Below, in pieces: positions 1 to 64,000 of a stretch of 64,000 nt of DNA. This DNA is from Marinicella litoralis (GTDB lineage: Bacteria; Pseudomonadota; Gammaproteobacteria; Xanthomonadales; Marinicellaceae): positions 1,120,286 through 1,184,285 of the forward strand of contig NZ_NIHB01000001.1 of assembly GCF_002591915.1 (NCBI RefSeq), given 5' to 3'. A model generated the notes under the pieces. It saw only the letters and a list, made by a program, of their open reading frames with translations, was not told the origin of the DNA and made no database searches. The first letter of the stretch is position 1, and every line of letters begins with the position of its first letter. A program made the position numbers and the translations under genes.

Positions 1-355
1 GCTTCAGCCGACTTAAATCCTATTCAGCTTGAAACGCTGCTCGGTTGACTGAAGTCAACAACCCAGCATCTATACGCCCAGTCAATTTGATCTGATTTCG
101 AAGTGGCGTTGAGTTATTGGGTTGTCGGCTTCAGCCGACCTAAATCCTATTCAGCTTGAAATGCTGCCCGGTTGACTGAAGTCAACAACCCAGCATCTAT
201 ACGCCCAGTCAATTTGATCTGATTTTGATGTGGCGTTGAGTTATTGGCTTGTCGGCTTCAACCGACCAAAATTCTATTCAGCTTGAAACTCTTTCCGGTT
301 GGATAAAATCAAAAACTCAGAGACTGGGTTATGTATTTATCCAATCCATTTTGCT
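1..355. repeat. 127-bp tandem repeat block, about 2.8 units
   Basis: Units start near 1, 128 and 255 (GCTTCAGCCG, GCTTCAGCCG, GCTTCAACCG), an exact 127-bp period. The first two units are nearly identical; the third decays after about 305. Each good unit holds two 16-bp dyads: GTCGGCTTCAGCCGAC (124-139) and GTTGACTGAAGTCAAC (44-59 and 171-186). No ORF runs through it. The block is cut by the window edge, so more units may lie to the left. It resembles REP/BIME-type intergenic repeats; a function is not evident. Confidence 0.85.
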
Positions 356-400
356 GATTTGTTATTAATAAAGGGTGGGCTGGTTGATACAAACAGATCA

Positions 401-424
401 GTTCACTGAGCCTGTCGAAGTGAG
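401..424. repeat. Dispersed palindromic repeat of the CTTCGACAGGCTCAGTGAAC type
   Basis: The sequence GTTCACTGAGCCTGTCGAAG and the following TGAG form an imperfect dyad (TCACT ... AGTGA). Its reverse complement matches a short intergenic element I recall as scattered through many proteobacterial genomes. It lies in the gene-free stretch before rluF. The remainder of 425-527 shows nothing I recognise. Confidence 0.5.
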
Positions 425-527
425 TTTTGGTATGAAGTGACTTGGCGTTGGTTAGGTGTATTGAAAGGGGCCTTTCAGAACTGGGCTTCAGTCATTAACT
501 TAATAACTATAAAAGGTCTGCTGGTGA

Positions 528-1241
528 TCATTTCAATGCTTGATACAGTGATGACATTTCTGTTACAGACAAATCACGCCACTGACCGTTTGCCAAGCCA
601 TCTAAATTGATGTGCATAATGCGCACGCGTTCCAGTTTATTTACTGAATAGCCATGGTGTCTACACATGCGTCGGATTTGGCGGTTCAGCCCTTGAACCA
701 AGGTGATCCTGAATACATATTTGGACTCTTTAACCACCTGACAAGCCTTGGTGACCTCGCCGAGCATAGGAACGCCATTGCTCATGCCAATGATAAAATC
801 ATCAGTGATTTCCTTGTTTACAGTCACCAGGTATTCTTTTTCATGCTTATTACCTGCACCCAATATTTTGTCTACCAGGTCGCTTCGGTTGGTTAAAAAT
901 ATCAAACCCTGAGAATCTTTGTCGAGTCTTCCTACCGGAAATATTCTGCGTTTGTGATCGACAAAATCAATGATGTTATTTTTTACCTCATTGGCCGCCG
1001 TACACACCACACCGACTGGCTTGTTCAAAGCAATAAAAATAACTTGATCGGCGGTCAATGGTTTAACTTCCAAGCCATTGACAGTGACCATGTCATCATC
1101 AGACACTTGATCACCCAATATGGCTTGTTTGCCATTAATCAACACCACACCCTGTTCAACATAAACATCTGCTGCCTTTCTGGAACAGAGGCCACTTGCA
1201 CAAATGAATTTGTTGATGCGGGTTGTTGCGTCAGTAGTCAT
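528..1241 (-). CDS. rluF: 23S rRNA pseudouridine(2604) synthase RluF
   Basis: This 237-aa protein is predicted to isomerise a uridine of 23S rRNA (U2604 in E. coli) to pseudouridine. It has an N-terminal S4 RNA-binding domain (about residues 7-65, [18 protein letters not shown]) and a RsuA/RluB/E/F-type catalytic domain with the signature [10 protein letters not shown], where Asp107 is the expected catalytic residue. The block [13 protein letters not shown] is typical of RluF, and the alignment from memory to E. coli RluF is close over the whole length. ATG start at 1241. It may be co-transcribed with the small ORF just upstream (36-bp gap). Confidence 0.93.
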
Positions 1242-1277
1242 GTTTTTTTCGGCATGACGATTTGCAGCGTTGATGTT

Positions 1278-1466
1278 TCAATCTTCACCGGTCATTTTAG
1301 ACAAGATTTTTCGGGCTTCTTTGAGTTGTTTCATTAACAAGGGAATTTGTTTCCTGTCACCACCAAAAGAAGCTGCAGACAGTTCATTTTCCATGTTATG
1401 AATGGTTTGTTGTAAGAATTTTATATTGGGGTCAGTACTCGTTTGCAAGTTTGGAGTGTCTGGCAT
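1278..1466 (-). CDS. Small hydrophilic protein of unknown function
   Basis: A 62-aa ORF on the same strand as rluF and 36 bp upstream of it. The product is polar, with a C-terminal half rich in Lys, Glu and Leu that looks helical (QIPLLMKQLKEARKILSK). There is no signal peptide or membrane segment. The ATG at 1466 sits right after a terminator-like hairpin and has no good ribosome binding site, so the start or even the reality of the gene is uncertain; an internal ATG at 1394 is an alternative. I do not recognise a family. Confidence 0.45.
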   Translation of the reverse strand: MPDTPNLQTSTDPNIKFLQQTIHNMENELSAASFGGDRKQIPLLMKQLKEARKILSKMTGED

Positions 1467-1469
1467 GAG

Positions 1470-1494
1470 AAAAAGCGCTTACAAAAAAAGCGCT
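1470..1494 (-). terminator. Rho-independent terminator after the dsbC-FMN reductase pair
   Basis: Read on the minus strand, a 7-bp stem (AGCGCTT/AAGCGCT) with a T-rich loop is followed by a run of Ts. It lies 65 bp beyond the stop of the FMN reductase gene and just before the small ORF at 1278-1466. Confidence 0.6.
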
Positions 1495-1558
1495 ATCCTA
1501 TATGAAATGGTGTCGAAAATCTGTAAAAATGAATCATTTACAGAAAATTAGCTGTTGA

Positions 1559-2056
1559 TTAACAGCTTTTTAATTTACGTACGATGGCCGTTAATTGACT
1601 TTTGATGTCGTGGTCATTTCCGACAATCACATGTTGATCGCCCAAATAACTCATGCCTAAATAGTCAGCCGTTAAAATGAATGGTGTTTCAAAAGCTTCA
1701 TTCCTTTCATCATTGCTGACACTGATGAGTGACATGCTCATCCCGCGAAATTGGCGACCCGTTTCTTTTTCTATTCTTAAACAATCGGAGATGCGATCCA
1801 GAAATCGCTTCATCAAAGCACTCATGGAATACCAATATACAGGGGTGGCCCATACAATGTGATCATAATGAGCGACAATATGGCGTACTGTCGGTAAAAA
1901 TTCATCATGACTGTTTTCTGCAAGGTAGTCGTAATCGCTGAAGTTAAGCAACCGCAGGTCGATGATTTCATAATCCAACAGCTGCGCCAATTGCTTGACC
2001 ACAGCTGCGGTGTCTCCATCACTGCGTGATGAACCTTGGAGGATAATTCCTGTCAT
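1559..2056 (-). CDS. NAD(P)H-dependent FMN reductase / flavodoxin-family oxidoreductase
   Basis: A 165-aa protein with the flavodoxin-like fold of the NADPH-dependent FMN reductase family. It starts with a strand followed by GSSRSDGDT, the FMN phosphate-binding loop (about residues 8-16). The block ATPVYWYSMSALMKRFLDR (about residues 69-87) is the second flavin-binding segment typical of this family. It is predicted to be a soluble cytoplasmic reductase; the substrate is unknown. Its ATG directly abuts the TAA of dsbC (TAA then ATG with no spacer), so the two are translationally linked and could both serve thiol or redox homeostasis. Confidence 0.82.
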   Translation of the reverse strand: MTGIILQGSSRSDGDTAAVVKQLAQLLDYEIIDLRLLNFSDYDYLAENSHDEFLPTVRHIVAHYDHIVWATPVYWYSMSALMKRFLDRISDCLRIEKETGRQFRGMSMSLISVSNDERNEAFETPFILTADYLGMSYLGDQHVIVGNDHDIKSQLTAIVRKLKSC

Positions 2057-2803
2057 TTACTTTTGTTTTTTGATGGACTCAATTCTTTGTTTCATGGCGC
2101 CAGCAGGTAAGTAACCAGGCATCATGGTGCCATCGGCAAAAACCACAGCTGGCGTGCCTACTTTATGTACACCCGCACCCAAGCCTAAATTAAATTGCGA
2201 TTCAATTGGATTAGGACACATCAATGGCTCTAATGTTTCCCCATTCTTGGCTGATGTCATGGCTTGTTGTTGATCTGTGGCACACCATACATTGACGGCT
2301 TTCTGGTGGGATGCCGTGTTTAAGCCAGCACGTGGAAAGAACAGGTAGGATACACCAATGCCCAGGTCGTTGTATTGGTCCACTTCTTGGTGTAACTTTC
2401 GACAATACCCGCAATCAATGTCAGTAAAAACGGTGATGTGGTCGGTCATGTTTGCCGGCAGGAAATCAATGCTTTTGTGGGTCTTTTTGAAATCCACCAA
2501 CAATTCATGACGCAAATTCTTTTCAGTCTCTAAGGTGAGGTTTTTTTGGCTTTTCAGGTTGGTTAACTGACCATCAAACATGAATTGACCGTCGTCACTC
2601 ATGTAAATTATTTCATTGGCTGCACCACTTTTGACGACAATTTCTTTGATACCATTGATCGGTGTTTCATTGACCGATTCAACTTTGACCTGTTGCTTTG
2701 ACAGGTTTTGAATGACTTGTTGAAAATGTGATTGGTCGGTGTTGGTGTCGGCATTGGCGACCAGGACAGATGCCAGCAAACTGACTGTTGTAATGAATTT
2801 CAT
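2057..2803 (-). CDS. dsbC: Periplasmic thiol:disulfide interchange protein DsbC
   Basis: This 248-aa protein is a predicted periplasmic disulfide isomerase. It has a signal peptide (about 1-18, ending VANA), an N-terminal dimerisation domain, and a C-terminal thioredoxin domain with the active-site motif CGYC (Cys131 and Cys134) and the cis-Pro loop VGTPAVVF. Two further cysteines (in NVWC and LMCPNP) match the structural pair of DsbC. The ATG at 2803 was chosen over one 17 codons upstream because AGAGGA lies just before it and the signal peptide starts there. It heads a two-gene unit with the FMN reductase. Confidence 0.9.
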   Translation of the reverse strand: MKFITTVSLLASVLVANADTNTDQSHFQQVIQNLSKQQVKVESVNETPINGIKEIVVKSGAANEIIYMSDDGQFMFDGQLTNLKSQKNLTLETEKNLRHELLVDFKKTHKSIDFLPANMTDHITVFTDIDCGYCRKLHQEVDQYNDLGIGVSYLFFPRAGLNTASHQKAVNVWCATDQQQAMTSAKNGETLEPLMCPNPIESQFNLGLGAGVHKVGTPAVVFADGTMMPGYLPAGAMKQRIESIKKQK

Positions 2804-2937
2804 TGGATCCTCTTTGTATTCTATAGGTGATTGAAACTGTGTTGAACACAGCATGCTTACTGAACTCTGACCCCAGTCTGCTATTAATGTTCAAAAATAA
2901 TGATGAAGTTTTCTTATGCCTGAAGGTGGCTATCAGT

Positions 2938-2952
2938 TGAAAATCATTCTCA
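2938..2952 (+). promoter_or_regulatory. Candidate Fur-like box upstream of the AbgT transporter
   Basis: TGAAAATCATTCTCA matches the palindromic Fur core TGATAATNATTATCA at 12 of 14 defined positions, and the two mismatches are symmetric. It lies 46 bp before the preferred TTG start of the transporter. Sequence match only; AbgT transporters are not classic Fur targets. Confidence 0.3.
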
Positions 2953-2998
2953 TTTAATGAACAATGTATGCTTTTTTAACGCAACTGAGGAATTCATT

Positions 2999-4585
2999 TT
3001 GACCACCACGACTGAAAAACCACAAGATCAAAAAACCGGTTGGTTCTCTAAGTTTTTAGCCACCGTTGAATGGCTGGGAAATTTATTGCCGCATCCCATC
3101 ACTTTATTTGCATTGTTCTGTGTATTCATTATTGTCTTCAGCGGCATCGCTCAATACTTTGGTATGAGCGTTCCTGATCCTCGCCCAGTGGGTTCTTCGG
3201 GTCGAGAAGCCGATGGTGTGATTGAGGTAATTTCCCTGTTTTCTGGTGAAGGATTGCGCCGCATTGTGGCTGGACTGGTGACTAATTTCACCGGGTTTGC
3301 GCCATTAGGCACCGTGTTGGTGGCTTTATTGGGCGTTGCGGTGGCGGAACATTCTGGTATGTTGTCAGCGGCCATGCGCTCACTGGTGATGGGTGCTTCA
3401 AAACGCATGGTTACAGTGATGATTGTTTTTGCTGGAGTGGTTTCAAACACTGCTTCCGAGCTGGGCTATGTGGTTTTGATTCCGATGGCAGCCATGATTT
3501 TTCATTCTTTAGGACGTCATCCATTGGCTGGCTTGGCGGCCGCTTTTGCTGGGGTATCGGCAGGCTACAGTGCCAATTTATTTATTGGAACGGTTGACCC
3601 CTTGTTGTCGGGCATCACGCAAGAAGCCGCACAATTATTAGACCCAGATTATTTAGTGGGTGCTGAAGTCAATTGGTATTTCATGATTATCAGTACCTTT
3701 TTGATAGCAGTGATGGGTACTTTTGTCACTGAAAAAATTGTCGAACCGCGATTGGGACCTTACAACGAGGCTGAAGCGAGTATTGATTTGGGCGAACAAA
3801 AAGTCGATGAGGTGACGGCTCAAGAGAAAAAAGCCTTACGCATGGCTGGCCTCACTTTTTTAATTTTATGTGCTTTGTTGGCATTGACGGTGGTCCCAGA
3901 TTGGGGCGTACTGCGCAACCAAGACACCGGTGGCGTTAAAAATTCACCGTTTTTGAAAGGCATTGTGGCCTATATATTCATTACTTTTGCGATTCCAGGT
4001 TACGTCTATGGTCGAGTGGCTGGGACCATGAAAACGGACCGAGATGTGATTGATGCCATGAGTAAAAGTATGGGCACCATGGGCATGTATATTGTGTTGG
4101 TGTTTTTTGCCGCTCAATTTGTCGCTTTCTTTAAATGGACCAATCTGGGGACAGTGATGGCGGTTAAAGGCGCCGTGATGTTACAAACCCTAGGCTTAGA
4201 TGGTCCTGAAGTTTTTGTGTTTTTTATCTTGTTGTGTGGCATGGTCAATTTGACTTTAGGCAGTGCCTCTGCTCAATGGGCAGTGACTGCACCAATATTT
4301 GTGCCGATGTTGATGTTGGTTGGGTTCGCGCCAGAAACCATCCAAGCGGCTTATCGAATTGGTGACTCAGTGACCAATGTGATTACCCCAATGATGAGCT
4401 ATTTTGGATTGATTTTGGCAGTGGCTGCGCGTTACAAAAAGGATTTGGGAATTGGTACCTTGATAGCAACCATGTTGCCTTACAGTATGGTGTTTTTATT
4501 GGGGTGGACTTTGTTGTTTTACCTGTGGGTGTTCGTCTTAGGAATGCCTGTCGGTCCTGGTGCTGCCACCTATTACAATCCTTGA
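2999..4585 (+). CDS. AbgT-family transporter (p-aminobenzoyl-glutamate type)
   Basis: A 528-aa inner-membrane protein of the AbgT family, whose members import p-aminobenzoyl-glutamate (E. coli AbgT) or export sulfonamides (MtrF type). Family landmarks are the N-terminal GWFSKFLATVEWLGNLLPHP, the interior segment SNTASELGYVVLIPM and the C-terminal block SVTNVITPMMSYFGLILAVA; about a dozen membrane segments are visible. The start is set at TTG 2999, because GAGG at 2987-2990 lies 8 nt upstream, rather than at ATG 2957, which has no ribosome binding site and would add an unusual leader. The convergent neighbour is folB, a folate gene, which fits a PABA-glutamate substrate; this is inference. Confidence 0.88.
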   Translation: MTTTTEKPQDQKTGWFSKFLATVEWLGNLLPHPITLFALFCVFIIVFSGIAQYFGMSVPDPRPVGSSGREADGVIEVISLFSGEGLRRIVAGLVTNFTGFAPLGTVLVALLGVAVAEHSGMLSAAMRSLVMGASKRMVTVMIVFAGVVSNTASELGYVVLIPMAAMIFHSLGRHPLAGLAAAFAGVSAGYSANLFIGTVDPLLSGITQEAAQLLDPDYLVGAEVNWYFMIISTFLIAVMGTFVTEKIVEPRLGPYNEAEASIDLGEQKVDEVTAQEKKALRMAGLTFLILCALLALTVVPDWGVLRNQDTGGVKNSPFLKGIVAYIFITFAIPGYVYGRVAGTMKTDRDVIDAMSKSMGTMGMYIVLVFFAAQFVAFFKWTNLGTVMAVKGAVMLQTLGLDGPEVFVFFILLCGMVNLTLGSASAQWAVTAPIFVPMLMLVGFAPETIQAAYRIGDSVTNVITPMMSYFGLILAVAARYKKDLGIGTLIATMLPYSMVFLLGWTLLFYLWVFVLGMPVGPGAATYYNP

Positions 4586-4596
4586 TACAGGCTGTT

Positions 4597-4630
4597 CACC
4601 CGTTTTCAGTGGGTTCACTGAGAACGGGTG
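4597..4630. terminator. Strong hairpin between abgT-like gene and folB
   Basis: The arms CACCCGTTTTCAGTG and CACTGAGAACGGGTG (15 bp, one G-T pair) enclose a GGTT loop. It lies after the transporter stop and overlaps the last codons of folB. There is no long T tract on either side, so it may be a bidirectional transcript end or an mRNA-stability hairpin. Confidence 0.55.
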
Positions 4631-4965
4631 ATTCGGACGCCCACTGCGTCGGTGTTGTTAATGGCTTCGGGCTTAAATAAGCTGAGTTTAACTTTTTTGC
4701 ATGGGTAGTAATCAAGAATCATTTGGGCGGATTTTTCTGCCAAAGTTTCTATCAGTTCGAAACGACTGGCGCTGATAAAATCAGTGAGCTGTTGACAAAC
4801 TTTAAAGTAATCTAAAGTGTCATTGATGTCATCAGATTTTGCGGCTGGTTTACAATCAAATGACAAATCAAGGTCCAGAATCAGGGCTTGTTTGTTCTGT
4901 TTCTCCCATTCATGAATACCGATGATGGCATCAACTTTCAACTGGCGAATCAGTATTTTGTCCAT
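4615..4965 (-). CDS. folB: Dihydroneopterin aldolase FolB
   Basis: A 116-aa protein, the normal length for FolB, which cleaves 7,8-dihydroneopterin to 6-hydroxymethyl-dihydropterin in folate synthesis. It begins MDKILIRQLKVDAIIGIHEWE, the classic FolB N-terminus with the pterin-pocket IGIHEWE. The region SRFELIETLAEKSAQMIL contains the conserved ETLAE motif. The last codons lie inside a large hairpin shared with the convergent transporter gene. The lipoprotein gene lies only 6 bp upstream on the same strand. Confidence 0.93.
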   Translation of the reverse strand: MDKILIRQLKVDAIIGIHEWEKQNKQALILDLDLSFDCKPAAKSDDINDTLDYFKVCQQLTDFISASRFELIETLAEKSAQMILDYYPCKKVKLSLFKPEAINNTDAVGVRITRSQ

Positions 4966-4971
4966 GCAGTT

Positions 4972-5385
4972 TTATCGATCAGTCACTAATTGTGGCAAGC
5001 CAGAAGTCAGCCACCAAGTTTTTGCATCACTGTCATATTCCCAGACTTGTCGATCAACCACCACCCTTTCTCTTTTGGTGTGAAGGTTATATAGTTTAAT
5101 TTGAACATCTTGAATGATTTCATTTTCAGACGCGCCTGGCATGATGGGGGCTGCTACATAGGAACTGACATTGAATTGTTTGAGCCGTTCAATTTCTAAA
5201 ACGGTGGGTTTATGTTCTTTGTCAATGTTTGGGCTGAAAAAGGTCAGTGCGGTATTGTAATCGGCCCACCTCATGACTTTGGCGTACTGGTACAAGCTGT
5301 GATCCAAAGATTTTTTCTTGGTCATGCGCCCACCACAGGCAACAAGTAGTGAACAAATGATGACGGCTACAATGAATTTTTTCAT
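4972..5385 (-). CDS. Putative lipoprotein of unknown function
   Basis: A 137-aa protein with a lipoprotein signal peptide: MKKFIVAVIICSLLVACGG, with lipobox LVAC and the lipidated Cys at residue 17. The mature part is polar and shows an alpha/beta pattern (LYQYAKVMRWADYNTALTFF; DRQVWEYDSDAKTWWLTSGLP). I know similar small lipoproteins beside folB-like genes but cannot name a family. It lies 6 bp upstream of folB on the same strand, so they probably form one transcript. Confidence 0.7.
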   Translation of the reverse strand: MKKFIVAVIICSLLVACGGRMTKKKSLDHSLYQYAKVMRWADYNTALTFFSPNIDKEHKPTVLEIERLKQFNVSSYVAAPIMPGASENEIIQDVQIKLYNLHTKRERVVVDRQVWEYDSDAKTWWLTSGLPQLVTDR

Positions 5386-5486
5386 GGATTTGACCCGTTT
5401 GACTTAAACCCTGAGTATGCCATATTGACCATTAAAAAAAAATTAAAATTTGGCAGTGCTGTTGAAGTAGTGTGGTAATGCTTGGT

Positions 5487-5945
5487 TTATTTAGGTTTTA
5501 AGATGACGTAGCTGCCAATCATGGTGCAGCAAATTTCGTTTTGAGTATTCAAAACTTGGCACTGAACGAGTATCTTTTTGGTGCGGTTATCCGATGTGAC
5601 TTGTTGGCATATTTCCTGCCAATGCAATGGTTCTTGGCTTTGAACTTCGATGGTTAAATCATCGGATTGTGCCTTCAGCCACTGGGTTTCTGCCTGTTGG
5701 ATGACCACATCATTCATCACCCCATGGCACTCTAAATTTAATTTAATTAATGACCAACCACAAATGGTCATCAATGCCGCGCTGCTGCCGCCGAACACGG
5801 TGCTTTTATCATTGATATTAGGTGACAGGGGGGCGGTTGCTGATAAAGTTTGTTCTGACAGGGAAGTTAGGTTCATTTGCATCGCCTTGACCATCGGAAT
5901 GTGCGCATACAAAAAGTCCTGGAATGCAGGTAGTTGAGTATTCAT
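5487..5945 (-). CDS. YiiD C-terminal-type thioesterase
   Basis: A 152-aa hotdog-fold protein resembling the putative thioesterase domain found at the C-terminus of E. coli YiiD. Diagnostic pieces are IPMVKAMQM near the N-terminus, the block APLSPNINDKSTVFGGSSAAL (about residues 39-59) and VIQQAETQWLKAQ. It is predicted to hydrolyse acyl thioesters in the cytoplasm; the substrate is unknown. Same strand as the neighbouring small secreted-protein gene (13-bp gap). Confidence 0.8.
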   Translation of the reverse strand: MNTQLPAFQDFLYAHIPMVKAMQMNLTSLSEQTLSATAPLSPNINDKSTVFGGSSAALMTICGWSLIKLNLECHGVMNDVVIQQAETQWLKAQSDDLTIEVQSQEPLHWQEICQQVTSDNRTKKILVQCQVLNTQNEICCTMIGSYVILKPK

Positions 5946-5958
5946 TCAGATGAAGGGA

Positions 5959-6285
5959 TTATTGAACGGGGTTTCTGAGTTTAGACGGAATCAAGATATC
6001 AAACATACTGCCTAAGCCAGACTCTTTTTCAGCTGGTTCTTCTGACAATTCTGTCTCTTCTTCGGCTGGCTCAGTTTGTGCGGTTTCTTGGACCCTTTGC
6101 TCAGCACTATGCTTAAGACGCAATCTGGCTTCAGCAACAGTGATGTTGGCTGGTTTCTCAGACTCTTGTTGAATCACAGTTGCACTCAGTTTAGGTTTAA
6201 GCACATTCACTTGGCACGACACATCGCTGGCTTGAGCGGAACTCAATACCCATAAAATTGTGATTAAACTGAACAATGTTTTCAT
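5959..6285 (-). CDS. Small secreted protein of unknown function
   Basis: A 108-aa protein with a cleavable signal peptide (MKTLFSLITILWVLSSAQAS, about 1-19). The mature part has one Cys, a basic stretch (EARLRLKHSAEQRVQE) and an acidic Glu-rich segment (about residues 72-90), then a hydrophobic C-terminus. I recognise no domain. The acidic low-complexity region makes family assignment by eye unreliable. Confidence 0.6.
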   Translation of the reverse strand: MKTLFSLITILWVLSSAQASDVSCQVNVLKPKLSATVIQQESEKPANITVAEARLRLKHSAEQRVQETAQTEPAEEETELSEEPAEKESGLGSMFDILIPSKLRNPVQ

Positions 6286-6396
6286 GCAAGTATGATAAAT
6301 TGACTACTAAACCTTTAAGATTTTTCTATAAAATGGTCAATAAATCAACTAAAACGATGATTAATTAGCCACCTTGGCCCTAAATACGACATTATA

Positions 6397-7428
6397 ATGA
6401 ATAAGACTGACAAAGCAAGCCGAATAAAGTTACCTTGGATGCCTGATTTTTCGGATCCAGTGCGAATATTTTCAGTGATTGTGGTGGCTGAGATCATGGT
6501 GATTGTCTATTCATTGAGCTTCTTAAGTTTTGATTTTGCCTACTTAAATCGTTTGGCTGTTTTAAGTTTGTTGGCGCAGTTAATTGCCATCAATGTCATT
6601 GTTTTGTTATCAAGTTTAAGGCAGTTTTTCAATCGATTCAGTGTGTTAATTGGTCTCGTATTGGTGGTGTTAATGACCTTGGTATTGTCGGTGGTTTATA
6701 CCCAACTCATCACATGGATGGACCAAACATTGAATTTTGGATTGATAGAAAAACCCGTCTTAACTACGGTTAAAATCAGTTTGGCTACCAACTTTACCTT
6801 GCTCACATTGTTGCGTTATTTTTATGTGCAAGCACAATGGGAAAATCAAATTGAAGCCTTGTCGAAGGCTCAAATGAATGCGTTACAAGCCAGAATCAAA
6901 CCGCATTTTCTATACAATTCCTTGAATTCGATTGCATCCTTGATTTCGTTTGACCCGGTGGCGGCTGAACGCGCAGTCATTAACCTTTCCGGCTTGTTTC
7001 GCAAAGCGTTCACTGACAATAAAAAAAGCATGAGCACCATTGCCAAAGAGTTGGAATGGGTTGAAGAGTATATTGCGATGGAAAAGTTGAGGTTGATGGA
7101 TCGTTTACAGTTCAGTGCCCAGGTTGATGAGGATTTATTGGATAGAACAATCCCTTTGCTTTCTATTCAACCGCTGATAGAAAACGCCGTTATTCACGGC
7201 ATTCAAAATCTATCGAAAGGTGGTTTGATCGAATTAACCATTCAATCAAATGCGGGTGGGTTTTATGTTCAAGTGAATAATCCATATAAGCCTGAAAAAA
7301 GACAACAAGGTAATGGAACGGGTTTGGCCAACATCAAAGAACGGCTGACATTAACCTATGGCAAGGACGTCAGTTTAAGCATCGATGAAGGTGATGATTT
7401 TCAGGTTCGTTGGGAGGTGATTAAATGA
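6397..7428 (+). CDS. algZ: LytS/AlgZ-family sensor histidine kinase
   Basis: A 343-aa inner-membrane sensor kinase. About four membrane segments fill residues 20-140, followed by a His_kinase domain of the LytS/AlgZ type: MNALQARIKPHFLYNSLNS with phospho-acceptor His170, then an ATPase domain with the N-box PLIENAVIHGI and the G-box GNGTGLANIKERL. It has no canonical HisKA dimer domain, as expected for this family. It overlaps the response regulator by 4 bp (ATGA) and precedes hemC-hemD, the same order as algZ-algR-hemCD in Pseudomonas. The symbol rests on that synteny; the signal sensed is unknown. Confidence 0.88.
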   Translation: MNKTDKASRIKLPWMPDFSDPVRIFSVIVVAEIMVIVYSLSFLSFDFAYLNRLAVLSLLAQLIAINVIVLLSSLRQFFNRFSVLIGLVLVVLMTLVLSVVYTQLITWMDQTLNFGLIEKPVLTTVKISLATNFTLLTLLRYFYVQAQWENQIEALSKAQMNALQARIKPHFLYNSLNSIASLISFDPVAAERAVINLSGLFRKAFTDNKKSMSTIAKELEWVEEYIAMEKLRLMDRLQFSAQVDEDLLDRTIPLLSIQPLIENAVIHGIQNLSKGGLIELTIQSNAGGFYVQVNNPYKPEKRQQGNGTGLANIKERLTLTYGKDVSLSIDEGDDFQVRWEVIK

Positions 7429-8108
7429 AGGTGTTGATTGTGGATGATGAACCATTGGCCAGAATCAGACTTAAGCACATGTTGAATCATTTACATGTTG
7501 AACATGTTTTTGAAGCGAACAACGGCATCGAAGCGGTATCCATGGCAAGCAAAAACATGCCGGATTTGATTTTTATGGACATTGAAATGCCAGAATTGAA
7601 CGGCATGGAAGCGGCCCAGCAAATCAAACAATCTCACCCCAATATGCCCATTATATTTTCAACCGCGCATGACGATTTTGCACTGAAAGCATTTGACCTG
7701 GCGGCCATTGATTATCTGTTAAAGCCGTTATCAATTGATCGCTTAAAACAAGCATTGAATAAAGTTGGGCTTAAACCATCGGGCGAAAAAATAACGGTAA
7801 AAAAAGGCAATGACGTCATAATGGTTGCAGTTGATGACATCATATGTATGATGGCGGAAGATAAATATGTTACCGCATATTTAAGTGACCAAACCTTGAT
7901 ATTAGATCAAAGTTTAGCTGATTTGGAGAAGCTCAGTAATCAGTACCTCAGGGTACATCGGAGCTGCTTGGTTAATGTCAATTACTTGAAAGGCATTCAC
8001 ATGAACCAAGACCATAAACCCAGCGTGATTTTAGATAAAACTGACATTAAACCAGTCATTTCTCGAAGACAAATGGCTGCTGTCAAAAAGCTGATCAAAC
8101 AATTATGA
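7425..8108 (+). CDS. algR: LytTR-family response regulator (AlgR-like)
   Basis: A 227-aa regulator. The receiver domain spans residues 1-120, with the acidic pair in VDDEP, phospho-acceptor Asp52 in FMDIEMPELNG and Lys100 in LLKPLS. The C-terminal LytTR DNA-binding domain spans about 125-227 (DQYLRVHRSCLVNVNYL is the typical core). The start codon overlaps algZ, and its own stop overlaps the ATG of hemC (ATGA both times), so kinase, regulator and heme genes are translationally coupled. In Pseudomonas AlgR controls alginate and twitching; that role is not shown here. Confidence 0.92.
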   Translation: MKVLIVDDEPLARIRLKHMLNHLHVEHVFEANNGIEAVSMASKNMPDLIFMDIEMPELNGMEAAQQIKQSHPNMPIIFSTAHDDFALKAFDLAAIDYLLKPLSIDRLKQALNKVGLKPSGEKITVKKGNDVIMVAVDDIICMMAEDKYVTAYLSDQTLILDQSLADLEKLSNQYLRVHRSCLVNVNYLKGIHMNQDHKPSVILDKTDIKPVISRRQMAAVKKLIKQL

Positions 8109-9019
8109 AAAAAACCATCACAATTGCTACCAGAGAATCTGCCCTGGCCATGTGGCAAAGCAAATATGTAGCAGCAATCATTGAAGCCAAAACTGACTAC
8201 AAAACCCAACTATTACCCATGACCACTGAAGGCGACCAACGGTTGGAAGTCACCTTGAATAAAATTGGTGGCAAAGGATTATTCTTGAAAGAATTGGAAC
8301 AATCAATGTTGGCTGGGGAATCAGACATAGCGGTTCATTCAATGAAAGACGTGCCCGCAGATCTGCCGGCTGAATTTCAAATATGTGCAGTGTTTCCGCG
8401 TGCTGATGAAAGTGATGCCTTTGTTTCAAATCGATATGAAAAATTGACAGATTTACCACAAGGCGCGGTGGTAGGAACTTCCAGTTTGCGGCGTCAGGCA
8501 CAATTGTTGTCGTTGCGCCCTGATTTGATTATAAATCCACTGCGCGGTAATGTGAACAGTCGCTTACAAAAATTGGATGATGGTTTATATGATGCCATTA
8601 TATTAGCCTCTGCCGGTTTAAAGCGGTTGGGTTTTGATGATCGCATCAAAAGCCGATTGACTGCCCCCAAGTGGCTGCCTGCCGTTTCACAAGGCGCAGT
8701 CGGTATCGAATGTCTAAAACAAAACGATGAACTGGCAGCGGTGTTAAGTGCTTTGGCTGACGAAAAAACCTGGCAATGTGTTCGCGCTGAGCGGTCATTG
8801 AATTTAAAACTCAATGGGTCTTGTTCAGTGGCCATAGGTGCTTTGGCCAGTTATCATTTGGATGACACCATTTCTCTCAAAGCCGGGGTCTACAGTCCCG
8901 ATGGCAGCCAATCCATTACAGCCAGACAACAAGGCTATGACCCAGTGAAATTGGGTGAGTATGTTGCCAATAAATTGTTGGACCAAGGTGCCACAGAAAT
9001 TTTGGCCTTGGCTGAGTAA
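8105..9019 (+). CDS. hemC: Porphobilinogen deaminase (hydroxymethylbilane synthase)
   Basis: A 304-aa enzyme that joins four porphobilinogens into hydroxymethylbilane in tetrapyrrole synthesis. Signatures are IATRESALAMWQSKYV at the N-terminus, VHSMKDVPADLP (active-site Asp), GTSSLRRQAQL, and NGSCSVAIGALA with Cys240, the dipyrromethane cofactor attachment site. The length is normal. It overlaps algR by 4 bp and is followed 6 bp later by hemD. Confidence 0.97.
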   Translation: MKKTITIATRESALAMWQSKYVAAIIEAKTDYKTQLLPMTTEGDQRLEVTLNKIGGKGLFLKELEQSMLAGESDIAVHSMKDVPADLPAEFQICAVFPRADESDAFVSNRYEKLTDLPQGAVVGTSSLRRQAQLLSLRPDLIINPLRGNVNSRLQKLDDGLYDAIILASAGLKRLGFDDRIKSRLTAPKWLPAVSQGAVGIECLKQNDELAAVLSALADEKTWQCVRAERSLNLKLNGSCSVAIGALASYHLDDTISLKAGVYSPDGSQSITARQQGYDPVKLGEYVANKLLDQGATEILALAE

Positions 9020-9025
9020 AACAGC

Positions 9026-9775
9026 ATGACCACTGTCGTTATCACACGCCCTGAAATTGCCATTGCAAAGGCCACAGAGGTTTATCAAAAGGCCGGCTTC
9101 GAAGTTTTTAAAGCCCCTTGTTATGCAATAAAAACCAACACAGCTGTGCTACCACAATGGTTGGCCGCTGAGGCCGCTGTGTGGATAGTGCTCAGTGTTC
9201 ATGCCTTGCAGCATGCTTTAAAAATTGCCCCACAATGGAGACCCTTGAACAAGACTCGAGTCATTGCGGTTGGACCAGCGGTGGCCAATGCATGGCAGCG
9301 GCAATTTGAACACCCCATCGAGTTCCACCCATTGATGAATTCGGAGGGGGTGATTGAATTGTTGCAAAAGTACCAAGCCAAGTCGGTCAAAATACTGACC
9401 ACAGCAGGAGGCCGTAATCTGATCAAAACGCATTGTATGGAGCAACAAATCAGCTACAACCAGATCAACACCTACCACCGAATTGAGTTGACTATTGATG
9501 CAGCAGGTTTACAGCAAAAAATACTGAATGCTTCTGAGAACAAAGTAATCCTAACCGCCACCAGCAGTGGTATCTTGGTTCATTTCATGTCGCAATTGCC
9601 AGTTGAATTAACCACCAAAGTACTCAACAACCCGTTGGTGGTGGGAGCACAGCGCATAGCTGATTTGGCCAAAGACCTGGGGTTTAACAACATTTCAGTC
9701 GCCGCCAACCCCAGTGATGAAGCCATGTGTGAAGTGGTGGAAAGGATGGTGTCAGAAGAGACAGCAGCCAATTGA
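9026..9775 (+). CDS. hemD: Uroporphyrinogen-III synthase
   Basis: A 249-aa protein with the two-lobed HemD pattern: an N-terminal VVITRPE strand, the WIVLSVHALQHAL segment, and a late block with LTATSSGILVHF and NNPLVVGAQRIADLAKDLGF. It cyclises hydroxymethylbilane to uroporphyrinogen III. The family is poorly conserved, so the call leans on position right after hemC. No hemX or hemY follows; the strand changes after a 108-bp gap without a clear terminator. Confidence 0.88.
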   Translation: MTTVVITRPEIAIAKATEVYQKAGFEVFKAPCYAIKTNTAVLPQWLAAEAAVWIVLSVHALQHALKIAPQWRPLNKTRVIAVGPAVANAWQRQFEHPIEFHPLMNSEGVIELLQKYQAKSVKILTTAGGRNLIKTHCMEQQISYNQINTYHRIELTIDAAGLQQKILNASENKVILTATSSGILVHFMSQLPVELTTKVLNNPLVVGAQRIADLAKDLGFNNISVAANPSDEAMCEVVERMVSEETAAN

Positions 9776-9883
9776 TTTTCATTTAAAGTCGGTCAAGCGA
9801 CCCCTAACAAATTCAATTCGCTGCGTCGGTGAACGTTTGCCGGTTGAAAAGTTGTGCTTGTTTCAACCACTTATCAAGTAATC

Positions 9884-10366
9884 TTAGAACACAAAATCAG
9901 CCGGACTGGCTCGGTGGTATTCTGTTTGGGTAATGATGTATTCGCCGTCAATCAGTTTAAAGGTCACTGTGAATTTTATCATGTCGCCATTGAAGGTCGG
10001 TAAATCCGTCAAACTGATATCGGCCCCTGCCATGGCGGCCACCACTTCCACTTCCACTTGATCTTCGCCCTCATCCAACCAGTCAGCGCGTTTGACATTC
10101 TTGTGAATGTAAATGGATTTGTTTCTGAGCAAGCGGATGCGCATCAGGCGTTCAATGTCTTTTTTATTCCAGCCACGTTCGGCACTTTTGAAGTCATCAT
10201 CAATGGATTCGAGAAAATCATCCAGTCGTTTTTCCTCTATGGCAATTTCCAAGTCATTTATGGTGTTCAATAGTTTCGTTTCTTTATCGACAGGGGCATC
10301 GCCAGAACATGCTGCCAATAAAAAGAAAACGCAGCAACCCAGTAAAATTAACAATGATTTTTTCAT
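9884..10366 (-). CDS. Putative lipoprotein of unknown function
   Basis: A 160-aa protein with a lipoprotein signal: MKKSLLILLGCCVFFLLAAC, lipobox LAAC. The mature domain has a helical acidic start (about residues 30-60) and a beta-rich end (MIKFTVTFKLIDGEYIITQTEY), the size and layout of an NTF2-like nuclear transport factor 2 fold. The fold guess is inference. ATG at 10366 is preferred over the upstream TTG at 10381 because the signal peptide begins there. Confidence 0.65.
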   Translation of the reverse strand: MKKSLLILLGCCVFFLLAACSGDAPVDKETKLLNTINDLEIAIEEKRLDDFLESIDDDFKSAERGWNKKDIERLMRIRLLRNKSIYIHKNVKRADWLDEGEDQVEVEVVAAMAGADISLTDLPTFNGDMIKFTVTFKLIDGEYIITQTEYHRASPADFVF

Positions 10367-10535
10367 GATCAGAATAGCCAAAAACAGATTTTAAATTAAC
10401 AGCTCACATTGTATCATGTCTGTATGGGTGCAAAATGGGAGACCTGGTTTTTGCAATCAATGTGGTTGAGTAGGGGTCAATTAAGTGGTGCCGAACAAGT
10501 GATTCGGTTTTCGGGTAAAAAAGAGGAGCCGTGAA

Positions 10536-10892
10536 ATGAAATGCAAACTTACTTTTGGCCTGGGCCTGTTTTCGTTGCCTATGCTGTTAACTGCACAAAC
10601 GAATAACAATGGCAATGAAAATGCCTCTGTTATTGACGAACGTAAACCGGAATTGTTGGGGCAGATGACACAGTCGGCTGATGAATCCACCAGCATCAGG
10701 GTTATTGTACAAAAAAAACAAACCATTGAAGAATACAGACAACGGGGTGAGCTGGTTTTAGTTAAAGTGATTCCTGTGGACGGTGTCCCTTATTTTATTG
10801 ATCCGTTGGAGCGAGAAAACCTGCAAGGGTCGAGTCGTGATTTAATTAATTCAGGTGTTAAGCCTGTGCGTTGGGTGTTGAAGGAGTTTTGA
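10536..10892 (+). CDS. DUF2782-family secreted protein
   Basis: A 118-aa protein with a signal peptide (MKCKLTFGLGLFSLPMLLTAQ). The C-terminal half fits DUF2782 as I remember it: IRVIVQKKQTIEEYRQRGEL, then MVKV-like LVKVIPVDGVPYFIDP, ending PVRWVLKEF. Probably periplasmic. The function of the family is not known to me; it is often found near polA. Here the glutamate-synthase-like gene follows after 4 bp, so the two are likely co-transcribed. Confidence 0.75.
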   Translation: MKCKLTFGLGLFSLPMLLTAQTNNNGNENASVIDERKPELLGQMTQSADESTSIRVIVQKKQTIEEYRQRGELVLVKVIPVDGVPYFIDPLERENLQGSSRDLINSGVKPVRWVLKEF

Positions 10893-10896
10893 CTGA

Positions 10897-12480
10897 ATGA
10901 CTGTTAGACAAAAGTTTATGGTGTTGCTCATCGTGGTGCCTGCATTGGTTGTGGTGTGGGCTCAATATTGGCCAGCTGCATGGTGGTCTTTTTTGATCAT
11001 TGCTCCATTGGCCATTTTGGGACTGTATGACATGTTCCAGCCGAAAAAAGCCATCCTCCGCTTGTATCCTGTGATTGGACATTTTCGCTATGTGTTGGAG
11101 TCATTTCGGGTTGAAATTCAACAGTATTTCATCGAGTCTGACTTGAACGGTAAACCCATACCCAGAGAATTCCGGTCGTTGGTGTATCAACGCGCCAAGG
11201 GCCAAAAAGACACGCGGCCATTTGGTACCATTATGGACGTCAATAAAGACGGTTATGAATGGATCAACCATTCTGTGGCGCCGACTCACATCGATGAGCA
11301 AGCACTGCACATAACAATTGGTGGTGCTGATTGTAAACAACCTTATGACGCCAAGCCATTGAACATTTCTGCCATGAGTTATGGATCTTTGAGTAAGAAT
11401 GCCATTGAAGCATTGAATTTAGGGGCCAGAAAAGGCGGGTTTGCTCACAACACAGGCGAAGGTGGTATCAGCCCCTATCACTTGAAACATGGTGGCGATT
11501 TGATCTTTCAGTTTGGTACCGGGTATTTTGGATGTCGCAATGCCCAAGGTGATTTTGATGCACAATTATTCAAAAGTAAGGCGGCACTTGACCAAGTCAA
11601 GATGATCGAAATTAAATTATCGCAAGGTGCCAAGCCTGGACATGGTGGTATTTTACCTGCAGTTAAGTTGACTGAAGAAATCGCTGAAATTCGTCATGTC
11701 AGCATGGGTCAAGATGTGTTGTCACCGCCCAATCACACCGCGTTTAATTCACCCAGAGAATTGATGTTGTTTGTGCAAGAATTGCGCCAGTTGTCTGCCG
11801 GCAAGCCGGTTGGATTTAAAATGTGTTTAGGCAAACGCAGTGAATTTTTGGCCATCTGTAAAGCCATGATTGAAACCGGTATTAAACCTGATTTCATTAC
11901 CTTAGATGGCAGTGAAGGTGGCACCGGTGCGGCACCGATTGAATTCACCAATTCCGTTGGTACGCCCTTAAAGGACGCTTTGATCATTGTCAACAATGCT
12001 TTGATTGGAACCGGCTTGCGAGGTGATATTAAAATCATTGCTGCCGGTAAAGTGATCTCTGCATTTCATTTAATCAAAGCCTTGGCTTTGGGCGCTGATT
12101 CTGTTAATTCAGCTCGTGGCATGATGTTTGCTTTGGGTTGTATTCAATCACGGGCGTGTAACACCGATCATTGTCCAACTGGCATTGCGACCCAAGACCC
12201 CGCACGGGTGGTTGGTTTGGTGGTCAGTGACAAAGGTCAGCGTGTGGCTCGGTACCATGGTCAGATGATGAAAAACATGGCTGAATTGTTGGGTGCGGCT
12301 GGACTAGAGTCTATGGCAGATCTCCGACCCAGTCACATCATGCATCGAGTCAAAGGGACCTTGGTGAAATCTTACGAAGAAATGTTCCCTACATTGGCCG
12401 AAGGTGTTTTGTTGGATGAAGCTTCCAGACCGGAATCATGGGCTGCCGATTGGCAGGCGGCACAGACCAGTCGATGGTGA
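10897..12480 (+). CDS. FMN-binding glutamate synthase-family protein (membrane-anchored)
   Basis: A 527-aa protein with two N-terminal hydrophobic segments (about residues 5-45) followed by the FMN-binding/central domain of glutamate synthase (GltB-like). Visible are ISAMSYGSLSKNAIEALN, HNTGEGGISPYH, KLSQGAKPGHGGILP, LDGSEGGTGAAP, and the Cys-rich CIQSRACNTDHCPTGIATQ that holds the 3Fe-4S cluster in glutamate synthases. There is no amidotransferase domain, so it is not a complete glutamate synthase. Stand-alone proteins of this type are common in proteobacteria and their reaction is uncertain. Confidence 0.85.
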   Translation: MTVRQKFMVLLIVVPALVVVWAQYWPAAWWSFLIIAPLAILGLYDMFQPKKAILRLYPVIGHFRYVLESFRVEIQQYFIESDLNGKPIPREFRSLVYQRAKGQKDTRPFGTIMDVNKDGYEWINHSVAPTHIDEQALHITIGGADCKQPYDAKPLNISAMSYGSLSKNAIEALNLGARKGGFAHNTGEGGISPYHLKHGGDLIFQFGTGYFGCRNAQGDFDAQLFKSKAALDQVKMIEIKLSQGAKPGHGGILPAVKLTEEIAEIRHVSMGQDVLSPPNHTAFNSPRELMLFVQELRQLSAGKPVGFKMCLGKRSEFLAICKAMIETGIKPDFITLDGSEGGTGAAPIEFTNSVGTPLKDALIIVNNALIGTGLRGDIKIIAAGKVISAFHLIKALALGADSVNSARGMMFALGCIQSRACNTDHCPTGIATQDPARVVGLVVSDKGQRVARYHGQMMKNMAELLGAAGLESMADLRPSHIMHRVKGTLVKSYEEMFPTLAEGVLLDEASRPESWAADWQAAQTSRW

Positions 12481-12537
12481 TGTGCAATCTTTGGCTTAAT
12501 AAGCTATTATTGAAACCATTCTTATATTGAAAAACTT

Positions 12538-13797
12538 ATGACATTAACAAAAAAGATCATTGTATTTATGGTGGTAGGCGCCTTATTGGGCCTGGCGTTA
12601 AATTTGACTGGATTGAATAACCATGAACTGGTTGATCAATACGTGGTCAATGGCTTGTTCTATGTAATCGGACAACTGTTTATTTTGTCATTGAAAATGA
12701 TGGTTGTCCCATTGGTATTTGTGTCATTGTTTTGTGGAACTACGGCATTGCGGGATCCAGCCATGTTGGGATCCATTGGTGGCAGAACCTTGGCGTTTTA
12801 TTTAATGACCACAGCCATTGCTTTGGGAATTGCGATCAGTTTTGCGCTGCTGATTGGGGTCGGTCTTGGTGCCGAAATTCCTACGGACATTAATTACGTG
12901 CCTAAAGAAAGTAAATCCTTTGTGGCAGTTATTTTGAGCATCATTGATAACCCGGTCAAAGCCATGGCCGAAGGTAATTTGTTGGCAGTGATCATGTTTT
13001 CTATTCTGCTGGGTCTGTCTGCCACCATGGCAGGTAAAGCCGGTGAGCAGGTGATAGATTTCTTTAAATCATTCAATGAAGTAATCATGAAGCTGGTGAT
13101 GTTGATCATGCATTTTGCACCCTATGCAGTTTTTGCCATTTTGGCCAAAGTGTTTGCAGAATTGGGGGTTGATGCAATCAAGACCTTGTCTGGTTATTTC
13201 TTTACAGTTTTAGGCTTGTTGATCTTTCATGCTTTGGTGGTTTATCCATTGTTACTGAAACTATTCTCTGGACTGAGTCCATTGACATTTCTGAAAAAAA
13301 TGGAAAGTGCAGTGACCTTTGCTTTTGGAACATCGAGTTCAAATGCGACGATACCAGTGACTTTGAGAACAGTCACAGAACGATTGGGTGTGAATAAGTC
13401 AGTGGCTTCATTCACCATTCCTTTTGGCGCCACCATCAATATGGATGGCACGGCCATCATGCAAGGAGTGGCGACGGTATTTATAGCCAATGCCTATGGT
13501 GTTGACCTAACCACCACACAGTTGATGATGGTGGTGTTGATGGCCACCATGGCCTCGATAGGATCTGCTGGTGTTCCCAGTGCTGGTTTGGTGATGCTGC
13601 AGGGTGTCTTGTTACAAGTGGGTCTGCCGATAGAGGGTATTGGTATTATCTTGGGTATAGATCGTTTGTTAGACATGACCCGAACGGCGGTCAACATCAC
13701 TGGTGATGCGGCGGTGACCTGTATTGTGGCCAAGTCACAAGGACAATTTGATCAAGCCATTTTCGATGACCCACAAGCAGGCGTTATCAAGGAATAG
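12538..13797 (+). CDS. Dicarboxylate/amino acid:cation symporter (DAACS family)
   Basis: A 419-aa inner-membrane transporter of the GltP/DctA family. It has the Ser-rich re-entrant loop TFAFGTSSSNATIPVTLRT, the NMDGTA motif (PFGATINMDGTAIMQG) that binds cation and substrate, and the C-terminal DRLLDMTRTAVNITGDA segment. It is expected to import C4-dicarboxylates or acidic amino acids with Na+ or H+. Substrate specificity cannot be read with confidence. A good terminator follows 19 bp after the stop. Confidence 0.93.
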   Translation: MTLTKKIIVFMVVGALLGLALNLTGLNNHELVDQYVVNGLFYVIGQLFILSLKMMVVPLVFVSLFCGTTALRDPAMLGSIGGRTLAFYLMTTAIALGIAISFALLIGVGLGAEIPTDINYVPKESKSFVAVILSIIDNPVKAMAEGNLLAVIMFSILLGLSATMAGKAGEQVIDFFKSFNEVIMKLVMLIMHFAPYAVFAILAKVFAELGVDAIKTLSGYFFTVLGLLIFHALVVYPLLLKLFSGLSPLTFLKKMESAVTFAFGTSSSNATIPVTLRTVTERLGVNKSVASFTIPFGATINMDGTAIMQGVATVFIANAYGVDLTTTQLMMVVLMATMASIGSAGVPSAGLVMLQGVLLQVGLPIEGIGIILGIDRLLDMTRTAVNITGDAAVTCIVAKSQGQFDQAIFDDPQAGVIKE

Positions 13798-13816
13798 AGC
13801 TGTATAAATAGTCAAT

Positions 13817-13845
13817 AAAAAGGGTTCATTTGAACCCTTTTTTTA
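13817..13845 (+). terminator. Rho-independent terminator of the symporter gene
   Basis: Stem AAAGGGTTCA/TGAACCCTTT with a two-base loop, followed by a run of seven Ts, 19 bp after the symporter stop. Confidence 0.88.
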
Positions 13846-13932
13846 TGGCTTTCTAAAATAATTCATAATTAAATGGCGCACTTTTGTAGTGGGATGCGTA
13901 TGCCTGGGTAATTAACAGCGAAAGGTATACTC

Positions 13933-15882
13933 ATGAAAACACTGCAATTTAATTTCATCGTCTTGATGTTGATGCTCAGTTCCGCCGCATGGTCTGGTCT
14001 CTACTGGGTTGGCAATTCAGCAACATGTACTGGCAGCAATGTCTATGGCACTTTAGATCAAGCCTTGTTTGTGGCTGCATTGAATGGGGATCCTCAGGAT
14101 GAAATTCGACTGACCAACACCGTTGCTTATACCGGTAATGGCAATGGCAGTTACACCTTAACTGATTGGTCATCAACCGGAGCAGGGGTACTGACCTTGG
14201 TTGGCGGATACACCGACTGTTTTGGTGCAGTCTCCGGCAGAACCTTTGTTGGTGATACTGCCAATGCAATATTTGAGGTCAACACCAATAACGAGAGCAG
14301 TTCAGAGGTGACATTCAGAAATATTCAAATGTCTTTAACCAGTGCAACAAGGGCCATGGTACTCAGTGGTGGTGCAGTGGTGACTTTAGACAATGTCTTG
14401 GTCAGCAGCAATCAATCTGGCATTGTGGTTTCCGGAGGGGCATTCTTGGATGTATTGGCCAATTCCTTGATCGAATTCAACGGCAACACCAGTAACATTT
14501 TGGGAGGCGGTATTTATTGTACAGGTCAAAACTCAACAGTGTTGTTGCGCGGTCGAGTCCATCGCAACCAAGGACTCAGAGGTGGTAATCTGCACATTCG
14601 AACAGGCTGTTATTTAGAAATTAAAGACGGTGTCAGGATAGAAGGGCGCGGCACGCTGGCCGGATTGGATGCGGTTGAGGGTGCAGGTTTGTACGTAGAC
14701 AATGGTGGTGAAGTGTTTGCCGATGGTCGCGCTAACAGGGTGATTTTTGATGGCAACAAAGCCGAAAATGGCGGTGCCATCTACATCAATGGAACCAGCA
14801 GTTTTGTGTTATTACAGAATACCCACATCAATGGCAGTGAAGCCGAAGATGGTTCAGCCATCTATGCCAATGGTGGTGGTAATGGCACCCCACAGTTGAT
14901 CATGGATCAAACCACAGATTGTAATTTATTGTTCCGCTGTTCAGAAATTCAAAATTCGCGTTACTTGAACTCGGTGGTGGCAGTGGATGACTCGATGATA
15001 CAACTACAACGAACAGTCATTGAGCAAAGTGACTATTTGGGAACCAATTTGGCGGCAGGTTTAATTACCTCATATACCAACTCAAGAGTCAGGTTAAACC
15101 GAGTGGGCATGATCAGAAATGAAGCCTACGCGATGCTTCGGTTCACCACCAATGACTTGTTTGAAGTGAGTCATTTGACCATGGCAGACAACAGCTGGAC
15201 TTTTGATGGATCAAATTCCCGTGTAGCAGTGGTTTTGGCTGGCGCTATCAATATTCAAAACAGTTTAATCACAGGTTCTTCAGGCATCGATAACCGGAGT
15301 GCGGGTGCCAGTTTTGCAGGTGGCTGTAACTTGATTGACAATGATTTTGACTGGCCTTCAGGATTTTATCACTTGGGTGCAGCGCAACTGATCAACCCAG
15401 CCGCTGGTGATGCCCGTCAACTGGCTGCATCACCAGGTGTCGACATGTGTTTACAAGATAATTTTGTGTGGTCATCTGAAATTGACATTGAAAACCAAGC
15501 TGCACCGGTGAATGAGAACACCAATCCTCAAGGCATGCCTGGTCAAAGTGGCGGTCTATATGACGCAGGGTTTGATGAAGTTTATGACAACATCGGAGAA
15601 GATGAATTTCTATTGACAGTGCAGAAAGAAGGCAGGGGCGAAGGCGTGGTGATCAGCAACCCTTCTGGTATTTCCTGTGGCGTTGATTGTTCGGAAGTGT
15701 ATTTCAATGGCACCATTGTGACTTTATTTGCCAGTCCGACTGCCGGGAATGATTTTGCGGGTTGGTTGAACTGCCCTTTGGTCAATCAGGACGGCGAGTG
15801 TTTAACCAGCGTAGAGTCAAGTCACACCATCAGGGCGGTATTTCAACCTGATGATTTGATATATTTTGATGGTTTTGAATGA
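13933..15882 (+). CDS. Secreted beta-helix repeat protein with C-terminal YFDGFE motif
   Basis: A 649-aa secreted protein. It has a signal peptide (about 1-21), then a long run of short Gly/Asn-rich beta repeats (GGAIYINGTSSFVLLQN, GAGLYVDNGGEVFADG) typical of right-handed parallel beta-helices of the polymorphic-membrane-protein type. Residues about 555-640 form an InlB-like bacterial repeat (GEGVVISNPSGISCGVDCS ... AGWLNCP) with paired Cys. The last residues are LIYFDGFE, a motif shared with three other secreted proteins here. The next genes on the strand are an ECF sigma factor and a Ser/Thr kinase. Probably a surface or extracellular protein; ligand unknown. Confidence 0.8.
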   Translation: MKTLQFNFIVLMLMLSSAAWSGLYWVGNSATCTGSNVYGTLDQALFVAALNGDPQDEIRLTNTVAYTGNGNGSYTLTDWSSTGAGVLTLVGGYTDCFGAVSGRTFVGDTANAIFEVNTNNESSSEVTFRNIQMSLTSATRAMVLSGGAVVTLDNVLVSSNQSGIVVSGGAFLDVLANSLIEFNGNTSNILGGGIYCTGQNSTVLLRGRVHRNQGLRGGNLHIRTGCYLEIKDGVRIEGRGTLAGLDAVEGAGLYVDNGGEVFADGRANRVIFDGNKAENGGAIYINGTSSFVLLQNTHINGSEAEDGSAIYANGGGNGTPQLIMDQTTDCNLLFRCSEIQNSRYLNSVVAVDDSMIQLQRTVIEQSDYLGTNLAAGLITSYTNSRVRLNRVGMIRNEAYAMLRFTTNDLFEVSHLTMADNSWTFDGSNSRVAVVLAGAINIQNSLITGSSGIDNRSAGASFAGGCNLIDNDFDWPSGFYHLGAAQLINPAAGDARQLAASPGVDMCLQDNFVWSSEIDIENQAAPVNENTNPQGMPGQSGGLYDAGFDEVYDNIGEDEFLLTVQKEGRGEGVVISNPSGISCGVDCSEVYFNGTIVTLFASPTAGNDFAGWLNCPLVNQDGECLTSVESSHTIRAVFQPDDLIYFDGFE

Positions 15883-15982
15883 TGAATTTTAAACCAGCCT
15901 TCAGTCAAGAACTGTGATGGAAGTTTAAAGCGTACTCAGCAGTTGTGTTAATATAAATGGTATTCAACTGCTGAGATTGGTG

Positions 15983-16537
15983 ATGGGTTCTGTCACAGGA
16001 ATTCTTAACAACGCATCATTACAGGCCGCTTTACAAGATCAAAAGCTGCAAGCCTTGTTGTATCAAGAATTAAGGATCATTGCCCATGCCAAGCTGCATG
16101 CTCAGAATGGTTTGAACGACCTTAACACCACGGCATTGGTGCATGAAGCATTCCTGAAATTAAATCCTAATTCTGCACAAAAGGAATGGAGTAACCGACG
16201 GCATTTTTATGCCACTGCTGCTTTGGCCATGCGGCATATTTTGGTTGATGCAGCTCGGCGCAGACTGGCAGAAAAACGAGGTGACATGGAACAGCAATTG
16301 ACTTATTCAGAACAGTCCATGGCAGACAACAGTGACTGCCAACAGGTGGTGACATTGAACGAGGCATTGGAACATTTGAAAGCAGTCGATGCTGATTTGG
16401 TGGAAGTGGTTAACTTGCGGTATTTTGTTGGTTTAACGGTGGCCGAAACGGCCGAAATATTAGGCGTTTCTAAAAGGACCCTGGACCGAGAATGGCACAA
16501 AGCCAAAAGTATTTTGCAGACTTGGATGAATGAATAA
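15983..16537 (+). CDS. ECF-type RNA polymerase sigma factor (module 1)
   Basis: A 184-aa sigma-70-family factor of the ECF type that pairs with Ser/Thr kinases in Planctomycetes and marine proteobacteria (TIGR02999-like). Region 2 holds LNTTALVHEAFLKL and RRHFYATAALAMRHILVD. Region 4 is a helix-turn-helix (LRYFVGLTVAETAEILGVSKRTLDREWHKAK). TTG, GTG and ATG codons stand in a row at 15977-15985; ATG 15983 is taken as the start. It overlaps the kinase gene by 8 bp. There is no adjacent anti-sigma factor; the kinase presumably takes that role. Confidence 0.87.
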   Translation: MGSVTGILNNASLQAALQDQKLQALLYQELRIIAHAKLHAQNGLNDLNTTALVHEAFLKLNPNSAQKEWSNRRHFYATAALAMRHILVDAARRRLAEKRGDMEQQLTYSEQSMADNSDCQQVVTLNEALEHLKAVDADLVEVVNLRYFVGLTVAETAEILGVSKRTLDREWHKAKSILQTWMNE

Positions 16538-19289
16538 AATCGAGGTGAATAAGTTAAGCCCGGAAGATTGGGCGATGGTATTGCGTTGGTACGATGAATT
16601 GTTCGAACTGACGGAATCAGTCTGTCATGAAAAAATGGCTTCAGTTGATTTGACTCCTGAAGCCAAACACATGTTGCAACAAATGTTGGCTAACAGTCAC
16701 ACAAACAGCATTTTGGATAAAACCATAGATCCACTGATAGAAGATTTATTGGGCCATGATGCCCTTCATCCACATGCCATTCCAGCACACATTGTGGGTC
16801 GGACTTTTGGCGCTTGGAAGGTAATAGATGTGTTGGCCAGTGGTGGTATGGGTCAGGTCTTTTTGGCTGAACGGGCCGATGGACAATTTGAAAAGCAGGT
16901 GGCACTCAAAATCATCAAATCTGGACAATTTTCAACCTTAAGCCAACAGCGTTTTTTGGAAGAAATGAGGACTTTGGCTCAATTAGAACACCCGCACATT
17001 GCCAGATTGATTGATGGGGGAAACAGCGATGAAAACATTGCTTATTTTGTTATGGAATTGGTGCATGGTGCCCCCATATGTGAATACGCCAATCTCAATG
17101 CCCTCAATTTAAATGATCGAATTTCCTTGGTGATTCAAGCCATTGAAGCCGTTGAGTTCGCACATCAAAGTTTGATCATCCATGGTGACATCAAGCCCGC
17201 AAATATACTGGTCAATGATGCAGGCCAAGTCAAGTTGGTGGATTTTGGGATTGCCCGTCCGTTAGAAGCACAGGATTCGACTGATTTTTTACCGCAATTC
17301 ACCCCAAGTTATGCTTCACCTGAACAAGCACAGGGCAAACCCTTAAGTACTGCCAGTGATGTATTTGGATTATCTGCAGTCCTGTTTGAGTTGTGTACCG
17401 GTTGTGCGCCCAGGTCACAAGCGACAACCACCACTGAAATTGATTACATTGAACAAACCACAGCGCCCATAGCAGCGGCTTACCAACGTTTCAAAAACAA
17501 CCAAAATCAGCAAATCAATCATATCATTGGTGAAAAACCAGGTAAATTAGACCGGGCCCTGTCTCGGGAATTGGGTGCCATTATTGACAAAGGATTAAAG
17601 ATTGAAACGGCACAACGGTATAGAAACACCACAGAGTTAAGGCGTGACTTACAGTCATTTGTTGCCGGTGATCCGGTTGCAACCTACAGTCAACAAAGCT
17701 TGTATCGCTGGCGCAAAGCGGTGGCCAATCACAAGTGGCCAGTATTCATTTCTGGCATGGCCTTGTTGGGTATTGTAGGCTTCGCTGTGGTGGCCATGCA
17801 ACAAGCCAAATTGGCTCGCGATGAAACCGCAAAAGCCCAATGGGCCAATCAATTTTTACTCAGTATTTTTGCGGCTGCTGATCCAGTAAAAAACCAAAAA
17901 ACGCCAATCAGTGTCAATGAATTGACAGGTATGGCGGCCAATAAAATCCTTGAAGATGACAGCGACATTCACTTAAAAGCCGATTCTTTGGAATTATTGA
18001 GTCAAATTCAACACCGATTGGGAGAAGTTGAATCAGCAGGATTGTTGAATACAGAACAAATTAAATTGTTGGAAAAATTTCCTGACAATCAACAACAACT
18101 GGCAGAGGCACACATCAATGCCGGTCAAATCATGGTGACGCTCAATGATTTCGAACAATCCACCAAACATTTTAAACTGGCCATGGATTTGGTCCCATTG
18201 GAGCAAGCAGTCAACCAACAATCAGTCAATGCTGCCATGGGTATGGCTGACAGTTTAATTCGTTTTGACCAAGAAAAAGCGGCCGAAAAGATTGTGGAAG
18301 ATCTGGTGGACAATGAAGCAACCATATCAATGCTGAACAACAAGGATCTTTTGATGGCCACCCTATACATGCTTAAAGCCAAGTTGGCCAAGGCTTATTT
18401 TGCCTATGATCAGGCATTGTCAGACATCACGGTTGCCAAATCTTTTGCCATAAAAGTTACTGACAATGCAATGTTGTACCCAGAAGTTTTGGGCATTGAA
18501 TCTGATGTCTATTTTGAAAGAGGAGAAAGTACAAAAGCAGAAGTAATTGATCGTCAGTTGGTGGCTTATTTCAAAGACAAGTTTGGTGCGACTCATCCAG
18601 AAACCATTGACAGTTTGAGCAACTTGGCGGTTTCACTGCTGACGCTGGGTAAAATCAAAGAAAGCATTGCCGTTAATTTAGAAATCATCGCGAGCCTACA
18701 ACTGGCAGGTATTACAGATCACCAAGAAGCCGCCTCTTATTTGAACTTGGGAATTGCTTATGATATTTTGGGTGAATACCAAAAAGCACTGGATAATTTG
18801 AAACTGGCCGAAGCCATGTGGCCAACCCTGACGCCCAGGTATTTGTATTACGATGCTTTGACCTACGTCAGTATGGCCAGAACTTTTTTAACATTAAACC
18901 AATTGGACTTGGCAGAACTGTATTTCGACAAGGGATTGACAACACTGGCTGAAGAGAATGGCGTTGATCACCATCGATACGCTTGGTTTCAAGTTAAGTA
19001 TGTTGCCTTGTTGTTGGCACAGGGCAAGTTGACTGAAGCAGAATTGATTTTACCCAACGCCCATCAAAAAATAGTTGATGTCTATGGGGTGGATGGAAAA
19101 CGCACCGCCTTGGCTGACATCAGGTGGGCACAGTTGAATGCAGCGCTGGGTCATCAACAACAAGCGGCTGTACAAGCTGCCAAAGCGTTAAAGGTATTGG
19201 ATTTACCCCATGTGCGTCATCGCTATCCAGCAGAAATTGCTGTGGCAAAACAGTTGGTCAAGCAATCAAAGATTGCGCCAGAAAAATAA
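16530..19289 (+). CDS. Ser/Thr protein kinase with TM segment and TPR-like tail (module 1)
   Basis: A 919-aa membrane kinase. Residues 1-90 resemble the N-terminal linker of this family. The kinase domain spans about 93-370: glycine loop ASGGMGQV, Lys127 (VALK), catalytic loop HGDIKPAN at 218-225 and DFG at 238-240. The HRD arginine is replaced by Gly (HGD), so it is a non-RD kinase. A single membrane segment lies at about 402-424. The rest (about 430-919) is a helical repeat region of TPR type, predicted periplasmic. It overlaps the ECF sigma gene, so the kinase probably regulates that factor. A strong terminator follows. Confidence 0.9.
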   Translation: MNKIEVNKLSPEDWAMVLRWYDELFELTESVCHEKMASVDLTPEAKHMLQQMLANSHTNSILDKTIDPLIEDLLGHDALHPHAIPAHIVGRTFGAWKVIDVLASGGMGQVFLAERADGQFEKQVALKIIKSGQFSTLSQQRFLEEMRTLAQLEHPHIARLIDGGNSDENIAYFVMELVHGAPICEYANLNALNLNDRISLVIQAIEAVEFAHQSLIIHGDIKPANILVNDAGQVKLVDFGIARPLEAQDSTDFLPQFTPSYASPEQAQGKPLSTASDVFGLSAVLFELCTGCAPRSQATTTTEIDYIEQTTAPIAAAYQRFKNNQNQQINHIIGEKPGKLDRALSRELGAIIDKGLKIETAQRYRNTTELRRDLQSFVAGDPVATYSQQSLYRWRKAVANHKWPVFISGMALLGIVGFAVVAMQQAKLARDETAKAQWANQFLLSIFAAADPVKNQKTPISVNELTGMAANKILEDDSDIHLKADSLELLSQIQHRLGEVESAGLLNTEQIKLLEKFPDNQQQLAEAHINAGQIMVTLNDFEQSTKHFKLAMDLVPLEQAVNQQSVNAAMGMADSLIRFDQEKAAEKIVEDLVDNEATISMLNNKDLLMATLYMLKAKLAKAYFAYDQALSDITVAKSFAIKVTDNAMLYPEVLGIESDVYFERGESTKAEVIDRQLVAYFKDKFGATHPETIDSLSNLAVSLLTLGKIKESIAVNLEIIASLQLAGITDHQEAASYLNLGIAYDILGEYQKALDNLKLAEAMWPTLTPRYLYYDALTYVSMARTFLTLNQLDLAELYFDKGLTTLAEENGVDHHRYAWFQVKYVALLLAQGKLTEAELILPNAHQKIVDVYGVDGKRTALADIRWAQLNAALGHQQQAAVQAAKALKVLDLPHVRHRYPAEIAVAKQLVKQSKIAPEK

Positions 19290-19362
19290 AACTAATGTCA
19301 ATGTGAAAACTGCAGCAGCGGGAGATTTAACGGGCCATATGTGAGCCCATCTACCGAACGAT

Positions 19363-19386
19363 AAAAGGCTCCACCAGGAGCCTTTT
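19363..19386 (+). terminator. Rho-independent terminator after module 1 kinase
   Basis: Perfect 10-bp stem AAAAGGCTCC/GGAGCCTTTT with an ACCA loop, T-run on the plus strand. The stem is symmetrical enough to act in both directions and also lies just past the end of queF. Confidence 0.88.
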
Positions 19387-19436
19387 AATGTTTATTTGAG
19401 CTCGCAAGTATTGAAACAACGAGCTGAAGGGATTTT

Positions 19437-19790
19437 TTATTTTTTGTGTTCAATGACCACGTCAGTATAAATGCCACCACGGACATTGAATTTCATGGTG
19501 ATTTTCATCCACTTCGGATCAGTCGCTGCAATCAAATCATCTAAAATCTCATTGGTGACTGCTTCATGAAATGCGCCACGCTCACGGAAGGTCCACATGT
19601 ATAATTTCAATGCTTTTAACTCAACACATTTTTCATCGGGTTGGTATTCGATTTTGATGGTAGCGAAATCAGGTTGGCCTGTTTTAGGGCACAAACAAGT
19701 GAATTCAGGAATGTCGATAATGATGGTATAATCCCTTTCCTGATTAGGATTAACAAATGTTTCGAGGTCTTTTGTAGGGTGTGTAGACAT
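19437..19790 (-). CDS. queF: NADPH-dependent 7-cyano-7-deazaguanine reductase QueF (short, unimodular type)
   Basis: A 117-aa enzyme that reduces preQ0 to preQ1 in queuosine synthesis. The motif [14 protein letters not shown] carries the catalytic Cys34 and Asp41, and [20 protein letters not shown] carries the QueF-specific nucleotide-binding residues. This is the short form as in Bacillus, not the longer two-domain form of E. coli. ATG 19790 is preferred to the one at 19823 because the family N-terminus starts there and GAG precedes it. It is divergent from smc. Confidence 0.93.
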
Positions 19791-19879
19791 GTTATTCTCA
19801 GTTATATAATAGGCCAATGACAATCAAGGGCGGAACAATACCCAAAAAGGGAAGAATTTTCAAGCAAAATGCACAATAG

Positions 19880-22800
19880 ATGAAACTATCAAAGATAAAA
19901 TTAGCAGGATTCAAATCATTTGTTGATCCAACTGAAGTTTTAATGCCAAGTAACCTGATTGGGGTGGTTGGTCCAAATGGTTGTGGAAAATCCAATATCA
20001 TAGATGCCGTTCGTTGGGTGATGGGGGAAACTTCTGCCAAAATGTTGCGCGGCGCTTCAATGACAGATGTTATTTTTTCGGGATCTGCGTCGAGAAAACC
20101 AGTCAGTTTGGCCACTGTAGAATTGATCTTTGATAATTCTGATGGACAAATTCAAGGTGAATATGCCAGCTACAACGAAATTTCAGTCAAGCGACAAGTC
20201 AATCGAGATTCACAATCATTCTATTATTTAAACGGCAGTAAATGTCGCAAAAAAGACATTGTTGATTTGTTTTTAGGCACCGGCTTAGGGCCCAGAAGTT
20301 ACTCGATCATTGAACAAGGCATGATTTCAAACATCGTCGAATCAAAGCCTGAAGATTTGCGTGGTTATATAGAAGAAGCTGCAGGGGTATCAAAATACCG
20401 AGAACGGCGCAGGGAAACTGAGCGACGCATCATTCGCACCAAAGAAAATTTGGAAAGATTGGATGATTTACGGACGGAAGTGGGTAAGCACATTCAGCAT
20501 TTACAACGCCAAGCGAAAAATGCCGAAAGGTATACTGGGTTGAAAAATCAGTTCAAACAATTCAAAGATGAAGTATTGGCATTGCGTTGGCAACAATGGC
20601 ATCAAAAAGCCGAAAGCAGCCAGGTCAAAGTGAATCAACTCAAAACCGCGGTGGAAAAAGTCAAATCTTCACGGACTGATGGCGAAAAACTGATTGAAGA
20701 GCATCGCTATGCCCACCAAACTTTGGTCGATGAGAACAATAAAGTTCAAGAACAGCTGTATCAAGTTAATGGTGAAATCGGCAAGATTGAACAATCGATT
20801 GCGCACTCAAAATCCTTGTCAGAAAGGCATAAAAATGATTTGGCCAGTACCGAAGCCAGTCTCAAAGTGGCGCAGCAACAGTTACAATCAGATCAAGCAG
20901 AACTGCAACAGCAAAATGCCTTGTTGAATGAGTCCAGCCCACAACTTGAAATGTTGTCAGCACAACTTGAAGAGTCACAAATCCTGAATCAAGAAAGTGA
21001 GTCAGCACAAGAGGCTTGGCGCTTAAAGTGGGATGAGAACAACCACAAAGTGGCTGATAAAAACAGAATCATTGAAGTTGAAAAAACAAAAATAGCATCC
21101 TTAGAGTCTCACATGATGAGACAACAAGATCGATTGAAATCAGTACAACCCCAAGACAATGATGCCCATGTCAAAAGCCTCAAAGATGAGCTCGTGGTGT
21201 TACAAGAACAACAGGAAACACAAACCACTAAACATGAGACTTTTGAGTCAAGTTTGATTGAACTCAAGGACCAGGCCAATTTGTTGATTGAAAAACGTCA
21301 ACAAATCAGGCAGGCGATTGATCAACTACAAGAACAATTGCACCAAGCCAAAGGCAGAAGAGGGTCTTTGTTGGCATTACAACAAGCCGCTCAAGCCCAT
21401 GACAACACAGAATTGAAACAATGGTTGGCACAAAACAGTCAAATTCAAAATAAGCGATTGGCAGAATTGATCGAAGTGGATGCAGGTTGGGAAGTCGCTG
21501 TTGAAACGGTGTTACAAGACAAGTTACAAGCCTTGGTTACCTCACACCATGACCTGTTGGCGGTGATGTCTGGCTGGCAATACGGAGAAGTGACCACCCT
21601 GTTGGCCAATCAAGGAAAAATAAGCCCCAAACCTGGTACTTTGGCTGAATGTGTCAAAGGCCCCGATGCCATGACCGCATGGTTCAACCAAATCAGGATT
21701 TGTGATGACCCCCAAGATGCGCAAAAATTAACCCAACAACTGGCTGAAGGTGAATCCATCGTAACCCGTTCAGGGGAATGGCTGGGTGCCAACTGGGTTC
21801 ATGTCAACCGAGGCCAGCAACAAGAAAACTTTTTGTTACGTAAAAAAGAACTGGAAGCCTTGAATGACAGCATAGCAGAGAATGAAACCAAGTTAGCGGA
21901 ACTGGCAGCCCAAGCAGAACAAGTGAAAGCAGACAAAGCCACCAAAGACCAACAAGTGGAACAATTACAGCTTGATGTCAATATGTCACACCGAAAATTA
22001 TCTGAGCTACAGAGCTTGGTGATGAACAAAAGCCAGTTGATAGAACGTGAGCTACAACAGAACCAAGAAAAAACCGCTGAATCTGCACAAATTGCTCAAC
22101 AGTTGGCAGCGGATGAAAATCAAGTCAAGGCCGCTCGAGCCCTTTTAGAGCAAGCGATGAATGAGTTGGCTGAAGGTGAAACAACCAAACAACAACTGTT
22201 GGCACTTCAACAACAAAACCAAAGCCAGTACCAACAAACCAAAGCGCAATTGAATGACATTTCAAACCGCTACTACCAATTGAAAATGGGCCTTTCCGCC
22301 ACCCAAAATAAAATTGATTCATTGACCCAGAGCATTCGACGAACAGAAGACAATTTAACGGTTTTGGTGGCCAGAAAGGATGACTTGTTAAAACAATTGA
22401 GTCAGGATTTGAACCCCATAGAAGGGCAAAAACAAACACTGGATAAATTGGTCAGTCAGCGTTTAGAAACCGAGAAACAGCGTGATCAAATGCGACAACA
22501 AGTATCGGCCTCGCAATTGAAGTTAGATGCTTTAGAGCGAGAACGTCACGACCATCAAAAACGCATTGATGATGCCCGAAGTGCATTGGAAGCGGCCAAA
22601 CTGGAGTGGCAATCACATCAGTTAAAAGCCAATGCGTTTGTCGATCAGTTAAAGGATCAAGACCAAGATGCCGAAAGCATCATCCAAGACATGAACCTGA
22701 CTGAAGAACAGTCATTGGATCAGTTGGTTGAGCAAAAAGAAGCACAAATAGAGCGTTTGCAAAGGAATATAGTCAGGCTGGAGCCAGTCAATTTAGCTGC

Positions 22801-23392
22801 CATCGAAGAATTCGATGAAGAGTCTAAGCGTAAACAATACTTGGATGATCAAAATGAAGATTTGGTTAAAGCTTTGGAAACGCTGGAAGATGCCATTGCC
22901 CGCATCGACAAAGACACCCGGACATTATTCAAAGAAACTTTTGAAGCGGTTAACAGCAACATCAAACAATTATTTCCACGACTTTTTGGTGGCGGACATG
23001 CCTACCTTGAGTTGACTGGTAATGATTTATTAACCACCGGTGTGGCCATCATGGCCAGCCCGCCAGGTAAGCGAGTATCTAGCATTCAATTGCTTTCAGG
23101 TGGAGAAAAGGCATTGACCGCAGTTTCATTGGTGTTTGCTATATTTAATTTGAATCCAGCCCCTTTTTGTATGTTGGACGAAGTGGACGCTCCCTTGGAT
23201 GATGCCAATGTCAGTCGTTTTTCTGCCATGGTCGCAGAAATGTCTGAGAAGGTACAGTTTTTGTTTGTTTCGCACAACAAGGTAACCATGGAAATTGCCA
23301 ATCAATTGATGGGTGTAACCATGCGTGAAGCCGGTGTTTCTCGTTTGGTGACTGTTGATCTGGCAGAAGCGGCTCAGTTGATCGGTGACTGA
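19880..23392 (+). CDS. smc: Chromosome segregation protein SMC
   Basis: A full-length 1170-aa SMC ATPase. The N-terminal Walker A is VVGPNGCGKSNIIDAVRWV (about residues 29-47). Long coiled coils flank a hinge at about residues 515-640. The C-terminal head has the signature LLSGGEKALTAVSLVFAI and Walker B FCMLDEVDAPLDDANV. It condenses and organises newly replicated chromosomes, normally with ScpA and ScpB, which are not in this window. Having SMC rather than MukB places the organism outside the Enterobacteriaceae/Vibrio type. comF follows after 18 bp. Confidence 0.97.
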   Translation: MKLSKIKLAGFKSFVDPTEVLMPSNLIGVVGPNGCGKSNIIDAVRWVMGETSAKMLRGASMTDVIFSGSASRKPVSLATVELIFDNSDGQIQGEYASYNEISVKRQVNRDSQSFYYLNGSKCRKKDIVDLFLGTGLGPRSYSIIEQGMISNIVESKPEDLRGYIEEAAGVSKYRERRRETERRIIRTKENLERLDDLRTEVGKHIQHLQRQAKNAERYTGLKNQFKQFKDEVLALRWQQWHQKAESSQVKVNQLKTAVEKVKSSRTDGEKLIEEHRYAHQTLVDENNKVQEQLYQVNGEIGKIEQSIAHSKSLSERHKNDLASTEASLKVAQQQLQSDQAELQQQNALLNESSPQLEMLSAQLEESQILNQESESAQEAWRLKWDENNHKVADKNRIIEVEKTKIASLESHMMRQQDRLKSVQPQDNDAHVKSLKDELVVLQEQQETQTTKHETFESSLIELKDQANLLIEKRQQIRQAIDQLQEQLHQAKGRRGSLLALQQAAQAHDNTELKQWLAQNSQIQNKRLAELIEVDAGWEVAVETVLQDKLQALVTSHHDLLAVMSGWQYGEVTTLLANQGKISPKPGTLAECVKGPDAMTAWFNQIRICDDPQDAQKLTQQLAEGESIVTRSGEWLGANWVHVNRGQQQENFLLRKKELEALNDSIAENETKLAELAAQAEQVKADKATKDQQVEQLQLDVNMSHRKLSELQSLVMNKSQLIERELQQNQEKTAESAQIAQQLAADENQVKAARALLEQAMNELAEGETTKQQLLALQQQNQSQYQQTKAQLNDISNRYYQLKMGLSATQNKIDSLTQSIRRTEDNLTVLVARKDDLLKQLSQDLNPIEGQKQTLDKLVSQRLETEKQRDQMRQQVSASQLKLDALERERHDHQKRIDDARSALEAAKLEWQSHQLKANAFVDQLKDQDQDAESIIQDMNLTEEQSLDQLVEQKEAQIERLQRNIVRLEPVNLAAIEEFDEESKRKQYLDDQNEDLVKALETLEDAIARIDKDTRTLFKETFEAVNSNIKQLFPRLFGGGHAYLELTGNDLLTTGVAIMASPPGKRVSSIQLLSGGEKALTAVSLVFAIFNLNPAPFCMLDEVDAPLDDANVSRFSAMVAEMSEKVQFLFVSHNKVTMEIANQLMGVTMREAGVSRLVTVDLAEAAQLIGD

Positions 23393-23410
23393 TTCAAGCC
23401 CAAAACAGCT

Positions 23411-24058
23411 GTGAAACGATGTGCGGTTTGTTTGGTTTTATCCGAGGGTATTTTGTGTCATGGTTGTCAGTCGTTAATCCAAGCACCAACAAATCCCTGT
23501 CAAATTTGTGCCAAGCCATTGAATCAACCCGGTGGTATCTGTGGTGAATGCCGCAGTGACCCGCCTGCGTTTTCTCAAACCATTTGTGCGGCCATCTATG
23601 AACCTCCAGTCAGTACCTGGGTGCAACAATTGAAATTTGGCAATCGCATGGATCGGGCCCGCATCATGGCTGAAGCGTTGCTGAAACCGTTGCAAGCCAT
23701 TGATAACAACATACCCATTATACCGGTGCCTTTACACCCCAAGCGGTTGCGCCATAGGGGCTACAACCAGGCACATGAAATCGCCAAAATCATCGCCAAA
23801 CGGCAAAACCGGCCACTACTCAGCGATGCCCTGATCAGAACCAAAAACACTGCCATGCAGGCCGAATTACACGAAAAACAACGTGCCAACAACGTCCGAG
23901 CGGCTTTTGCCGTGAATCAACCCATTGAGTCCGATACAGTGATTGTGTTGGACGATGTGATGACCACCGGTCAAACCCTGCGTTCGGTTGCCAAGTGCCT
24001 GAATCAAGCGGGTGTTGATGAGGTGATTGTCGCTGTGTTTGCTCGATCAGGCGCTTAA
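23411..24058 (+). CDS. comF: ComF-family phosphoribosyltransferase-like protein
   Basis: A 215-aa ComF/GntX-type protein. The N-terminus has three Cys pairs that form a zinc ribbon (CAVC, CHGC, CQICAKPLNQPGGICGEC). The C-terminus is a type I phosphoribosyltransferase fold with VIVLDDVMTTGQTL, the PRPP-binding loop. ComF proteins support uptake of transforming DNA in naturally competent bacteria. The start is GTG. It is 18 bp behind smc and ends in a bidirectional terminator. Confidence 0.92.
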   Translation: MKRCAVCLVLSEGILCHGCQSLIQAPTNPCQICAKPLNQPGGICGECRSDPPAFSQTICAAIYEPPVSTWVQQLKFGNRMDRARIMAEALLKPLQAIDNNIPIIPVPLHPKRLRHRGYNQAHEIAKIIAKRQNRPLLSDALIRTKNTAMQAELHEKQRANNVRAAFAVNQPIESDTVIVLDDVMTTGQTLRSVAKCLNQAGVDEVIVAVFARSGA

Positions 24059-24063
24059 ACGAA

Positions 24064-24094
24064 AAAAACCCGCCCCAATAAATGGGCGGGTTTT
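24064..24094. terminator. Bidirectional Rho-independent terminator between comF and the P-domain protein
   Basis: 11-bp stem AAAACCCGCCC/GGGCGGGTTTT with an 8-base loop, A-run on one side and T-run on the other, between two convergent genes. Confidence 0.9.
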
Positions 24095-24111
24095 CCTGTG
24101 ATCAATTGATT

Positions 24112-25857
24112 TTATCTAAAACGAATGTTTGCCAATGGCCTATCTAAACTAAACGCATTATTTGGCGAGACCTCAATCAGGTTGTTATCCGGATCAGGAC
24201 TGCCGCTGGGTCTGATGATAAAGCGGCTGCCGAAACCATCAGTATTCGGTCGCCACACAGCAAAGTCATCGATGCCATCTCCATCATAATCACCGGTGAC
24301 AGGAATGTCGGTTGAATGGATTCCAAATAAACTGCCTCCGACGGGAGTGAGTGAATTGTAGTTTTGAGTGTCGTCATTGACAAACCAGCTGATTTCATCG
24401 AAATCAGTTCCAAAAGCTATGGCGATGCCGGCTAAATTGTTGGGCAGGAAAGTGCCGGGAACCATGCCCGCTTCTGGAATAAATTCAGCACTGGCACTGT
24501 CAAATAACAGACTGCCATCTGTGCCGTTATAAACTTGAACATTTTGATTACCTGCTGTGCCACCATCATCAATAAATAGGGCGAAATCAGCCACACCGTC
24601 ACCATTGTGATCAAACCCACCACCTGGTTTAAAGTCACCAGTGGTGCCATCCGGAGTTTCAAAGAACCCTAATGTATATGTAGATGAGTTTATCCATTGT
24701 AATGTAGATCCTGTACTGACATCTCTGCTGACAAAAAGAGCAATATCATCCAGGCCATCACCATCATAATCACCAAGTTGCAAATCAAGGGTGTAACCAG
24801 CCGGTGGGATATTATTCAGGAAAGAAACAGGCAAGTCATCAGGGCGAGACGACCGCCTAATCAGGAATTGAAAAGTTTCATCATTATAGGGTGTTTTAAA
24901 TACCATGTCCTTGATGCCATCGCCATCGAAATCACCGCCACTGGTCATTTCCGTGGAGGAAAAAGGCAACCCCGTAAAGATTGTATTGTCCTCTGAAGGT
25001 GAGTTGGTACCATCGTTGGTGATTATTTGAACATTTAAATCAGGAAAATTATCCCAAGAGGTCACATAATCACTAAAACCCGTGCCAGTAAAGTCATATT
25101 GAGCTTTTTGACATTGGCCCATAACATTGGAAGCAGCCAACGATAGCGACTGATAAGGTACACTGGTGACGTCTTCAAAACCCGTACTGAATAAATAATC
25201 ACCATTCACAGTCCCAGTAAAGTAAACATTATTGACTTGACCGACATCGGCAGGAGCCAAATCAGCGATATGAAGCGTCCAAACACCGTTGCTTTGCGCT
25301 GGGGTTAATCCGCCAAATGCGCCGTTCATGCGGGTGGTGCAGCCACCATGCCCATTGGCATAACCAAAAACGCTGGGAATGATGATGCCAGCGGTGCTGG
25401 TGCGGTATTCCCCTGCCGGTATCACGCCTGACTGGCTCGATGTCCAAATGTCGTTGTTGGCTTGGTCATGAAAGATGTATTCACCGTTCAAGTCAGCACT
25501 TGAATCAATGCGAGAAAACAAGACCAACTGCGCCAGCCCATCAGGTGAAGTTAAAGTGACGTTGAGGTCCTGGGCATAGCTGTGTTCAATGTCCAGCACA
25601 ATTTGTAAATCTGTGATATCTCCTTGAAAAGCCCCGGTCATGTCGATGGGGATGTCTATCCCAGCAGGGTCGTCGTCTGGAATACTGTAAGGAAAAGCAC
25701 CACGCGCTTGGTGGGTCTTTTGGGGTGAAGAAACAGTCTTTGCTTGAACAGTTAAGTTGGTTTGGAAAATTTGAAATGGACTGAAGATTGGTTTGGCCAT
25801 TGATAAGTGACTTATCAACAACAGTACAGTGATGAGAAATGCTTTGGATCGAAACAT
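24112..25857 (-). CDS. Secreted protein with P-domain, GFE motif and FG-GAP-like repeats
   Basis: A 581-aa secreted protein. After the signal peptide (about 1-21) comes a proprotein-convertase P-domain-like beta-sandwich (about 50-210: DLQIVLDIEHSYAQDLNVTL, VWTLHIADLAPADVGQVN). YLFSTGFED follows at about residue 230. The rest (about 240-581) has repeated calcium-binding loops (DFDGDGIKD, DYDGDGLDD, DHNGDGVAD, DYDGDGIDD) of FG-GAP/VCBS type. There is no protease domain, so it is more likely an adhesin or surface protein. Start supported by AGGAGGT 4 nt upstream. It follows the kinase and sigma genes of module 2 on the same strand. Confidence 0.82.
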   Translation of the reverse strand: MFRSKAFLITVLLLISHLSMAKPIFSPFQIFQTNLTVQAKTVSSPQKTHQARGAFPYSIPDDDPAGIDIPIDMTGAFQGDITDLQIVLDIEHSYAQDLNVTLTSPDGLAQLVLFSRIDSSADLNGEYIFHDQANNDIWTSSQSGVIPAGEYRTSTAGIIIPSVFGYANGHGGCTTRMNGAFGGLTPAQSNGVWTLHIADLAPADVGQVNNVYFTGTVNGDYLFSTGFEDVTSVPYQSLSLAASNVMGQCQKAQYDFTGTGFSDYVTSWDNFPDLNVQIITNDGTNSPSEDNTIFTGLPFSSTEMTSGGDFDGDGIKDMVFKTPYNDETFQFLIRRSSRPDDLPVSFLNNIPPAGYTLDLQLGDYDGDGLDDIALFVSRDVSTGSTLQWINSSTYTLGFFETPDGTTGDFKPGGGFDHNGDGVADFALFIDDGGTAGNQNVQVYNGTDGSLLFDSASAEFIPEAGMVPGTFLPNNLAGIAIAFGTDFDEISWFVNDDTQNYNSLTPVGGSLFGIHSTDIPVTGDYDGDGIDDFAVWRPNTDGFGSRFIIRPSGSPDPDNNLIEVSPNNAFSLDRPLANIRFR

Positions 25858-25993
25858 ATTGACCTCCTATTAAGTAAATAATGAGGTGCTTGTGTTCTGA
25901 CTTTGCACCCCCCTTAACTAGGTAGGCGGGCTTTTGGCATCAAAGCGGCCAAAAAATTTATTAAAGATGATTCAATTTGCGACAGTATTAATT

Positions 25994-26545
25994 TCAGGAG
26001 CTGAGTTCGCGATTAAGCCACAAGCGGGCCACTGACCAATCCCGGCGGATGGTGCGTTCTGATGAGTCAACGACACTCGCAATTTCTTGGTGACTGAGTC
26101 CACCGTAGAACTTAAGGGTCACTATTTCAGCCAATTCGGGATCAAACTGCTCCAGTTTTAACAGTGCATCCTCCAAAGCATCCAGCTCAACCGCATTGGA
26201 CTGCTGGGTGTCTTCTTCAACCAAAGTATGTAAGGTTAAATCATTGCCGCGTTTGTTGGTGTTTCTTTTGCGATAACGGTCTACCAACACGCGCCGCATG
26301 GTGCGGGCTGCCATCGAGTAGAAGTGAGTCCTGTCTTGCCAGTCCATGGCAGTGATGTCAACCAACTTAAGATAGGCCTCTGATATCAGTTCAGTGCACT
26401 GGATACTGTTTTTCCCTTGATTGAGTTGGATTTTAGCCAGTCGCCGCAACTCTTGATAGACTTGTGGAATCAATTGATCCAAAGCATTTTGGTCGCCTGC
26501 TTGCCATTTTTTGAGCATCAGGGTCAATTGTTGTTTGTCTGTCAT
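25994..26545 (-). CDS. ECF-type RNA polymerase sigma factor (module 2)
   Basis: A 183-aa ECF sigma factor of the same TIGR02999-like kind as in module 1. Region 2 has CTELISEAYLKLVD and RTHFYSMAARTMRRVLVDRYRKR, and region 4 has LKFYGGLSHQEIASVVDSSERTIRRDW. Its ATG overlaps the kinase stop by 4 bp (ATGA), so here the kinase is translated first and the sigma factor second, the reverse of module 1. The secreted P-domain protein starts 136 bp downstream and is a candidate target. Confidence 0.88.
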   Translation of the reverse strand: MTDKQQLTLMLKKWQAGDQNALDQLIPQVYQELRRLAKIQLNQGKNSIQCTELISEAYLKLVDITAMDWQDRTHFYSMAARTMRRVLVDRYRKRNTNKRGNDLTLHTLVEEDTQQSNAVELDALEDALLKLEQFDPELAEIVTLKFYGGLSHQEIASVVDSSERTIRRDWSVARLWLNRELSS

Positions 26546-28914
26546 AAAGGCTGCTCCTTAAGTGAGTCAATGCGACATTCTTTGATGTTATATTCTACAC
26601 ACAAGTCTTGGTAATCTCGACGCATGAAACTCAGGGCACTCAGCTTTTTGGCCACGGCTTTGGCCTGTGCTGTTTTGCCCAACATCACCAACGCTGTGAA
26701 ATGGCTGTTCATGTAAGAAATTTCTTCTTGATCTGCAGCAATGGGGCCTATCACATTCAATGCTTTGGTAAACGTTTGTTGACTTTCTTGAATTAACCCC
26801 AATTGTTTTTGTGCCCTTCCCAAGGCCAATATGACAGTGACATATTCATTCAAGGCACCTTCATTTTCCGGGTCAAGCTGGATCAACTGTTCGCCCAATG
26901 CAATCCCTGCTTTGGCATAAGCCAAACTTTCATCCAGTCGGTTTAATTTTCGGTAGACATTGGCAATCACACCGTGGTCACCAACAAAATATTGCAGCAC
27001 CTGAAAATCTTTCGGATTGGACTCATACATTTCACGGTCCATGGCAAAAGTGGCTAAACAGGGTGCCAATAGTTTTTCCGTTAAATTGGCATCATAAAAG
27101 GTATTACACAATTTAAATTGGATGTCAGCCAAGTTGACTTTTAGTTTGGCATTATTACGCGCAGCTGGCATGGCATCTACCAAGCCTTGTTCCAACAATT
27201 TTATGGCTTGGGTTCTTTCTCCCAACCGCATGTGACCATCGGCATTTAAATAGATGGAACGCAATAATATACGCCATCGATCCGTGCCATCAGGTGTTGT
27301 TGTTGGCCCCTTACCTGGGGTTAAGTCTGCGGTTAATTGTTGGCCAATTTGGGTGGCTTTATATGCATATTGTTTGGTCAGTTCTAATTCGCCGGCGATT
27401 TTCAAAATATTCGCCGCTTTGATGTATGAATCGGCCATTCGGTACATGATTAATTCATCATCAGGTTGGCTTTGGTACAACCTTTGTAATTTTGTGATGG
27501 CCGTGCTGAGGGTAGACAAGGCTTGGGCTTGATCCCCTTTGTCACCAAAAACTTCTGCTATTTGAATCAAGGCAATGGCTGGCATGCCCTTCTTCAGTTT
27601 GATTTGTTCATCACTTAAATTGTCATAATATTGTAAGGCTTTGTTGGCTGTTGATTGCAACAGTTCGGTGCGACCCACTGCACGCAATCCGGTGTATAAA
27701 TCATTGAGCATGTAATCTACCAGTGACTCAGCTTGATTCCTCGCTTCAACGGCCCGATTGGTGGCTTGAATGGCCATGTTGCGTTCATGACTCAAATCCG
27801 CCGTGTATTTCCAACCACTGAGCACCACCAACAACGCAACCAGGGTAACTGCCAATGTTTTTAGTCTGCGTTTGGGTTTATCTATCATCCGGTTAATGAC
27901 TTCCAATGTCATCCTGGCAGAAGGTCGGTTGGCAGGAACGGGATCCAATAACTGTGTGATCAGTTGTTTTTTATCTTTAGAGAATGTTTCGGGAATTTGA
28001 ACGGAGGCTTCACTCGCACGTTTAAGCAAGTCCTTGGTGGTGGCATGTTGTGGATAAGGCTTTGTGCCACTCAGTAATTCAATCAAGATTAAGCCAAAAC
28101 TCCATATATCTGTGGCCGTAGTGGCGCGCACCCCTTGGGCTTGTTCCGGTGACATGTAACCCGGAGTGCCTGCTATTTGAGTCTGTTCAACCGAGGCTTG
28201 AACATCCATTTCTTCATGCAATGGAACATCGGTTGCTGAATGAGAAATGGGTTGAATTTTGGCCAAACCAAAGTCTAAAATTTTAACTTCACCTTGTTCG
28301 GTGATCATGATGTTGTCAGGTTTCAAGTCACGGTGGGCTATGCCTCGTTCATGCGCCGTGGTTAAAGCCATTAAAATACTTTGTGCCACCAACAGTGGCT
28401 GCGCAATAGATTGGTCTGTGATGGCTTTACTTAAGGTACAGCCGTCAAGGTACTCCAACACCAATATGTCATTATTTTGTTCAGTAAAAAAATCATGAAT
28501 TTGACAAATATTGGGGTGCTGCAAACTGGACAAGACTTGTGCTTCATTCAATAAGATGGCGCGTTGTTCAGTCGATAGATGTAGGTCGCTGTTCATGACT
28601 TTGACTGCCACTTTGCGCTTCAGCAGCTCATCCAAACCAACGTAAACATGCCCCATGCCACCGGATGCCAATAGCCGTTGAATTTTGATGCGACCAATTT
28701 GCTTTGGAATGACTTCGTCTTCAGTTGTTGTTGCTATTGGTAATATGTGCAGAAAATTTTCATTCATTTCAGTCGCCAATAAAGACTTAACTTCTGAAAG
28801 CAGATCTTGGTCTTCACCGCAAGCCATTTGTAAGTAGGCTGGTTGATCTGGCAGCGGTTGATCTAAGGTGTTTGCCAGGATGGTTTTTATTTGTTTGAAC
28901 CGTTCAGGTGTCAT
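26542..28914 (-). CDS. Ser/Thr protein kinase with TM segment and TPR-like tail (module 2)
   Basis: A 790-aa membrane kinase. The N-terminal linker is at 1-70. The kinase domain is about 74-345: glycine loop ASGGMGHV, Lys105 (VAVK), catalytic loop HRDLKPDN at 194-201 and DFG at 214-216. Unlike the other two kinases in the window it keeps a normal HRD. One membrane segment lies at about 352-369, followed by a coiled stretch and a helical TPR-like region to the end, predicted periplasmic. It shares a 4-bp overlap with the sigma gene. Confidence 0.9.
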   Translation of the reverse strand: MTPERFKQIKTILANTLDQPLPDQPAYLQMACGEDQDLLSEVKSLLATEMNENFLHILPIATTTEDEVIPKQIGRIKIQRLLASGGMGHVYVGLDELLKRKVAVKVMNSDLHLSTEQRAILLNEAQVLSSLQHPNICQIHDFFTEQNNDILVLEYLDGCTLSKAITDQSIAQPLLVAQSILMALTTAHERGIAHRDLKPDNIMITEQGEVKILDFGLAKIQPISHSATDVPLHEEMDVQASVEQTQIAGTPGYMSPEQAQGVRATTATDIWSFGLILIELLSGTKPYPQHATTKDLLKRASEASVQIPETFSKDKKQLITQLLDPVPANRPSARMTLEVINRMIDKPKRRLKTLAVTLVALLVVLSGWKYTADLSHERNMAIQATNRAVEARNQAESLVDYMLNDLYTGLRAVGRTELLQSTANKALQYYDNLSDEQIKLKKGMPAIALIQIAEVFGDKGDQAQALSTLSTAITKLQRLYQSQPDDELIMYRMADSYIKAANILKIAGELELTKQYAYKATQIGQQLTADLTPGKGPTTTPDGTDRWRILLRSIYLNADGHMRLGERTQAIKLLEQGLVDAMPAARNNAKLKVNLADIQFKLCNTFYDANLTEKLLAPCLATFAMDREMYESNPKDFQVLQYFVGDHGVIANVYRKLNRLDESLAYAKAGIALGEQLIQLDPENEGALNEYVTVILALGRAQKQLGLIQESQQTFTKALNVIGPIAADQEEISYMNSHFTALVMLGKTAQAKAVAKKLSALSFMRRDYQDLCVEYNIKECRIDSLKEQPL

Positions 28915-29001
28915 GGGTTTTTAAGCTGTACTTCCATTCAGTTTAACACAAACCTGCCCCATCACCCGTTCATTCATCCATGCCCTATTTAGAGCATCAA
29001 A

Positions 29002-30453
29002 TCAAAACTCCCAATAGGCAGGTATCAGCAGAATAAATAAGGTGAACAATTCAAGCCGACCAAATATCATGGCTATGGTCAAGATTGATTTACTGCCATC
29101 AGACAGGCTGGCATAATTCGAGCCAGCATCACCAAGGGCAGGGCCAAGGTTAGTCAGGCAGGCCAGTGAGGCGGAAAAAGCCGTGGTTAAATTTTCGCCC
29201 AAGCCAGCCAGGATGATGCCAAATACACAGAGCAGAAACAAAAATTGTACAAAGAACGCGGACACAGAATCCAGCACCCGGTAATTAACTGTCTTGCCAT
29301 TGATTTTTACCAGGTATTTGCCGTGTGGATGAATCAATCGATACAATTCGCGCATGCTCATTTTAAACAATAGAATCATGCGAATGACCTTGAAGCCACC
29401 TCCGGTAGAGCCTGCACAGCCACCAATGGTACTGAATAGAATCAATAACAAAGGCAAAGCCCCCGGCCATAAATGAAATGACTCGGTGGTGAATCCAGCA
29501 GTAGAACCTATCGAAACGGCTTGGAAAGTGCCCTGACGAAGGGACTCATAGAGTGAACCAGAAGTGTCGGTGAGGTAGAGTTGGAATGAGGTGGCTAATG
29601 AGGCCAAGGCCAAAAAGCCGATAAATACTTTAACCTCAGTGTCTAATAAATAAGTGCGAATAGAGGCCGATTTCCATGCCAAAAAATGTGAAGCAAAATT
29701 AATCCCAGCAATGATCATGAAAATCACTGCAATCATCTCAATCAACGAATTATTGAAGTGACCCATTGACGCGTTATAAGTAGAGAACCCACCGATTGAA
29801 ATGGTAGAAAATGCATGGCAAATCGCATCAAACATATTCATACCAGCCATGTAATAACTCAAAGTACACATGACAGTGATGCCTAAGTAAATGTACCACA
29901 ATGCTTTGGCAGTTTCAGTGATTCGTGGGGTCAGTTTTTGATCTTTCATCGGACCGGGTGTTTCAGCCCTAAATATTTGCATGCCCCCAATGCGCAACAT
30001 GGGCAACACGGCCACTGCCAAGACGATGATACCCATGCCACCAAACCACTGCAGCTGTTGGCGATAGTATTTGATGGAATGGGGTAATTCATCGATGTTG
30101 GTCAGGATGGTTGCACCGGTGGTGGTCAATCCAGATATCGATTCAAAAATGGCGTCGGTGACCGACAAATTCATGTAGTCAGACAAATACAAGGGTAAAG
30201 CACCGGCCAAACCTACAATCAACCAAGAGGCGCCCACGACCAGAAAACCACTGCGAATCTTGAGTTCTGCATGGATGTTTCGGTACATGAAAAAGGGCAC
30301 GGCGCCAATCAGTGCCAAGGTACCAAAGCCTTCGATAAATGGCCAGACATCACCGTCTTGATAAATGTAACCAACCAAGGCCGGAGGCAACATCATGGAG
30401 CTGGCTACCAGAAGCAGCAGGCCGATTATTTTTGCGATCAGGCGTGGATTCAT
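29002..30453 (-). CDS. trkH: Trk potassium uptake protein TrkH
   Basis: A 483-aa inner-membrane K+ channel subunit with repeated pore loops. Visible landmarks are SGLTTTGATIL, FSTISIGGFSTYNAS, SIGSTAGFTTESF and the last pore segment CLTNLGPALGD; the glycines of these loops line the selectivity filter. It works with TrkA, encoded 4 bp upstream. The end of the operon has no visible terminator in the 87 bp to the kinase start. Confidence 0.95.
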   Translation of the reverse strand: MNPRLIAKIIGLLLLVASSMMLPPALVGYIYQDGDVWPFIEGFGTLALIGAVPFFMYRNIHAELKIRSGFLVVGASWLIVGLAGALPLYLSDYMNLSVTDAIFESISGLTTTGATILTNIDELPHSIKYYRQQLQWFGGMGIIVLAVAVLPMLRIGGMQIFRAETPGPMKDQKLTPRITETAKALWYIYLGITVMCTLSYYMAGMNMFDAICHAFSTISIGGFSTYNASMGHFNNSLIEMIAVIFMIIAGINFASHFLAWKSASIRTYLLDTEVKVFIGFLALASLATSFQLYLTDTSGSLYESLRQGTFQAVSIGSTAGFTTESFHLWPGALPLLLILFSTIGGCAGSTGGGFKVIRMILLFKMSMRELYRLIHPHGKYLVKINGKTVNYRVLDSVSAFFVQFLFLLCVFGIILAGLGENLTTAFSASLACLTNLGPALGDAGSNYASLSDGSKSILTIAMIFGRLELFTLFILLIPAYWEF

Positions 30454-30457
30454 AGCT

Positions 30458-31834
30458 TTACAAGAAGGAAGCGTCTACTTCGAACAGACGTTTCAAATCG
30501 TTGATGTTGCGTTTATCGGTGACAAACATGATTAAATGGTCTTTGTTTTCAATCACTACATTGCGGTGTGCCATGATGACTTGATTGGCGCGGATGATGC
30601 CGCCGATGTTACAGCCCGGTGGCAGGTTGATGTCTTGTATCATTTTACCCACCACTTTAGATGAAGAGCTGTCGCCGGTGACTTCTACTTCAATGGCTTC
30701 AGCAGCACCAGAACGCAATGAGTGAACCCGGGCCGTGTAGTCGCCGCGGACATGAGCCAAAATACCACCCATGGTGATGTGTTGTGGAGAAATGGCGATG
30801 TCAATGGTGTCTTTTTCAATCAACTGTGCATAGTTTTGTTTGTTGATCAGGGTCAGCACTTTTTTTGCGCCCATTTTTTTCGCCATCAGTGCCGATAATA
30901 AATTCGCTTGGTCGTCATTGGTCAGCGCACAGAATATGTCGGTGTGACTGATGTTTTCTTCATTCAACAATTCTTCTGAAGTACAGTCTCCACGGATGAC
31001 CAAGGCTTTGGTCAACTCTTCTGCGATGAACCTTGATCTGGCTTTGTTGTATTCAATGATTTTAACAGAATGTTCTCGTTCTAAAGCTTTGGCTAAGTTA
31101 AAACCGATGTTTCCGCCCCCTGCCAAGATGATTTTGTAACTGCTTTTCTCCGTTTTTTGCCATGATTCCATGATTTTACTGATGTGTTTTCTGGCCGCCA
31201 GAAAAAACACCACATCATTGGCTTTGAGCACGGTATCGCCGTCTGGGAACACTGATTTATTCTTGCGGAATATGGCTGCCACCCGCGCATCCACATTTTC
31301 CGGCAATAAGCTGCTGAATTCCCTCAGTTGTTGATCAATCAATGGACCATTCTTTTTCACTTTGATGGTGACCAATTGAGCCAAACCACCGGCAAAATCC
31401 ATTACCTGTAATGCACCGGCATACTCAATCAAGCCTTTGATGTGTCTGGTAACCAATTGTTCTGGTGAAATGTGAAAGTCAATGGGTACATGCTCATGCT
31501 CAAACATTTCTGGGTGAGATGCATATTCTGCTTCACGAATCCTGGCGATTTTTGTTGGTGTATTGAAAATACTGTAACAAACTTGGCAAGCCACCATATT
31601 GACTTCGTCCGAATTGGTTAATGCAACCACCATATCGGCATCATTGGCACCGGCGCGTATCAACACCGACGGATGTGAAGCATGTCCGTGTACGGTTCTG
31701 ATGTCCAATTTGTTTTGCATGTCTGCCAATCGTTCCAGGTCCGTGTCTACCACAGTAACGTCGTTGTTTTCATGCGATAAATGTTCGGCTATCGAAGAAC
31801 CCACTTGACCGGCACCTAGGATGATGATTTTCAT
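30458..31834 (-). CDS. trkA: Trk potassium transporter regulatory protein TrkA
   Basis: A 458-aa cytoplasmic regulator with two RCK units in tandem. The first NAD-binding motif is IIILGAGQVGSSIAEHL at the N-terminus and the second is IILAGGGNIGFNLAKAL at about residue 233; each is followed by a TrkA-C domain. It gates TrkH in response to nucleotides. It overlaps the NtrX-like gene by 4 bp (ATGA) and is followed by trkH, an arrangement seen in many gammaproteobacteria. Confidence 0.95.
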   Translation of the reverse strand: MKIIILGAGQVGSSIAEHLSHENNDVTVVDTDLERLADMQNKLDIRTVHGHASHPSVLIRAGANDADMVVALTNSDEVNMVACQVCYSIFNTPTKIARIREAEYASHPEMFEHEHVPIDFHISPEQLVTRHIKGLIEYAGALQVMDFAGGLAQLVTIKVKKNGPLIDQQLREFSSLLPENVDARVAAIFRKNKSVFPDGDTVLKANDVVFFLAARKHISKIMESWQKTEKSSYKIILAGGGNIGFNLAKALEREHSVKIIEYNKARSRFIAEELTKALVIRGDCTSEELLNEENISHTDIFCALTNDDQANLLSALMAKKMGAKKVLTLINKQNYAQLIEKDTIDIAISPQHITMGGILAHVRGDYTARVHSLRSGAAEAIEVEVTGDSSSSKVVGKMIQDINLPPGCNIGGIIRANQVIMAHRNVVIENKDHLIMFVTDKRNINDLKRLFEVDASFL

Positions 31835-33162
31835 GATTTATCCATGTTCTTGGGGTTGATGTCTAAGGACCTGAGTTTGCGGTACAAATTGGTTCTTTCC
31901 ATGCCTGATATTTTGGCCAAATCACCCACCTTGCCTTCGACAGATTTTAAATGATATAAAAAATAATCACGTTCAAATTCTTCCCGAGCTTCTCTGAGTT
32001 CCAAGTCATATCGGGTGTTCTGTGATGTGTTGGTTCTGTCTAAGCTTGTTTGCTCTAGGATATCAATCACTTCTTGTAATTGAATTTCTGCCTCACCTTC
32101 ATGCAGTTGCAGCTGTCTCACCAAATTTTTCAATTCTCTTAAATTACCTGGCCAATCATAATTTCTCAGGTGATTCTGAGCAGCGAATGACATTTTCCGG
32201 TAAGGGGTTTGTTCTTGGTCGGGTAAAAAGTTAACGTAAAAATTTAATAATTCTGGGACGTCTTCCGCCCGTTCGGCAAGGGTGCAAACTTGCACAGTGA
32301 ATTCAGTAATGAAATCATACAACTCTCGATTGAAATCACCGCCGGCCAACAAAGCTTTGATGTCTTGCTGAGAGGTTGACAGGACTTGTATTGGATTACT
32401 TTGGTGTGGTTTTTGCCATTTCTTTAAATGAATGAGCAATTTTGCTTGTTGTACTTCCGTCAGGCAGTCGATGTTGGTCAGTATCAGCGAGCCCGATTTG
32501 AAATCATTGATGATTTTCTGTGTTTTTTGTTCTAAAGTTTGCTCGATGTTGGCATCGGTTAAACTGAGGCTGTCAATGATAACCGCTGATTGGTTTTCCA
32601 GTTGTCTTTGGTTGTGCAACAGTAAGGCGAGGGTCAGCTTGCCGGTGCCACTGTCTCCAACAAACAAGGTGTTGGTTTTGGTTTTGCTCAGTTTTTTGAT
32701 ATTGGCGCGCAATTCATTGGCTGCCATTGAGCCGCCAATGGGTTCAAAAATTTGCCATTTGGCATCGGTATTTTGATTGTCTTGTTGTTTTTGATTTTGC
32801 GCCAAAGTGGTTTCAATGGTTTGTAACAGTTTGGCCAATGAAATGGGTTTTTCTACAAAGTCTTTGGCCCCCATTTTAGTCGCTTCTATGGCTGTTTCAA
32901 TGGTTCCATGGCCAGACATCATGACCACTGAAAAGGGCATGTTTTGATCATGGTTCCATTCTTTCAATAAACTGATTCCATCAATGTCAGGCATCCAAAT
33001 ATCCAACAGCACCAAATCAGGTGAAATTGAATTCAATTGAATTTTGGCGTCCTCGCCACCTTCAGCAATTGAGACTTGGTATCCTTCATCCGCCAAAATT
33101 TCAGAAATTAAATTCCTGATGTCTGGTTCGTCATCTACGATCAATATATGCGATTGGCTCAT
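31831..33162 (-). CDS. NtrX-like response regulator with degenerate AAA+ domain
   Basis: A 443-aa regulator laid out as receiver (1-125), AAA+ (about 145-330) and Fis-type helix-turn-helix (about 395-440). The receiver is normal (VDDEPDIRN; LVLLDIWMPDIDG with the phospho-Asp; KPIS). The AAA+ domain keeps a Walker A (GDSGTGKLT), but the segment that should hold GAFTGA is missing, the Walker B acids are replaced (SGSLILTNID where family members read GTLFLDEI), and the arginine-finger region reads FNRELYDFIT. It therefore probably cannot drive sigma-54 open complex formation. The usual NtrY kinase gene is not next to it; DUF1820 is. Confidence 0.85.
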   Translation of the reverse strand: MSQSHILIVDDEPDIRNLISEILADEGYQVSIAEGGEDAKIQLNSISPDLVLLDIWMPDIDGISLLKEWNHDQNMPFSVVMMSGHGTIETAIEATKMGAKDFVEKPISLAKLLQTIETTLAQNQKQQDNQNTDAKWQIFEPIGGSMAANELRANIKKLSKTKTNTLFVGDSGTGKLTLALLLHNQRQLENQSAVIIDSLSLTDANIEQTLEQKTQKIINDFKSGSLILTNIDCLTEVQQAKLLIHLKKWQKPHQSNPIQVLSTSQQDIKALLAGGDFNRELYDFITEFTVQVCTLAERAEDVPELLNFYVNFLPDQEQTPYRKMSFAAQNHLRNYDWPGNLRELKNLVRQLQLHEGEAEIQLQEVIDILEQTSLDRTNTSQNTRYDLELREAREEFERDYFLYHLKSVEGKVGDLAKISGMERTNLYRKLRSLDINPKNMDKS

Positions 33163-33485
33163 TGTTGTGGTCCTGGTTGGTTGCTCAATGGTGTAACAAC
33201 AGCATTGGGTTTCAGTGGTTTGATTTTACATGATTTTTTGTGTTTAACCTCTTCAACTTTCAAAACATGTGCCAAAGGGATGTGTAAAACCTCAACATCT
33301 TTGAATTCATGTTTTAACTGTTCCTCTATAGGGTCTATCACCACGCCCTCTGACAAATCAAATAAAATGCCAGAAATACTCATGAAACCCAACAATGAAT
33401 CGGTGACAATCTGTTTGGCGTACAGTTCATAGACCTGATTTTGATTGATGTAATTGATGCGGTACAGGTTTGGTTTGATTTTCAT
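33159..33485 (-). CDS. DUF1820-family protein
   Basis: A 108-aa soluble protein that fits DUF1820 from memory: YRINYINQNQVYELYAKQI, GFMSISGILFD, VVIDPIEEQLKHEF and HIPLAHVLKVEEV. The function of the family is not known. The gene overlaps the NtrX-like gene by 4 bp, which suggests a co-regulated product. The family usually sits in gammaproteobacterial housekeeping operons. Confidence 0.85.
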   Translation of the reverse strand: MKIKPNLYRINYINQNQVYELYAKQIVTDSLLGFMSISGILFDLSEGVVIDPIEEQLKHEFKDVEVLHIPLAHVLKVEEVKHKKSCKIKPLKPNAVVTPLSNQPGPQQ

Positions 33486-33518
33486 TTTCTCGTGATAATG
33501 GGTATTGATCGTAATTGA

Positions 33519-34151
33519 TTATTTTACAAACCAAGCCAACAAAAAACCAGTTGTAAAACCCATGATGTGACTGATCCACGCAATGTCATAGGAAGGGTGG
33601 GGTTGAAACTGTAAAATAATCTGTACCACCAACCACAACATAATCACCACAGCCAAAGGCATGGAGGTTTTCTGCAAATACAGACCTATGGGAAGGATGA
33701 AGTCAATTTTCTTACGTGGAAACATGACCAGCCACACACCTATCAGGCCCGAAACGGCGCCGCTGGCACCAATCAATAAATTATCTTGGCCTTGCAGAAA
33801 TAAACTGGCGGCTAAATTGCCAACCAAACCACAGGTCAAAAAGAGGAAAATAAACTTCTGACCACCAATCACCTTCTCGATGGAAAATGCCAGCAATAAA
33901 AAGATTGAATTGTTGATGATCCAATGCAGCCAGTTTCCATGCAAAAAAGTGGCAGTGATTAAGCGCAACAACTCCAGTGGCTGCTGTTGTATCAGGCTCC
34001 AATAAGTGTTGGTGTGAATGGCATACAGTTCCATCAATTTAGGTTGATAAGCCGTGAATTCTGTAATGATCAAAAAAAACAAAAAGGCCAATGTCAGTAA
34101 CATCGACACGTAGGGGAAATAAATGGGTTTTTGGTTGGAAAAATTAATCAC
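33519..34151 (-). CDS. Rhomboid-family intramembrane serine protease
   Basis: A 210-aa membrane protein with six predicted membrane segments. The catalytic dyad is visible: Ser130 in GASGAVSG and His195 in ISHIMGFTTGF. The HGNWLHWIINN segment supplies the conserved His and Asn of the oxyanion region. The start is GTG, overlapping the stop of the gspB-like gene (GTGA). It cleaves membrane proteins within the bilayer; the substrate is unknown. The coupling to GspA/GspB is unusual enough to note. Confidence 0.9.
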   Translation of the reverse strand: MINFSNQKPIYFPYVSMLLTLAFLFFLIITEFTAYQPKLMELYAIHTNTYWSLIQQQPLELLRLITATFLHGNWLHWIINNSIFLLLAFSIEKVIGGQKFIFLFLTCGLVGNLAASLFLQGQDNLLIGASGAVSGLIGVWLVMFPRKKIDFILPIGLYLQKTSMPLAVVIMLWLVVQIILQFQPHPSYDIAWISHIMGFTTGFLLAWFVK

Positions 34152-34978
34152 TTAGGAATTAAAAATTCAATGCCCGCAAATGCAACCACAATACCCTCAG
34201 GAACAATGTCTTGTATGGTGACAGCGTCATCGATGGTGTCGCCAATGTTGAACCTTTCGCCATTGATCAGAACCATCCTGTTTTCAGCTTCTGGATCATA
34301 TATATGTATATTGATTTTGATGTTTGGGATGTCTTTGCGGATGGCATATTCAATTTGGTGAATCAACAAATAGTCTTGTTTTAAACTGGGTTCTAGGCTT
34401 TGATCTCTGGAGCCCTCTTTGTCACTGTGTATAGCAACTTTGGTCTCAGATTCATCTGCTGTGGTTATTGGCTTGATGGTCGGGCCTTTGTTGACAGGCA
34501 ATAAGGTGTCAACTTCATTTTCCTTGGTTTTACGTTCAGTCAAAACGGTGTTTTGTTTGATTGGTATGATGGCCGCTGTGCTGTTTTCGGAATCGGTCAC
34601 AGGTTGAGTCGCTGCTTGTGTCAATTGCTTACTTTTTGCTTTGATTTCGCTTTGTTTTGGTGGCACCAATTGGTTCACTTTGGCCTTTTGGTCAGAGGTG
34701 TTTTTGGCCTGCTTGTTCGCTTGGACCTCATTGGCCACAAGTGGCTGTCCATTGGGTTCGGGGCTTGCTTGGAAACGGTTGATTATGGTTGAGTGCCAGC
34801 CTTGTTGCCAGGCGAAAACTGCCAAAGCAATTAATAATAAAACCGCTACCAATAGCCAAAAACCACGCCGACTTTTCTGGCTGGTTGCTTCGCTGAAATT
34901 GATGTGATTCACATCAGAGTTATTTTCGTTGTTTCTGTTTTGGTCTGACTTTTTTAACGCATCGATGATTGAAGACAT
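34148..34978 (-). CDS. gspB: General secretion pathway protein GspB-like
   Basis: A 276-aa inner-membrane protein. It begins MSSIIDALKKSDQNRN, the conserved N-terminus of GspB/ExeB. One membrane segment lies at about 40-57. A low-complexity periplasmic linker follows, then a C-terminal domain of about 70 residues (LIHQIEYAIRKDIPNIKINI ... GIEFLIPK) that matches the T2SS-B domain. GspB works with GspA to insert the secretin through the peptidoglycan. It lies 3 bp downstream of gspA. Confidence 0.85.
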   Translation of the reverse strand: MSSIIDALKKSDQNRNNENNSDVNHINFSEATSQKSRRGFWLLVAVLLLIALAVFAWQQGWHSTIINRFQASPEPNGQPLVANEVQANKQAKNTSDQKAKVNQLVPPKQSEIKAKSKQLTQAATQPVTDSENSTAAIIPIKQNTVLTERKTKENEVDTLLPVNKGPTIKPITTADESETKVAIHSDKEGSRDQSLEPSLKQDYLLIHQIEYAIRKDIPNIKINIHIYDPEAENRMVLINGERFNIGDTIDDAVTIQDIVPEGIVVAFAGIEFLIPK

Positions 34979-34981
34979 GGT

Positions 34982-36487
34982 TTACTCTGTTAAATTAGGT
35001 CCTTTATAAGCTTTCAGTGACAGTGCCATCTGGGTTTCTTTGCCGATGATTCCATCTGCCAATAAGCCGTTACTGGATTGGAAGTCGATGATCCAATCAT
35101 TCAATTCAGTGGCTGGTAAATTGGGGTTGTTGTCAATGACTTTAGCCACGTTCAATGCCCACCCATTGACTGTCGAGCTTATTGTATCATCAATCAGTTC
35201 ACTCGCCATTGGCCACAAAACAAAATAATGACCAAACCAGCGTTGGTTGATTAAGCTGTGGTCAAAGGCTTGTTCTCCTGTGGTTGTGACCAGGGTCGCG
35301 GTATTGGAATCAATGCGAATCAGCAACGCCAACTGACCTTGATTGAGCTCAAGCAAGACCGGGGTGTTTTGTTGTTGGATTTGAGTGAGGTTGCCTTGTT
35401 TTCGCAAACAGCCCATGCCAATGGTTGAGACATCAGGGCAACGGTTTTCATTCCAAATCAAGCTTTGGTCCGCTTGCCATAAGGACAGGTATTTTTGCCA
35501 ACTGATGGATTGAATGGGCAGGTCAATTTTAACCTCTGCTTGTTGCAGCTGTTGCGGGTGTGTTACTTCTTGTTGAGGCTGTGGCTTGGTTGTTGGCCAC
35601 AGCCAATAACTGACAAAGAGGATGGCCAATACCACCAGGGTCAACAGCAGTTTTGGTTCTGGGCCTTGTTTTTGATCAGGATACACTTCTTGGATGGCTT
35701 GTCGAACATGGGTTGAACCCACCGAAGGCGATTCTTTGGCAAAGGCCACCAACAAAGCGCGGTCGCAAAGCACATTGATCAATCGAGGAATGCCTTGTGT
35801 TTGCTTAAATATTTTTTTAATGGCGGCGTTTGAAAACAATTCTTTTGGCCCACCCGAAACGGCCACTCTGTGTTTGATGTATTGAATGGTTTCGGCATTT
35901 GACAAAGGTTGTAAGTGGAAACGGGAAGTGATTCTTTGCGCCAATTGACGTAAATCTTTGCGTTGCATCAATTGTTTTAACTCAGGTTGGCCAATCAAGA
36001 TTATTTGCAATAATTTTTGTTGGTCAGTTTCTAAATTAGTCAACAAGCGCAGTTGTTCTAAAGTGTCTCTGGGAATATTTTGTGCTTCATCAATAAGGAT
36101 TAAAGTGTTTTTACCATCGGCCCACCACAGCAACAGCTTTTCATTCAGTTTTTCAACCATGGCATTGAGTTTGCCCTTAATTCCACGGGTAGAGATTTTG
36201 AACTCTTTGAATATATTTTCCAACAATTCTGTGGGCGTGATGTTGGGATTGAGGATCAATGCGGCGTGGGTGTCGGTTGGCAACTTTTGTAAAAATAATC
36301 GGCTGATGGTGGTTTTTCCAGTGCCCACCTCACCGGTTAATTGAACAAAGCCAGCGCCGCCACCACGCGTCACACCATAAATCAAATGGGCCAAAGATTC
36401 TTGGTGTTTTTCACTTAAATACACAAACTCCGGATCAGGGGTGATCGAGAACGGTGCTTGTTGTAAATCAAAAAACTCTAAATACAT
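34982..36487 (-). CDS. gspA: GspA/ExeA-type ATPase with C-terminal peptidoglycan-binding domain
   Basis: A 501-aa protein. It begins MYLEFFDLQQAPFSITPDP, the ExeA signature. The AAA ATPase domain has Walker A GEVGTGKTT (about residues 50-58) and Walker B TLILIDEAQN. A membrane segment is at about residue 280, then a periplasmic part that ends in a peptidoglycan-binding domain (DFQSSNGLLADGIIGKETQ). It remodels or senses the cell wall so that the type II secretin can assemble. No other gsp genes are in the window. Confidence 0.9.
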   Translation of the reverse strand: MYLEFFDLQQAPFSITPDPEFVYLSEKHQESLAHLIYGVTRGGGAGFVQLTGEVGTGKTTISRLFLQKLPTDTHAALILNPNITPTELLENIFKEFKISTRGIKGKLNAMVEKLNEKLLLWWADGKNTLILIDEAQNIPRDTLEQLRLLTNLETDQQKLLQIILIGQPELKQLMQRKDLRQLAQRITSRFHLQPLSNAETIQYIKHRVAVSGGPKELFSNAAIKKIFKQTQGIPRLINVLCDRALLVAFAKESPSVGSTHVRQAIQEVYPDQKQGPEPKLLLTLVVLAILFVSYWLWPTTKPQPQQEVTHPQQLQQAEVKIDLPIQSISWQKYLSLWQADQSLIWNENRCPDVSTIGMGCLRKQGNLTQIQQQNTPVLLELNQGQLALLIRIDSNTATLVTTTGEQAFDHSLINQRWFGHYFVLWPMASELIDDTISSTVNGWALNVAKVIDNNPNLPATELNDWIIDFQSSNGLLADGIIGKETQMALSLKAYKGPNLTE

Positions 36488-36674
36488 GGGCTATCTGGCA
36501 TGTGGAGGCAACAAAGGTTCAATTGTAATCGCCTTTCGCTGGTGAAGCAAAATTGATGTGTCGACATCGAATAAAATCTGATTGGCTTGAAGGTGTCCAG
36601 GCAATTGAATTGTAAACACGCAGTAATCATGTAAAAATGTTCGGCTTATTAAATTGATTTGTAAGGAATGTTGT

Positions 36675-37022
36675 ATGAAAAATTTGAGTGTATTGTTTGG
36701 TTTGGTCTTTTCGATGGCAATTCATGCCTCAGAAAAGAACGATTATGTGGATGTGAAGATAAACCATGATGAAGCCAATGGACAGACAATCCTGACTTGT
36801 GAGCCCAAACAAAAAATTGAAAATATGCCTGAGCAATGGGTAAAAATCTGCAATGAAATCGGACAAGCCTTGTTACAAGAAGCCAAAAAGAATGGAAAAA
36901 ATGTTTCATTGACTGCAGAACCTTTCGGCATGGGGGGAAGATTTGCTCAAACTTTGTCACAAGATTTACCCGATGGCGTTGTGCCGACCAAGATCACCAG
37001 TGGTGATTTAACAATTCGCTGA
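36675..37022 (+). CDS. Small secreted protein of unknown function
   Basis: A 115-aa protein with a signal peptide (MKNLSVLFGLVFSMAIHASE). The mature part has two Cys and an alpha/beta pattern (VDVKINHDEANGQTILTC; VKICNEIGQALLQEAKK). ATG 36675 was chosen because AAGGA lies 8 nt upstream. I recognise no domain. It is isolated between the divergent gspA promoter side and convergent putA. The 186 bp upstream of the start show no other feature. Confidence 0.65.
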   Translation: MKNLSVLFGLVFSMAIHASEKNDYVDVKINHDEANGQTILTCEPKQKIENMPEQWVKICNEIGQALLQEAKKNGKNVSLTAEPFGMGGRFAQTLSQDLPDGVVPTKITSGDLTIR

Positions 37023-37074
37023 TCAAAAGACGACACCCAAGACCGATTTAATTGGTTTAATTTTGGGTCTTAAG

Positions 37075-37108
37075 AGCTTGGGCTTGGCCGTTGTGCCTTG
37101 CCCAAGCT
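37075..37108. terminator. Hairpin between convergent genes (small secreted protein and putA)
   Basis: Perfect outer arms AGCTTGGGC/GCCCAAGCT (9 bp) with an inner GGC/GCC stem. There is no strong T-run, so it may be a bidirectional transcript end or a stabilising hairpin. Confidence 0.5.
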
Positions 37109-37148
37109 TCACATTGCTATGTAGTCGTTTGTCTAATACCAGATAAAC

Positions 37149-40100
37149 TCAGTCATCATCCGACAATTCCAATAAATCGGCATTGCCGCCAACGGCAGAG
37201 ATGTTATTGGTGATGGTTTTTTCGGTCAGAAATTGTCTCAAATAACCAGGTCCGCCTGCTTTGGGGCCAGTGCCTGATAAGCCCATGCCGCCAAAGGGCT
37301 GGACGCCCACCACGGCCCCCGTCATGTTGCGATTGATGTAACAATTGCCTGCTTGAATTTTTGAGACCACATGTTCAATGGTGTCGTCAATCCTAGAGTG
37401 AATGCCCGTGGTTAAGCCATAACCGGTGGCATTGATGGCATCAATGACTTTATCGAGCTCATTGGCTTTGAATCTGATCACATGTAAAAACGGACCAAAT
37501 ATTTCTTGTTGCAAGACCTCGATGCCATTGATTTCAACCGCTTGAGGGGCAAAATAATGGCCTTTGAGCTCTGGCTTAGCAAGTGATTTGATGGGTTTGG
37601 CTGTTTGTTCCATATGTGCTTTATGGTTGTTTAAAATAGCCAAAGCTTTTTCATCAATCACTGGTCCCAAATCGGTTGAAAATAATTGGGGATTGCCGGT
37701 GATTAATTCATCCATGGCGCCCTTGAGCATGTGGATGACTTTGTCGGCCACATCATCTTGGATAAACAACACACGCAAAGCAGAACAGCGTTGGCCGGCA
37801 CTGAAAAAGGCTGAGTTGATCACGTCTTTGACCAATTGTTCAGGCAAACAAGATGAGTCTGCAATCATACAATTTTGCCCACCGGTTTCTGCAATCAAAG
37901 TGGCAATCGATGCGTTTTTGCGGTTGGCTAAATTTAAGTTAATGATCTGAGCTGTCTGGGTTGAGCCGGTAAATACCACGCCCGCAATGGCATTGTTTTG
38001 GCACAGTTGGGTACCTATTTGACTGCCCGAGCCCAATACCAACTGAAACACGGCTTTAGGTATGCCAGCTTGGTGAATTAATTGTGCGGTGAAATGTGCA
38101 ATTAAACTGGTTTGTTCTGCGGGTTTGGCAATCACGCAATTACCGGTTACCAATGCAGCGACAATTTGTCCTGCGTAAATGGCCAATGGGAAATTCCATG
38201 GGCTGATACAGACAAATACCCCTTTGCCTTGATGGTATAAAAAGTTACTTTCGCCAGTGGGCCCAGGCATTTTTTCACCGTGACCACACAATGCTTGGGC
38301 TTGATCGGCGTAATAGCGACAAAAATCCACGGCTTCTCGTAACTCAGCCACACAATCACCCAAGGTTTTGCCGGCTTCATTTTGTAGTAAGTAAATCAAA
38401 GTGTGGCTGTTTTGTTCCATCAAATCAGCCAGTTTTAACAGGCTTTCAGCTTTGGCACCAACATGAGTATCGCGCCAATTTGGGAAAGCTGCTTGCGCAT
38501 TTGACAAGGCCAGTTCAACATCGGCCGCCTGTGCTCGGTGGTAACTACCCACGGCATGATCAAGGTTGGCAGGTGAATGGACTTCAATCAAGTCACCCAT
38601 GGCTTCGGTACCCGGAATCAAACTGGTGGCGTGGTGTTTTAAAGTGTTTTCAGCTTTGACTTGATTAAGTAACTCATCCACCGTTTGCATGTCGCCCAAG
38701 TTAAAGCCTTTTGAATTGATTCTTTGCTCACCATAAATATCCAGAGGCAGTGGCAACATGGGATGTTTATGGCTTTTGTGTTTACGCACTTTTTCAATGG
38801 GGTCTTGAGTGATGTCATCGATGTCTAAAGTCAAATCAGTTAATCGATTGACAAAAGAAGTGTTGGCACCATTTTCCAGCAGTCTTCTGACCAGGTATGG
38901 CAACAAGTCTTCATGCGAACCCACTGGCGCATAGATTCGACAAGGTCGGTTAAGACCTTGTTCACTGATCGTTTGGGCGTGTAAAGCTTGACCCATGCCA
39001 TGCAAACGTTGAAATTCATAACCGCCAGTCTCGCCCGCCAAAATTTTGACGGCTGCCACTGTATTGGCGTTGTGGGTGGCAAATTGTGGGTAGAAACGCT
39101 TCCTGTTGGTTAACAAGAATTGTGCACAGGCTAAATAGGATACATCGGTATTTACTTTGCGGGTAAACACGGGATAATTTTCTAAACCTTGTTCTTGAGC
39201 CCTTTTGATTTCCGTGTCCCAGTATGCCCCTTTGACTAATCGAATGGGAATCAAACGTTGGTTTTGGTCATATAAATCAGCCAGCCACTCCAAAACTTTG
39301 AGTGCGCGTTTTTGATAGGCTTGGACCACTATGCCGAAGCCTTGGTAGTCGTTCAATTGTGCATAAACGGCTTGAAAAATTAACAATGAAATTTCCAAGC
39401 GATCGGCTTCCTCGGCATCAATGGTGACAGCTACATTTAACTTTTTGGCGTGGTTGGCAATTTCCAACACTTTGGGTGCCAGCTCACTGACCACTCGATT
39501 GACGTTGGCCACCTCATAACGTGGATGCAGTGCCGATAATTTTATCGAGATACTGGAGGCATCGTTGATGTGTCTTTTTTTATTGGCATCAGCAATGCTG
39601 GCAATGGATGACATGTAAGCCGCAAAATACCGATCGGCGTCTTCTTGGGTTAATGCGGCTTCACCCAGCATGTCATAGGAATAACGGTAGTCTTTAAATC
39701 CTTTTTTACCTGAGCGTTTGATGGCTTCTTTGATGTTGCGGCCCATCACAAATTGCTTGCCCATCACTTGCATGGCACGATGAATGCCTTTTCTGATGAC
39801 AGGTTCGCCGGTTTTGTTGATGAATTTATCTAAGGCTCGTTTCATTCCGCCTTGGCTTTCATCCACATCAATGATTTTTCCGGTGAGCATCAATCCCCAA
39901 GTAGAGGCGTTAACAAACAATGAGTCACTTTTGCCTAAGTGAGATTTCCAATCGGCTTCGAGGATTTTGTCTTTAATCAATTTATCAGCAGTGGATTTAT
40001 CAGGTATACGCAACAAGGCTTCAGCCAAGCACATCAACAAGATACCTTCTTTTGATGACAGATCGTATTCTTTCATGAAAGCATCAACCCCATCCATGTC

Positions 40101-40259
40101 GTCAATTTTTGCACGGACGTTGTTCACTAATTCAGTGGCTAATTGTTTGATTTCTTGGCGTTTGGTGGCCCCTGGGTTGGCGTAATCCAGCAGTTGGTTG
40201 ACCCAAGTTTCTTCGTCAATTAAATAATGTGAGGAAAACGGTAAGGCGCTGATTGTCAT
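37149..40259 (-). CDS. putA: Bifunctional proline dehydrogenase / L-glutamate gamma-semialdehyde dehydrogenase PutA (short form)
   Basis: A 1036-aa enzyme that oxidises proline to glutamate in two steps. The FAD-dependent PRODH barrel covers about 130-480 (VTIDAEEADRLEISL, IRLVKGAYWDTEIK, ATHNANTVAA). The ALDH domain covers about 560-1010, with the catalytic Glu in IAETGGQN (about 790) and Cys in SAGQRCSALR (about 823). It starts without the ribbon-helix-helix DNA-binding domain of the roughly 1320-aa E. coli enzyme, so it should not repress its own gene. ATG at 40259. Confidence 0.95.
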   Translation of the reverse strand: MTISALPFSSHYLIDEETWVNQLLDYANPGATKRQEIKQLATELVNNVRAKIDDMDGVDAFMKEYDLSSKEGILLMCLAEALLRIPDKSTADKLIKDKILEADWKSHLGKSDSLFVNASTWGLMLTGKIIDVDESQGGMKRALDKFINKTGEPVIRKGIHRAMQVMGKQFVMGRNIKEAIKRSGKKGFKDYRYSYDMLGEAALTQEDADRYFAAYMSSIASIADANKKRHINDASSISIKLSALHPRYEVANVNRVVSELAPKVLEIANHAKKLNVAVTIDAEEADRLEISLLIFQAVYAQLNDYQGFGIVVQAYQKRALKVLEWLADLYDQNQRLIPIRLVKGAYWDTEIKRAQEQGLENYPVFTRKVNTDVSYLACAQFLLTNRKRFYPQFATHNANTVAAVKILAGETGGYEFQRLHGMGQALHAQTISEQGLNRPCRIYAPVGSHEDLLPYLVRRLLENGANTSFVNRLTDLTLDIDDITQDPIEKVRKHKSHKHPMLPLPLDIYGEQRINSKGFNLGDMQTVDELLNQVKAENTLKHHATSLIPGTEAMGDLIEVHSPANLDHAVGSYHRAQAADVELALSNAQAAFPNWRDTHVGAKAESLLKLADLMEQNSHTLIYLLQNEAGKTLGDCVAELREAVDFCRYYADQAQALCGHGEKMPGPTGESNFLYHQGKGVFVCISPWNFPLAIYAGQIVAALVTGNCVIAKPAEQTSLIAHFTAQLIHQAGIPKAVFQLVLGSGSQIGTQLCQNNAIAGVVFTGSTQTAQIINLNLANRKNASIATLIAETGGQNCMIADSSCLPEQLVKDVINSAFFSAGQRCSALRVLFIQDDVADKVIHMLKGAMDELITGNPQLFSTDLGPVIDEKALAILNNHKAHMEQTAKPIKSLAKPELKGHYFAPQAVEINGIEVLQQEIFGPFLHVIRFKANELDKVIDAINATGYGLTTGIHSRIDDTIEHVVSKIQAGNCYINRNMTGAVVGVQPFGGMGLSGTGPKAGGPGYLRQFLTEKTITNNISAVGGNADLLELSDDD

Positions 40260-40388
40260 GATGGTATCCGATGTCTGTAGATAAACAGCGTGGATTATAA
40301 TGAAATAAAGACCTATAAGAAAGCATTGAACATGTAGATAAGCATTAATTGTGTGCTTGGAATAGTGAGCGGATCATTGGGTTTGGGT

Positions 40389-40394
40389 TATAAT
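40389..40394 (+). promoter_or_regulatory. Possible -10 box for the module 3 sigma gene
   Basis: TATAAT 28 bp before the ATG at 40422. I see no convincing -35 box at the normal spacing, so the call is weak. Confidence 0.3.
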
Positions 40395-40421
40395 GTTAAG
40401 TGATCAACATTCCTAGACAGT

Positions 40422-40988
40422 ATGCGGGCGAAGTTAGAATCAACAGCAACTTTATTGGCCAAAGTCAAAGACGGCGACAAAATGGCCCGTGATCAATTGT
40501 GTTCAACATACCTGCCGATGCTTAAAAGATGGGCTCATGGTCGCCTACCGGCCTATGCTCGAGATTTGGCTGAAACAGATGACATGGTGCAAAACACCTT
40601 AATCAAAGCCATGAATAAATTGGATTCATTCAGCTCGCTCAGAGAAGGGGCATTCTTGGCCTATTTGAGAAAAATTCTGTTGAACAACATTCGCATGGAA
40701 ATCCGCCGATTCAGTAATCAAAGGGATTTATTGCAGTCCCATCATGAGGGTGATGAAAACGTCACTGGCGCTTCAGCCCTGGATCAAGCCATTGGTAATG
40801 AGGTGGTTGAAAAATATGAAAATGCACTGATGAAAATACCTGATCAAGCCCGAGAAGCGGTGATTTTAAGGGTGGAGCTGGGCTATTCTTACCCCGAAAT
40901 TGCCACCGCCATTGAATGTGCCTCCGCCAATGCAGCACGCATGATAGTGGCTCGATCATTGTATAAGTTGGCAGAGAACATGAAGTGA
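40422..40988 (+). CDS. ECF-type RNA polymerase sigma factor (module 3)
   Basis: A 188-aa ECF sigma factor with a more usual layout than the other two. Region 2 has AETDDMVQNTLIKAMNKLDSF and GAFLAYLRKILLNNIRMEIRR, and region 4 has LRVELGYSYPEIATAIECAS. Its stop overlaps the GTG start of the kinase gene (GTGA). It is divergent from putA, with 162 bp between. It probably acts with the downstream kinase as a signalling pair; the target is unknown. Confidence 0.88.
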   Translation: MRAKLESTATLLAKVKDGDKMARDQLCSTYLPMLKRWAHGRLPAYARDLAETDDMVQNTLIKAMNKLDSFSSLREGAFLAYLRKILLNNIRMEIRRFSNQRDLLQSHHEGDENVTGASALDQAIGNEVVEKYENALMKIPDQAREAVILRVELGYSYPEIATAIECASANAARMIVARSLYKLAENMK

Positions 40989-43552
40989 CCGAGCCGACTG
41001 ATAAATGGCATGATTTATTACACCGACTGGCGATGGGGGAGGTTGTAGATTGGGATACCCAAGACATCAATAGTCAGGCAGAAGCATCCATTGTAGAGCA
41101 GTTGAAAAGTATTGAAGCCATTCAACGGGTTTTTGCCACCCAAAAGGCCGAACCTACTACCGTCAAACAGCGGACAGAAGCCAAGTTATTTGAATGGGGT
41201 CATTTGCATGTGGTCGAAAAATTGGGTGAGGGTGCATATGGCGAAGTTTACCGTGCATTCGATCCTATTTTGAACCGTGATGTGGCTTTGAAATTGTTGA
41301 AGCCAGATCAGTTGGCCACCTTCCACAGTAAGTTATTCATAGAGGAAGCCCAGCGCATTGCTCGGGTGCGAAACCGCCATGTTTTGGCGATACATGGTGC
41401 CGGAGTGAATCAGGCCAGGGCAGGATTCTGGTCAGATTTGATTGTCGGTAACACCTTGGCTGGACAAGTCAGTATGACTTTGGGTGACTTGTTACAAGTG
41501 GCATCATCCATGTCACATGCATTGGGGGCGGTTCATCAGGCTGGTTTGGTCCATGGTGATGTCAAAGCGGCCAATGTGATGAAGGATCAAAATGATCAGT
41601 TGGTGTTGATGGATTTTGGTGCAGGTTTGGAGTCAGGTACTGAACATGCCAGCAACCATTCAATTGGCTCGCCCATGTTGATGGCGCCAGAATTGTTTCA
41701 ACAACAGCCGAAAAGCCCAGCCACTGATATGTATGCCCTGGGATGTTTATTGTTTTACTTGGCCAGTGGGCAATACCCGGTTAAAGGAGAAAATATCCTT
41801 GATATTGTGGCCGCACACCAACAGCAAAAATACCTTAAATTACTAACATTAAGGCCTGACCTGCCAGCTTCAATGAGTCAGCTGATTCAACAGTTAATAG
41901 CACCACAAGCAGCGGATCGACCGACTGCGTTTGAAGTGAATAAGAGGGTGGAAGACATCATCAATGAACCTGCCAGATTAAAAAAAAGACGTTTGCTGCT
42001 GGGTATCATGGGGTCTTTGTTGGTGGGAATGTTGTTGGCCAGTACCGGTTTGTATTTTGCCAACGTCGAACGACAAAAAGCAGTTTTGGAGCAGCAAAAA
42101 GCGCAAACAGTGAATGACTTTTTACATGAAATTCTGGGCTCATCGTTCAACTTAGGCACCGGTCGGGAAGTGCGGGTGGCAGACATGTTGGCATTGGCGG
42201 CTACCAATGCCAAGAATGATTTTAAAGACCAACCCAAAATTCTGGCCAATCTAACCACCACCTTGGGACAATCATTTCAAAATTTACAAATGATGGAGCA
42301 GAGCCAAGATCAATTACTGAAAAGTTTAAGCTTACATCAAACTTTGTATGGTGATGACCACCCTGATACGCTGCAGGTCAAATTGCTGTTGTCCAGAACC
42401 GAAGAGTCTATGGGCAATTATCAAGCCAGCGGTGACTTGTGCCAGTCAGTGATAACACAAAGTCAATCCAAACCTCAGTTGAAAAAAACCCTACAATCTG
42501 CTGAAGTCCTTTGTGCCATAGTCAAAACCAGTCTGGCTGAATATGCCGAAGCTGAGGCAGTGTTGAGTCGATTGATTGCCGAAGCCGAACAAGCAGCCAA
42601 GCCGACCAATCACCTCTACCTGGCATTGATGGCACAATCACAGAACCATTTTAATAGGTCTGACTTTGCAGCAGCCGTGGATGCAGCACAAAAAGCCATT
42701 GAAACAATACGCCAAGTTAAAAATTTCAAAGCGACCAATCTATTGGCCGCCAACAACCAATTGGCGGTGGCATTGAGTTCACAAGGTAAATACGCAGAGG
42801 CCGAACCCATCATGGTTGAACAGTTGGAATTGTCAGAGCAGTATTATGGCGTCAACAACATGGGTTATTTGCAAATGTTGATTAACCTGGGGGCCAATTT
42901 ACAGAGCCAAGGGAAGTTAACAGCAGCTGTAAAGATTCAGGAACAATCCGTTTCGCTGATTGAATCATTGAAAGGCAGCAGTGATCGAATGACCTTGTCT
43001 AGCCAAATGAATTTGGCCAACACTTATGTTTCATTGAACCGCTTGGAGGAAGGTGAACAGCTGATGCGTGATGTATTGAAAGTTTCAACGAATGTGCTGG
43101 GGCCAGATCGCATGGAAACTTTTATGTTGCAATACAATTTGGGCGAATTGTTGAACAATACCGGCCGGTTCAACGAATCACTGTCTTTGAGTCAACAATC
43201 ATTGCCACAGATGCAAACCACCTTGGGTGATGCCCATCTGGTGACATTGTTAACCCAAGACAACATGGCTGTCAGCTTTACCGGCATTCAACAACACCAA
43301 CAGGCCTTGGCTTACTTCAAAACGGTGTTGCAGGGGTTGGAATCTGGTTTTGGTCAAGACAACCCATATTACCTATTGGTCAAGGGGCACCAAGTGGATG
43401 GTTTGATTCAGGCGGGTGAGATTGAGCAAGCCGCAGGGATGCAACAACAATTGATCGAAGTGCAAAGGCGTGTTTTGGGAGAGACTCATGAGCAGGTACT
43501 GCAAGCTGAAGTTAAATTAAAAGGCTTGCTCACGGATTTACAAAATCAGTGA
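40985..43552 (+). CDS. Ser/Thr protein kinase with TM segment and TPR tail (module 3)
   Basis: An 855-aa membrane kinase. The kinase domain is about 73-325: glycine loop GEGAYGEV, Lys103 (VALK), catalytic loop HGDVKAAN at 190-197 and DFG at 210-212. As in module 1 the HRD Arg is Gly. A membrane segment is at about 336-358. The tail is a run of TPR-like repeats of the tetratricopeptide-10/12 type (TLYGDDHPDTLQVKLLL, YAEAEPIMVEQLELSEQYYG), predicted periplasmic. The start is GTG, overlapping the sigma gene. Confidence 0.9.
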   Translation: MTEPTDKWHDLLHRLAMGEVVDWDTQDINSQAEASIVEQLKSIEAIQRVFATQKAEPTTVKQRTEAKLFEWGHLHVVEKLGEGAYGEVYRAFDPILNRDVALKLLKPDQLATFHSKLFIEEAQRIARVRNRHVLAIHGAGVNQARAGFWSDLIVGNTLAGQVSMTLGDLLQVASSMSHALGAVHQAGLVHGDVKAANVMKDQNDQLVLMDFGAGLESGTEHASNHSIGSPMLMAPELFQQQPKSPATDMYALGCLLFYLASGQYPVKGENILDIVAAHQQQKYLKLLTLRPDLPASMSQLIQQLIAPQAADRPTAFEVNKRVEDIINEPARLKKRRLLLGIMGSLLVGMLLASTGLYFANVERQKAVLEQQKAQTVNDFLHEILGSSFNLGTGREVRVADMLALAATNAKNDFKDQPKILANLTTTLGQSFQNLQMMEQSQDQLLKSLSLHQTLYGDDHPDTLQVKLLLSRTEESMGNYQASGDLCQSVITQSQSKPQLKKTLQSAEVLCAIVKTSLAEYAEAEAVLSRLIAEAEQAAKPTNHLYLALMAQSQNHFNRSDFAAAVDAAQKAIETIRQVKNFKATNLLAANNQLAVALSSQGKYAEAEPIMVEQLELSEQYYGVNNMGYLQMLINLGANLQSQGKLTAAVKIQEQSVSLIESLKGSSDRMTLSSQMNLANTYVSLNRLEEGEQLMRDVLKVSTNVLGPDRMETFMLQYNLGELLNNTGRFNESLSLSQQSLPQMQTTLGDAHLVTLLTQDNMAVSFTGIQQHQQALAYFKTVLQGLESGFGQDNPYYLLVKGHQVDGLIQAGEIEQAAGMQQQLIEVQRRVLGETHEQVLQAEVKLKGLLTDLQNQ

Positions 43553-43592
43553 GCAATCAATACAGTTTAATGGGATGTGTTTTTGGTCAAAT

Positions 43593-44684
43593 TCAATCAA
43601 AACCATCCATAAAAATGGGTGGTTCAGCAGAGGTTTCGATGGCACCTAAGTCTACTTTACCTTGTTGTTTTCGGGTGTTGCCTAACAAATCGAGCGTGCC
43701 TTCAAACCAAGCCAATTCAAAAGGGGTGGGGATCGGCACAAAACTGGGTGGATCATAGCCGGCATTGACCAGTGGCGATCCATAAGAAGGGGTGAATTCT
43801 AAAATGCCGGTATTGAATTCAGGATCGGCAGAAAAATTACCTAGGTTGCTGAATGGGGCCACACCAGTTCGGATGCCCACATCATTGTAGTGCAGCCAAA
43901 CATCTCCAGTGCCGCTGAGGTGTAAATCTCGGTTGCCATTGTCATACAGCACATTGTTTCCAATGTATGCCGAAGAACTGGATCTGGTGAATAAAACAAA
44001 GCCACCAATGTCGTTGGTAGAATCGCCACTGTTTTGTACCAAGGTGTTGTTGGTGAAGTAGATGCCTGAATTCAAGTCTTGGTCGATGGTGATGCTGTAA
44101 CTGCCATTGTGAGCGGTGTTTAAAGTGAATACATTGTTTCTGATGTGGCTGTTTATTCCAGAACTGAAAAAGCTCAAGGCACTGGCCGTTTGTGCGTGGT
44201 TGTTGATAAATGCATTCCTTTCAATAATGACTTGCCCAGTATGACTGGCGGTGTTGGTGGGATAAAAACGCAAACCGCCAGCGGTTGATAAATTAGCGGT
44301 GCCCCCATTGATGAACGACAGGTTACTGATGGTGATGTCTGAATTGCCAGAGGACCTGATGTGCATGATCCGGGCGCTGTTGTTGCCATCTAAAACCGTG
44401 TTAAATGGATTGCCTGAAAGCTGTTGGCCGCATGGGTTGCCAAAAAAATCAGTCCACCCTCCAGATATTTCCAAATCCCAGCCAGCACTTTCGGTGTAAC
44501 TGAATTCACTGCCTGTGGTTGGGTAACTGCCTTCGGCCACTTTGATCACATCGTGTTGGTTGTTACTTTGCGCACTGCTCAATGCCGATTGTAATTGGCC
44601 ACTGGTGGTGGCACAAAACTCAGCGGCTTGGATATGGGGTGTTACAAACAACAATAAACTAATTAAAAATGTATGTTTTTTCAT
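43593..44684 (-). CDS. Secreted choice-of-anchor Q-type beta-helix protein with C-terminal GFD motif
   Basis: A 363-aa secreted protein with a signal peptide (about 1-20, ending IQA). A right-handed beta-helix follows (ITISNLSFINGGTANLSTAG, QVIIERNAFINNHAQTASAL, NSGIYFTNNTLVQNSGDS). Near the end come GSPLVNAGYDPP and RKQQGKVDLGAIE, which are typical of choice-of-anchor Q proteins. The last residues are PPIFMDGFD, the shared GFE/GFD motif. ATG 44684 was chosen since GAGG lies 9 nt upstream. It converges on the module 3 kinase gene. Confidence 0.82.
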   Translation of the reverse strand: MKKHTFLISLLLFVTPHIQAAEFCATTSGQLQSALSSAQSNNQHDVIKVAEGSYPTTGSEFSYTESAGWDLEISGGWTDFFGNPCGQQLSGNPFNTVLDGNNSARIMHIRSSGNSDITISNLSFINGGTANLSTAGGLRFYPTNTASHTGQVIIERNAFINNHAQTASALSFFSSGINSHIRNNVFTLNTAHNGSYSITIDQDLNSGIYFTNNTLVQNSGDSTNDIGGFVLFTRSSSSAYIGNNVLYDNGNRDLHLSGTGDVWLHYNDVGIRTGVAPFSNLGNFSADPEFNTGILEFTPSYGSPLVNAGYDPPSFVPIPTPFELAWFEGTLDLLGNTRKQQGKVDLGAIETSAEPPIFMDGFD

Positions 44685-44936
44685 GGTTTTAATCCTCATT
44701 AAGTTGGTATCAATGCGTGCAATTTATTCAGACGCTTTGGTAGAGAGATGATTAATGAGGGCCAAACAACACAACATTTGTTTATTTATTTGTTAAAACA
44801 AAAATCTTGCCTATCAAAAATTTGGCAGAACTGCCAAGAGAAACCACGGCAGCGATGAATCTTGTTGAAGCAGACAGGGGTTGAAGTGGATGTAAAAATC
44901 TGTTGGCCGCCACGAAGCGCACAAGAATCACCATAA

Positions 44937-44968
44937 TTGTGTTAATTGCTAACAAAAAAATAACACAA
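44937..44968. promoter_or_regulatory. Palindromic site in the gap before the cox operon
   Basis: TTGTGTTA (44937-44944) and TAACACAA (44961-44968) form a perfect 8-bp inverted repeat with a 16-bp spacer. Nested inside is TGTTA-ATTGC-TAACA (44940-44954). It lies in the 519-bp gap 44685-45203 between divergent genes. It may be an operator for either gene; nothing else in the gap is recognisable. Confidence 0.3.
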
Positions 44969-45203
44969 GTTGCAGATATTTGACATGTCACATGGTAGAA
45001 TTGCCGCGTTTGGCCTGTGCGATATTTGTTCGCATTAATTGATTCAACAAAGGATCAGTTAAAACTTGGGTTTATGATTGATCCATGTCATTAATTTGAC
45101 AGTTCTTGAATTGAAAAAATGCGTGTGGCATTTTTTGAAACAAGCAATCATCACCACACGTTTGTAGGCCGTGGTTTTCAAAAATTCATTAGGGTATTAA
45201 TTT

Positions 45204-46358
45204 ATGAAAAAAGCGCAAATGAAATTCATGATGCTGATTACAGGGTTGTTGGCTTCATCCATGTCTTTAGCTGAATATGGATTGAATTTAAGAAAAGGGG
45301 TCACTGAATTCAGTGAAACGGCTTATGGCATGCATACATTCACTTTGTGGATATGTATTGTGATTGGTATTGTGGTTTTTGGGGCGATGATATATTCCAT
45401 TTTCGCGCACCGAAAATCCAAGGGTTTCAAGCCTGATACCTTTACACACAGCACCACAGCAGAAGTGATTTGGACCATCATTCCTATATTGATCTTGGTG
45501 GTCATTGCGATTCCAGCGACCAAAGCCCTGATTCAAATGGAAAACCCAATGGATGACGATGGTAAAAGAATGTCTATGGACATGACCATCAAAGTCACGG
45601 GTTACCAATGGAAGTGGAAATATGATTACATGGAAGAAGGTATCAGTATCTTGAGTACTTTAGCCAAGGAAAGCAATGTGGCAAGACAAAAAGGATCTGG
45701 TATTGACCCAAACACAGTTGAAAATTACCTGTTGGACGTTGATAACCCATTGGTTATTCCAGCGAATACCAACATCCGTTTTTTATTGACTGCTGATGAC
45801 GTGATTCATGCATGGTGGGTGCCTGACTTTGGTTGGAAACGTGATGCGATTCCTGGTTATATCAATGAAGGTTGGACCAATGTCAAAACCCCTGGAACTT
45901 ACCGCGGTCAATGTGCTGAGTTATGTGGTAAAGACCATGGATTCATGCCAATTGTGGTAGAAGTACTGAGCAAAGCTGATTATGCCAATTGGGTCGCTGA
46001 ACAAAAAGGCGTCCAGCAAGAAGAAGCTGAGATGGTACAAACCGAATGGAGCAAAGAGCAACTTATGGCCAAAGGTGAAGAAGTTTATAACACCCAGTGT
46101 GCCACTTGTCATTTGCCGACTGGCGCCGGTATGCCTCCTGCATTTCCTGCCTTGGCTGGCAGCGAATTCGTTAATGGCCCGGCCGAAGCACAAATTGATT
46201 TGGTGTTGAATGGAAAACCTGGAACCGCCATGCAAGCCTTCGGTAAGCTGTTGTCAGAAACTGACATTGCAGCTGCCATTACTTATACCCGTAATTCTTT
46301 TGGCAACACAGCCGGCGATGTCGTTCAGCCTGCTCAAGTCAAAAGCATGAAACAATAA
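45204..46358 (+). CDS. coxB: Cytochrome c oxidase subunit II with fused cytochrome c domain
   Basis: A 384-aa subunit II. It has a signal peptide and two membrane segments (about residues 40-105), then a CuA domain with ADDVIHAWWVPDFG and CAELCGKDHGFMPI (Cys237, Cys241 and His245 as copper ligands). A C-terminal cytochrome c domain follows, with CATCH at 299-303 and a later Met (GTAMQAFG). The fusion is of the caa3 kind. It heads the oxidase operon; subunit I follows after 15 bp. Confidence 0.96.
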   Translation: MKKAQMKFMMLITGLLASSMSLAEYGLNLRKGVTEFSETAYGMHTFTLWICIVIGIVVFGAMIYSIFAHRKSKGFKPDTFTHSTTAEVIWTIIPILILVVIAIPATKALIQMENPMDDDGKRMSMDMTIKVTGYQWKWKYDYMEEGISILSTLAKESNVARQKGSGIDPNTVENYLLDVDNPLVIPANTNIRFLLTADDVIHAWWVPDFGWKRDAIPGYINEGWTNVKTPGTYRGQCAELCGKDHGFMPIVVEVLSKADYANWVAEQKGVQQEEAEMVQTEWSKEQLMAKGEEVYNTQCATCHLPTGAGMPPAFPALAGSEFVNGPAEAQIDLVLNGKPGTAMQAFGKLLSETDIAAAITYTRNSFGNTAGDVVQPAQVKSMKQ

Positions 46359-46373
46359 TTAAGAGGATTTATT

Positions 46374-47996
46374 ATGAGTCACGATATCACACATGATGAA
46401 GCATCCCACGGTCACGACCACGATCACAAGCCAAAAGGTTTTGTAAAAAGATGGTTGATGACAACCAATCACAAAGACATTGGTACTTTGTATTTGATTT
46501 TTGCCTTTGCCATGTTTATTTTGGGTGGCGCCATGGCCATGATCATTCGATTGGAATTGTTTCAACCTGGCTTGCAGTTTGTAGAACCTGATTTCTTTAA
46601 CCAAATGACCACGATGCATGCATTGATCATGGTTTTTGGTGCAGTGATGCCAGCCTTTGTTGGTTTGGCCAACTGGATGATCCCATTGATGATTGGTGCG
46701 CCAGACATGGCCTTACCGAGAATGAATAATTGGTCATTCTGGATTCTGCCTTTTGCCTTTACATTATTGGCATCTACTTTATTTATGGAAGGCGGTGCAC
46801 CAGCCGGTGGTTGGACCATGTACCCACCCTTGGTATTGCAAGGTGGGCACAATGTGGCTTACTTGGTATTTGCTGTGCATTTGATGGGTATTTCATCCAT
46901 CATGGGTGCGATTAACGTGATTGCGACCATCATGAACATGCGAGCCCCTAATGTGGGTTATTTGAACATGCCATTGTTCGTTTGGACATGGTTGATTACG
47001 GCATTCTTATTGATTGCAGTGATGCCAGTATTGGCCGGCGCGGTAACCATGTTATTGACCGATCGTTACTTCGACACCAGTTTCTTTAATGCCGCCGGTG
47101 GTGGTGATCCGGTGTTGTTCCAACATATTTTCTGGTTCTTTGGACACCCTGAAGTCTATATCATGATTCTTCCTGCCTTTGGTGTGGTTTCAGAAATCAT
47201 ACCAACCTTTGCACGCAAACCATTGTTTGGTTACGTGTCTATGGTTTATGCGACGGCTGCCATTGCTTTCTTGTCTTTCATTGTTTGGGCCCATCACATG
47301 TTCTCAGTGGGTATGCCATTGGGTGGTGAGTTGTACTTTATGTACGCAACCATGATGATTGCGGTGCCGACAGGGGTGAAAATTTTCAATTGGGTGGCAA
47401 CCATGTGGCGAGGGTCTATGACCTTTGAAACACCGATGTTGTTCTCCTTGGCCTTTGTGATCCTGTTCACCATTGGTGGTTTTTCAGGGGTGATGATGGC
47501 TTTGGCTCCTGTGGATTTACAGTACCATGACACTTATTTCATTGTGGCGCATTTCCATTATGTTCTGGTTACCGGTGCGGTATTCGGCATCATCGCTGGG
47601 GTGTATTATTGGATTCCTAAATGGTCAGGTCATATGTACAACGAACGTTTGGGTAAAATTCACTTTTGGTGGTCAACCATCTCAGTGAATGTATTGTTCT
47701 TCCCACAACACTTTTTAGGTCTGGCTGGTATGCCTAGACGAATTCCAGATTACTCGACTCAATTTGCTGAGTTCAATATGTGGTCATCTATTGGTGGATT
47801 TGCCTTTGGTTTGGCACAAGTGTTCTTCATCTACGTGGTTTGGAAAACCGTGCGTGGTGGCGAAAAAGCCACAGCCCAAGTTTGGGATGGCGCCAAAGGT
47901 TTGGAGTGGACAGTGCCTTCACCAGCTCCGCACCACACATTTGAAGAGTTTGGACCGGTTGATTTGGATAAAATGGCCCATGGTAAAGACCATTGA
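46374..47996 (+). CDS. coxA: Cytochrome c oxidase subunit I
   Basis: A 540-aa subunit I of an A-type heme-copper oxidase with 12 membrane segments. Diagnostic pieces are FWFFGHPEVYIMILPAFG (CuB His and cross-linked Tyr), WAHHMFSVGMP (CuB His pair) and HDTYFIVAHFHYVL (heme a and a3 His). The His-rich N-terminus (HDITHDEASHGHDHDHK) is unusual and could bind metal. The start has GAGG upstream. Confidence 0.97.
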   Translation: MSHDITHDEASHGHDHDHKPKGFVKRWLMTTNHKDIGTLYLIFAFAMFILGGAMAMIIRLELFQPGLQFVEPDFFNQMTTMHALIMVFGAVMPAFVGLANWMIPLMIGAPDMALPRMNNWSFWILPFAFTLLASTLFMEGGAPAGGWTMYPPLVLQGGHNVAYLVFAVHLMGISSIMGAINVIATIMNMRAPNVGYLNMPLFVWTWLITAFLLIAVMPVLAGAVTMLLTDRYFDTSFFNAAGGGDPVLFQHIFWFFGHPEVYIMILPAFGVVSEIIPTFARKPLFGYVSMVYATAAIAFLSFIVWAHHMFSVGMPLGGELYFMYATMMIAVPTGVKIFNWVATMWRGSMTFETPMLFSLAFVILFTIGGFSGVMMALAPVDLQYHDTYFIVAHFHYVLVTGAVFGIIAGVYYWIPKWSGHMYNERLGKIHFWWSTISVNVLFFPQHFLGLAGMPRRIPDYSTQFAEFNMWSSIGGFAFGLAQVFFIYVVWKTVRGGEKATAQVWDGAKGLEWTVPSPAPHHTFEEFGPVDLDKMAHGKDH

Positions 47997-48009
47997 TTGC
48001 TATTGAATC

Positions 48010-48141
48010 ATGAATCAAGACGATAAAAAAACGACAGACCAACGCAAGGCCGCCAGAAAAACAGCATTGATTCTGGGGGCTGTTGCTTTGGGATTTTTTG
48101 CTTGGTCGGTTTATATTGTGATCACTCATGCAAAAGGATAA
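48010..48141 (+). CDS. Cytochrome oxidase small assembly protein (short ORF)
   Basis: A 43-residue ORF that runs from ATG 48010 to TAA 48141 between coxA and ctaG. It encodes a hydrophilic start (MNQDDKKTTDQRKAARKTA) and one membrane segment (LILGAVALGFFAWSVYIVI). This is the place and form of the cytochrome oxidase small assembly protein found in other proteobacteria. It overlaps the ctaG start by 14 bp. Evidence is position, length and the RKTALIL pattern. Confidence 0.6.
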   Translation: MNQDDKKTTDQRKAARKTALILGAVALGFFAWSVYIVITHAKG

Positions 48142-48712
48142 TTCCAACAGAACCAAGGACAACAAAAAAGTCCTGAACATCAGTTTGGTGGTCGCGGTTT
48201 TGATGGTGGGTTTTGGTTTCGCATTGGTGCCCTTGTATGACATCATATGTGACATCACTGGCTTGAATGGAAAAACTGGCGTGATGGCTGCAAGTGATGT
48301 CAAAGAACAGGATGTAGGTCATACTGTGACGGTTCAATTTGATGGCACGGTTAACAGTAATTTACCCTGGTCCTTTCGGCCCAAGCAGTTTTCGATGGAA
48401 GTGATTCCGGGTAAATTGTATTCAACTGAATACATTGCCAAAAACATTTCTGAGGAAGACGTCACTGGACAAGCAGTGCCCAGTGTAGCACCGAATGAAG
48501 CATCTATTTATTTCAGTAAAACGGAATGTTTTTGTTTTACTGAGCAGTTGTTGACTTCAGGTGAAGAAAAACAAATGCCAGTGACCTTTATCGTCAGTTC
48601 AGATTTACCAAAGGACATTGAAGTGTTGACTTTGTCATACACATTTTTTAACAAAAATCGCATGACCACAGCGCAACAAGCTGAGGGCAATGCTAAACAT
48701 GAAAAAATTTAG
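48128..48712 (+). CDS. ctaG: Cytochrome c oxidase assembly protein CtaG (Cox11)
   Basis: A 194-aa membrane-anchored copper chaperone that delivers copper to the CuB site of subunit I. It has one N-terminal membrane segment (about 15-38), then a periplasmic beta-domain. The copper motif CFCF (Cys134 and Cys136) sits in ECFCFTEQ, and PLYDIICDITGLNGKTG is the conserved linker. Its start lies inside the preceding small ORF. Confidence 0.95.
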   Translation: MQKDNSNRTKDNKKVLNISLVVAVLMVGFGFALVPLYDIICDITGLNGKTGVMAASDVKEQDVGHTVTVQFDGTVNSNLPWSFRPKQFSMEVIPGKLYSTEYIAKNISEEDVTGQAVPSVAPNEASIYFSKTECFCFTEQLLTSGEEKQMPVTFIVSSDLPKDIEVLTLSYTFFNKNRMTTAQQAEGNAKHEKI

Positions 48713-48730
48713 TTTTTAGGGGCAATGAGA

Positions 48731-49603
48731 ATGTCAGAATTAAGTAAAGATCAATATTATGTACCGCATTTGGCTAAATGGCCTATCGTTGGTTCGATTG
48801 GATTAACAACCACTGTTTTGGGTGCCATTAATATGCTGAACAGCGAAAACCCTGGCACACCATGGGTGATGTATTTGGGTTTTGCCATCATTTTATTTAT
48901 GATGTTTGGCTGGTTTGGTGACGTCATCAAAGAAAGCGAAAATAATTTATACAACACCCAAGTAGACACTTCATTCCGTATGGGTATGGTGTGGTTCATC
49001 TTTTCTGAAGTGATGTTTTTTGCTGGATTCTTTGGAGCCTTGTTTTATGCCAGAACGTTCTCGGTGCCATGGTTGGGCGGTGAAGGCACTGGTTTGGCGA
49101 CCAATGAAGTGTTGTACCCAGGTTATGAAGGTGTATGGCCGACCAATGGCCCTGGCGATTTGAATGGTCATTATGACATCATCGATCCTTACCATTTGCC
49201 TTTGGTCAACACCCTGCTGTTGTTAACCTCATCGATCACCATCACCATTGCACATCATGCATTGAGAGCCAACAACCGAGCACAAACCATTATATGGTTG
49301 ATTGCTACGGTGATTTTGGGTGCGATTTTCTTATACTATCAAGCTGAAGAGTATATCGAAGCCTATCAACAACTCAATTTGAAATTGTCATCTGGAATCT
49401 ATGGCTCAACCTTTTTCATGTTGACTGGTTTTCATGGTATGCATGTAACCTTGGGTACCATCATGATAGCGATCATAACCATCCGAGTCATCAAAGGCCA
49501 TTTCCGACCTGAAAGTCATTTTGGCTTTGAAGCCGTGGCTTGGTATTGGCATTTCGTTGATGTGGTGTGGTTGGGCTTGTTTATATTTGTTTATATACTG
49601 TAA
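48731..49603 (+). CDS. coxC: Cytochrome c oxidase subunit III
   Basis: A 290-aa subunit III with seven membrane segments. It includes FIFSEVMFFAGFFGALFYAR, the conserved Glu region of COX3, and GFHGMHVTLGTIM and AVAWYWHFVDVVWLGLFIF at the end. Two ATGs are close; 48731 (MSELSKDQYY) is preferred because AGGGG lies 8 nt before it and only 2 nt before the one at 48725. A terminator follows the gene. Confidence 0.95.
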   Translation: MSELSKDQYYVPHLAKWPIVGSIGLTTTVLGAINMLNSENPGTPWVMYLGFAIILFMMFGWFGDVIKESENNLYNTQVDTSFRMGMVWFIFSEVMFFAGFFGALFYARTFSVPWLGGEGTGLATNEVLYPGYEGVWPTNGPGDLNGHYDIIDPYHLPLVNTLLLLTSSITITIAHHALRANNRAQTIIWLIATVILGAIFLYYQAEEYIEAYQQLNLKLSSGIYGSTFFMLTGFHGMHVTLGTIMIAIITIRVIKGHFRPESHFGFEAVAWYWHFVDVVWLGLFIFVYIL

Positions 49604-49630
49604 GCAGATACCACACAATTCATTGCATTT

Positions 49631-49657
49631 AAAACCCATCACTTTGATGGGTTTTTT
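49631..49657 (+). terminator. Rho-independent terminator after coxC
   Basis: Stem AAAACCCATC/GATGGGTTTT, 5-base loop, then further Ts. It separates the structural subunits from the assembly genes that follow, so transcription of the latter may need read-through or its own promoter. Confidence 0.8.
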
Positions 49658-49706
49658 ACATCAAATCAATTAAAATAGCGCGCATTACACACATACCCAC
49701 CTGCAT

Positions 49707-49919
49707 ATGAAATACGTCATCATAGTACTGTTGTTGTTTATTCTGTTTAGTTTGGGCTCTGCCATGTTTTATTTGGTTAAAGGACAAGGGCAAAGCAAAA
49801 ACACAGTGAAGTTTCTTACGGTTCGAGTTGTTTTAAGTGTTTTGCTGTTTTTGTTCATCATTTTGGCAGCCAAGATGGGTTGGATCGAAACCCAGTCACC
49901 CAGTTTTTTACAACCCTAA
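49707..49919 (+). CDS. DUF2909-family twin transmembrane protein
   Basis: A 70-aa protein with two membrane segments (about 4-24 and 38-58) separated by VKGQGQSKNTVKFLTVRV. Length, layout and place between coxC and SURF1 match the DUF2909 twin-TM proteins of oxidase operons. The role is unknown but is presumably tied to oxidase assembly. Confidence 0.8.
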   Translation: MKYVIIVLLLFILFSLGSAMFYLVKGQGQSKNTVKFLTVRVVLSVLLFLFIILAAKMGWIETQSPSFLQP

Positions 49920-49925
49920 ACAACT

Positions 49926-50633
49926 GTGAAAAAATTCCCTTGGTTTTTCAGTTTATTGTGGCTTTGTATCTTGTTGATCATGCTCTGGGCTGGCTTCTGG
50001 CAATTGGGGCGGGCTGAGGAAAAAAGTGCAATCAATGTCAAGATGGCTGAGGCGATTTTCAAGCAGCCAGTCAATACAGATGACTGGGAACAGTTGTCTG
50101 CTTTTGATTCAGTTGCTGTTACAGGTCATTACGCCAACACCCATTTTTTGTTGGACAATCAAATCATGGATGGTCAAGTGGGTCATTTTGTCTACTCGGC
50201 CTTCAAAACCACCCGAGGTATTTGGTTGTTGATCAATCGTGGATGGGTCGCTGATGATCAACAAGATTTTAATGCAACGGGCGCTCAGGTTGCGCTCAGA
50301 GGCTTGGTGGCTGATTGGCCGCGACCAGGTGTTCAATTGGGTGAACAAGTCCTGGAAAATCAGTCGATTCAACATGTGACTTACCTACCACAAGCACAGG
50401 TGCATGGCTTGTTAAAGCAACGCTTGTGCTCAGTAGACGTTGGCCGTGAGTGTGCTATTTTACCCGTGGTTTTGAAATTAGATCCAGCCATGGAACAGGG
50501 TTACCACCGAAAATGGCAACTGCCCAGAATGACGGCTGATAAACATCAGGCCTATGCAGTTCAGTGGTTCACCATGTCGCTGGTGTTGTGCCTCATTTAT
50601 GTGGTTTTTTTGAGAAAAATTTATTCAAGTTGA
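49926..50633 (+). CDS. SURF1-family oxidase assembly protein
   Basis: A 235-aa protein with membrane segments at both ends and a periplasmic domain between them. SURF1 landmarks are MLWAGFWQLGRAEEK, FLLDNQIMDGQVGHFVYS and WLLINRGWVADDQQ, with HQAYAVQWFTMSLVL near the end. It helps insert heme a into subunit I. The start is GTG (49926), 7 bp after the DUF2909 gene. Confidence 0.92.
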   Translation: MKKFPWFFSLLWLCILLIMLWAGFWQLGRAEEKSAINVKMAEAIFKQPVNTDDWEQLSAFDSVAVTGHYANTHFLLDNQIMDGQVGHFVYSAFKTTRGIWLLINRGWVADDQQDFNATGAQVALRGLVADWPRPGVQLGEQVLENQSIQHVTYLPQAQVHGLLKQRLCSVDVGRECAILPVVLKLDPAMEQGYHRKWQLPRMTADKHQAYAVQWFTMSLVLCLIYVVFLRKIYSS

Positions 50634-50639
50634 AATTAT

Positions 50640-51206
50640 ATGCAAGCAAAGACTAAAAACAGGTTAACCATCGTATTGACTGTGTTGTTATTCACCGCGC
50701 CAGTAGTGGTGGCTTATTTACTCAGTTCTGGCTTAATTAAATACCAACCCGATGCGAAAAAGAACAACGGACATTTTGTTTCGCCATTGGTTAAATTGGC
50801 AGACTATTCAGATCAACCATGGGTGGATTCATTGATTGGACATTGGACTTTGATCAGGCGCGTGCCTGAGCCGTGTGCCAACCAATGTCAAGTGATGGAA
50901 GATGAACTTAATCGGTATAAATTGAGTTTAGGGCACAGGTCCAATAAATTGAACTTGATGTTGTTGTCTGATGGTTATCTTGCGGAAAGCCCCGATTTGT
51001 TTCCAAACATCAAAAAAGTCAATATAGCCAAAAACAGCCAATTAAAATCAGTGTTTGATCGCTTGTCTGAAGACTCCTTAAAAGCAGGTCACGGTTTGTA
51101 TGTGGTGGCTCCAGAAGGGTATTTGATGATGTCATTTGCACCAGAAAACACTTCCACTGAAATTATCAGGGATTTATCATTGTTAGTAAAAAGAAAAGGC
51201 GATTAA
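50640..51206 (+). CDS. SCO-like membrane protein of the oxidase operon
   Basis: A 188-aa protein with one N-terminal membrane segment (about 9-29) and a periplasmic domain. The pattern SLIGHWTLIRRVPEPCANQCQVMEDEL gives a CX3C pair like the copper motif of SCO/thioredoxin proteins. The rest follows the weakly conserved transmembrane protein found between surf1 and ctaA in Pseudomonas-type operons. The SCO likeness is inference. Confidence 0.7.
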   Translation: MQAKTKNRLTIVLTVLLFTAPVVVAYLLSSGLIKYQPDAKKNNGHFVSPLVKLADYSDQPWVDSLIGHWTLIRRVPEPCANQCQVMEDELNRYKLSLGHRSNKLNLMLLSDGYLAESPDLFPNIKKVNIAKNSQLKSVFDRLSEDSLKAGHGLYVVAPEGYLMMSFAPENTSTEIIRDLSLLVKRKGD

Positions 51207-51207
51207 G

Positions 51208-52182
51208 ATGAAATATAGACATTTGGCATGGTTTGCAGTTGGGTTAACCCTTTGTGTGGTTGTCTTGGGCGCTTTTGTGCGTTTGTCTGATGCTGGTCTG
51301 GGTTGTCCGGATTGGCCAGGTTGTTATGGTCACTTGGCTTGGCCCAATGAGGTTCATGAAATCGAAAAAGCCAACGAATCATTCACCGAACGTGCTGTGG
51401 AAGTCCACAAGGCATGGAAAGAAATGGTTCATCGTTATTTGGCTGGTATTTTGTCATTGACGGTATTGGCTTTGTTTATTTGGTCTTTCAGGAAACGGCA
51501 TTTGGAGTCATACACCTTGCCACTGATCACCTGTTTTGTGATTTTGTTTCAAGCGGCACTTGGGATGTGGACTGTGACCCTTAAATTACATCCAAGCATT
51601 GTGATGAGTCACCTTTTGGGTGGTTTGACCACCCTGTCCTTATTGGTGTGGTTGGCTTGTTCACGCACACCGAGTATCACGCCTTATCGTTATGCTGGGC
51701 ATGTGAAACGATGGATGGTGGTGGTTGGGTTGGTATTGTTGTTGATGCAGATTGCCCTTGGTGGCTGGACCAGTGCCAACTACGCTGCATTGGCCTGTGT
51801 TGGTTTTCCGCAATGTAATGGTGTTTGGTGGCCTGAAATGGATTTTGTACAAGCCATGGATTTATTTAAACAGTATGGACCTAATTATGAATTTGGAGTG
51901 AAAGACGGCCCCGCCAGAATGGCAATACAAATGATGCATCGCATGGGCTTTGTGGTTGTCACGCTGTATTTTTCTTGGTTGATTTATAAGTTGACCAGAA
52001 ACCGTGAATTGATGCCATTGGGTATAAGCTTGTTGGCCTTATTGCTGATACAAATTGTTTTGGGAATCATCAATGTGACTTATTCTTTGCCATTGGTGGT
52101 GGCCTCCATGCATAATGGTGTCGCTGCTTTGTTGTTGGTCAATATGGTGGTGTTGTTGTACAAAACCCGCCCGTCACAGTAG
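51208..52182 (+). CDS. ctaA: Heme A synthase CtaA (COX15)
   Basis: A 324-aa membrane enzyme that oxidises the C8 methyl of heme O to give heme A. It has eight membrane segments. Conserved pieces are LGAFVRLSDAGLGCPDWPGCYG near the start, EMVHRYLAGILSL, HPSIVMSHLLGG and MMHRMGFVVVTLYF, with the heme-binding His. ctaB follows after 7 bp, so heme O and heme A synthesis are encoded together with the oxidase. Confidence 0.95.
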   Translation: MKYRHLAWFAVGLTLCVVVLGAFVRLSDAGLGCPDWPGCYGHLAWPNEVHEIEKANESFTERAVEVHKAWKEMVHRYLAGILSLTVLALFIWSFRKRHLESYTLPLITCFVILFQAALGMWTVTLKLHPSIVMSHLLGGLTTLSLLVWLACSRTPSITPYRYAGHVKRWMVVVGLVLLLMQIALGGWTSANYAALACVGFPQCNGVWWPEMDFVQAMDLFKQYGPNYEFGVKDGPARMAIQMMHRMGFVVVTLYFSWLIYKLTRNRELMPLGISLLALLLIQIVLGIINVTYSLPLVVASMHNGVAALLLVNMVVLLYKTRPSQ

Positions 52183-52189
52183 ATAAATT

Positions 52190-53098
52190 ATGAGTCAATT
52201 CAAACAATATTTAGAATTAACCAAGCCCAAAGTGGTGTTGTTGATTTTGTTCACTGCCTTGGTTGGTATGCTTTTGTCGATGCGTAATTTTCCGCAATCA
52301 GAATGGATTTTGGTTTTTTGGGGACTGTTAGGTATTGGATTGTCTTCCGGAGCGGCAGCGGCAGTCAACCATTGGGCTGATCAGAAAGCCGATGCCATCA
52401 TGCTCAGAACCCAACATCGGCCATTGCCTAGCGGTGAGTTAAGTGCAGGGAAAGTGTTGTTATTTGCCAGCGTCCTCACCTTAATAGGGATGGGCGTACT
52501 GATTTATTTTGTCAATGTATTGACTGCGGTGCTTACTTTCTTGTCTTTGATTGGCTATGCCTTTGTATACACCTTTTACTTAAAAAGGGCCACGCCACAG
52601 AACATTGTCATAGGCGGAGCAGCAGGAGCCACGCCACCGGTTTTGGGTTGGACCACCATGACCGGTCATGTCACGGCAGATGCACTGATACTGTTTGGTA
52701 TCATCTTTGCTTGGACCCCGCCTCACTTTTGGGCATTGGCGATTTACCGCAAAGAAGATTATGCCAAAGCGGATATTCCGATGTTACCGGTTACCCACGG
52801 GGTTAAATTCACGCAGTTACACATCATTTTATATACGGTGATATTGATCATTGTCACTGTCTTTCCATTTTTAACCGGTATGAGTGGTTTGATTTATTTA
52901 ACCGGTGCTTTGTTGTTGGGAGGTAAATTTTTGTGGATGACACTGGAATTGAGAAGAACCCAATCACCCTTGTTGGCATGGCAAACCTTTAAATATTCAA
53001 TCTGGTATTTGATGTTGTTATTTGCATTTTTATTGCTTGATCATTATGTTCATATGGGTGATGTGATGCCGCGTATGTTTCAGGAGCCCATCATTTGA
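52190..53098 (+). CDS. ctaB: Protoheme IX farnesyltransferase (heme O synthase) CtaB
   Basis: A 302-aa UbiA-type prenyltransferase that adds a farnesyl group to heme B. It starts QYLELTKPKVVLLILFTALVG, has the Asp-rich AAVNHWADQKADAIM motif and the TQHRPLPSGELS segment, and the later ATPPVLGWTTMTGHV and FAWTPPHFWALA. It overlaps the TTG start of tatD (TTGA). Confidence 0.95.
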   Translation: MSQFKQYLELTKPKVVLLILFTALVGMLLSMRNFPQSEWILVFWGLLGIGLSSGAAAAVNHWADQKADAIMLRTQHRPLPSGELSAGKVLLFASVLTLIGMGVLIYFVNVLTAVLTFLSLIGYAFVYTFYLKRATPQNIVIGGAAGATPPVLGWTTMTGHVTADALILFGIIFAWTPPHFWALAIYRKEDYAKADIPMLPVTHGVKFTQLHIILYTVILIIVTVFPFLTGMSGLIYLTGALLLGGKFLWMTLELRRTQSPLLAWQTFKYSIWYLMLLFAFLLLDHYVHMGDVMPRMFQEPII

Positions 53099-53859
53099 CT
53101 GGACTGATTGATTCACATATTCATCTGGATGATGTGCGATTTGATGAAGACAGAAATCAATTGATCAAATCAGCACAGAAGGTTGGTGTTGGTCGTTTCA
53201 TTGTTCCAGCAGTCACGGTTAACAGGTTTCCAGCCGTATTAAAAGTGGCCAAAGAGCATGCAGCCGTTTCGTATACTTTGGGCTTGCACCCTTATTACAT
53301 CAATGAACACAGTGCCACTGATCTGGAGTTTTTGGCACAGTCCTTACATGATTCCGGTGCAGTGGGTGTGGGTGAATGCGGGTTGGATTTTCAGCTGAAG
53401 GAATTGGATCGTGACAGACAAAAGTTGATATTTGAAGCACAGGTGGTGTTGGCGAAACACTTTGCTCTGCCCTTGGTTTTACATGTTCGTGGCGCCATAG
53501 ACGAGGTGTTTAAAATATTAAAGAAGCATGCTTACTTTAACGCCGTGATGCACAGTTTCAATGGTTCAATTGAACAAGCCAGACAAATCATTGATCAAGG
53601 CATTTATTTGGGTTTTGGTCCAGCGGCTTGTAACCCAAATGCACACAAGCTGAAACAGTTGGTTGCCTTTGTGCCGGTAGAACATATTTTGTTAGAAACC
53701 GATGCACCAGACCAGCCTTTTTATGACTGTTTTAATCAACGTAACTTGCCCATTGATTTATGGCGAGTCAATGAAGAAATCGCCAAAATAAAGCACATCG
53801 ATGCTGCTGATTTAGCCAAACAAACCACCTTCAATACCCAACAGTTATTTAAGCTATGA
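53095..53859 (+). CDS. TatD-family metal-dependent hydrolase
   Basis: A 254-aa TIM-barrel hydrolase of the TatD nuclease family. Metal-binding motifs are DSHIHLDD at the N-terminus, GVGECGLDF, LPLVLHVRGA, VMHSFNG and LLETDAPDQP. The start is TTG, overlapping the ctaB stop, and its own stop overlaps the tcdA start. Members cleave DNA or process stalled products; the exact role is open. Confidence 0.9.
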   Translation: MTGLIDSHIHLDDVRFDEDRNQLIKSAQKVGVGRFIVPAVTVNRFPAVLKVAKEHAAVSYTLGLHPYYINEHSATDLEFLAQSLHDSGAVGVGECGLDFQLKELDRDRQKLIFEAQVVLAKHFALPLVLHVRGAIDEVFKILKKHAYFNAVMHSFNGSIEQARQIIDQGIYLGFGPAACNPNAHKLKQLVAFVPVEHILLETDAPDQPFYDCFNQRNLPIDLWRVNEEIAKIKHIDAADLAKQTTFNTQQLFKL

Positions 53860-54590
53860 AAGCAAGATTTGGCGGCATAGAAAGGTTGTATGGTGTGGCA
53901 CAATTAAGTCGATTACAAAACAGCCATGTGGCCATCGTTGGGGTGGGTGGTGTGGGTTGTTGGTCGGCAGAAATGTTGGCCCGAGCGGGTGTGGGTAAAA
54001 TCACCTTGATCGATGCCGATGAATTGTGTGTGACCAACATCAATCGACAAATTCATGCTTTGGACAGTACTGTTGGTCAATCCAAAGTTCAAGTCATGGC
54101 CGATCGCATCAAAGACATCAATCCAGATTGCCAAGTGACCTGTCATGAAACATTTTTTATGGCTAAAAATGCCGATGAATTGTTGCTGGAGTATGATTAT
54201 TTGATTGATGCCATTGATTCAATCAACCATAAAGTTTTGTTATTGGTTGAGTGTCGCAGAAGAAAAATTCCAGTGGTGACTTGTGGTGGGGCCGGTGGTA
54301 AAACCAACCTCTCACGCATTCAAACAGCTGATTTAACCAAAACCAGGGGAGACCGGCTGTTAAGGAAAGTTCGCAAAGAAATGCGCAACAACCATGGCAT
54401 GAAAAAAACCAAGAAATTTAAAATTCAAGCGGTGTTTTTGGATCAAGAAATGCTGTTACCAGGCAGTGATGATAATCAACCAACCAGCCGTAAATTAGAC
54501 TGTGATTCTGGTTATGGCACCAGTCCTATGGTCATCAGCAGCATGGGTATCAGGGCAGCAGATGTGGTGATTTCTCAACTACTGAAGTGA
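53856..54590 (+). CDS. tcdA: tRNA threonylcarbamoyladenosine dehydratase TcdA (CsdL)
   Basis: A 244-aa E1-like (ThiF/MoeB) enzyme that cyclises t6A37 of tRNA. It begins RFGGIERLYG, has the ATP loop GVGGVGCWSAEMLARAGVG and DADELCVTNINRQIHAL, and the DYLIDAIDSINHK and GGAGGKTNLSRI segments. TcdA-type proteins keep KTRGDRLLRKVRKEMR, seen here. ATGA overlap with tatD. Confidence 0.93.
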   Translation: MKARFGGIERLYGVAQLSRLQNSHVAIVGVGGVGCWSAEMLARAGVGKITLIDADELCVTNINRQIHALDSTVGQSKVQVMADRIKDINPDCQVTCHETFFMAKNADELLLEYDYLIDAIDSINHKVLLLVECRRRKIPVVTCGGAGGKTNLSRIQTADLTKTRGDRLLRKVRKEMRNNHGMKKTKKFKIQAVFLDQEMLLPGSDDNQPTSRKLDCDSGYGTSPMVISSMGIRAADVVISQLLK

Positions 54591-54611
54591 TTGATTGTAG
54601 TCATCAGAAAG

Positions 54612-54653
54612 GCAAAAAAATAGCCACTCGATTCATAACAAACCAAGTGGCCA
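54612..54653 (-). terminator. Probable terminator of the BON-LysM gene
   Basis: On the minus strand, GCCACT and AGTGGC arms close a 17-base loop and are followed by TATTTTTTT. It also lies 22 bp after tcdA on the plus strand. Confidence 0.55.
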
Positions 54654-54693
54654 TCCCACACCCTTATAAAGCGGCGTCCCTATTTGAATGATG

Positions 54694-55203
54694 TTATTCA
54701 GGAATTCTTAAAACCTGACCTGGGTAAATCTTATTGGGATCAGATAACATCGGTCTATTGGCTTCAAATATTTTTGGGTATTGACTGGCGTTACCATAAA
54801 ACTCTTTGGCAATCTTACCCAAAGTGTCACCAGATTTTACCGTATAGGTTCTTGATTCCCAGGCTTCTTCACCGGCTTTGCCTTCTTCTGCAGCAGCGGC
54901 TTCGGCTTCGGCTTTCTCTGCCTCAACCACATCACTAGGCGCTTGGCCTAAAATCAGGTTGTCCTGTACCCTCGATACACCTGCGACATTGCCCGCCGTT
55001 AAAACGGCTTTTTCTTTTTGTTCTTGATTGGGTACATAACCAGATAAGGTCACTGTGCCATTGGCGAATTTGGTTTTCAAACTACTGACATCAACACCAC
55101 TGTTTTCAATGTGTTTGATGATTGGTAATGTGACTTCAGCTTCTTTTTCGTCCTTGCCAAAAACTTTAGATCCCGCATCGGCTAAAAAATCAAAAAATCC
55201 CAT
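54694..55203 (-). CDS. BON- and LysM-domain protein (Kbp/YgaU-like)
   Basis: A 169-aa protein. Residues about 25-85 form a BON domain (IIKHIENSGVDVSSLKTKFA, GTVTLSGYVPNQEQKEKA). An Ala/Glu-rich linker follows. Residues about 118-169 are a LysM domain (YTVKSGDTLGKIAKEFYGNA, IYPGQVLRIPE). The layout matches E. coli YgaU (Kbp), a cytoplasmic K+-binding protein. ATG 55203 is preferred over an upstream ATG since AGAGGA stands before it. A K+ role would fit the trk genes nearby, but that is inference. Confidence 0.88.
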   Translation of the reverse strand: MGFFDFLADAGSKVFGKDEKEAEVTLPIIKHIENSGVDVSSLKTKFANGTVTLSGYVPNQEQKEKAVLTAGNVAGVSRVQDNLILGQAPSDVVEAEKAEAEAAAAEEGKAGEEAWESRTYTVKSGDTLGKIAKEFYGNASQYPKIFEANRPMLSDPNKIYPGQVLRIPE

Positions 55204-55456
55204 AATATTCCTCTTATAATGAATGATTGTAATTAGCATATCAACGAATATAGACCAGGTCAATTCAATCCAATGTCATTTTACAATTTGTCACAAGCAA
55301 CAAAAATTGTCATGGCTGGTTTGGTGTAGAATGTATTTTTTGTTATTCTGGCTAATAACAATCAGATCAACAGTTCATGACAGTCATCATTTGACAGTAA
55401 GAGGTCATTTTGACGATAATGATTCAATTATGTGTAAACCGTCGCAGGGGATTTAA

Positions 55457-56743
55457 ATGAAAAAATTTTTAATGGTGGCTTTAGGTTTTTCGATGGGTGC
55501 CAATGCAGGGGGGCCAGTCTGTAGTCCTAATGCAGGAACCGCTTTTACCGATTACCTGAACAAAGCCTACACCATCAACAATGATGCACTTGGTACCAAC
55601 ACCTTGTTTGAACAATGCAGCAACATGTCTGATCAACAAGCCATCAGTGTGTTGAATGGCTGTGGTCCCTTGACCCATCCTATCAATGGATTGGGTATGA
55701 ATCCAGTCGATCAATTTTTGTATGGTCTGATGCCAACTGACACCATGGGCATTGGTACCCATGTCAGTTTTGATGTATTTCCTTTTCCTTCACCAGGAGA
55801 GCCTGGTGACATGATGAAAGCCGATCCAGTCGATGTCTATCGCATCGGTAATGATGGCGGATATGAACGAATCGGCTCTATAGCCCCAGCAACAGAAGAT
55901 TTGGGCCCACCCGGTTTGCCAGCAGGTGAAGAGCAAGTGATTCCAATCATTCATACAGCGTCTTCATTTGATGTGGCGGGTAATTTATTTGTCTTGGGTT
56001 ACAAAACCAACTATGAATCCAGTGCCGATGTGATGGCAGGCACCGGTGAGGTGCTGTACAAAGCCCCTAAAATCATGATTGGACAAGTCAGCAGTGCGAA
56101 CTTAACTGCTGCCGCAGGCGGTACCATACCGGCGATTTGGGCTGAAGCAGACACCAGTGGCAGTTGTGCTGCAGTGATGAATCAGTTTGCGGTCAGAACC
56201 AATACCTTTTCAGAATGTGTGGTGGCTGATTACATCGCCAACGGCAATGAAAATTCCGCGGTGGCCGCTTGTTTGGCCAGCACATCGGTATTGGACTTTG
56301 GCATCCATGATTTTGCGGTCAGTCCGCTGAATGGTAATTACTATGCCTTTGACACCATGACCATAGATGGCACGGATGTATTGATTGAAGTGGATGCGAA
56401 CACCATGCAGACCACTTGTACCGATTATCCAGATGTCGGCAATTCGACCGGCGTACTATCCAGCTTGATGTTCAGCCAACAAAATAAATTGGTGGCAGTT
56501 TTTGCTGATGAAACCACAGGTCGTTGGATTGATGTGACGACCGGCACCTTAACTACTTTGACAGACAGCATCATCCCGTTCCCATTTGGTGATGGCAGCA
56601 GCTTGCCTTTTGCAATTCCACGCGGAGTCAATAGATCAGTGGCAGGCTTGGTGGATTTGATTTTCAAAAATGGATTTGAAGATTTGATTTTCGCCCATGG
56701 CTTTGATGCCACCTTGCCAGCACCGACATGTCCTGCTTTTTAA
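55457..56743 (+). CDS. Secreted protein with tandem GFE/GFD motif, probable beta-propeller
   Basis: A 428-aa secreted protein with a signal peptide (about 1-17). The body has many short beta stretches (FDVAGNLFVLGYKT, HDFAVSPLNGNYYAFDTM, NKLVAVFADETTGRWID) that look like propeller blades, and several Cys. Near the end, LIFKNGFEDLIFAHGFDA holds two copies of the motif in tandem, before TLPAPTCPAF. AGGGGA precedes the ATG. It is not next to a kinase module. Function unknown. Confidence 0.7.
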   Translation: MKKFLMVALGFSMGANAGGPVCSPNAGTAFTDYLNKAYTINNDALGTNTLFEQCSNMSDQQAISVLNGCGPLTHPINGLGMNPVDQFLYGLMPTDTMGIGTHVSFDVFPFPSPGEPGDMMKADPVDVYRIGNDGGYERIGSIAPATEDLGPPGLPAGEEQVIPIIHTASSFDVAGNLFVLGYKTNYESSADVMAGTGEVLYKAPKIMIGQVSSANLTAAAGGTIPAIWAEADTSGSCAAVMNQFAVRTNTFSECVVADYIANGNENSAVAACLASTSVLDFGIHDFAVSPLNGNYYAFDTMTIDGTDVLIEVDANTMQTTCTDYPDVGNSTGVLSSLMFSQQNKLVAVFADETTGRWIDVTTGTLTTLTDSIIPFPFGDGSSLPFAIPRGVNRSVAGLVDLIFKNGFEDLIFAHGFDATLPAPTCPAF

Positions 56744-56767
56744 CAGGGTATATATCATAAGAAGGTA

Positions 56768-56797
56768 AAAAGCCGATTTGTAGATCGGCTTTTTTTT
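56768..56797 (+). terminator. Rho-independent terminator after the GFE/GFD protein
   Basis: Stem AGCCGAT/ATCGGCT with flanking A and T runs and a 6-base loop, 25 bp after the stop. Confidence 0.87.
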
Positions 56798-56928
56798 GCC
56801 CTAAAAAACTGGGATTCAATAGGCTGCCATATTATGGCCATAATTAGCCACAATTCATCACAACAGCGTCTTGGTAGCTCCACATATGATTGATTAAATA
56901 AAGCCCAAGTCAATCATTTGAGGCATTT

Positions 56929-59013
56929 ATGAAATCAACAAAACGCAACTCCATCCGCTGGGAACTGGAACAGTTGGCACAAAAGTCCAACCAACCAGCA
57001 AACCACAAAAACAAGCCACCACGCAAGTACCAAAAATTGGGCTTGAATTGGAAAGATGTGGTGATCTTTTCTATGGCCATGTTTTACACCACCCTGTATC
57101 ACGTCAATGCCCATGCACAAAGTACCCAACCGGTCAATTTTGACGACATCTCAAGTGGCATGATGATGTCATTCAATAAAACCACTGGGGAATACCACAG
57201 TTTGCAATTGATCCAAACAGATTACGACGTGGATGTTTTCGGTTTATTGGCAACCATCAAGTTAAAACAAACATTTTTAAACCCGCAAGATCACTGGATC
57301 ACCGAAGGCGTTTACGCCTTTCCCATGGCAGATAAATCTGCGGTCTATCAAATGAAAATGACCATTGGCGATCGGGTCATTGAGGCTGAAATTCATGAAA
57401 AGAAACAAGCCGAACAAATATACCATCAAGCCAAATCTGAAGGCTTAACAGCCACCATGGTTAAACAATACAGACCGAATATTTTCACTACCGATATCGC
57501 CAACATTGGGCCCAATGAAGTCATCAGTGTGGAAATCACATATCAAATGAACTTGCGCTATGACCAGTTGTTTTATGAGTTGCGCTTACCGATGGCCATC
57601 AAGGCACGGTATACCCCAGCCGATGTGGCACCCAATCTGCCCTCCACACAAGGTGTTAACGATTTGAATTACCGCCGCATCGATATCAATTTAGATGCAG
57701 GATTTGCGCTGGATGAAATCCGTTCTTTACATCACAACATTGAAATCGCACAAGACTTTGGCAAACACCAAATCAACCTGACAGATCAACAGCTGTATGA
57801 TACCCAAGATTTTGTTTTGCGCTGGTTTCCAAAGACAGCACAAACCCCAAAGGCGGCGTATTTTTCAGAAATCAAAGACGGCTTTGAATATTCATTGTTG
57901 ATGGTGTTACCACCTAACACCACGGAAAAATCCAGCAAGCCACGCAACATGACATTCATTATGGACACATCGGGCTCCATGCATGGACAGGCCCTGGATC
58001 AATCTAAAGATGCCTTGTTGTTTGCCTTGTCCGAAATGGATGACAGCACCTATTTCAATGTGATTGATTTTGACTCAACAGCCAAAGTATTGTTTCCAGC
58101 ATCGCGCAAAGCGTCACCGGATAACATCAGTTTGGCATTGGATTTTGTCGATGGGTTCAGTTCCGATGGCGGAACCAATATGGCACCGGCTTTACAAATT
58201 GCCATGCAAAGGGAAAACATCAAGTCCGGTTACTTGAATCAAATCATTTTTATGACCGATGGATCGGTGGGCAATGAATCGATGATTTTTGATCAAATCG
58301 CCCAAGACATCGCAGATGCCAGGTTGTTTACCATCGCCATTGGACCCGCACCCAATAATTATTTCATGAGTAAGGCGGCCATGTTTGGTAAAGGAACTTA
58401 TACCCATATCGCCAGTTTAGATCAAGTGAATGATTCAATGAGTCATTTATTTGCCCAATTGGCCAGGCCGGCTCTGACCGATGTGGCTGTGGCATGGAAT
58501 ACCTCTGGAGTGATTCAAAGCCCAAGCGTGATTCCTGATTTGTACATGGACCAACCTTTAGTAATCACCAGTAAAGTACCCGTCAGCCAAGCCAAAGCGG
58601 CACCGTCATTTGTCGTCAGTGGTTTGATCGGTGAAAACAACCAACAAAAAAGTTGGTCAGAACAAATCACCTTAAACCATGATGGCCAAACCACCGGTAT
58701 CGCTCGATTATGGGCACGCAATCAAGTCGAAGAAATGACCGATGATTTGATGCTGGGCGGCGATTATACAGTGCTGAAAGAGGAGATCATCGAACTGGCC
58801 TTGAAACACCGTTTAATCACTGAGTTTACTGCCATGGTGGCGGTTGACAGAAATCCGGATGCCAGCCGATTGGCTCGAGCGAGGGCTGCAGCGCAGGCGA
58901 ATGCGGCTGCTCATCAAGCCCCTTTTCCTCAGGGATCACTGGGCTGGCGCTGGAACCTGTTGTTTGGCATGTTGTTGCTGTCAGGGGCACTGATGTTACA
59001 GAGACGGGTTTAA
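56929..59013 (+). CDS. Marine proteobacterial sortase target protein (VIT and VWA domains)
   Basis: A 694-aa surface protein of the TIGR03788 type. A long cytoplasmic leader (1-43) precedes a signal segment (about 44-63). The VIT domain covers about 75-200 (TFLNPQDHWITEGVYAFPM, QAEQIYHQAKSEG) and the VWA domain about 340-500, with MIDAS FIMDTSGSMHG (Asp346). The C-terminus has APFPQGSLGW, a hydrophobic segment and QRRV, i.e. a sorting signal, membrane span and basic tail. The sortase gene follows after 25 bp. Confidence 0.92.
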   Translation: MKSTKRNSIRWELEQLAQKSNQPANHKNKPPRKYQKLGLNWKDVVIFSMAMFYTTLYHVNAHAQSTQPVNFDDISSGMMMSFNKTTGEYHSLQLIQTDYDVDVFGLLATIKLKQTFLNPQDHWITEGVYAFPMADKSAVYQMKMTIGDRVIEAEIHEKKQAEQIYHQAKSEGLTATMVKQYRPNIFTTDIANIGPNEVISVEITYQMNLRYDQLFYELRLPMAIKARYTPADVAPNLPSTQGVNDLNYRRIDINLDAGFALDEIRSLHHNIEIAQDFGKHQINLTDQQLYDTQDFVLRWFPKTAQTPKAAYFSEIKDGFEYSLLMVLPPNTTEKSSKPRNMTFIMDTSGSMHGQALDQSKDALLFALSEMDDSTYFNVIDFDSTAKVLFPASRKASPDNISLALDFVDGFSSDGGTNMAPALQIAMQRENIKSGYLNQIIFMTDGSVGNESMIFDQIAQDIADARLFTIAIGPAPNNYFMSKAAMFGKGTYTHIASLDQVNDSMSHLFAQLARPALTDVAVAWNTSGVIQSPSVIPDLYMDQPLVITSKVPVSQAKAAPSFVVSGLIGENNQQKSWSEQITLNHDGQTTGIARLWARNQVEEMTDDLMLGGDYTVLKEEIIELALKHRLITEFTAMVAVDRNPDASRLARARAAAQANAAAHQAPFPQGSLGWRWNLLFGMLLLSGALMLQRRV

Positions 59014-59038
59014 TAGAACGCAAATAATGGAGTCAATG

Positions 59039-59674
59039 ATGATCAACACCAAACCTCAATCCTACACTTTAGCAGCCAGGCATAAAAGTTCTTTTAAGGC
59101 CGGCCGTCAATCCAAAAAAATGTGGGTCAAAATCATCATCGCCACATTATTATCCGTGGGCAGCTGGCAAGTAGGTTCCTCCGTCTACTTGCTGGCCAAA
59201 GCCCAGTTGGCACATTATTTTATCGCCGATGCGTGGCAAGCGACGTTACAAGAGGGTCAAGTGCACAAACCATGGGACTGGGCAGACACCCATCCAGTGG
59301 CCAAGATGAGTTTCCCTGACTTACAACAAAGTGCTTATGTGTTAGAGGGGGCCAATGGCAGAAACATGGCTTTTGGTCCAGCCCGAACCCTTACTTCAGG
59401 AATGCCTGGTGATTCACTGTCCACCGTTATCAGCGCACACAATGACTCACATTTCAGTTTTTTGGGACAAGTTAAACTCAATGATGTGATACAAATTGAA
59501 ACGCTCAAAGGCCAATTCAACTATCAAGTGACAGATCTTCGGGTAATCGACTCCAGCCAACAACAGATCAACATCAACCCACAAGATGAGTTGATCTTAA
59601 CCACCTGTTACCCATTCAATGCACTACAAACTGGTGGCAAAATGCGCTATCAAGTGACGGCATCACGGCGATGA
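59039..59674 (+). CDS. Class GN (marine proteobacterial) sortase
   Basis: A 211-aa membrane-anchored sortase with one N-terminal membrane segment. Family landmarks are VISAHNDSHFSFLG (catalytic His), ILTTCYPFNALQTGGKMRYQV with the catalytic Cys190 and the later Arg. It should anchor the VIT/VWA protein encoded just upstream. Several ATGs are close; 59039 has GGAG 6 nt upstream, and 59027 is the longest option. The 3' end is repeated at 60343-60379. Confidence 0.92.
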   Translation: MINTKPQSYTLAARHKSSFKAGRQSKKMWVKIIIATLLSVGSWQVGSSVYLLAKAQLAHYFIADAWQATLQEGQVHKPWDWADTHPVAKMSFPDLQQSAYVLEGANGRNMAFGPARTLTSGMPGDSLSTVISAHNDSHFSFLGQVKLNDVIQIETLKGQFNYQVTDLRVIDSSQQQININPQDELILTTCYPFNALQTGGKMRYQVTASRR

Positions 59675-59684
59675 TCGGCATCAA
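59649..59684 (+). repeat. Direct repeat copy 1: 3' end of the sortase gene
   Basis: ATCAAGTGACGGCATCACGG and the next 16 bases end the sortase gene and run 10 bp past its stop. Copy 2 at 60343-60379 differs by two substitutions and one inserted base. Both encode QVTASRR and stop. Confidence 0.85.
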
Positions 59685-59737
59685 TGCGAGAACCCATCGC
59701 CTCCTTGTTGTTTAATATTTGTTGAATTATTTAGTGT

Positions 59738-59784
59738 GTATATGTATATATTTAAAGCGACAATCTTTATATATATGTATATAC
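59738..59784. repeat. AT-rich imperfect palindrome after the sortase gene
   Basis: Arms of 20 bp (59738-59757 and 59765-59784) match at 17 positions around a CGACAAT loop, with TATATGTATATA present directly in both. It lies in the 277-bp AT-rich gap 59675-59951. Possibly a transcript end or a protein-binding site. Confidence 0.5.
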
Positions 59785-59951
59785 TTATTACCAAGGTTTG
59801 ATTTCAAACATAAAAAGTAAAATCAATAAACAACCATAAATTACCGAATTGATTGTTTGAGCTGGGCTACTTTTGCACGATTATTCTCAAAACCTAATTC
59901 AAATAAACAATCAAGTTTGACTGAAATTTAATAACAAAAAAGAGGAAAAAA

Positions 59952-60317
59952 ATGAAAAAACACGCGCTATTGATACTGTTGATCCCATTTGGCCTTTACT
60001 GGTCTGCGAGTGATGCGGAAGCAGAAAGTTCATTGATGTGGTTTCCAGCAGACAGTTATTTGAGTTGTCCAGAAGCATGCAAGAAATCGCCCGGTTATCA
60101 GTATGCTGTAGTGGCTACCATTTGGGAAAGAGATCAACATGGCGATGGGTTTATTTGTACGCAAAAAGACAATGGTAGACCTGGCTGGAACTTTCCAGAT
60201 TACAAAAAAAGCCTGTGTGGTGTAGGCAAAGATGGCAAAGAAATCATCGGAGCCATTTCTCATTGCCTGTGCAGTAAAGAGGGCATATATGCACCTGTTA
60301 AAGTCAGAAAAGAATAA
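59952..60317 (+). CDS. Small Cys-containing secreted protein of unknown function
   Basis: A 121-aa protein with a signal peptide (about 1-24, ending AEAE) and six Cys in the mature part (SCPEACKK, FICTQ, LCGVG, HCLCS), likely disulfide-bonded in the periplasm or outside. GAGG stands upstream of the ATG. I recognise no family. The gene is bracketed by copies of the sortase 3' end, which suggests it arrived as a unit. Confidence 0.7.
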   Translation: MKKHALLILLIPFGLYWSASDAEAESSLMWFPADSYLSCPEACKKSPGYQYAVVATIWERDQHGDGFICTQKDNGRPGWNFPDYKKSLCGVGKDGKEIIGAISHCLCSKEGIYAPVKVRKE

Positions 60318-60342
60318 CAGCAAGCACTGCCTACTGTATCCA

Positions 60343-60379
60343 ATCAAGTGACGGCTTCACGGCGATGATAGGCCATCAA
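60343..60379 (+). repeat. Direct repeat copy 2: duplicated sortase 3' end
   Basis: ATCAAGTGACGGCTTCACGG and the next 17 bases match the sortase 3' end at 59649-59684 and still read QVTASRR-stop. It has no gene attached and lies just before the 3' end of the integrase gene. Confidence 0.85.
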
Positions 60380-60393
60380 ACAAACCGTGATGT

Positions 60394-61356
60394 TTACAAA
60401 TAATCAAGAGGGCTGAATAGGTTTTTTTCGCTGAGTGCCTTGACCACATGGGTATAAATCATGGTGGTCTCTAAGTTTTTATGTCCCAACAGTTCCTGGA
60501 TGGTTCTGATGTCGATGCCGGCTTGCAATAAATGTGTCGCATAAGAATGGCGGAGTGTGTGGGCAGTGATTTTCTTGTTAATGGCCGATTTAATCACCGC
60601 TTTTTTAAGGTTTCTGTTGTACGTACTTGCTGACACATGGTGCCTGCTGATTTGACCTGTTGCTGGGTCTTTGGACACTTTATTCATTTGAAAAAGATAC
60701 TGCCACTTGAATGCTTTGTCTGCGTTTGGGTCTTTTCTTTTCAGTGCCTTAGGTAGTTCGGCTGATCCATAACCCATGGATAGATCTAATGTATGAGACT
60801 GCTTATTTTCAGCGATCAATGCATGAAATGGTTTCACCAGACACTGGGGCATCGGTAATGACCTGTCATCCAATGACTTGTTGTCCCAAATGGTGATACG
60901 GTTGTAAGCAAAATCCAAGTCTTTTATCCTTAAATTTATGGCTTCTGATATTCTTAAACCACAACCATAAATCGTCTGAGTGATGAGTTTATAGATGGAG
61001 TCTTTAAATTGATCAATCAGGTGTTTGGTCTCTTGGGCACTTAATACGGTTGGTAGGTGAACACTTTGTTTGGCTCTGAGGTCATTGATGTTGTCGCCTT
61101 CAAAAGAAATATCGAGCACTTTGTGATAGAGGAATAATATGGCATTGAATGCTTGGTTTTGAGTTGCAGCAGCGACCTTTCTGCTTGAAGTCAAATGAGT
61201 CAAAAACTGTTCGATTTCAGTTTTACCCATTTGCTTGGGATGTCGCTTGTGGTGAAATAGGATGTATTGTTTGATCCAGTAAATATATATCTTGGCGGTT
61301 TCTTCACTGTAATGCAGGAATTTTATTTTAACGTTAACTTGATCAAGTAATTTCAT
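60394..61356 (-). CDS. intI: Integron integrase (IntI-type tyrosine recombinase)
   Basis: A 320-aa tyrosine recombinase. Catalytic residues are Arg135 (GCGLRISEA), His266 and Arg269 (HTLRHSYATHLL), His292 (LLGHKNLETT) and Tyr301 (MIYTHV). It carries the extra patch that marks integron integrases, LPKALKRKDPNADKAFKWQY at about 201-220, which matches IntI1 (ALERKYPRAGHSWPW) from memory. The N-terminus (LLDQVNVKIKFLHYSEETAK) also follows IntI. It looks intact. It is transcribed away from a row of plus-strand cassette ORFs, the normal integron layout. Confidence 0.92.
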   Translation of the reverse strand: MKLLDQVNVKIKFLHYSEETAKIYIYWIKQYILFHHKRHPKQMGKTEIEQFLTHLTSSRKVAAATQNQAFNAILFLYHKVLDISFEGDNINDLRAKQSVHLPTVLSAQETKHLIDQFKDSIYKLITQTIYGCGLRISEAINLRIKDLDFAYNRITIWDNKSLDDRSLPMPQCLVKPFHALIAENKQSHTLDLSMGYGSAELPKALKRKDPNADKAFKWQYLFQMNKVSKDPATGQISRHHVSASTYNRNLKKAVIKSAINKKITAHTLRHSYATHLLQAGIDIRTIQELLGHKNLETTMIYTHVVKALSEKNLFSPLDYL

Positions 61357-61541
61357 AAATGCATTTTAATCTCAATATAATCAGATAATAATGCATTTAT
61401 GCATTTTAAACTCCTATATTCCTCTAATAAACGCAATTTGGGCATAAAAACATCAATATTTTGACCCAATAGGCTGTATTTTTAGACAAAAGCGCCCATT
61501 TTTTCTTTTACAAAGGGTTAAAATGCATGTTTAATAAGTTG
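61357..61541. promoter_or_regulatory. intI-cassette intergenic region with presumed attI
   Basis: Between the integrase start and the first cassette. It holds ATGCATTT at 61359, 61391 and 61399 and a related ATGCATG at 61523. It also has a TTGACC (61461) with TAGACA 16 bp on, which could be the cassette promoter Pc, and CTGT-N8-ACAA at 61474-61489, one base from a LexA box. The attI crossover is the G at 61541, since cassette 1 begins there. Promoter and LexA calls are weak. Confidence 0.5.
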
Positions 61542-61992
61542 TTATCTGGAAAAATAATATGAACATACTAAAGAACATACTAGGTACGCTTTTTTTGATT
61601 TTCGGGCTATTTACAATAGTCTTATATCTGTTGGGTATTTTCTCAATAGATATTGGGGGTTATCAAATACCGATGGGGCGCAATTTTAGTACTGAATTTT
61701 GGGGGTATATTAGTGCGGTGCTGTTACTTGCTGGTGGCTATATGCTTATTAAAAATAACCTTGTATCAAGGTGGCTTTTAATCGGTTCGGTGATTTTTTA
61801 TATTCTAGGTGCAACAATGCCTCATTGGTCTTCGCATGGTTTTGGCGTATTCAATTACCTCATGAATCAATTTTATGTTTCATTATCAGTGCGCGTTTTA
61901 TTAACAGTATTGGCAATTTATGCAATTCACAAAGTTATTGCAGATAACAAGTCGGTCCAATCGACGCCTAAAGGCGCGCTTGACCTCTGACG
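61542..61992 (+). mobile_element. Integron gene cassette 1
   Basis: Starts at the TTATCT of core site GTTATCT (61541-61547) and ends at the G of the next core site GTTATGC (61992). The R'' box of its attC, AGATAAC, is the exact reverse complement of GTTATCT, which confirms the cassette ends. It carries one ORF (61559-61990). Confidence 0.87.
61559..61990 (+). CDS. Cassette-encoded four-TM membrane protein
   Basis: A 143-aa protein with four likely membrane segments (about 7-27, 49-66, 70-88 and 108-130). No family is recognised. The last dozen or so residues (SVQSTPKGALDL) are encoded by the attC site itself: the CGCCTAAAGGCG hairpin gives TPKGA. This is a usual trait of cassette genes. The ATG is 18 nt after the core site, with only a weak ribosome binding site. 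Confidence 0.75.
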   Translation: MNILKNILGTLFLIFGLFTIVLYLLGIFSIDIGGYQIPMGRNFSTEFWGYISAVLLLAGGYMLIKNNLVSRWLLIGSVIFYILGATMPHWSSHGFGVFNYLMNQFYVSLSVRVLLTVLAIYAIHKVIADNKSVQSTPKGALDL

Positions 61993-61998
61993 TTATGC
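61942..61998 (+). other. attC site of cassette 1
   Basis: A 57-bp site in the order R'' AGATAAC (61942-61948), 5-nt spacer, L'' GGTCCAA (61954-61960), a central hairpin CGCCT-AA-AGGCG, L' TTGACC (61980-61985), 6-nt spacer and R' GTTATGC (61992-61998). L'' pairs with L' except for one extra C, the extrahelical base that sets strand choice in attC sites. Confidence 0.9.
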
Positions 61999-62014
61999 GA
62001 CACCAAGGAATCAT

Positions 62015-62230
62015 ATGCCTCTAGAAATACTCGCCGAAGGTTTTTTCGGTGGTCTACTTCGTTTGATTGGCTGGATCTTCGTTGACATCCTGTTCGAGCT
62101 AGCTATTCGCGGACTAGGATATTTAATCCTTAGGCCGTTCACTAAAGTAAATGTTGATAGTATTGCATGCGTCTTTACTGGTCTGGCGGTATGGATACTG
62201 GTGGTTTTTATATTTATATTCTACTTCTAG
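62015..62230 (+). CDS. Cassette-encoded small membrane protein
   Basis: A 71-aa membrane protein (MPLEILAEGFFGGLLRLIGW, LGYLILRPF, then a hydrophobic C-terminal segment). Small proteins of this pattern are familiar to me from integron cassettes. AAGGA 5 nt before the ATG supports the start. It begins 17 bp after the cassette junction G^TTATGC. The attC of this cassette could not be found. Confidence 0.7.
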   Translation: MPLEILAEGFFGGLLRLIGWIFVDILFELAIRGLGYLILRPFTKVNVDSIACVFTGLAVWILVVFIFIFYF

Positions 62231-62902
62231 CTAATCAACTTTGAAGAATCTATTTTTTAATAGGCTAAATCGTTTAAGGTCATGTGAAATATTCAAACAA
62301 ACGTTGTTCTGTCCAAGAAACTAGATTTTTAGGCGCGTTAGTTCATGCGCATAATCAGCAAGGTAGGTTAGGCTGAGCTCCGCGAAGCCCAACACCACAA
62401 GCTTCAATCACACCATAATGCAATGATTCATAGAACCAACCATCATCCCTAAAAAACAATTACATTAAATCAACCATCTCATGTTGGGCTTCGTGCCTCA
62501 GCGCCAACCTACATTTCTTTAAATTATTCACCGAAATTGTGGTTTTCGGATAATGAACTAATCAGGGACAGTCACTGATTAAAATACTGATGAAAAGTTG
62601 GTCATCCGCTCTTTGTACGGCAACATCAATGCATCAAGAAATGCGGTGTAGTGAATATGCATTATTGAGTTATTTACGCGGACAGCCAAAGTGATAATCA
62701 GGAAAATGTGCACGTTTACCCAGTAATAAGCGTAAATTAACGTATTGATGCACAACTATCCGCCCATTTCCAGATAATCATGCAATCAAAAAATCCCTTC
62801 AAAGTAAGAAATCAATGACTTACAATGAACCCTTTAAAAAAAGCGTGCACGAATTTAAACCAATATCTTGTTAGATGGCACTGATGCACTTTTAATAAAT
62901 TG
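62231..62902. other. Gene-free stretch inside the cassette array
   Basis: No convincing ORF on either strand. It contains the inverted-repeat element at 62363-62512, a small dyad (TAATCA ... TGATTA, 62559-62581) and, at the right end, 24 bases that resemble the attI side of cassette 1. It may be an ORF-less cassette plus a decayed attC. Confidence 0.5.
62363..62512. repeat. MITE-like inverted repeat element
   Basis: Arm 1 (62363-62394, GTAGGTTAGGCTGAGC ... GCCCAACA) and arm 2 (62482-62512, TGTTGGGCTTCG ... CCAACCTAC) are imperfect reverse complements around 87 bp. The arms match a GTAGGTTGGGC...GCCCAACA element that I recall as widely dispersed in proteobacteria. No transposase inside. Confidence 0.65.
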
Positions 62903-63423
62903 TTAGCTCTCTTGAGGGATTGAATGGAAACTAATGAAGGCCGTGTATATTTTGCTTTGGATGGTGATGACTTTGACCCGGATTCATTAACTGAGTTTTT
63001 GGGTGTCGAGCCAACATCGATTATGCGAAAAGGAACAAGAATCCCAGAGAAGTCTCCAGCCAAAAGTTCTTGGGAATTCTCTACTGAAAATATAGTTAAT
63101 AATTTTATTGATGTGTTTGCTATGGCTGAATCAATTACCGAGCAACTAGAACCAAAAAAGACTCGTATCATCGAAGCCATTGATAAATTTAACTTGGTAG
63201 CTCGATTAGAAGTGGTTCTTTGGATTTCCATGAATGAAGAGCACTCAACTCCAGCAATAGGTTTTGAGCCAAATACAATAAAGTTTTTATCTGAAGTCGG
63301 GGCGTTTATTGATGTCGACACTTATAAGCACTAGAGCTAACAAGTTGCTGCATTTGACAGTCAAAAGCGTCATGCCTTTTGTTCCAAAAGCCACGCCACT
63401 TCTGCCTGCAAATGAGCAAGGCG
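62903..63423 (+). mobile_element. Integron gene cassette with DUF4279 gene
   Basis: Runs from TTAGCT of core site GTTAGCT (62902-62908) to the G of GTTAAAC (63423). Its R'' box AGCTAAC is the exact reverse complement of GTTAGCT, which fixes both ends. Confidence 0.87.
62924..63334 (+). CDS. Cassette-encoded DUF4279-like protein
   Basis: A 136-aa protein that fits DUF4279 by eye: VYFALDGDDFDPDSLTEFLG, VEPTSIMRKGTR, SSWEFST and a C-terminal half with LEVVLWISMN and AIGFEPNTIKFLSEVG. DUF4279 genes occur often in integron cassettes. GAGG lies 8 nt before the ATG. The TAG stop abuts the R'' box of the attC. Confidence 0.82.
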   Translation: METNEGRVYFALDGDDFDPDSLTEFLGVEPTSIMRKGTRIPEKSPAKSSWEFSTENIVNNFIDVFAMAESITEQLEPKKTRIIEAIDKFNLVARLEVVLWISMNEEHSTPAIGFEPNTIKFLSEVGAFIDVDTYKH

Positions 63424-63429
63424 TTAAAC
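63335..63429 (+). other. attC site of the DUF4279 cassette
   Basis: A 95-bp site: R'' AGCTAAC (63335-63341), 5-nt spacer, L'' GCTGCAT (63347-63353), central hairpin with CTTTTG/CAAAAG and GCGT/ACGC pairs, L' ATGAGC (63412-63417), 5-nt spacer, R' GTTAAAC (63423-63429). L'' pairs with L' except for one extra base. Confidence 0.88.
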
Positions 63430-63603
63430 CCCCAAAACCCTGTCTCAATATCATCCCACCTTTAATTAAAAAAACTTCAGTTTTGAAATTGGTTTAAAAT
63501 TAAATACAAACTCAAAGGGTCGTTTGAGTAATGGCTGCACTCGTTGTGGGACCTGTTGATGGTCGTTGAGTTCAGTGTCACTTAATTAATACTGGAGGAT
63601 AGT

Positions 63604-63972
63604 ATGGCAAACTATATTGATGGATTCGTTCTGCCAGTTCCGCGTGATCAACTTCAGAGGTATGGGGAAGTGGCTGAAAAAGTCGCCAAGATATGGAAGG
63701 AATATGGCGCACTTGAGTACTTTGAGTACATCAGTGATGACGCTGCCATGGAGGGCACGCGAAGCTTCACAGAGGTGGTCAATAGCAAGGAAGATGAAGC
63801 CGTTATTTTTGGCTGGGTGGTTTTTACTTCTCGTGAAGCACGTGATCTTGCCAATGAAAAAGTGGCTGCTGATCCCAGAATGACAGACTTGGTCAGTCCG
63901 CTGGTTTCGACCGCGCGACCGATTTTTGATGCCAAAAAAATGGTGTATGGTGGGTTTCGCTCTTTGGTGTAG
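63604..63972 (+). CDS. DUF1428-family protein, probably cassette-encoded
   Basis: A 122-aa protein of DUF1428: YIDGFVLPVPRDQLQRYGEV, WKEYGALEYFEYISDD, EAVIFGWVVFTSREARDLAN and FDAKKMVYGGFRSLV at the end. GGAGG 7 nt before the ATG. It follows the core site at 63423 by 180 bp; that leader holds two small hairpins (63471-63484 and 63510-63529). DUF1428 genes are common in cassettes, but its own attC would lie past the window end, so the gene could also be ordinary chromosome. Confidence 0.85.
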   Translation: MANYIDGFVLPVPRDQLQRYGEVAEKVAKIWKEYGALEYFEYISDDAAMEGTRSFTEVVNSKEDEAVIFGWVVFTSREARDLANEKVAADPRMTDLVSPLVSTARPIFDAKKMVYGGFRSLV

Positions 63973-64000
63973 TCAGCAGGGTCCGTGCTGAATATCAAGT

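Follow-up and report, generated by a model that had tools for sequence, protein, structure and literature searches.

How did the end of a sortase gene come to stand twice in the chromosome of a Marinicella strain, on either side of a small gene and directly beside an integron integrase gene? We addressed this question in a window of 64,000 nucleotides (G000:C1:1120286-1184285, G000 being the strain's own 3.35-Mb genome). The window contains a direct repeat (59649-59684 and 60343-60379) whose copies lie 694 bp apart and are identical in 34 of 37 columns with one gap. The gapped alignment of the pair has an E value of 2e-7, and its ungapped core spans 31 nt at 94% identity (59649-59679 vs 60343-60373). 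Copy 1 (plus strand) consists of the last 26 nt of the sortase gene, including the stop codon, and the 10 nt beyond, and encodes the end of the sortase (...YQVTASRR-stop). Copy 2 (plus strand) reads QVTASRR-stop in the same frame with one synonymous change, has no gene attached and lies 14 bp from the integrase gene intI. An earlier, sequence-only reading of this DNA had described a 36/37-bp repeat encoding QVTASRR-stop, with a second copy 694 bp on that lacks a gene, and our alignment and reading confirm that description.

The duplicated end belongs to a class GN sortase gene (59027-59674, plus strand; TIGR03784, 196.6 bits, cut-off 158.25), which adjoins a gene for a marine proteobacterial sortase target protein (VIT and VWA; 56929-59013, plus strand; TIGR03788, 614.4 bits, cut-off 551.65). 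From left to right, the target gene is followed by the sortase gene with repeat copy 1 at its end; an AT-rich palindrome and a 121-aa gene come next, and repeat copy 2 separates them from an intI gene that points left. To the right of intI follow attI and two genes for small membrane proteins, then what is left of a second integron platform, with a DUF4279 gene, and further genes up to mnmG, which starts 5780 bp past the sortase stop codon.

The DNA between the repeat copies includes two features that the sequence-only reading had pointed out, an AT-rich palindrome and a Cys-containing secreted-type ORF, and both are present. The palindrome, which is imperfect and lies between the sortase gene and the small gene (59738-59784), folds into a hairpin of -6.2 kcal/mol that is not exceptionally stable (z -1.67; 13 of 200 shuffles equally good). 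The 121-aa orphan gene (59952-60317, plus strand) has, as judged by eye, a plausible ribosome-binding site, a signal-like N-terminus of the secreted type and six cysteines. As a guess at function, this sequence suggests a small secreted disulfide protein. We identified no match to the protein in NCBIfam, Pfam, PHROGs or PADLOC and no homologue in 60 relatives (among them the 17 genomes that make up the rest of the genus), in 397 genomes of the order besides the strain's own (sampled evenly from a larger set; some are also among the 60 relatives) or in plasmids, phages and viral contigs. A pattern scan of genome contigs, the reach of which is close relatives, also found no relative of the protein, and a single-sequence structure model had a mean pLDDT of 47.6, too low for a fold search. 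The insert contains no recombinase ORF and occurs at one place only in the genome. Its low GC content (36.8%, vs 46.6% for the sortase gene) and its orphan gene suggest a foreign origin.

The repeat itself is unique to its site, as a pattern scan of the genome found no further copy at up to 3 mismatches (reversed-pattern control, 0). The two copies fold no better than shuffled sequences (z 0.24 and -0.06), and no terminator-like site was called inside the repeat; one was called just outside copy 2 (60317-60337, minus strand). On the shuffle-level folding and the lack of a terminator call within the repeat, we rejected a terminator function for it. We also rejected a known RNA element at this locus, as an Rfam search of positions 58500-64000 returned no match up to an E value of 1.

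To gauge how often such repeats are expected, we scanned 1.289 Mb of the genome's own contig C1 for unique direct-repeat pairs with a score of at least 22 that do not lie within one gene. We identified 49 pairs, with 41 at distances of 150-1500 bp, 7 at 1500-3000 bp, 1 at 3000-6000 bp and 0 at 6000-12000 bp. The near range (150-3000 bp) holds 48 pairs, about 0.3 being expected there by chance, vs 1 pair in the far range (3-12 kb), and chance is therefore a poor account of the sortase repeat. The near pairs are mostly intergenic repeat clusters or paralogues. The list of pairs leaves out those in which each copy lies entirely within a gene. Two of the listed pairs enclose a single intact gene and have a copy at another gene's 3' end: the pair at the sortase gene and a pair at atpC.

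We identified the sortase in 41 of the 61 genomes searched and in 14 of the 18 genomes of the genus, the strain's own included in both counts. Longer loci were compared for 11 of the 13 genus relatives with a sortase match; in the two that were left out (G006 and G014), the matches run into contig ends. None of these 11 relatives repeats the sortase 3' end, the best direct repeat of the 100 bases around the stop codon being 16 nt (score 13) over the 4.4-8 kb scanned downstream. The sequence-only reading had named one state of affairs that would speak against an insertion, namely that all relatives carry the gene and the two repeats. This is not what we found, as 0 of the 11 relatives repeat the end and the rest of the genus (17 genomes) lacks the 121-aa gene.

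The relatives reveal a hotspot of gene content in Marinicella between the sortase gene and mnmG. From sortase stop to mnmG start, the interval measures 788, 2803, 2896, 3150, 3589, 4140, 4468, 5780, 6220 and 6932 bp in 10 genomes (own included); G004 and G011 fall outside this count, as no mnmG was matched in the stretch fetched. The contents of the interval mostly differ between genomes, and some pairs share pieces (G003 and G015, 2.6 kb at 72%; G005, G007 and G010, about 1 kb at 70%; G008 and G010, 0.6 kb at 77%). At the left border, the best DNA match of the sortase gene end within the genus is that of G010 (about 81% over 63 nt), and similarity fades 8 to 22 nt before the gene end (G010, G016, G017 and G003). 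Direct repeats were found in the interval of 2 of the 9 other genomes (G007 and G017; a tandem 91-bp pair in G016 was not counted). This is weakly above the background, which we put by eye at about 14 repeat-bearing places per 1.289 Mb, or 4-5% of 4-kb stretches. Duplications of other types, such as those in cassette arrays, also appeared in a scan of 403 kb of the relatives' loci, indicating that these bacteria duplicate DNA often.

The neighbor of copy 2 is a chromosomal integron with an integrase gene, an adjoining attI, and attC-like sites with cassettes. The integrase gene intI (60394-61356, minus strand; TIGR02249, 372.8 bits, cut-off 265) is followed by the attI core TAAAATGCATGTTTAATAAGTTGTTA (61519-61545, plus strand), pieces of which are 82-96% identical to the attI regions of seven other platforms; an attI stretch around AATAAATTGTT or AATAAGTTGTT is common to most other platforms read. 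Cassette 1 encodes a 143-aa membrane-type protein (61559-61990, plus strand) and is followed by an attC-like site (61941-61999, minus strand) whose bottom strand folds at -18.2 kcal/mol with 13 outer pairs. A probable cassette 2 encodes a 71-aa membrane-type protein (62015-62230, plus strand), behind which no clear attC of its own was recognized. An imperfect inverted repeat, GTAGGTTAGGCTGAG...TGTTGGGCTTCG, lies between cassettes (62362-62500) and is of the kind of dispersed intergenic repeats.

Within this array lies the remnant of a second integron platform (62642-62905, minus strand), comprising about 40 N-terminal codons of an intI gene (62642-62767) and an attI region (62709-62905). The remnant is closest to the platform of G003 (tblastn with the G003 IntI, E 8e-6; blastn, 70.6% over 201 nt, E 1.7e-21). 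An older integron platform thus once stood at the same place, its remnant now contained in the first platform's cassette array. Behind the remnant attI are a DUF4279 cassette gene (62924-63334, plus strand; 72.4 bits, cut-off 25) and an attC-like site (63334-63430, minus strand; -40.5 kcal/mol, 20 outer pairs). Both attC-like sites were picked by eye and their folding was computed with RNA energies; an automatic attC scan was discarded, as it demanded full R-box complementarity, missed real sites and returned an equal count in control DNA. The genome encodes a second integron integrase (G000:C1:1040763-1041722) that is 68% identical to the first, near duplicated transposase-like genes that we presume to be of the RAYT type. 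A literature search on Marinicella with integron found no paper.

The site of the integron platform varies in Marinicella: we distinguished by eye 10 left-hand neighborhoods among 15 platforms from 13 genomes, judged from sequence reaching no further than 19 kb (for some platforms only 3-10 kb). Integrons of the type called sedentary have thus often changed place, or been lost and regained, in this genus. The 11 sortase loci compared from relatives contain no IntI-like sequence; those relatives that have IntI carry it elsewhere. Left of the intI stop codon, no sequence is conserved by eye among 18 platforms. At one integron site shared by three genomes (loci L066, L067 and L070), the stretch from a conserved 300-aa gene to the intI 3' end contains 0 genes in G012, one in G002 (183 aa) and two in G009 (115 and 177 aa). 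The back side of intI therefore also collects genes.

We identified two further places with a similar geometry. In the strain's own genome, a stretch of 54 bp from the atpC stop codon through the terminator recurs 1257 bp on (G000:C1:488814-490124), and a 256-aa gene of the secreted type, with no match at E 1e-8 in the other 30 genomes searched, lies between the copies. The atpC gene is present in 16 of the 18 genus genomes (own included), and a second copy of its end was found in none of the 15 relatives that carry it (1143-1427 bp scanned downstream). In the 13 relatives whose atpC 3' side was read, inspection by eye shows a terminator-like hairpin after the gene, and the genes beyond it differ. 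At this position G016 carries AAGCAGTATTGAAAAGCCG, closely like the strain's own genome, which indicates that the 54-bp stretch belongs to the 3' side of atpC itself. Copy 2 can be read by eye as the end of a decayed frame, which we take to be kelch-like; this frame weakens the parallel, and the atpC case may have another origin. The other place is in G021, from another genus of the family, where 45 bp of a helicase gene's 5' end are repeated (locus L081, 6549-7519) and the gene has a start again, with a changed N-terminus. We take the helicase to be lhr-like and the gene between the copies to be KilA-N-like. The repeats of the three scars are unrelated in sequence.

Several explanations of the sortase scar involve a recombinase. 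The sequence-only reading had noted an adjacent tyrosine recombinase gene, which does adjoin and encodes the integron integrase; its hint that this enzyme was the agent finds no support, as the repeat lacks the GTT/AAC core that IntI sites need (0 GTT and 0 AAC in both copies). IntI is thus probably not the agent of the duplication, and the lack of an attC behind the 121-aa gene also disfavors it. Around 17 other intI genes, we found no gene-end repeat beside intI and one, in G021, 1.6-2.5 kb off, which suggests that such duplication is no general mark of integron insertion. The 121-aa gene might still be an integron cassette that IntI inserted at a secondary site, on the side of intI where cassettes do not belong, as it is an orphan secreted-type gene of cassette size beside a complete integron, with 24 loose AAC/GTT pairs in and around the insert outside the repeats. 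None of these pairs meets more than 2 of 4 consensus marks, neither repeat copy contains GTT or AAC, and the one stretch tested for an attC-like fold behind the gene (60313-60396) gives 0 outer pairs, against 13 and 20 in the recognized sites. To our knowledge, a 37-bp duplication is not a product of secondary-site insertion by IntI, and we consider a cassette origin very improbable. Many integrative elements target the 3' ends of tRNA and other genes and leave the gene end restored, and the insert could likewise be a small non-autonomous element inserted site-specifically in trans. Its cassette-like size (694 bp, one gene), the preserved gene end and the comparable arrangements of atpC and of lhr in G021 are consistent with this idea. 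We nevertheless consider it improbable, given an insert with neither a recombinase nor a second genome copy, a 121-aa gene without a relative in the sets searched, repeat copies that are not identical and three cases whose repeats are unrelated. The same lack of a recombinase and of a second genome copy, with the unrelated repeats at the similar scars, leaves a 694-bp circle or an autonomous element unsupported; neither the unit nor an att site was found more than once. That the three scars form one unrecognized class of single-gene elements, often with a secreted orphan, that insert at conserved gene ends and restore the end without a recombinase of their own is a reading to which we give very little credence.

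The duplication could also have arisen locally, by tandem duplication or by template switching during replication slippage, with the 121-aa gene arising or remaining between the copies and no DNA coming in at that step. The excess of near-range over far-range repeats shows that local duplications are common in this chromosome. However, no further sortase-gene sequence turned up ahead of copy 2, and the AT-rich insert and its orphan gene suggest a foreign source. We regard a purely local origin as unlikely.

We favor, with slightly more confidence than doubt, the explanation that the scar records the capture of a DNA fragment that shared homology on one side only, and that this capture left a second copy of the gene end. 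The sequence-only reading had proposed an insertion at the gene's 3' end with the coding end regenerated; the preserved gene end fits that proposal, and the insertion at the sortase 3' end, which we infer from the sequence, is plausible. The interval between sortase and mnmG is a site of gene-content exchange between Marinicella strains, and under one-ended capture the fragment would have carried a sortase 3' end together with one of two cargoes, the 121-aa gene or the integron. The fragment would have joined at one end by homologous recombination and at the other through an illegitimate joint near the sortase gene end, that is, by homology-facilitated illegitimate recombination (HFIR), which is defined in PMC3240628 along with a mention of circularization with single crossing-over. 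Alternatively, the fragment may have been ligated into a circle that entered by one crossover. Either route would yield an intact sortase gene, then the captured gene, then a short tail of another sortase allele before intI. From this scar we infer that there was such a fragment, which way it moved and how it was joined; either the 121-aa gene or the integron may be the newcomer, and HFIR and a ligated circle would leave the same trace.

Several observations bear on one-ended capture. The varying length and contents of the interval, the lack of the repeat in the 11 relatives compared and the lower GC content of the insert all speak for it. On its inner side the repeat extends 10 nt beyond the stop codon, to near the point where similarity between species fades, a fit that is close but not exact; its outer edge coincides with no feature, which an illegitimate joint would explain. 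In all three scars, one repeat edge is near the start of strain-specific content (after the stop codon, after the terminator, before the gene start) and the other is at no feature, as one-ended capture predicts. The sortase copies differ in 3 of 37 columns, as two alleles would, and are closer to each other than the gene end is to that of G010. A ComEC gene is present in the genome, but it was matched in E. coli of the control set as well and so does not establish competence. With 37 bp, the shared stretch comes close to the minimum length for RecA-dependent recombination, which PMC2884548 cites as about 30 bp for E. coli; this counts against capture.

The scar is thus most likely an ordinary trace of gene turnover in a strain-variable spot rather than a sign of some new type of mobile element. 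If this is right, short duplicated gene ends can be taken as fossils of one-ended gene capture that mark entry points of strain-specific genes and of whole integron platforms. With the varied integron sites of Marinicella, the relocation of 'sedentary' integrons becomes a testable question, and how the integron shifts its position within the genus merits more study than the repeat does.

Several known systems resemble this locus. Integrative elements at gene 3' ends duplicate the gene end and restore it at the far side of the insert. The sortase scar shares with them a duplicated gene end that flanks an insert; unlike them, its insert encodes no recombinase, it occurs at a single site, and its repeat is without the core of the neighboring IntI. 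Small repeat-flanked variable segments are described in PMC2884548, where 10-18% of variable segments are repeat-flanked, most repeats are under 30 bp and homology-assisted illegitimate recombination is discussed. The repeats are treated there as causes of deletion, and strains of one species are compared.

In the Vibrio cholerae T6SS effector arrays, for which PMC5361080 proposes HFIR as the route of stepwise gene displacement, an incoming module is likewise anchored by a conserved stretch and the 3' ends of older genes are shifted downstream. Whole immunity genes and effector 3' ends remain in those arrays, whereas 37 bp of the sortase gene remain here and the new gene is an orphan. HFIR, as reported in PMC3240628 for three naturally competent species and E. 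coli conjugation, combines one homologous with one illegitimate end and captures DNA beside a conserved gene, as we propose for the sortase locus, where the process is read from the scar. On this reading, the sortase scar would be a further instance of this known kind of gene capture.
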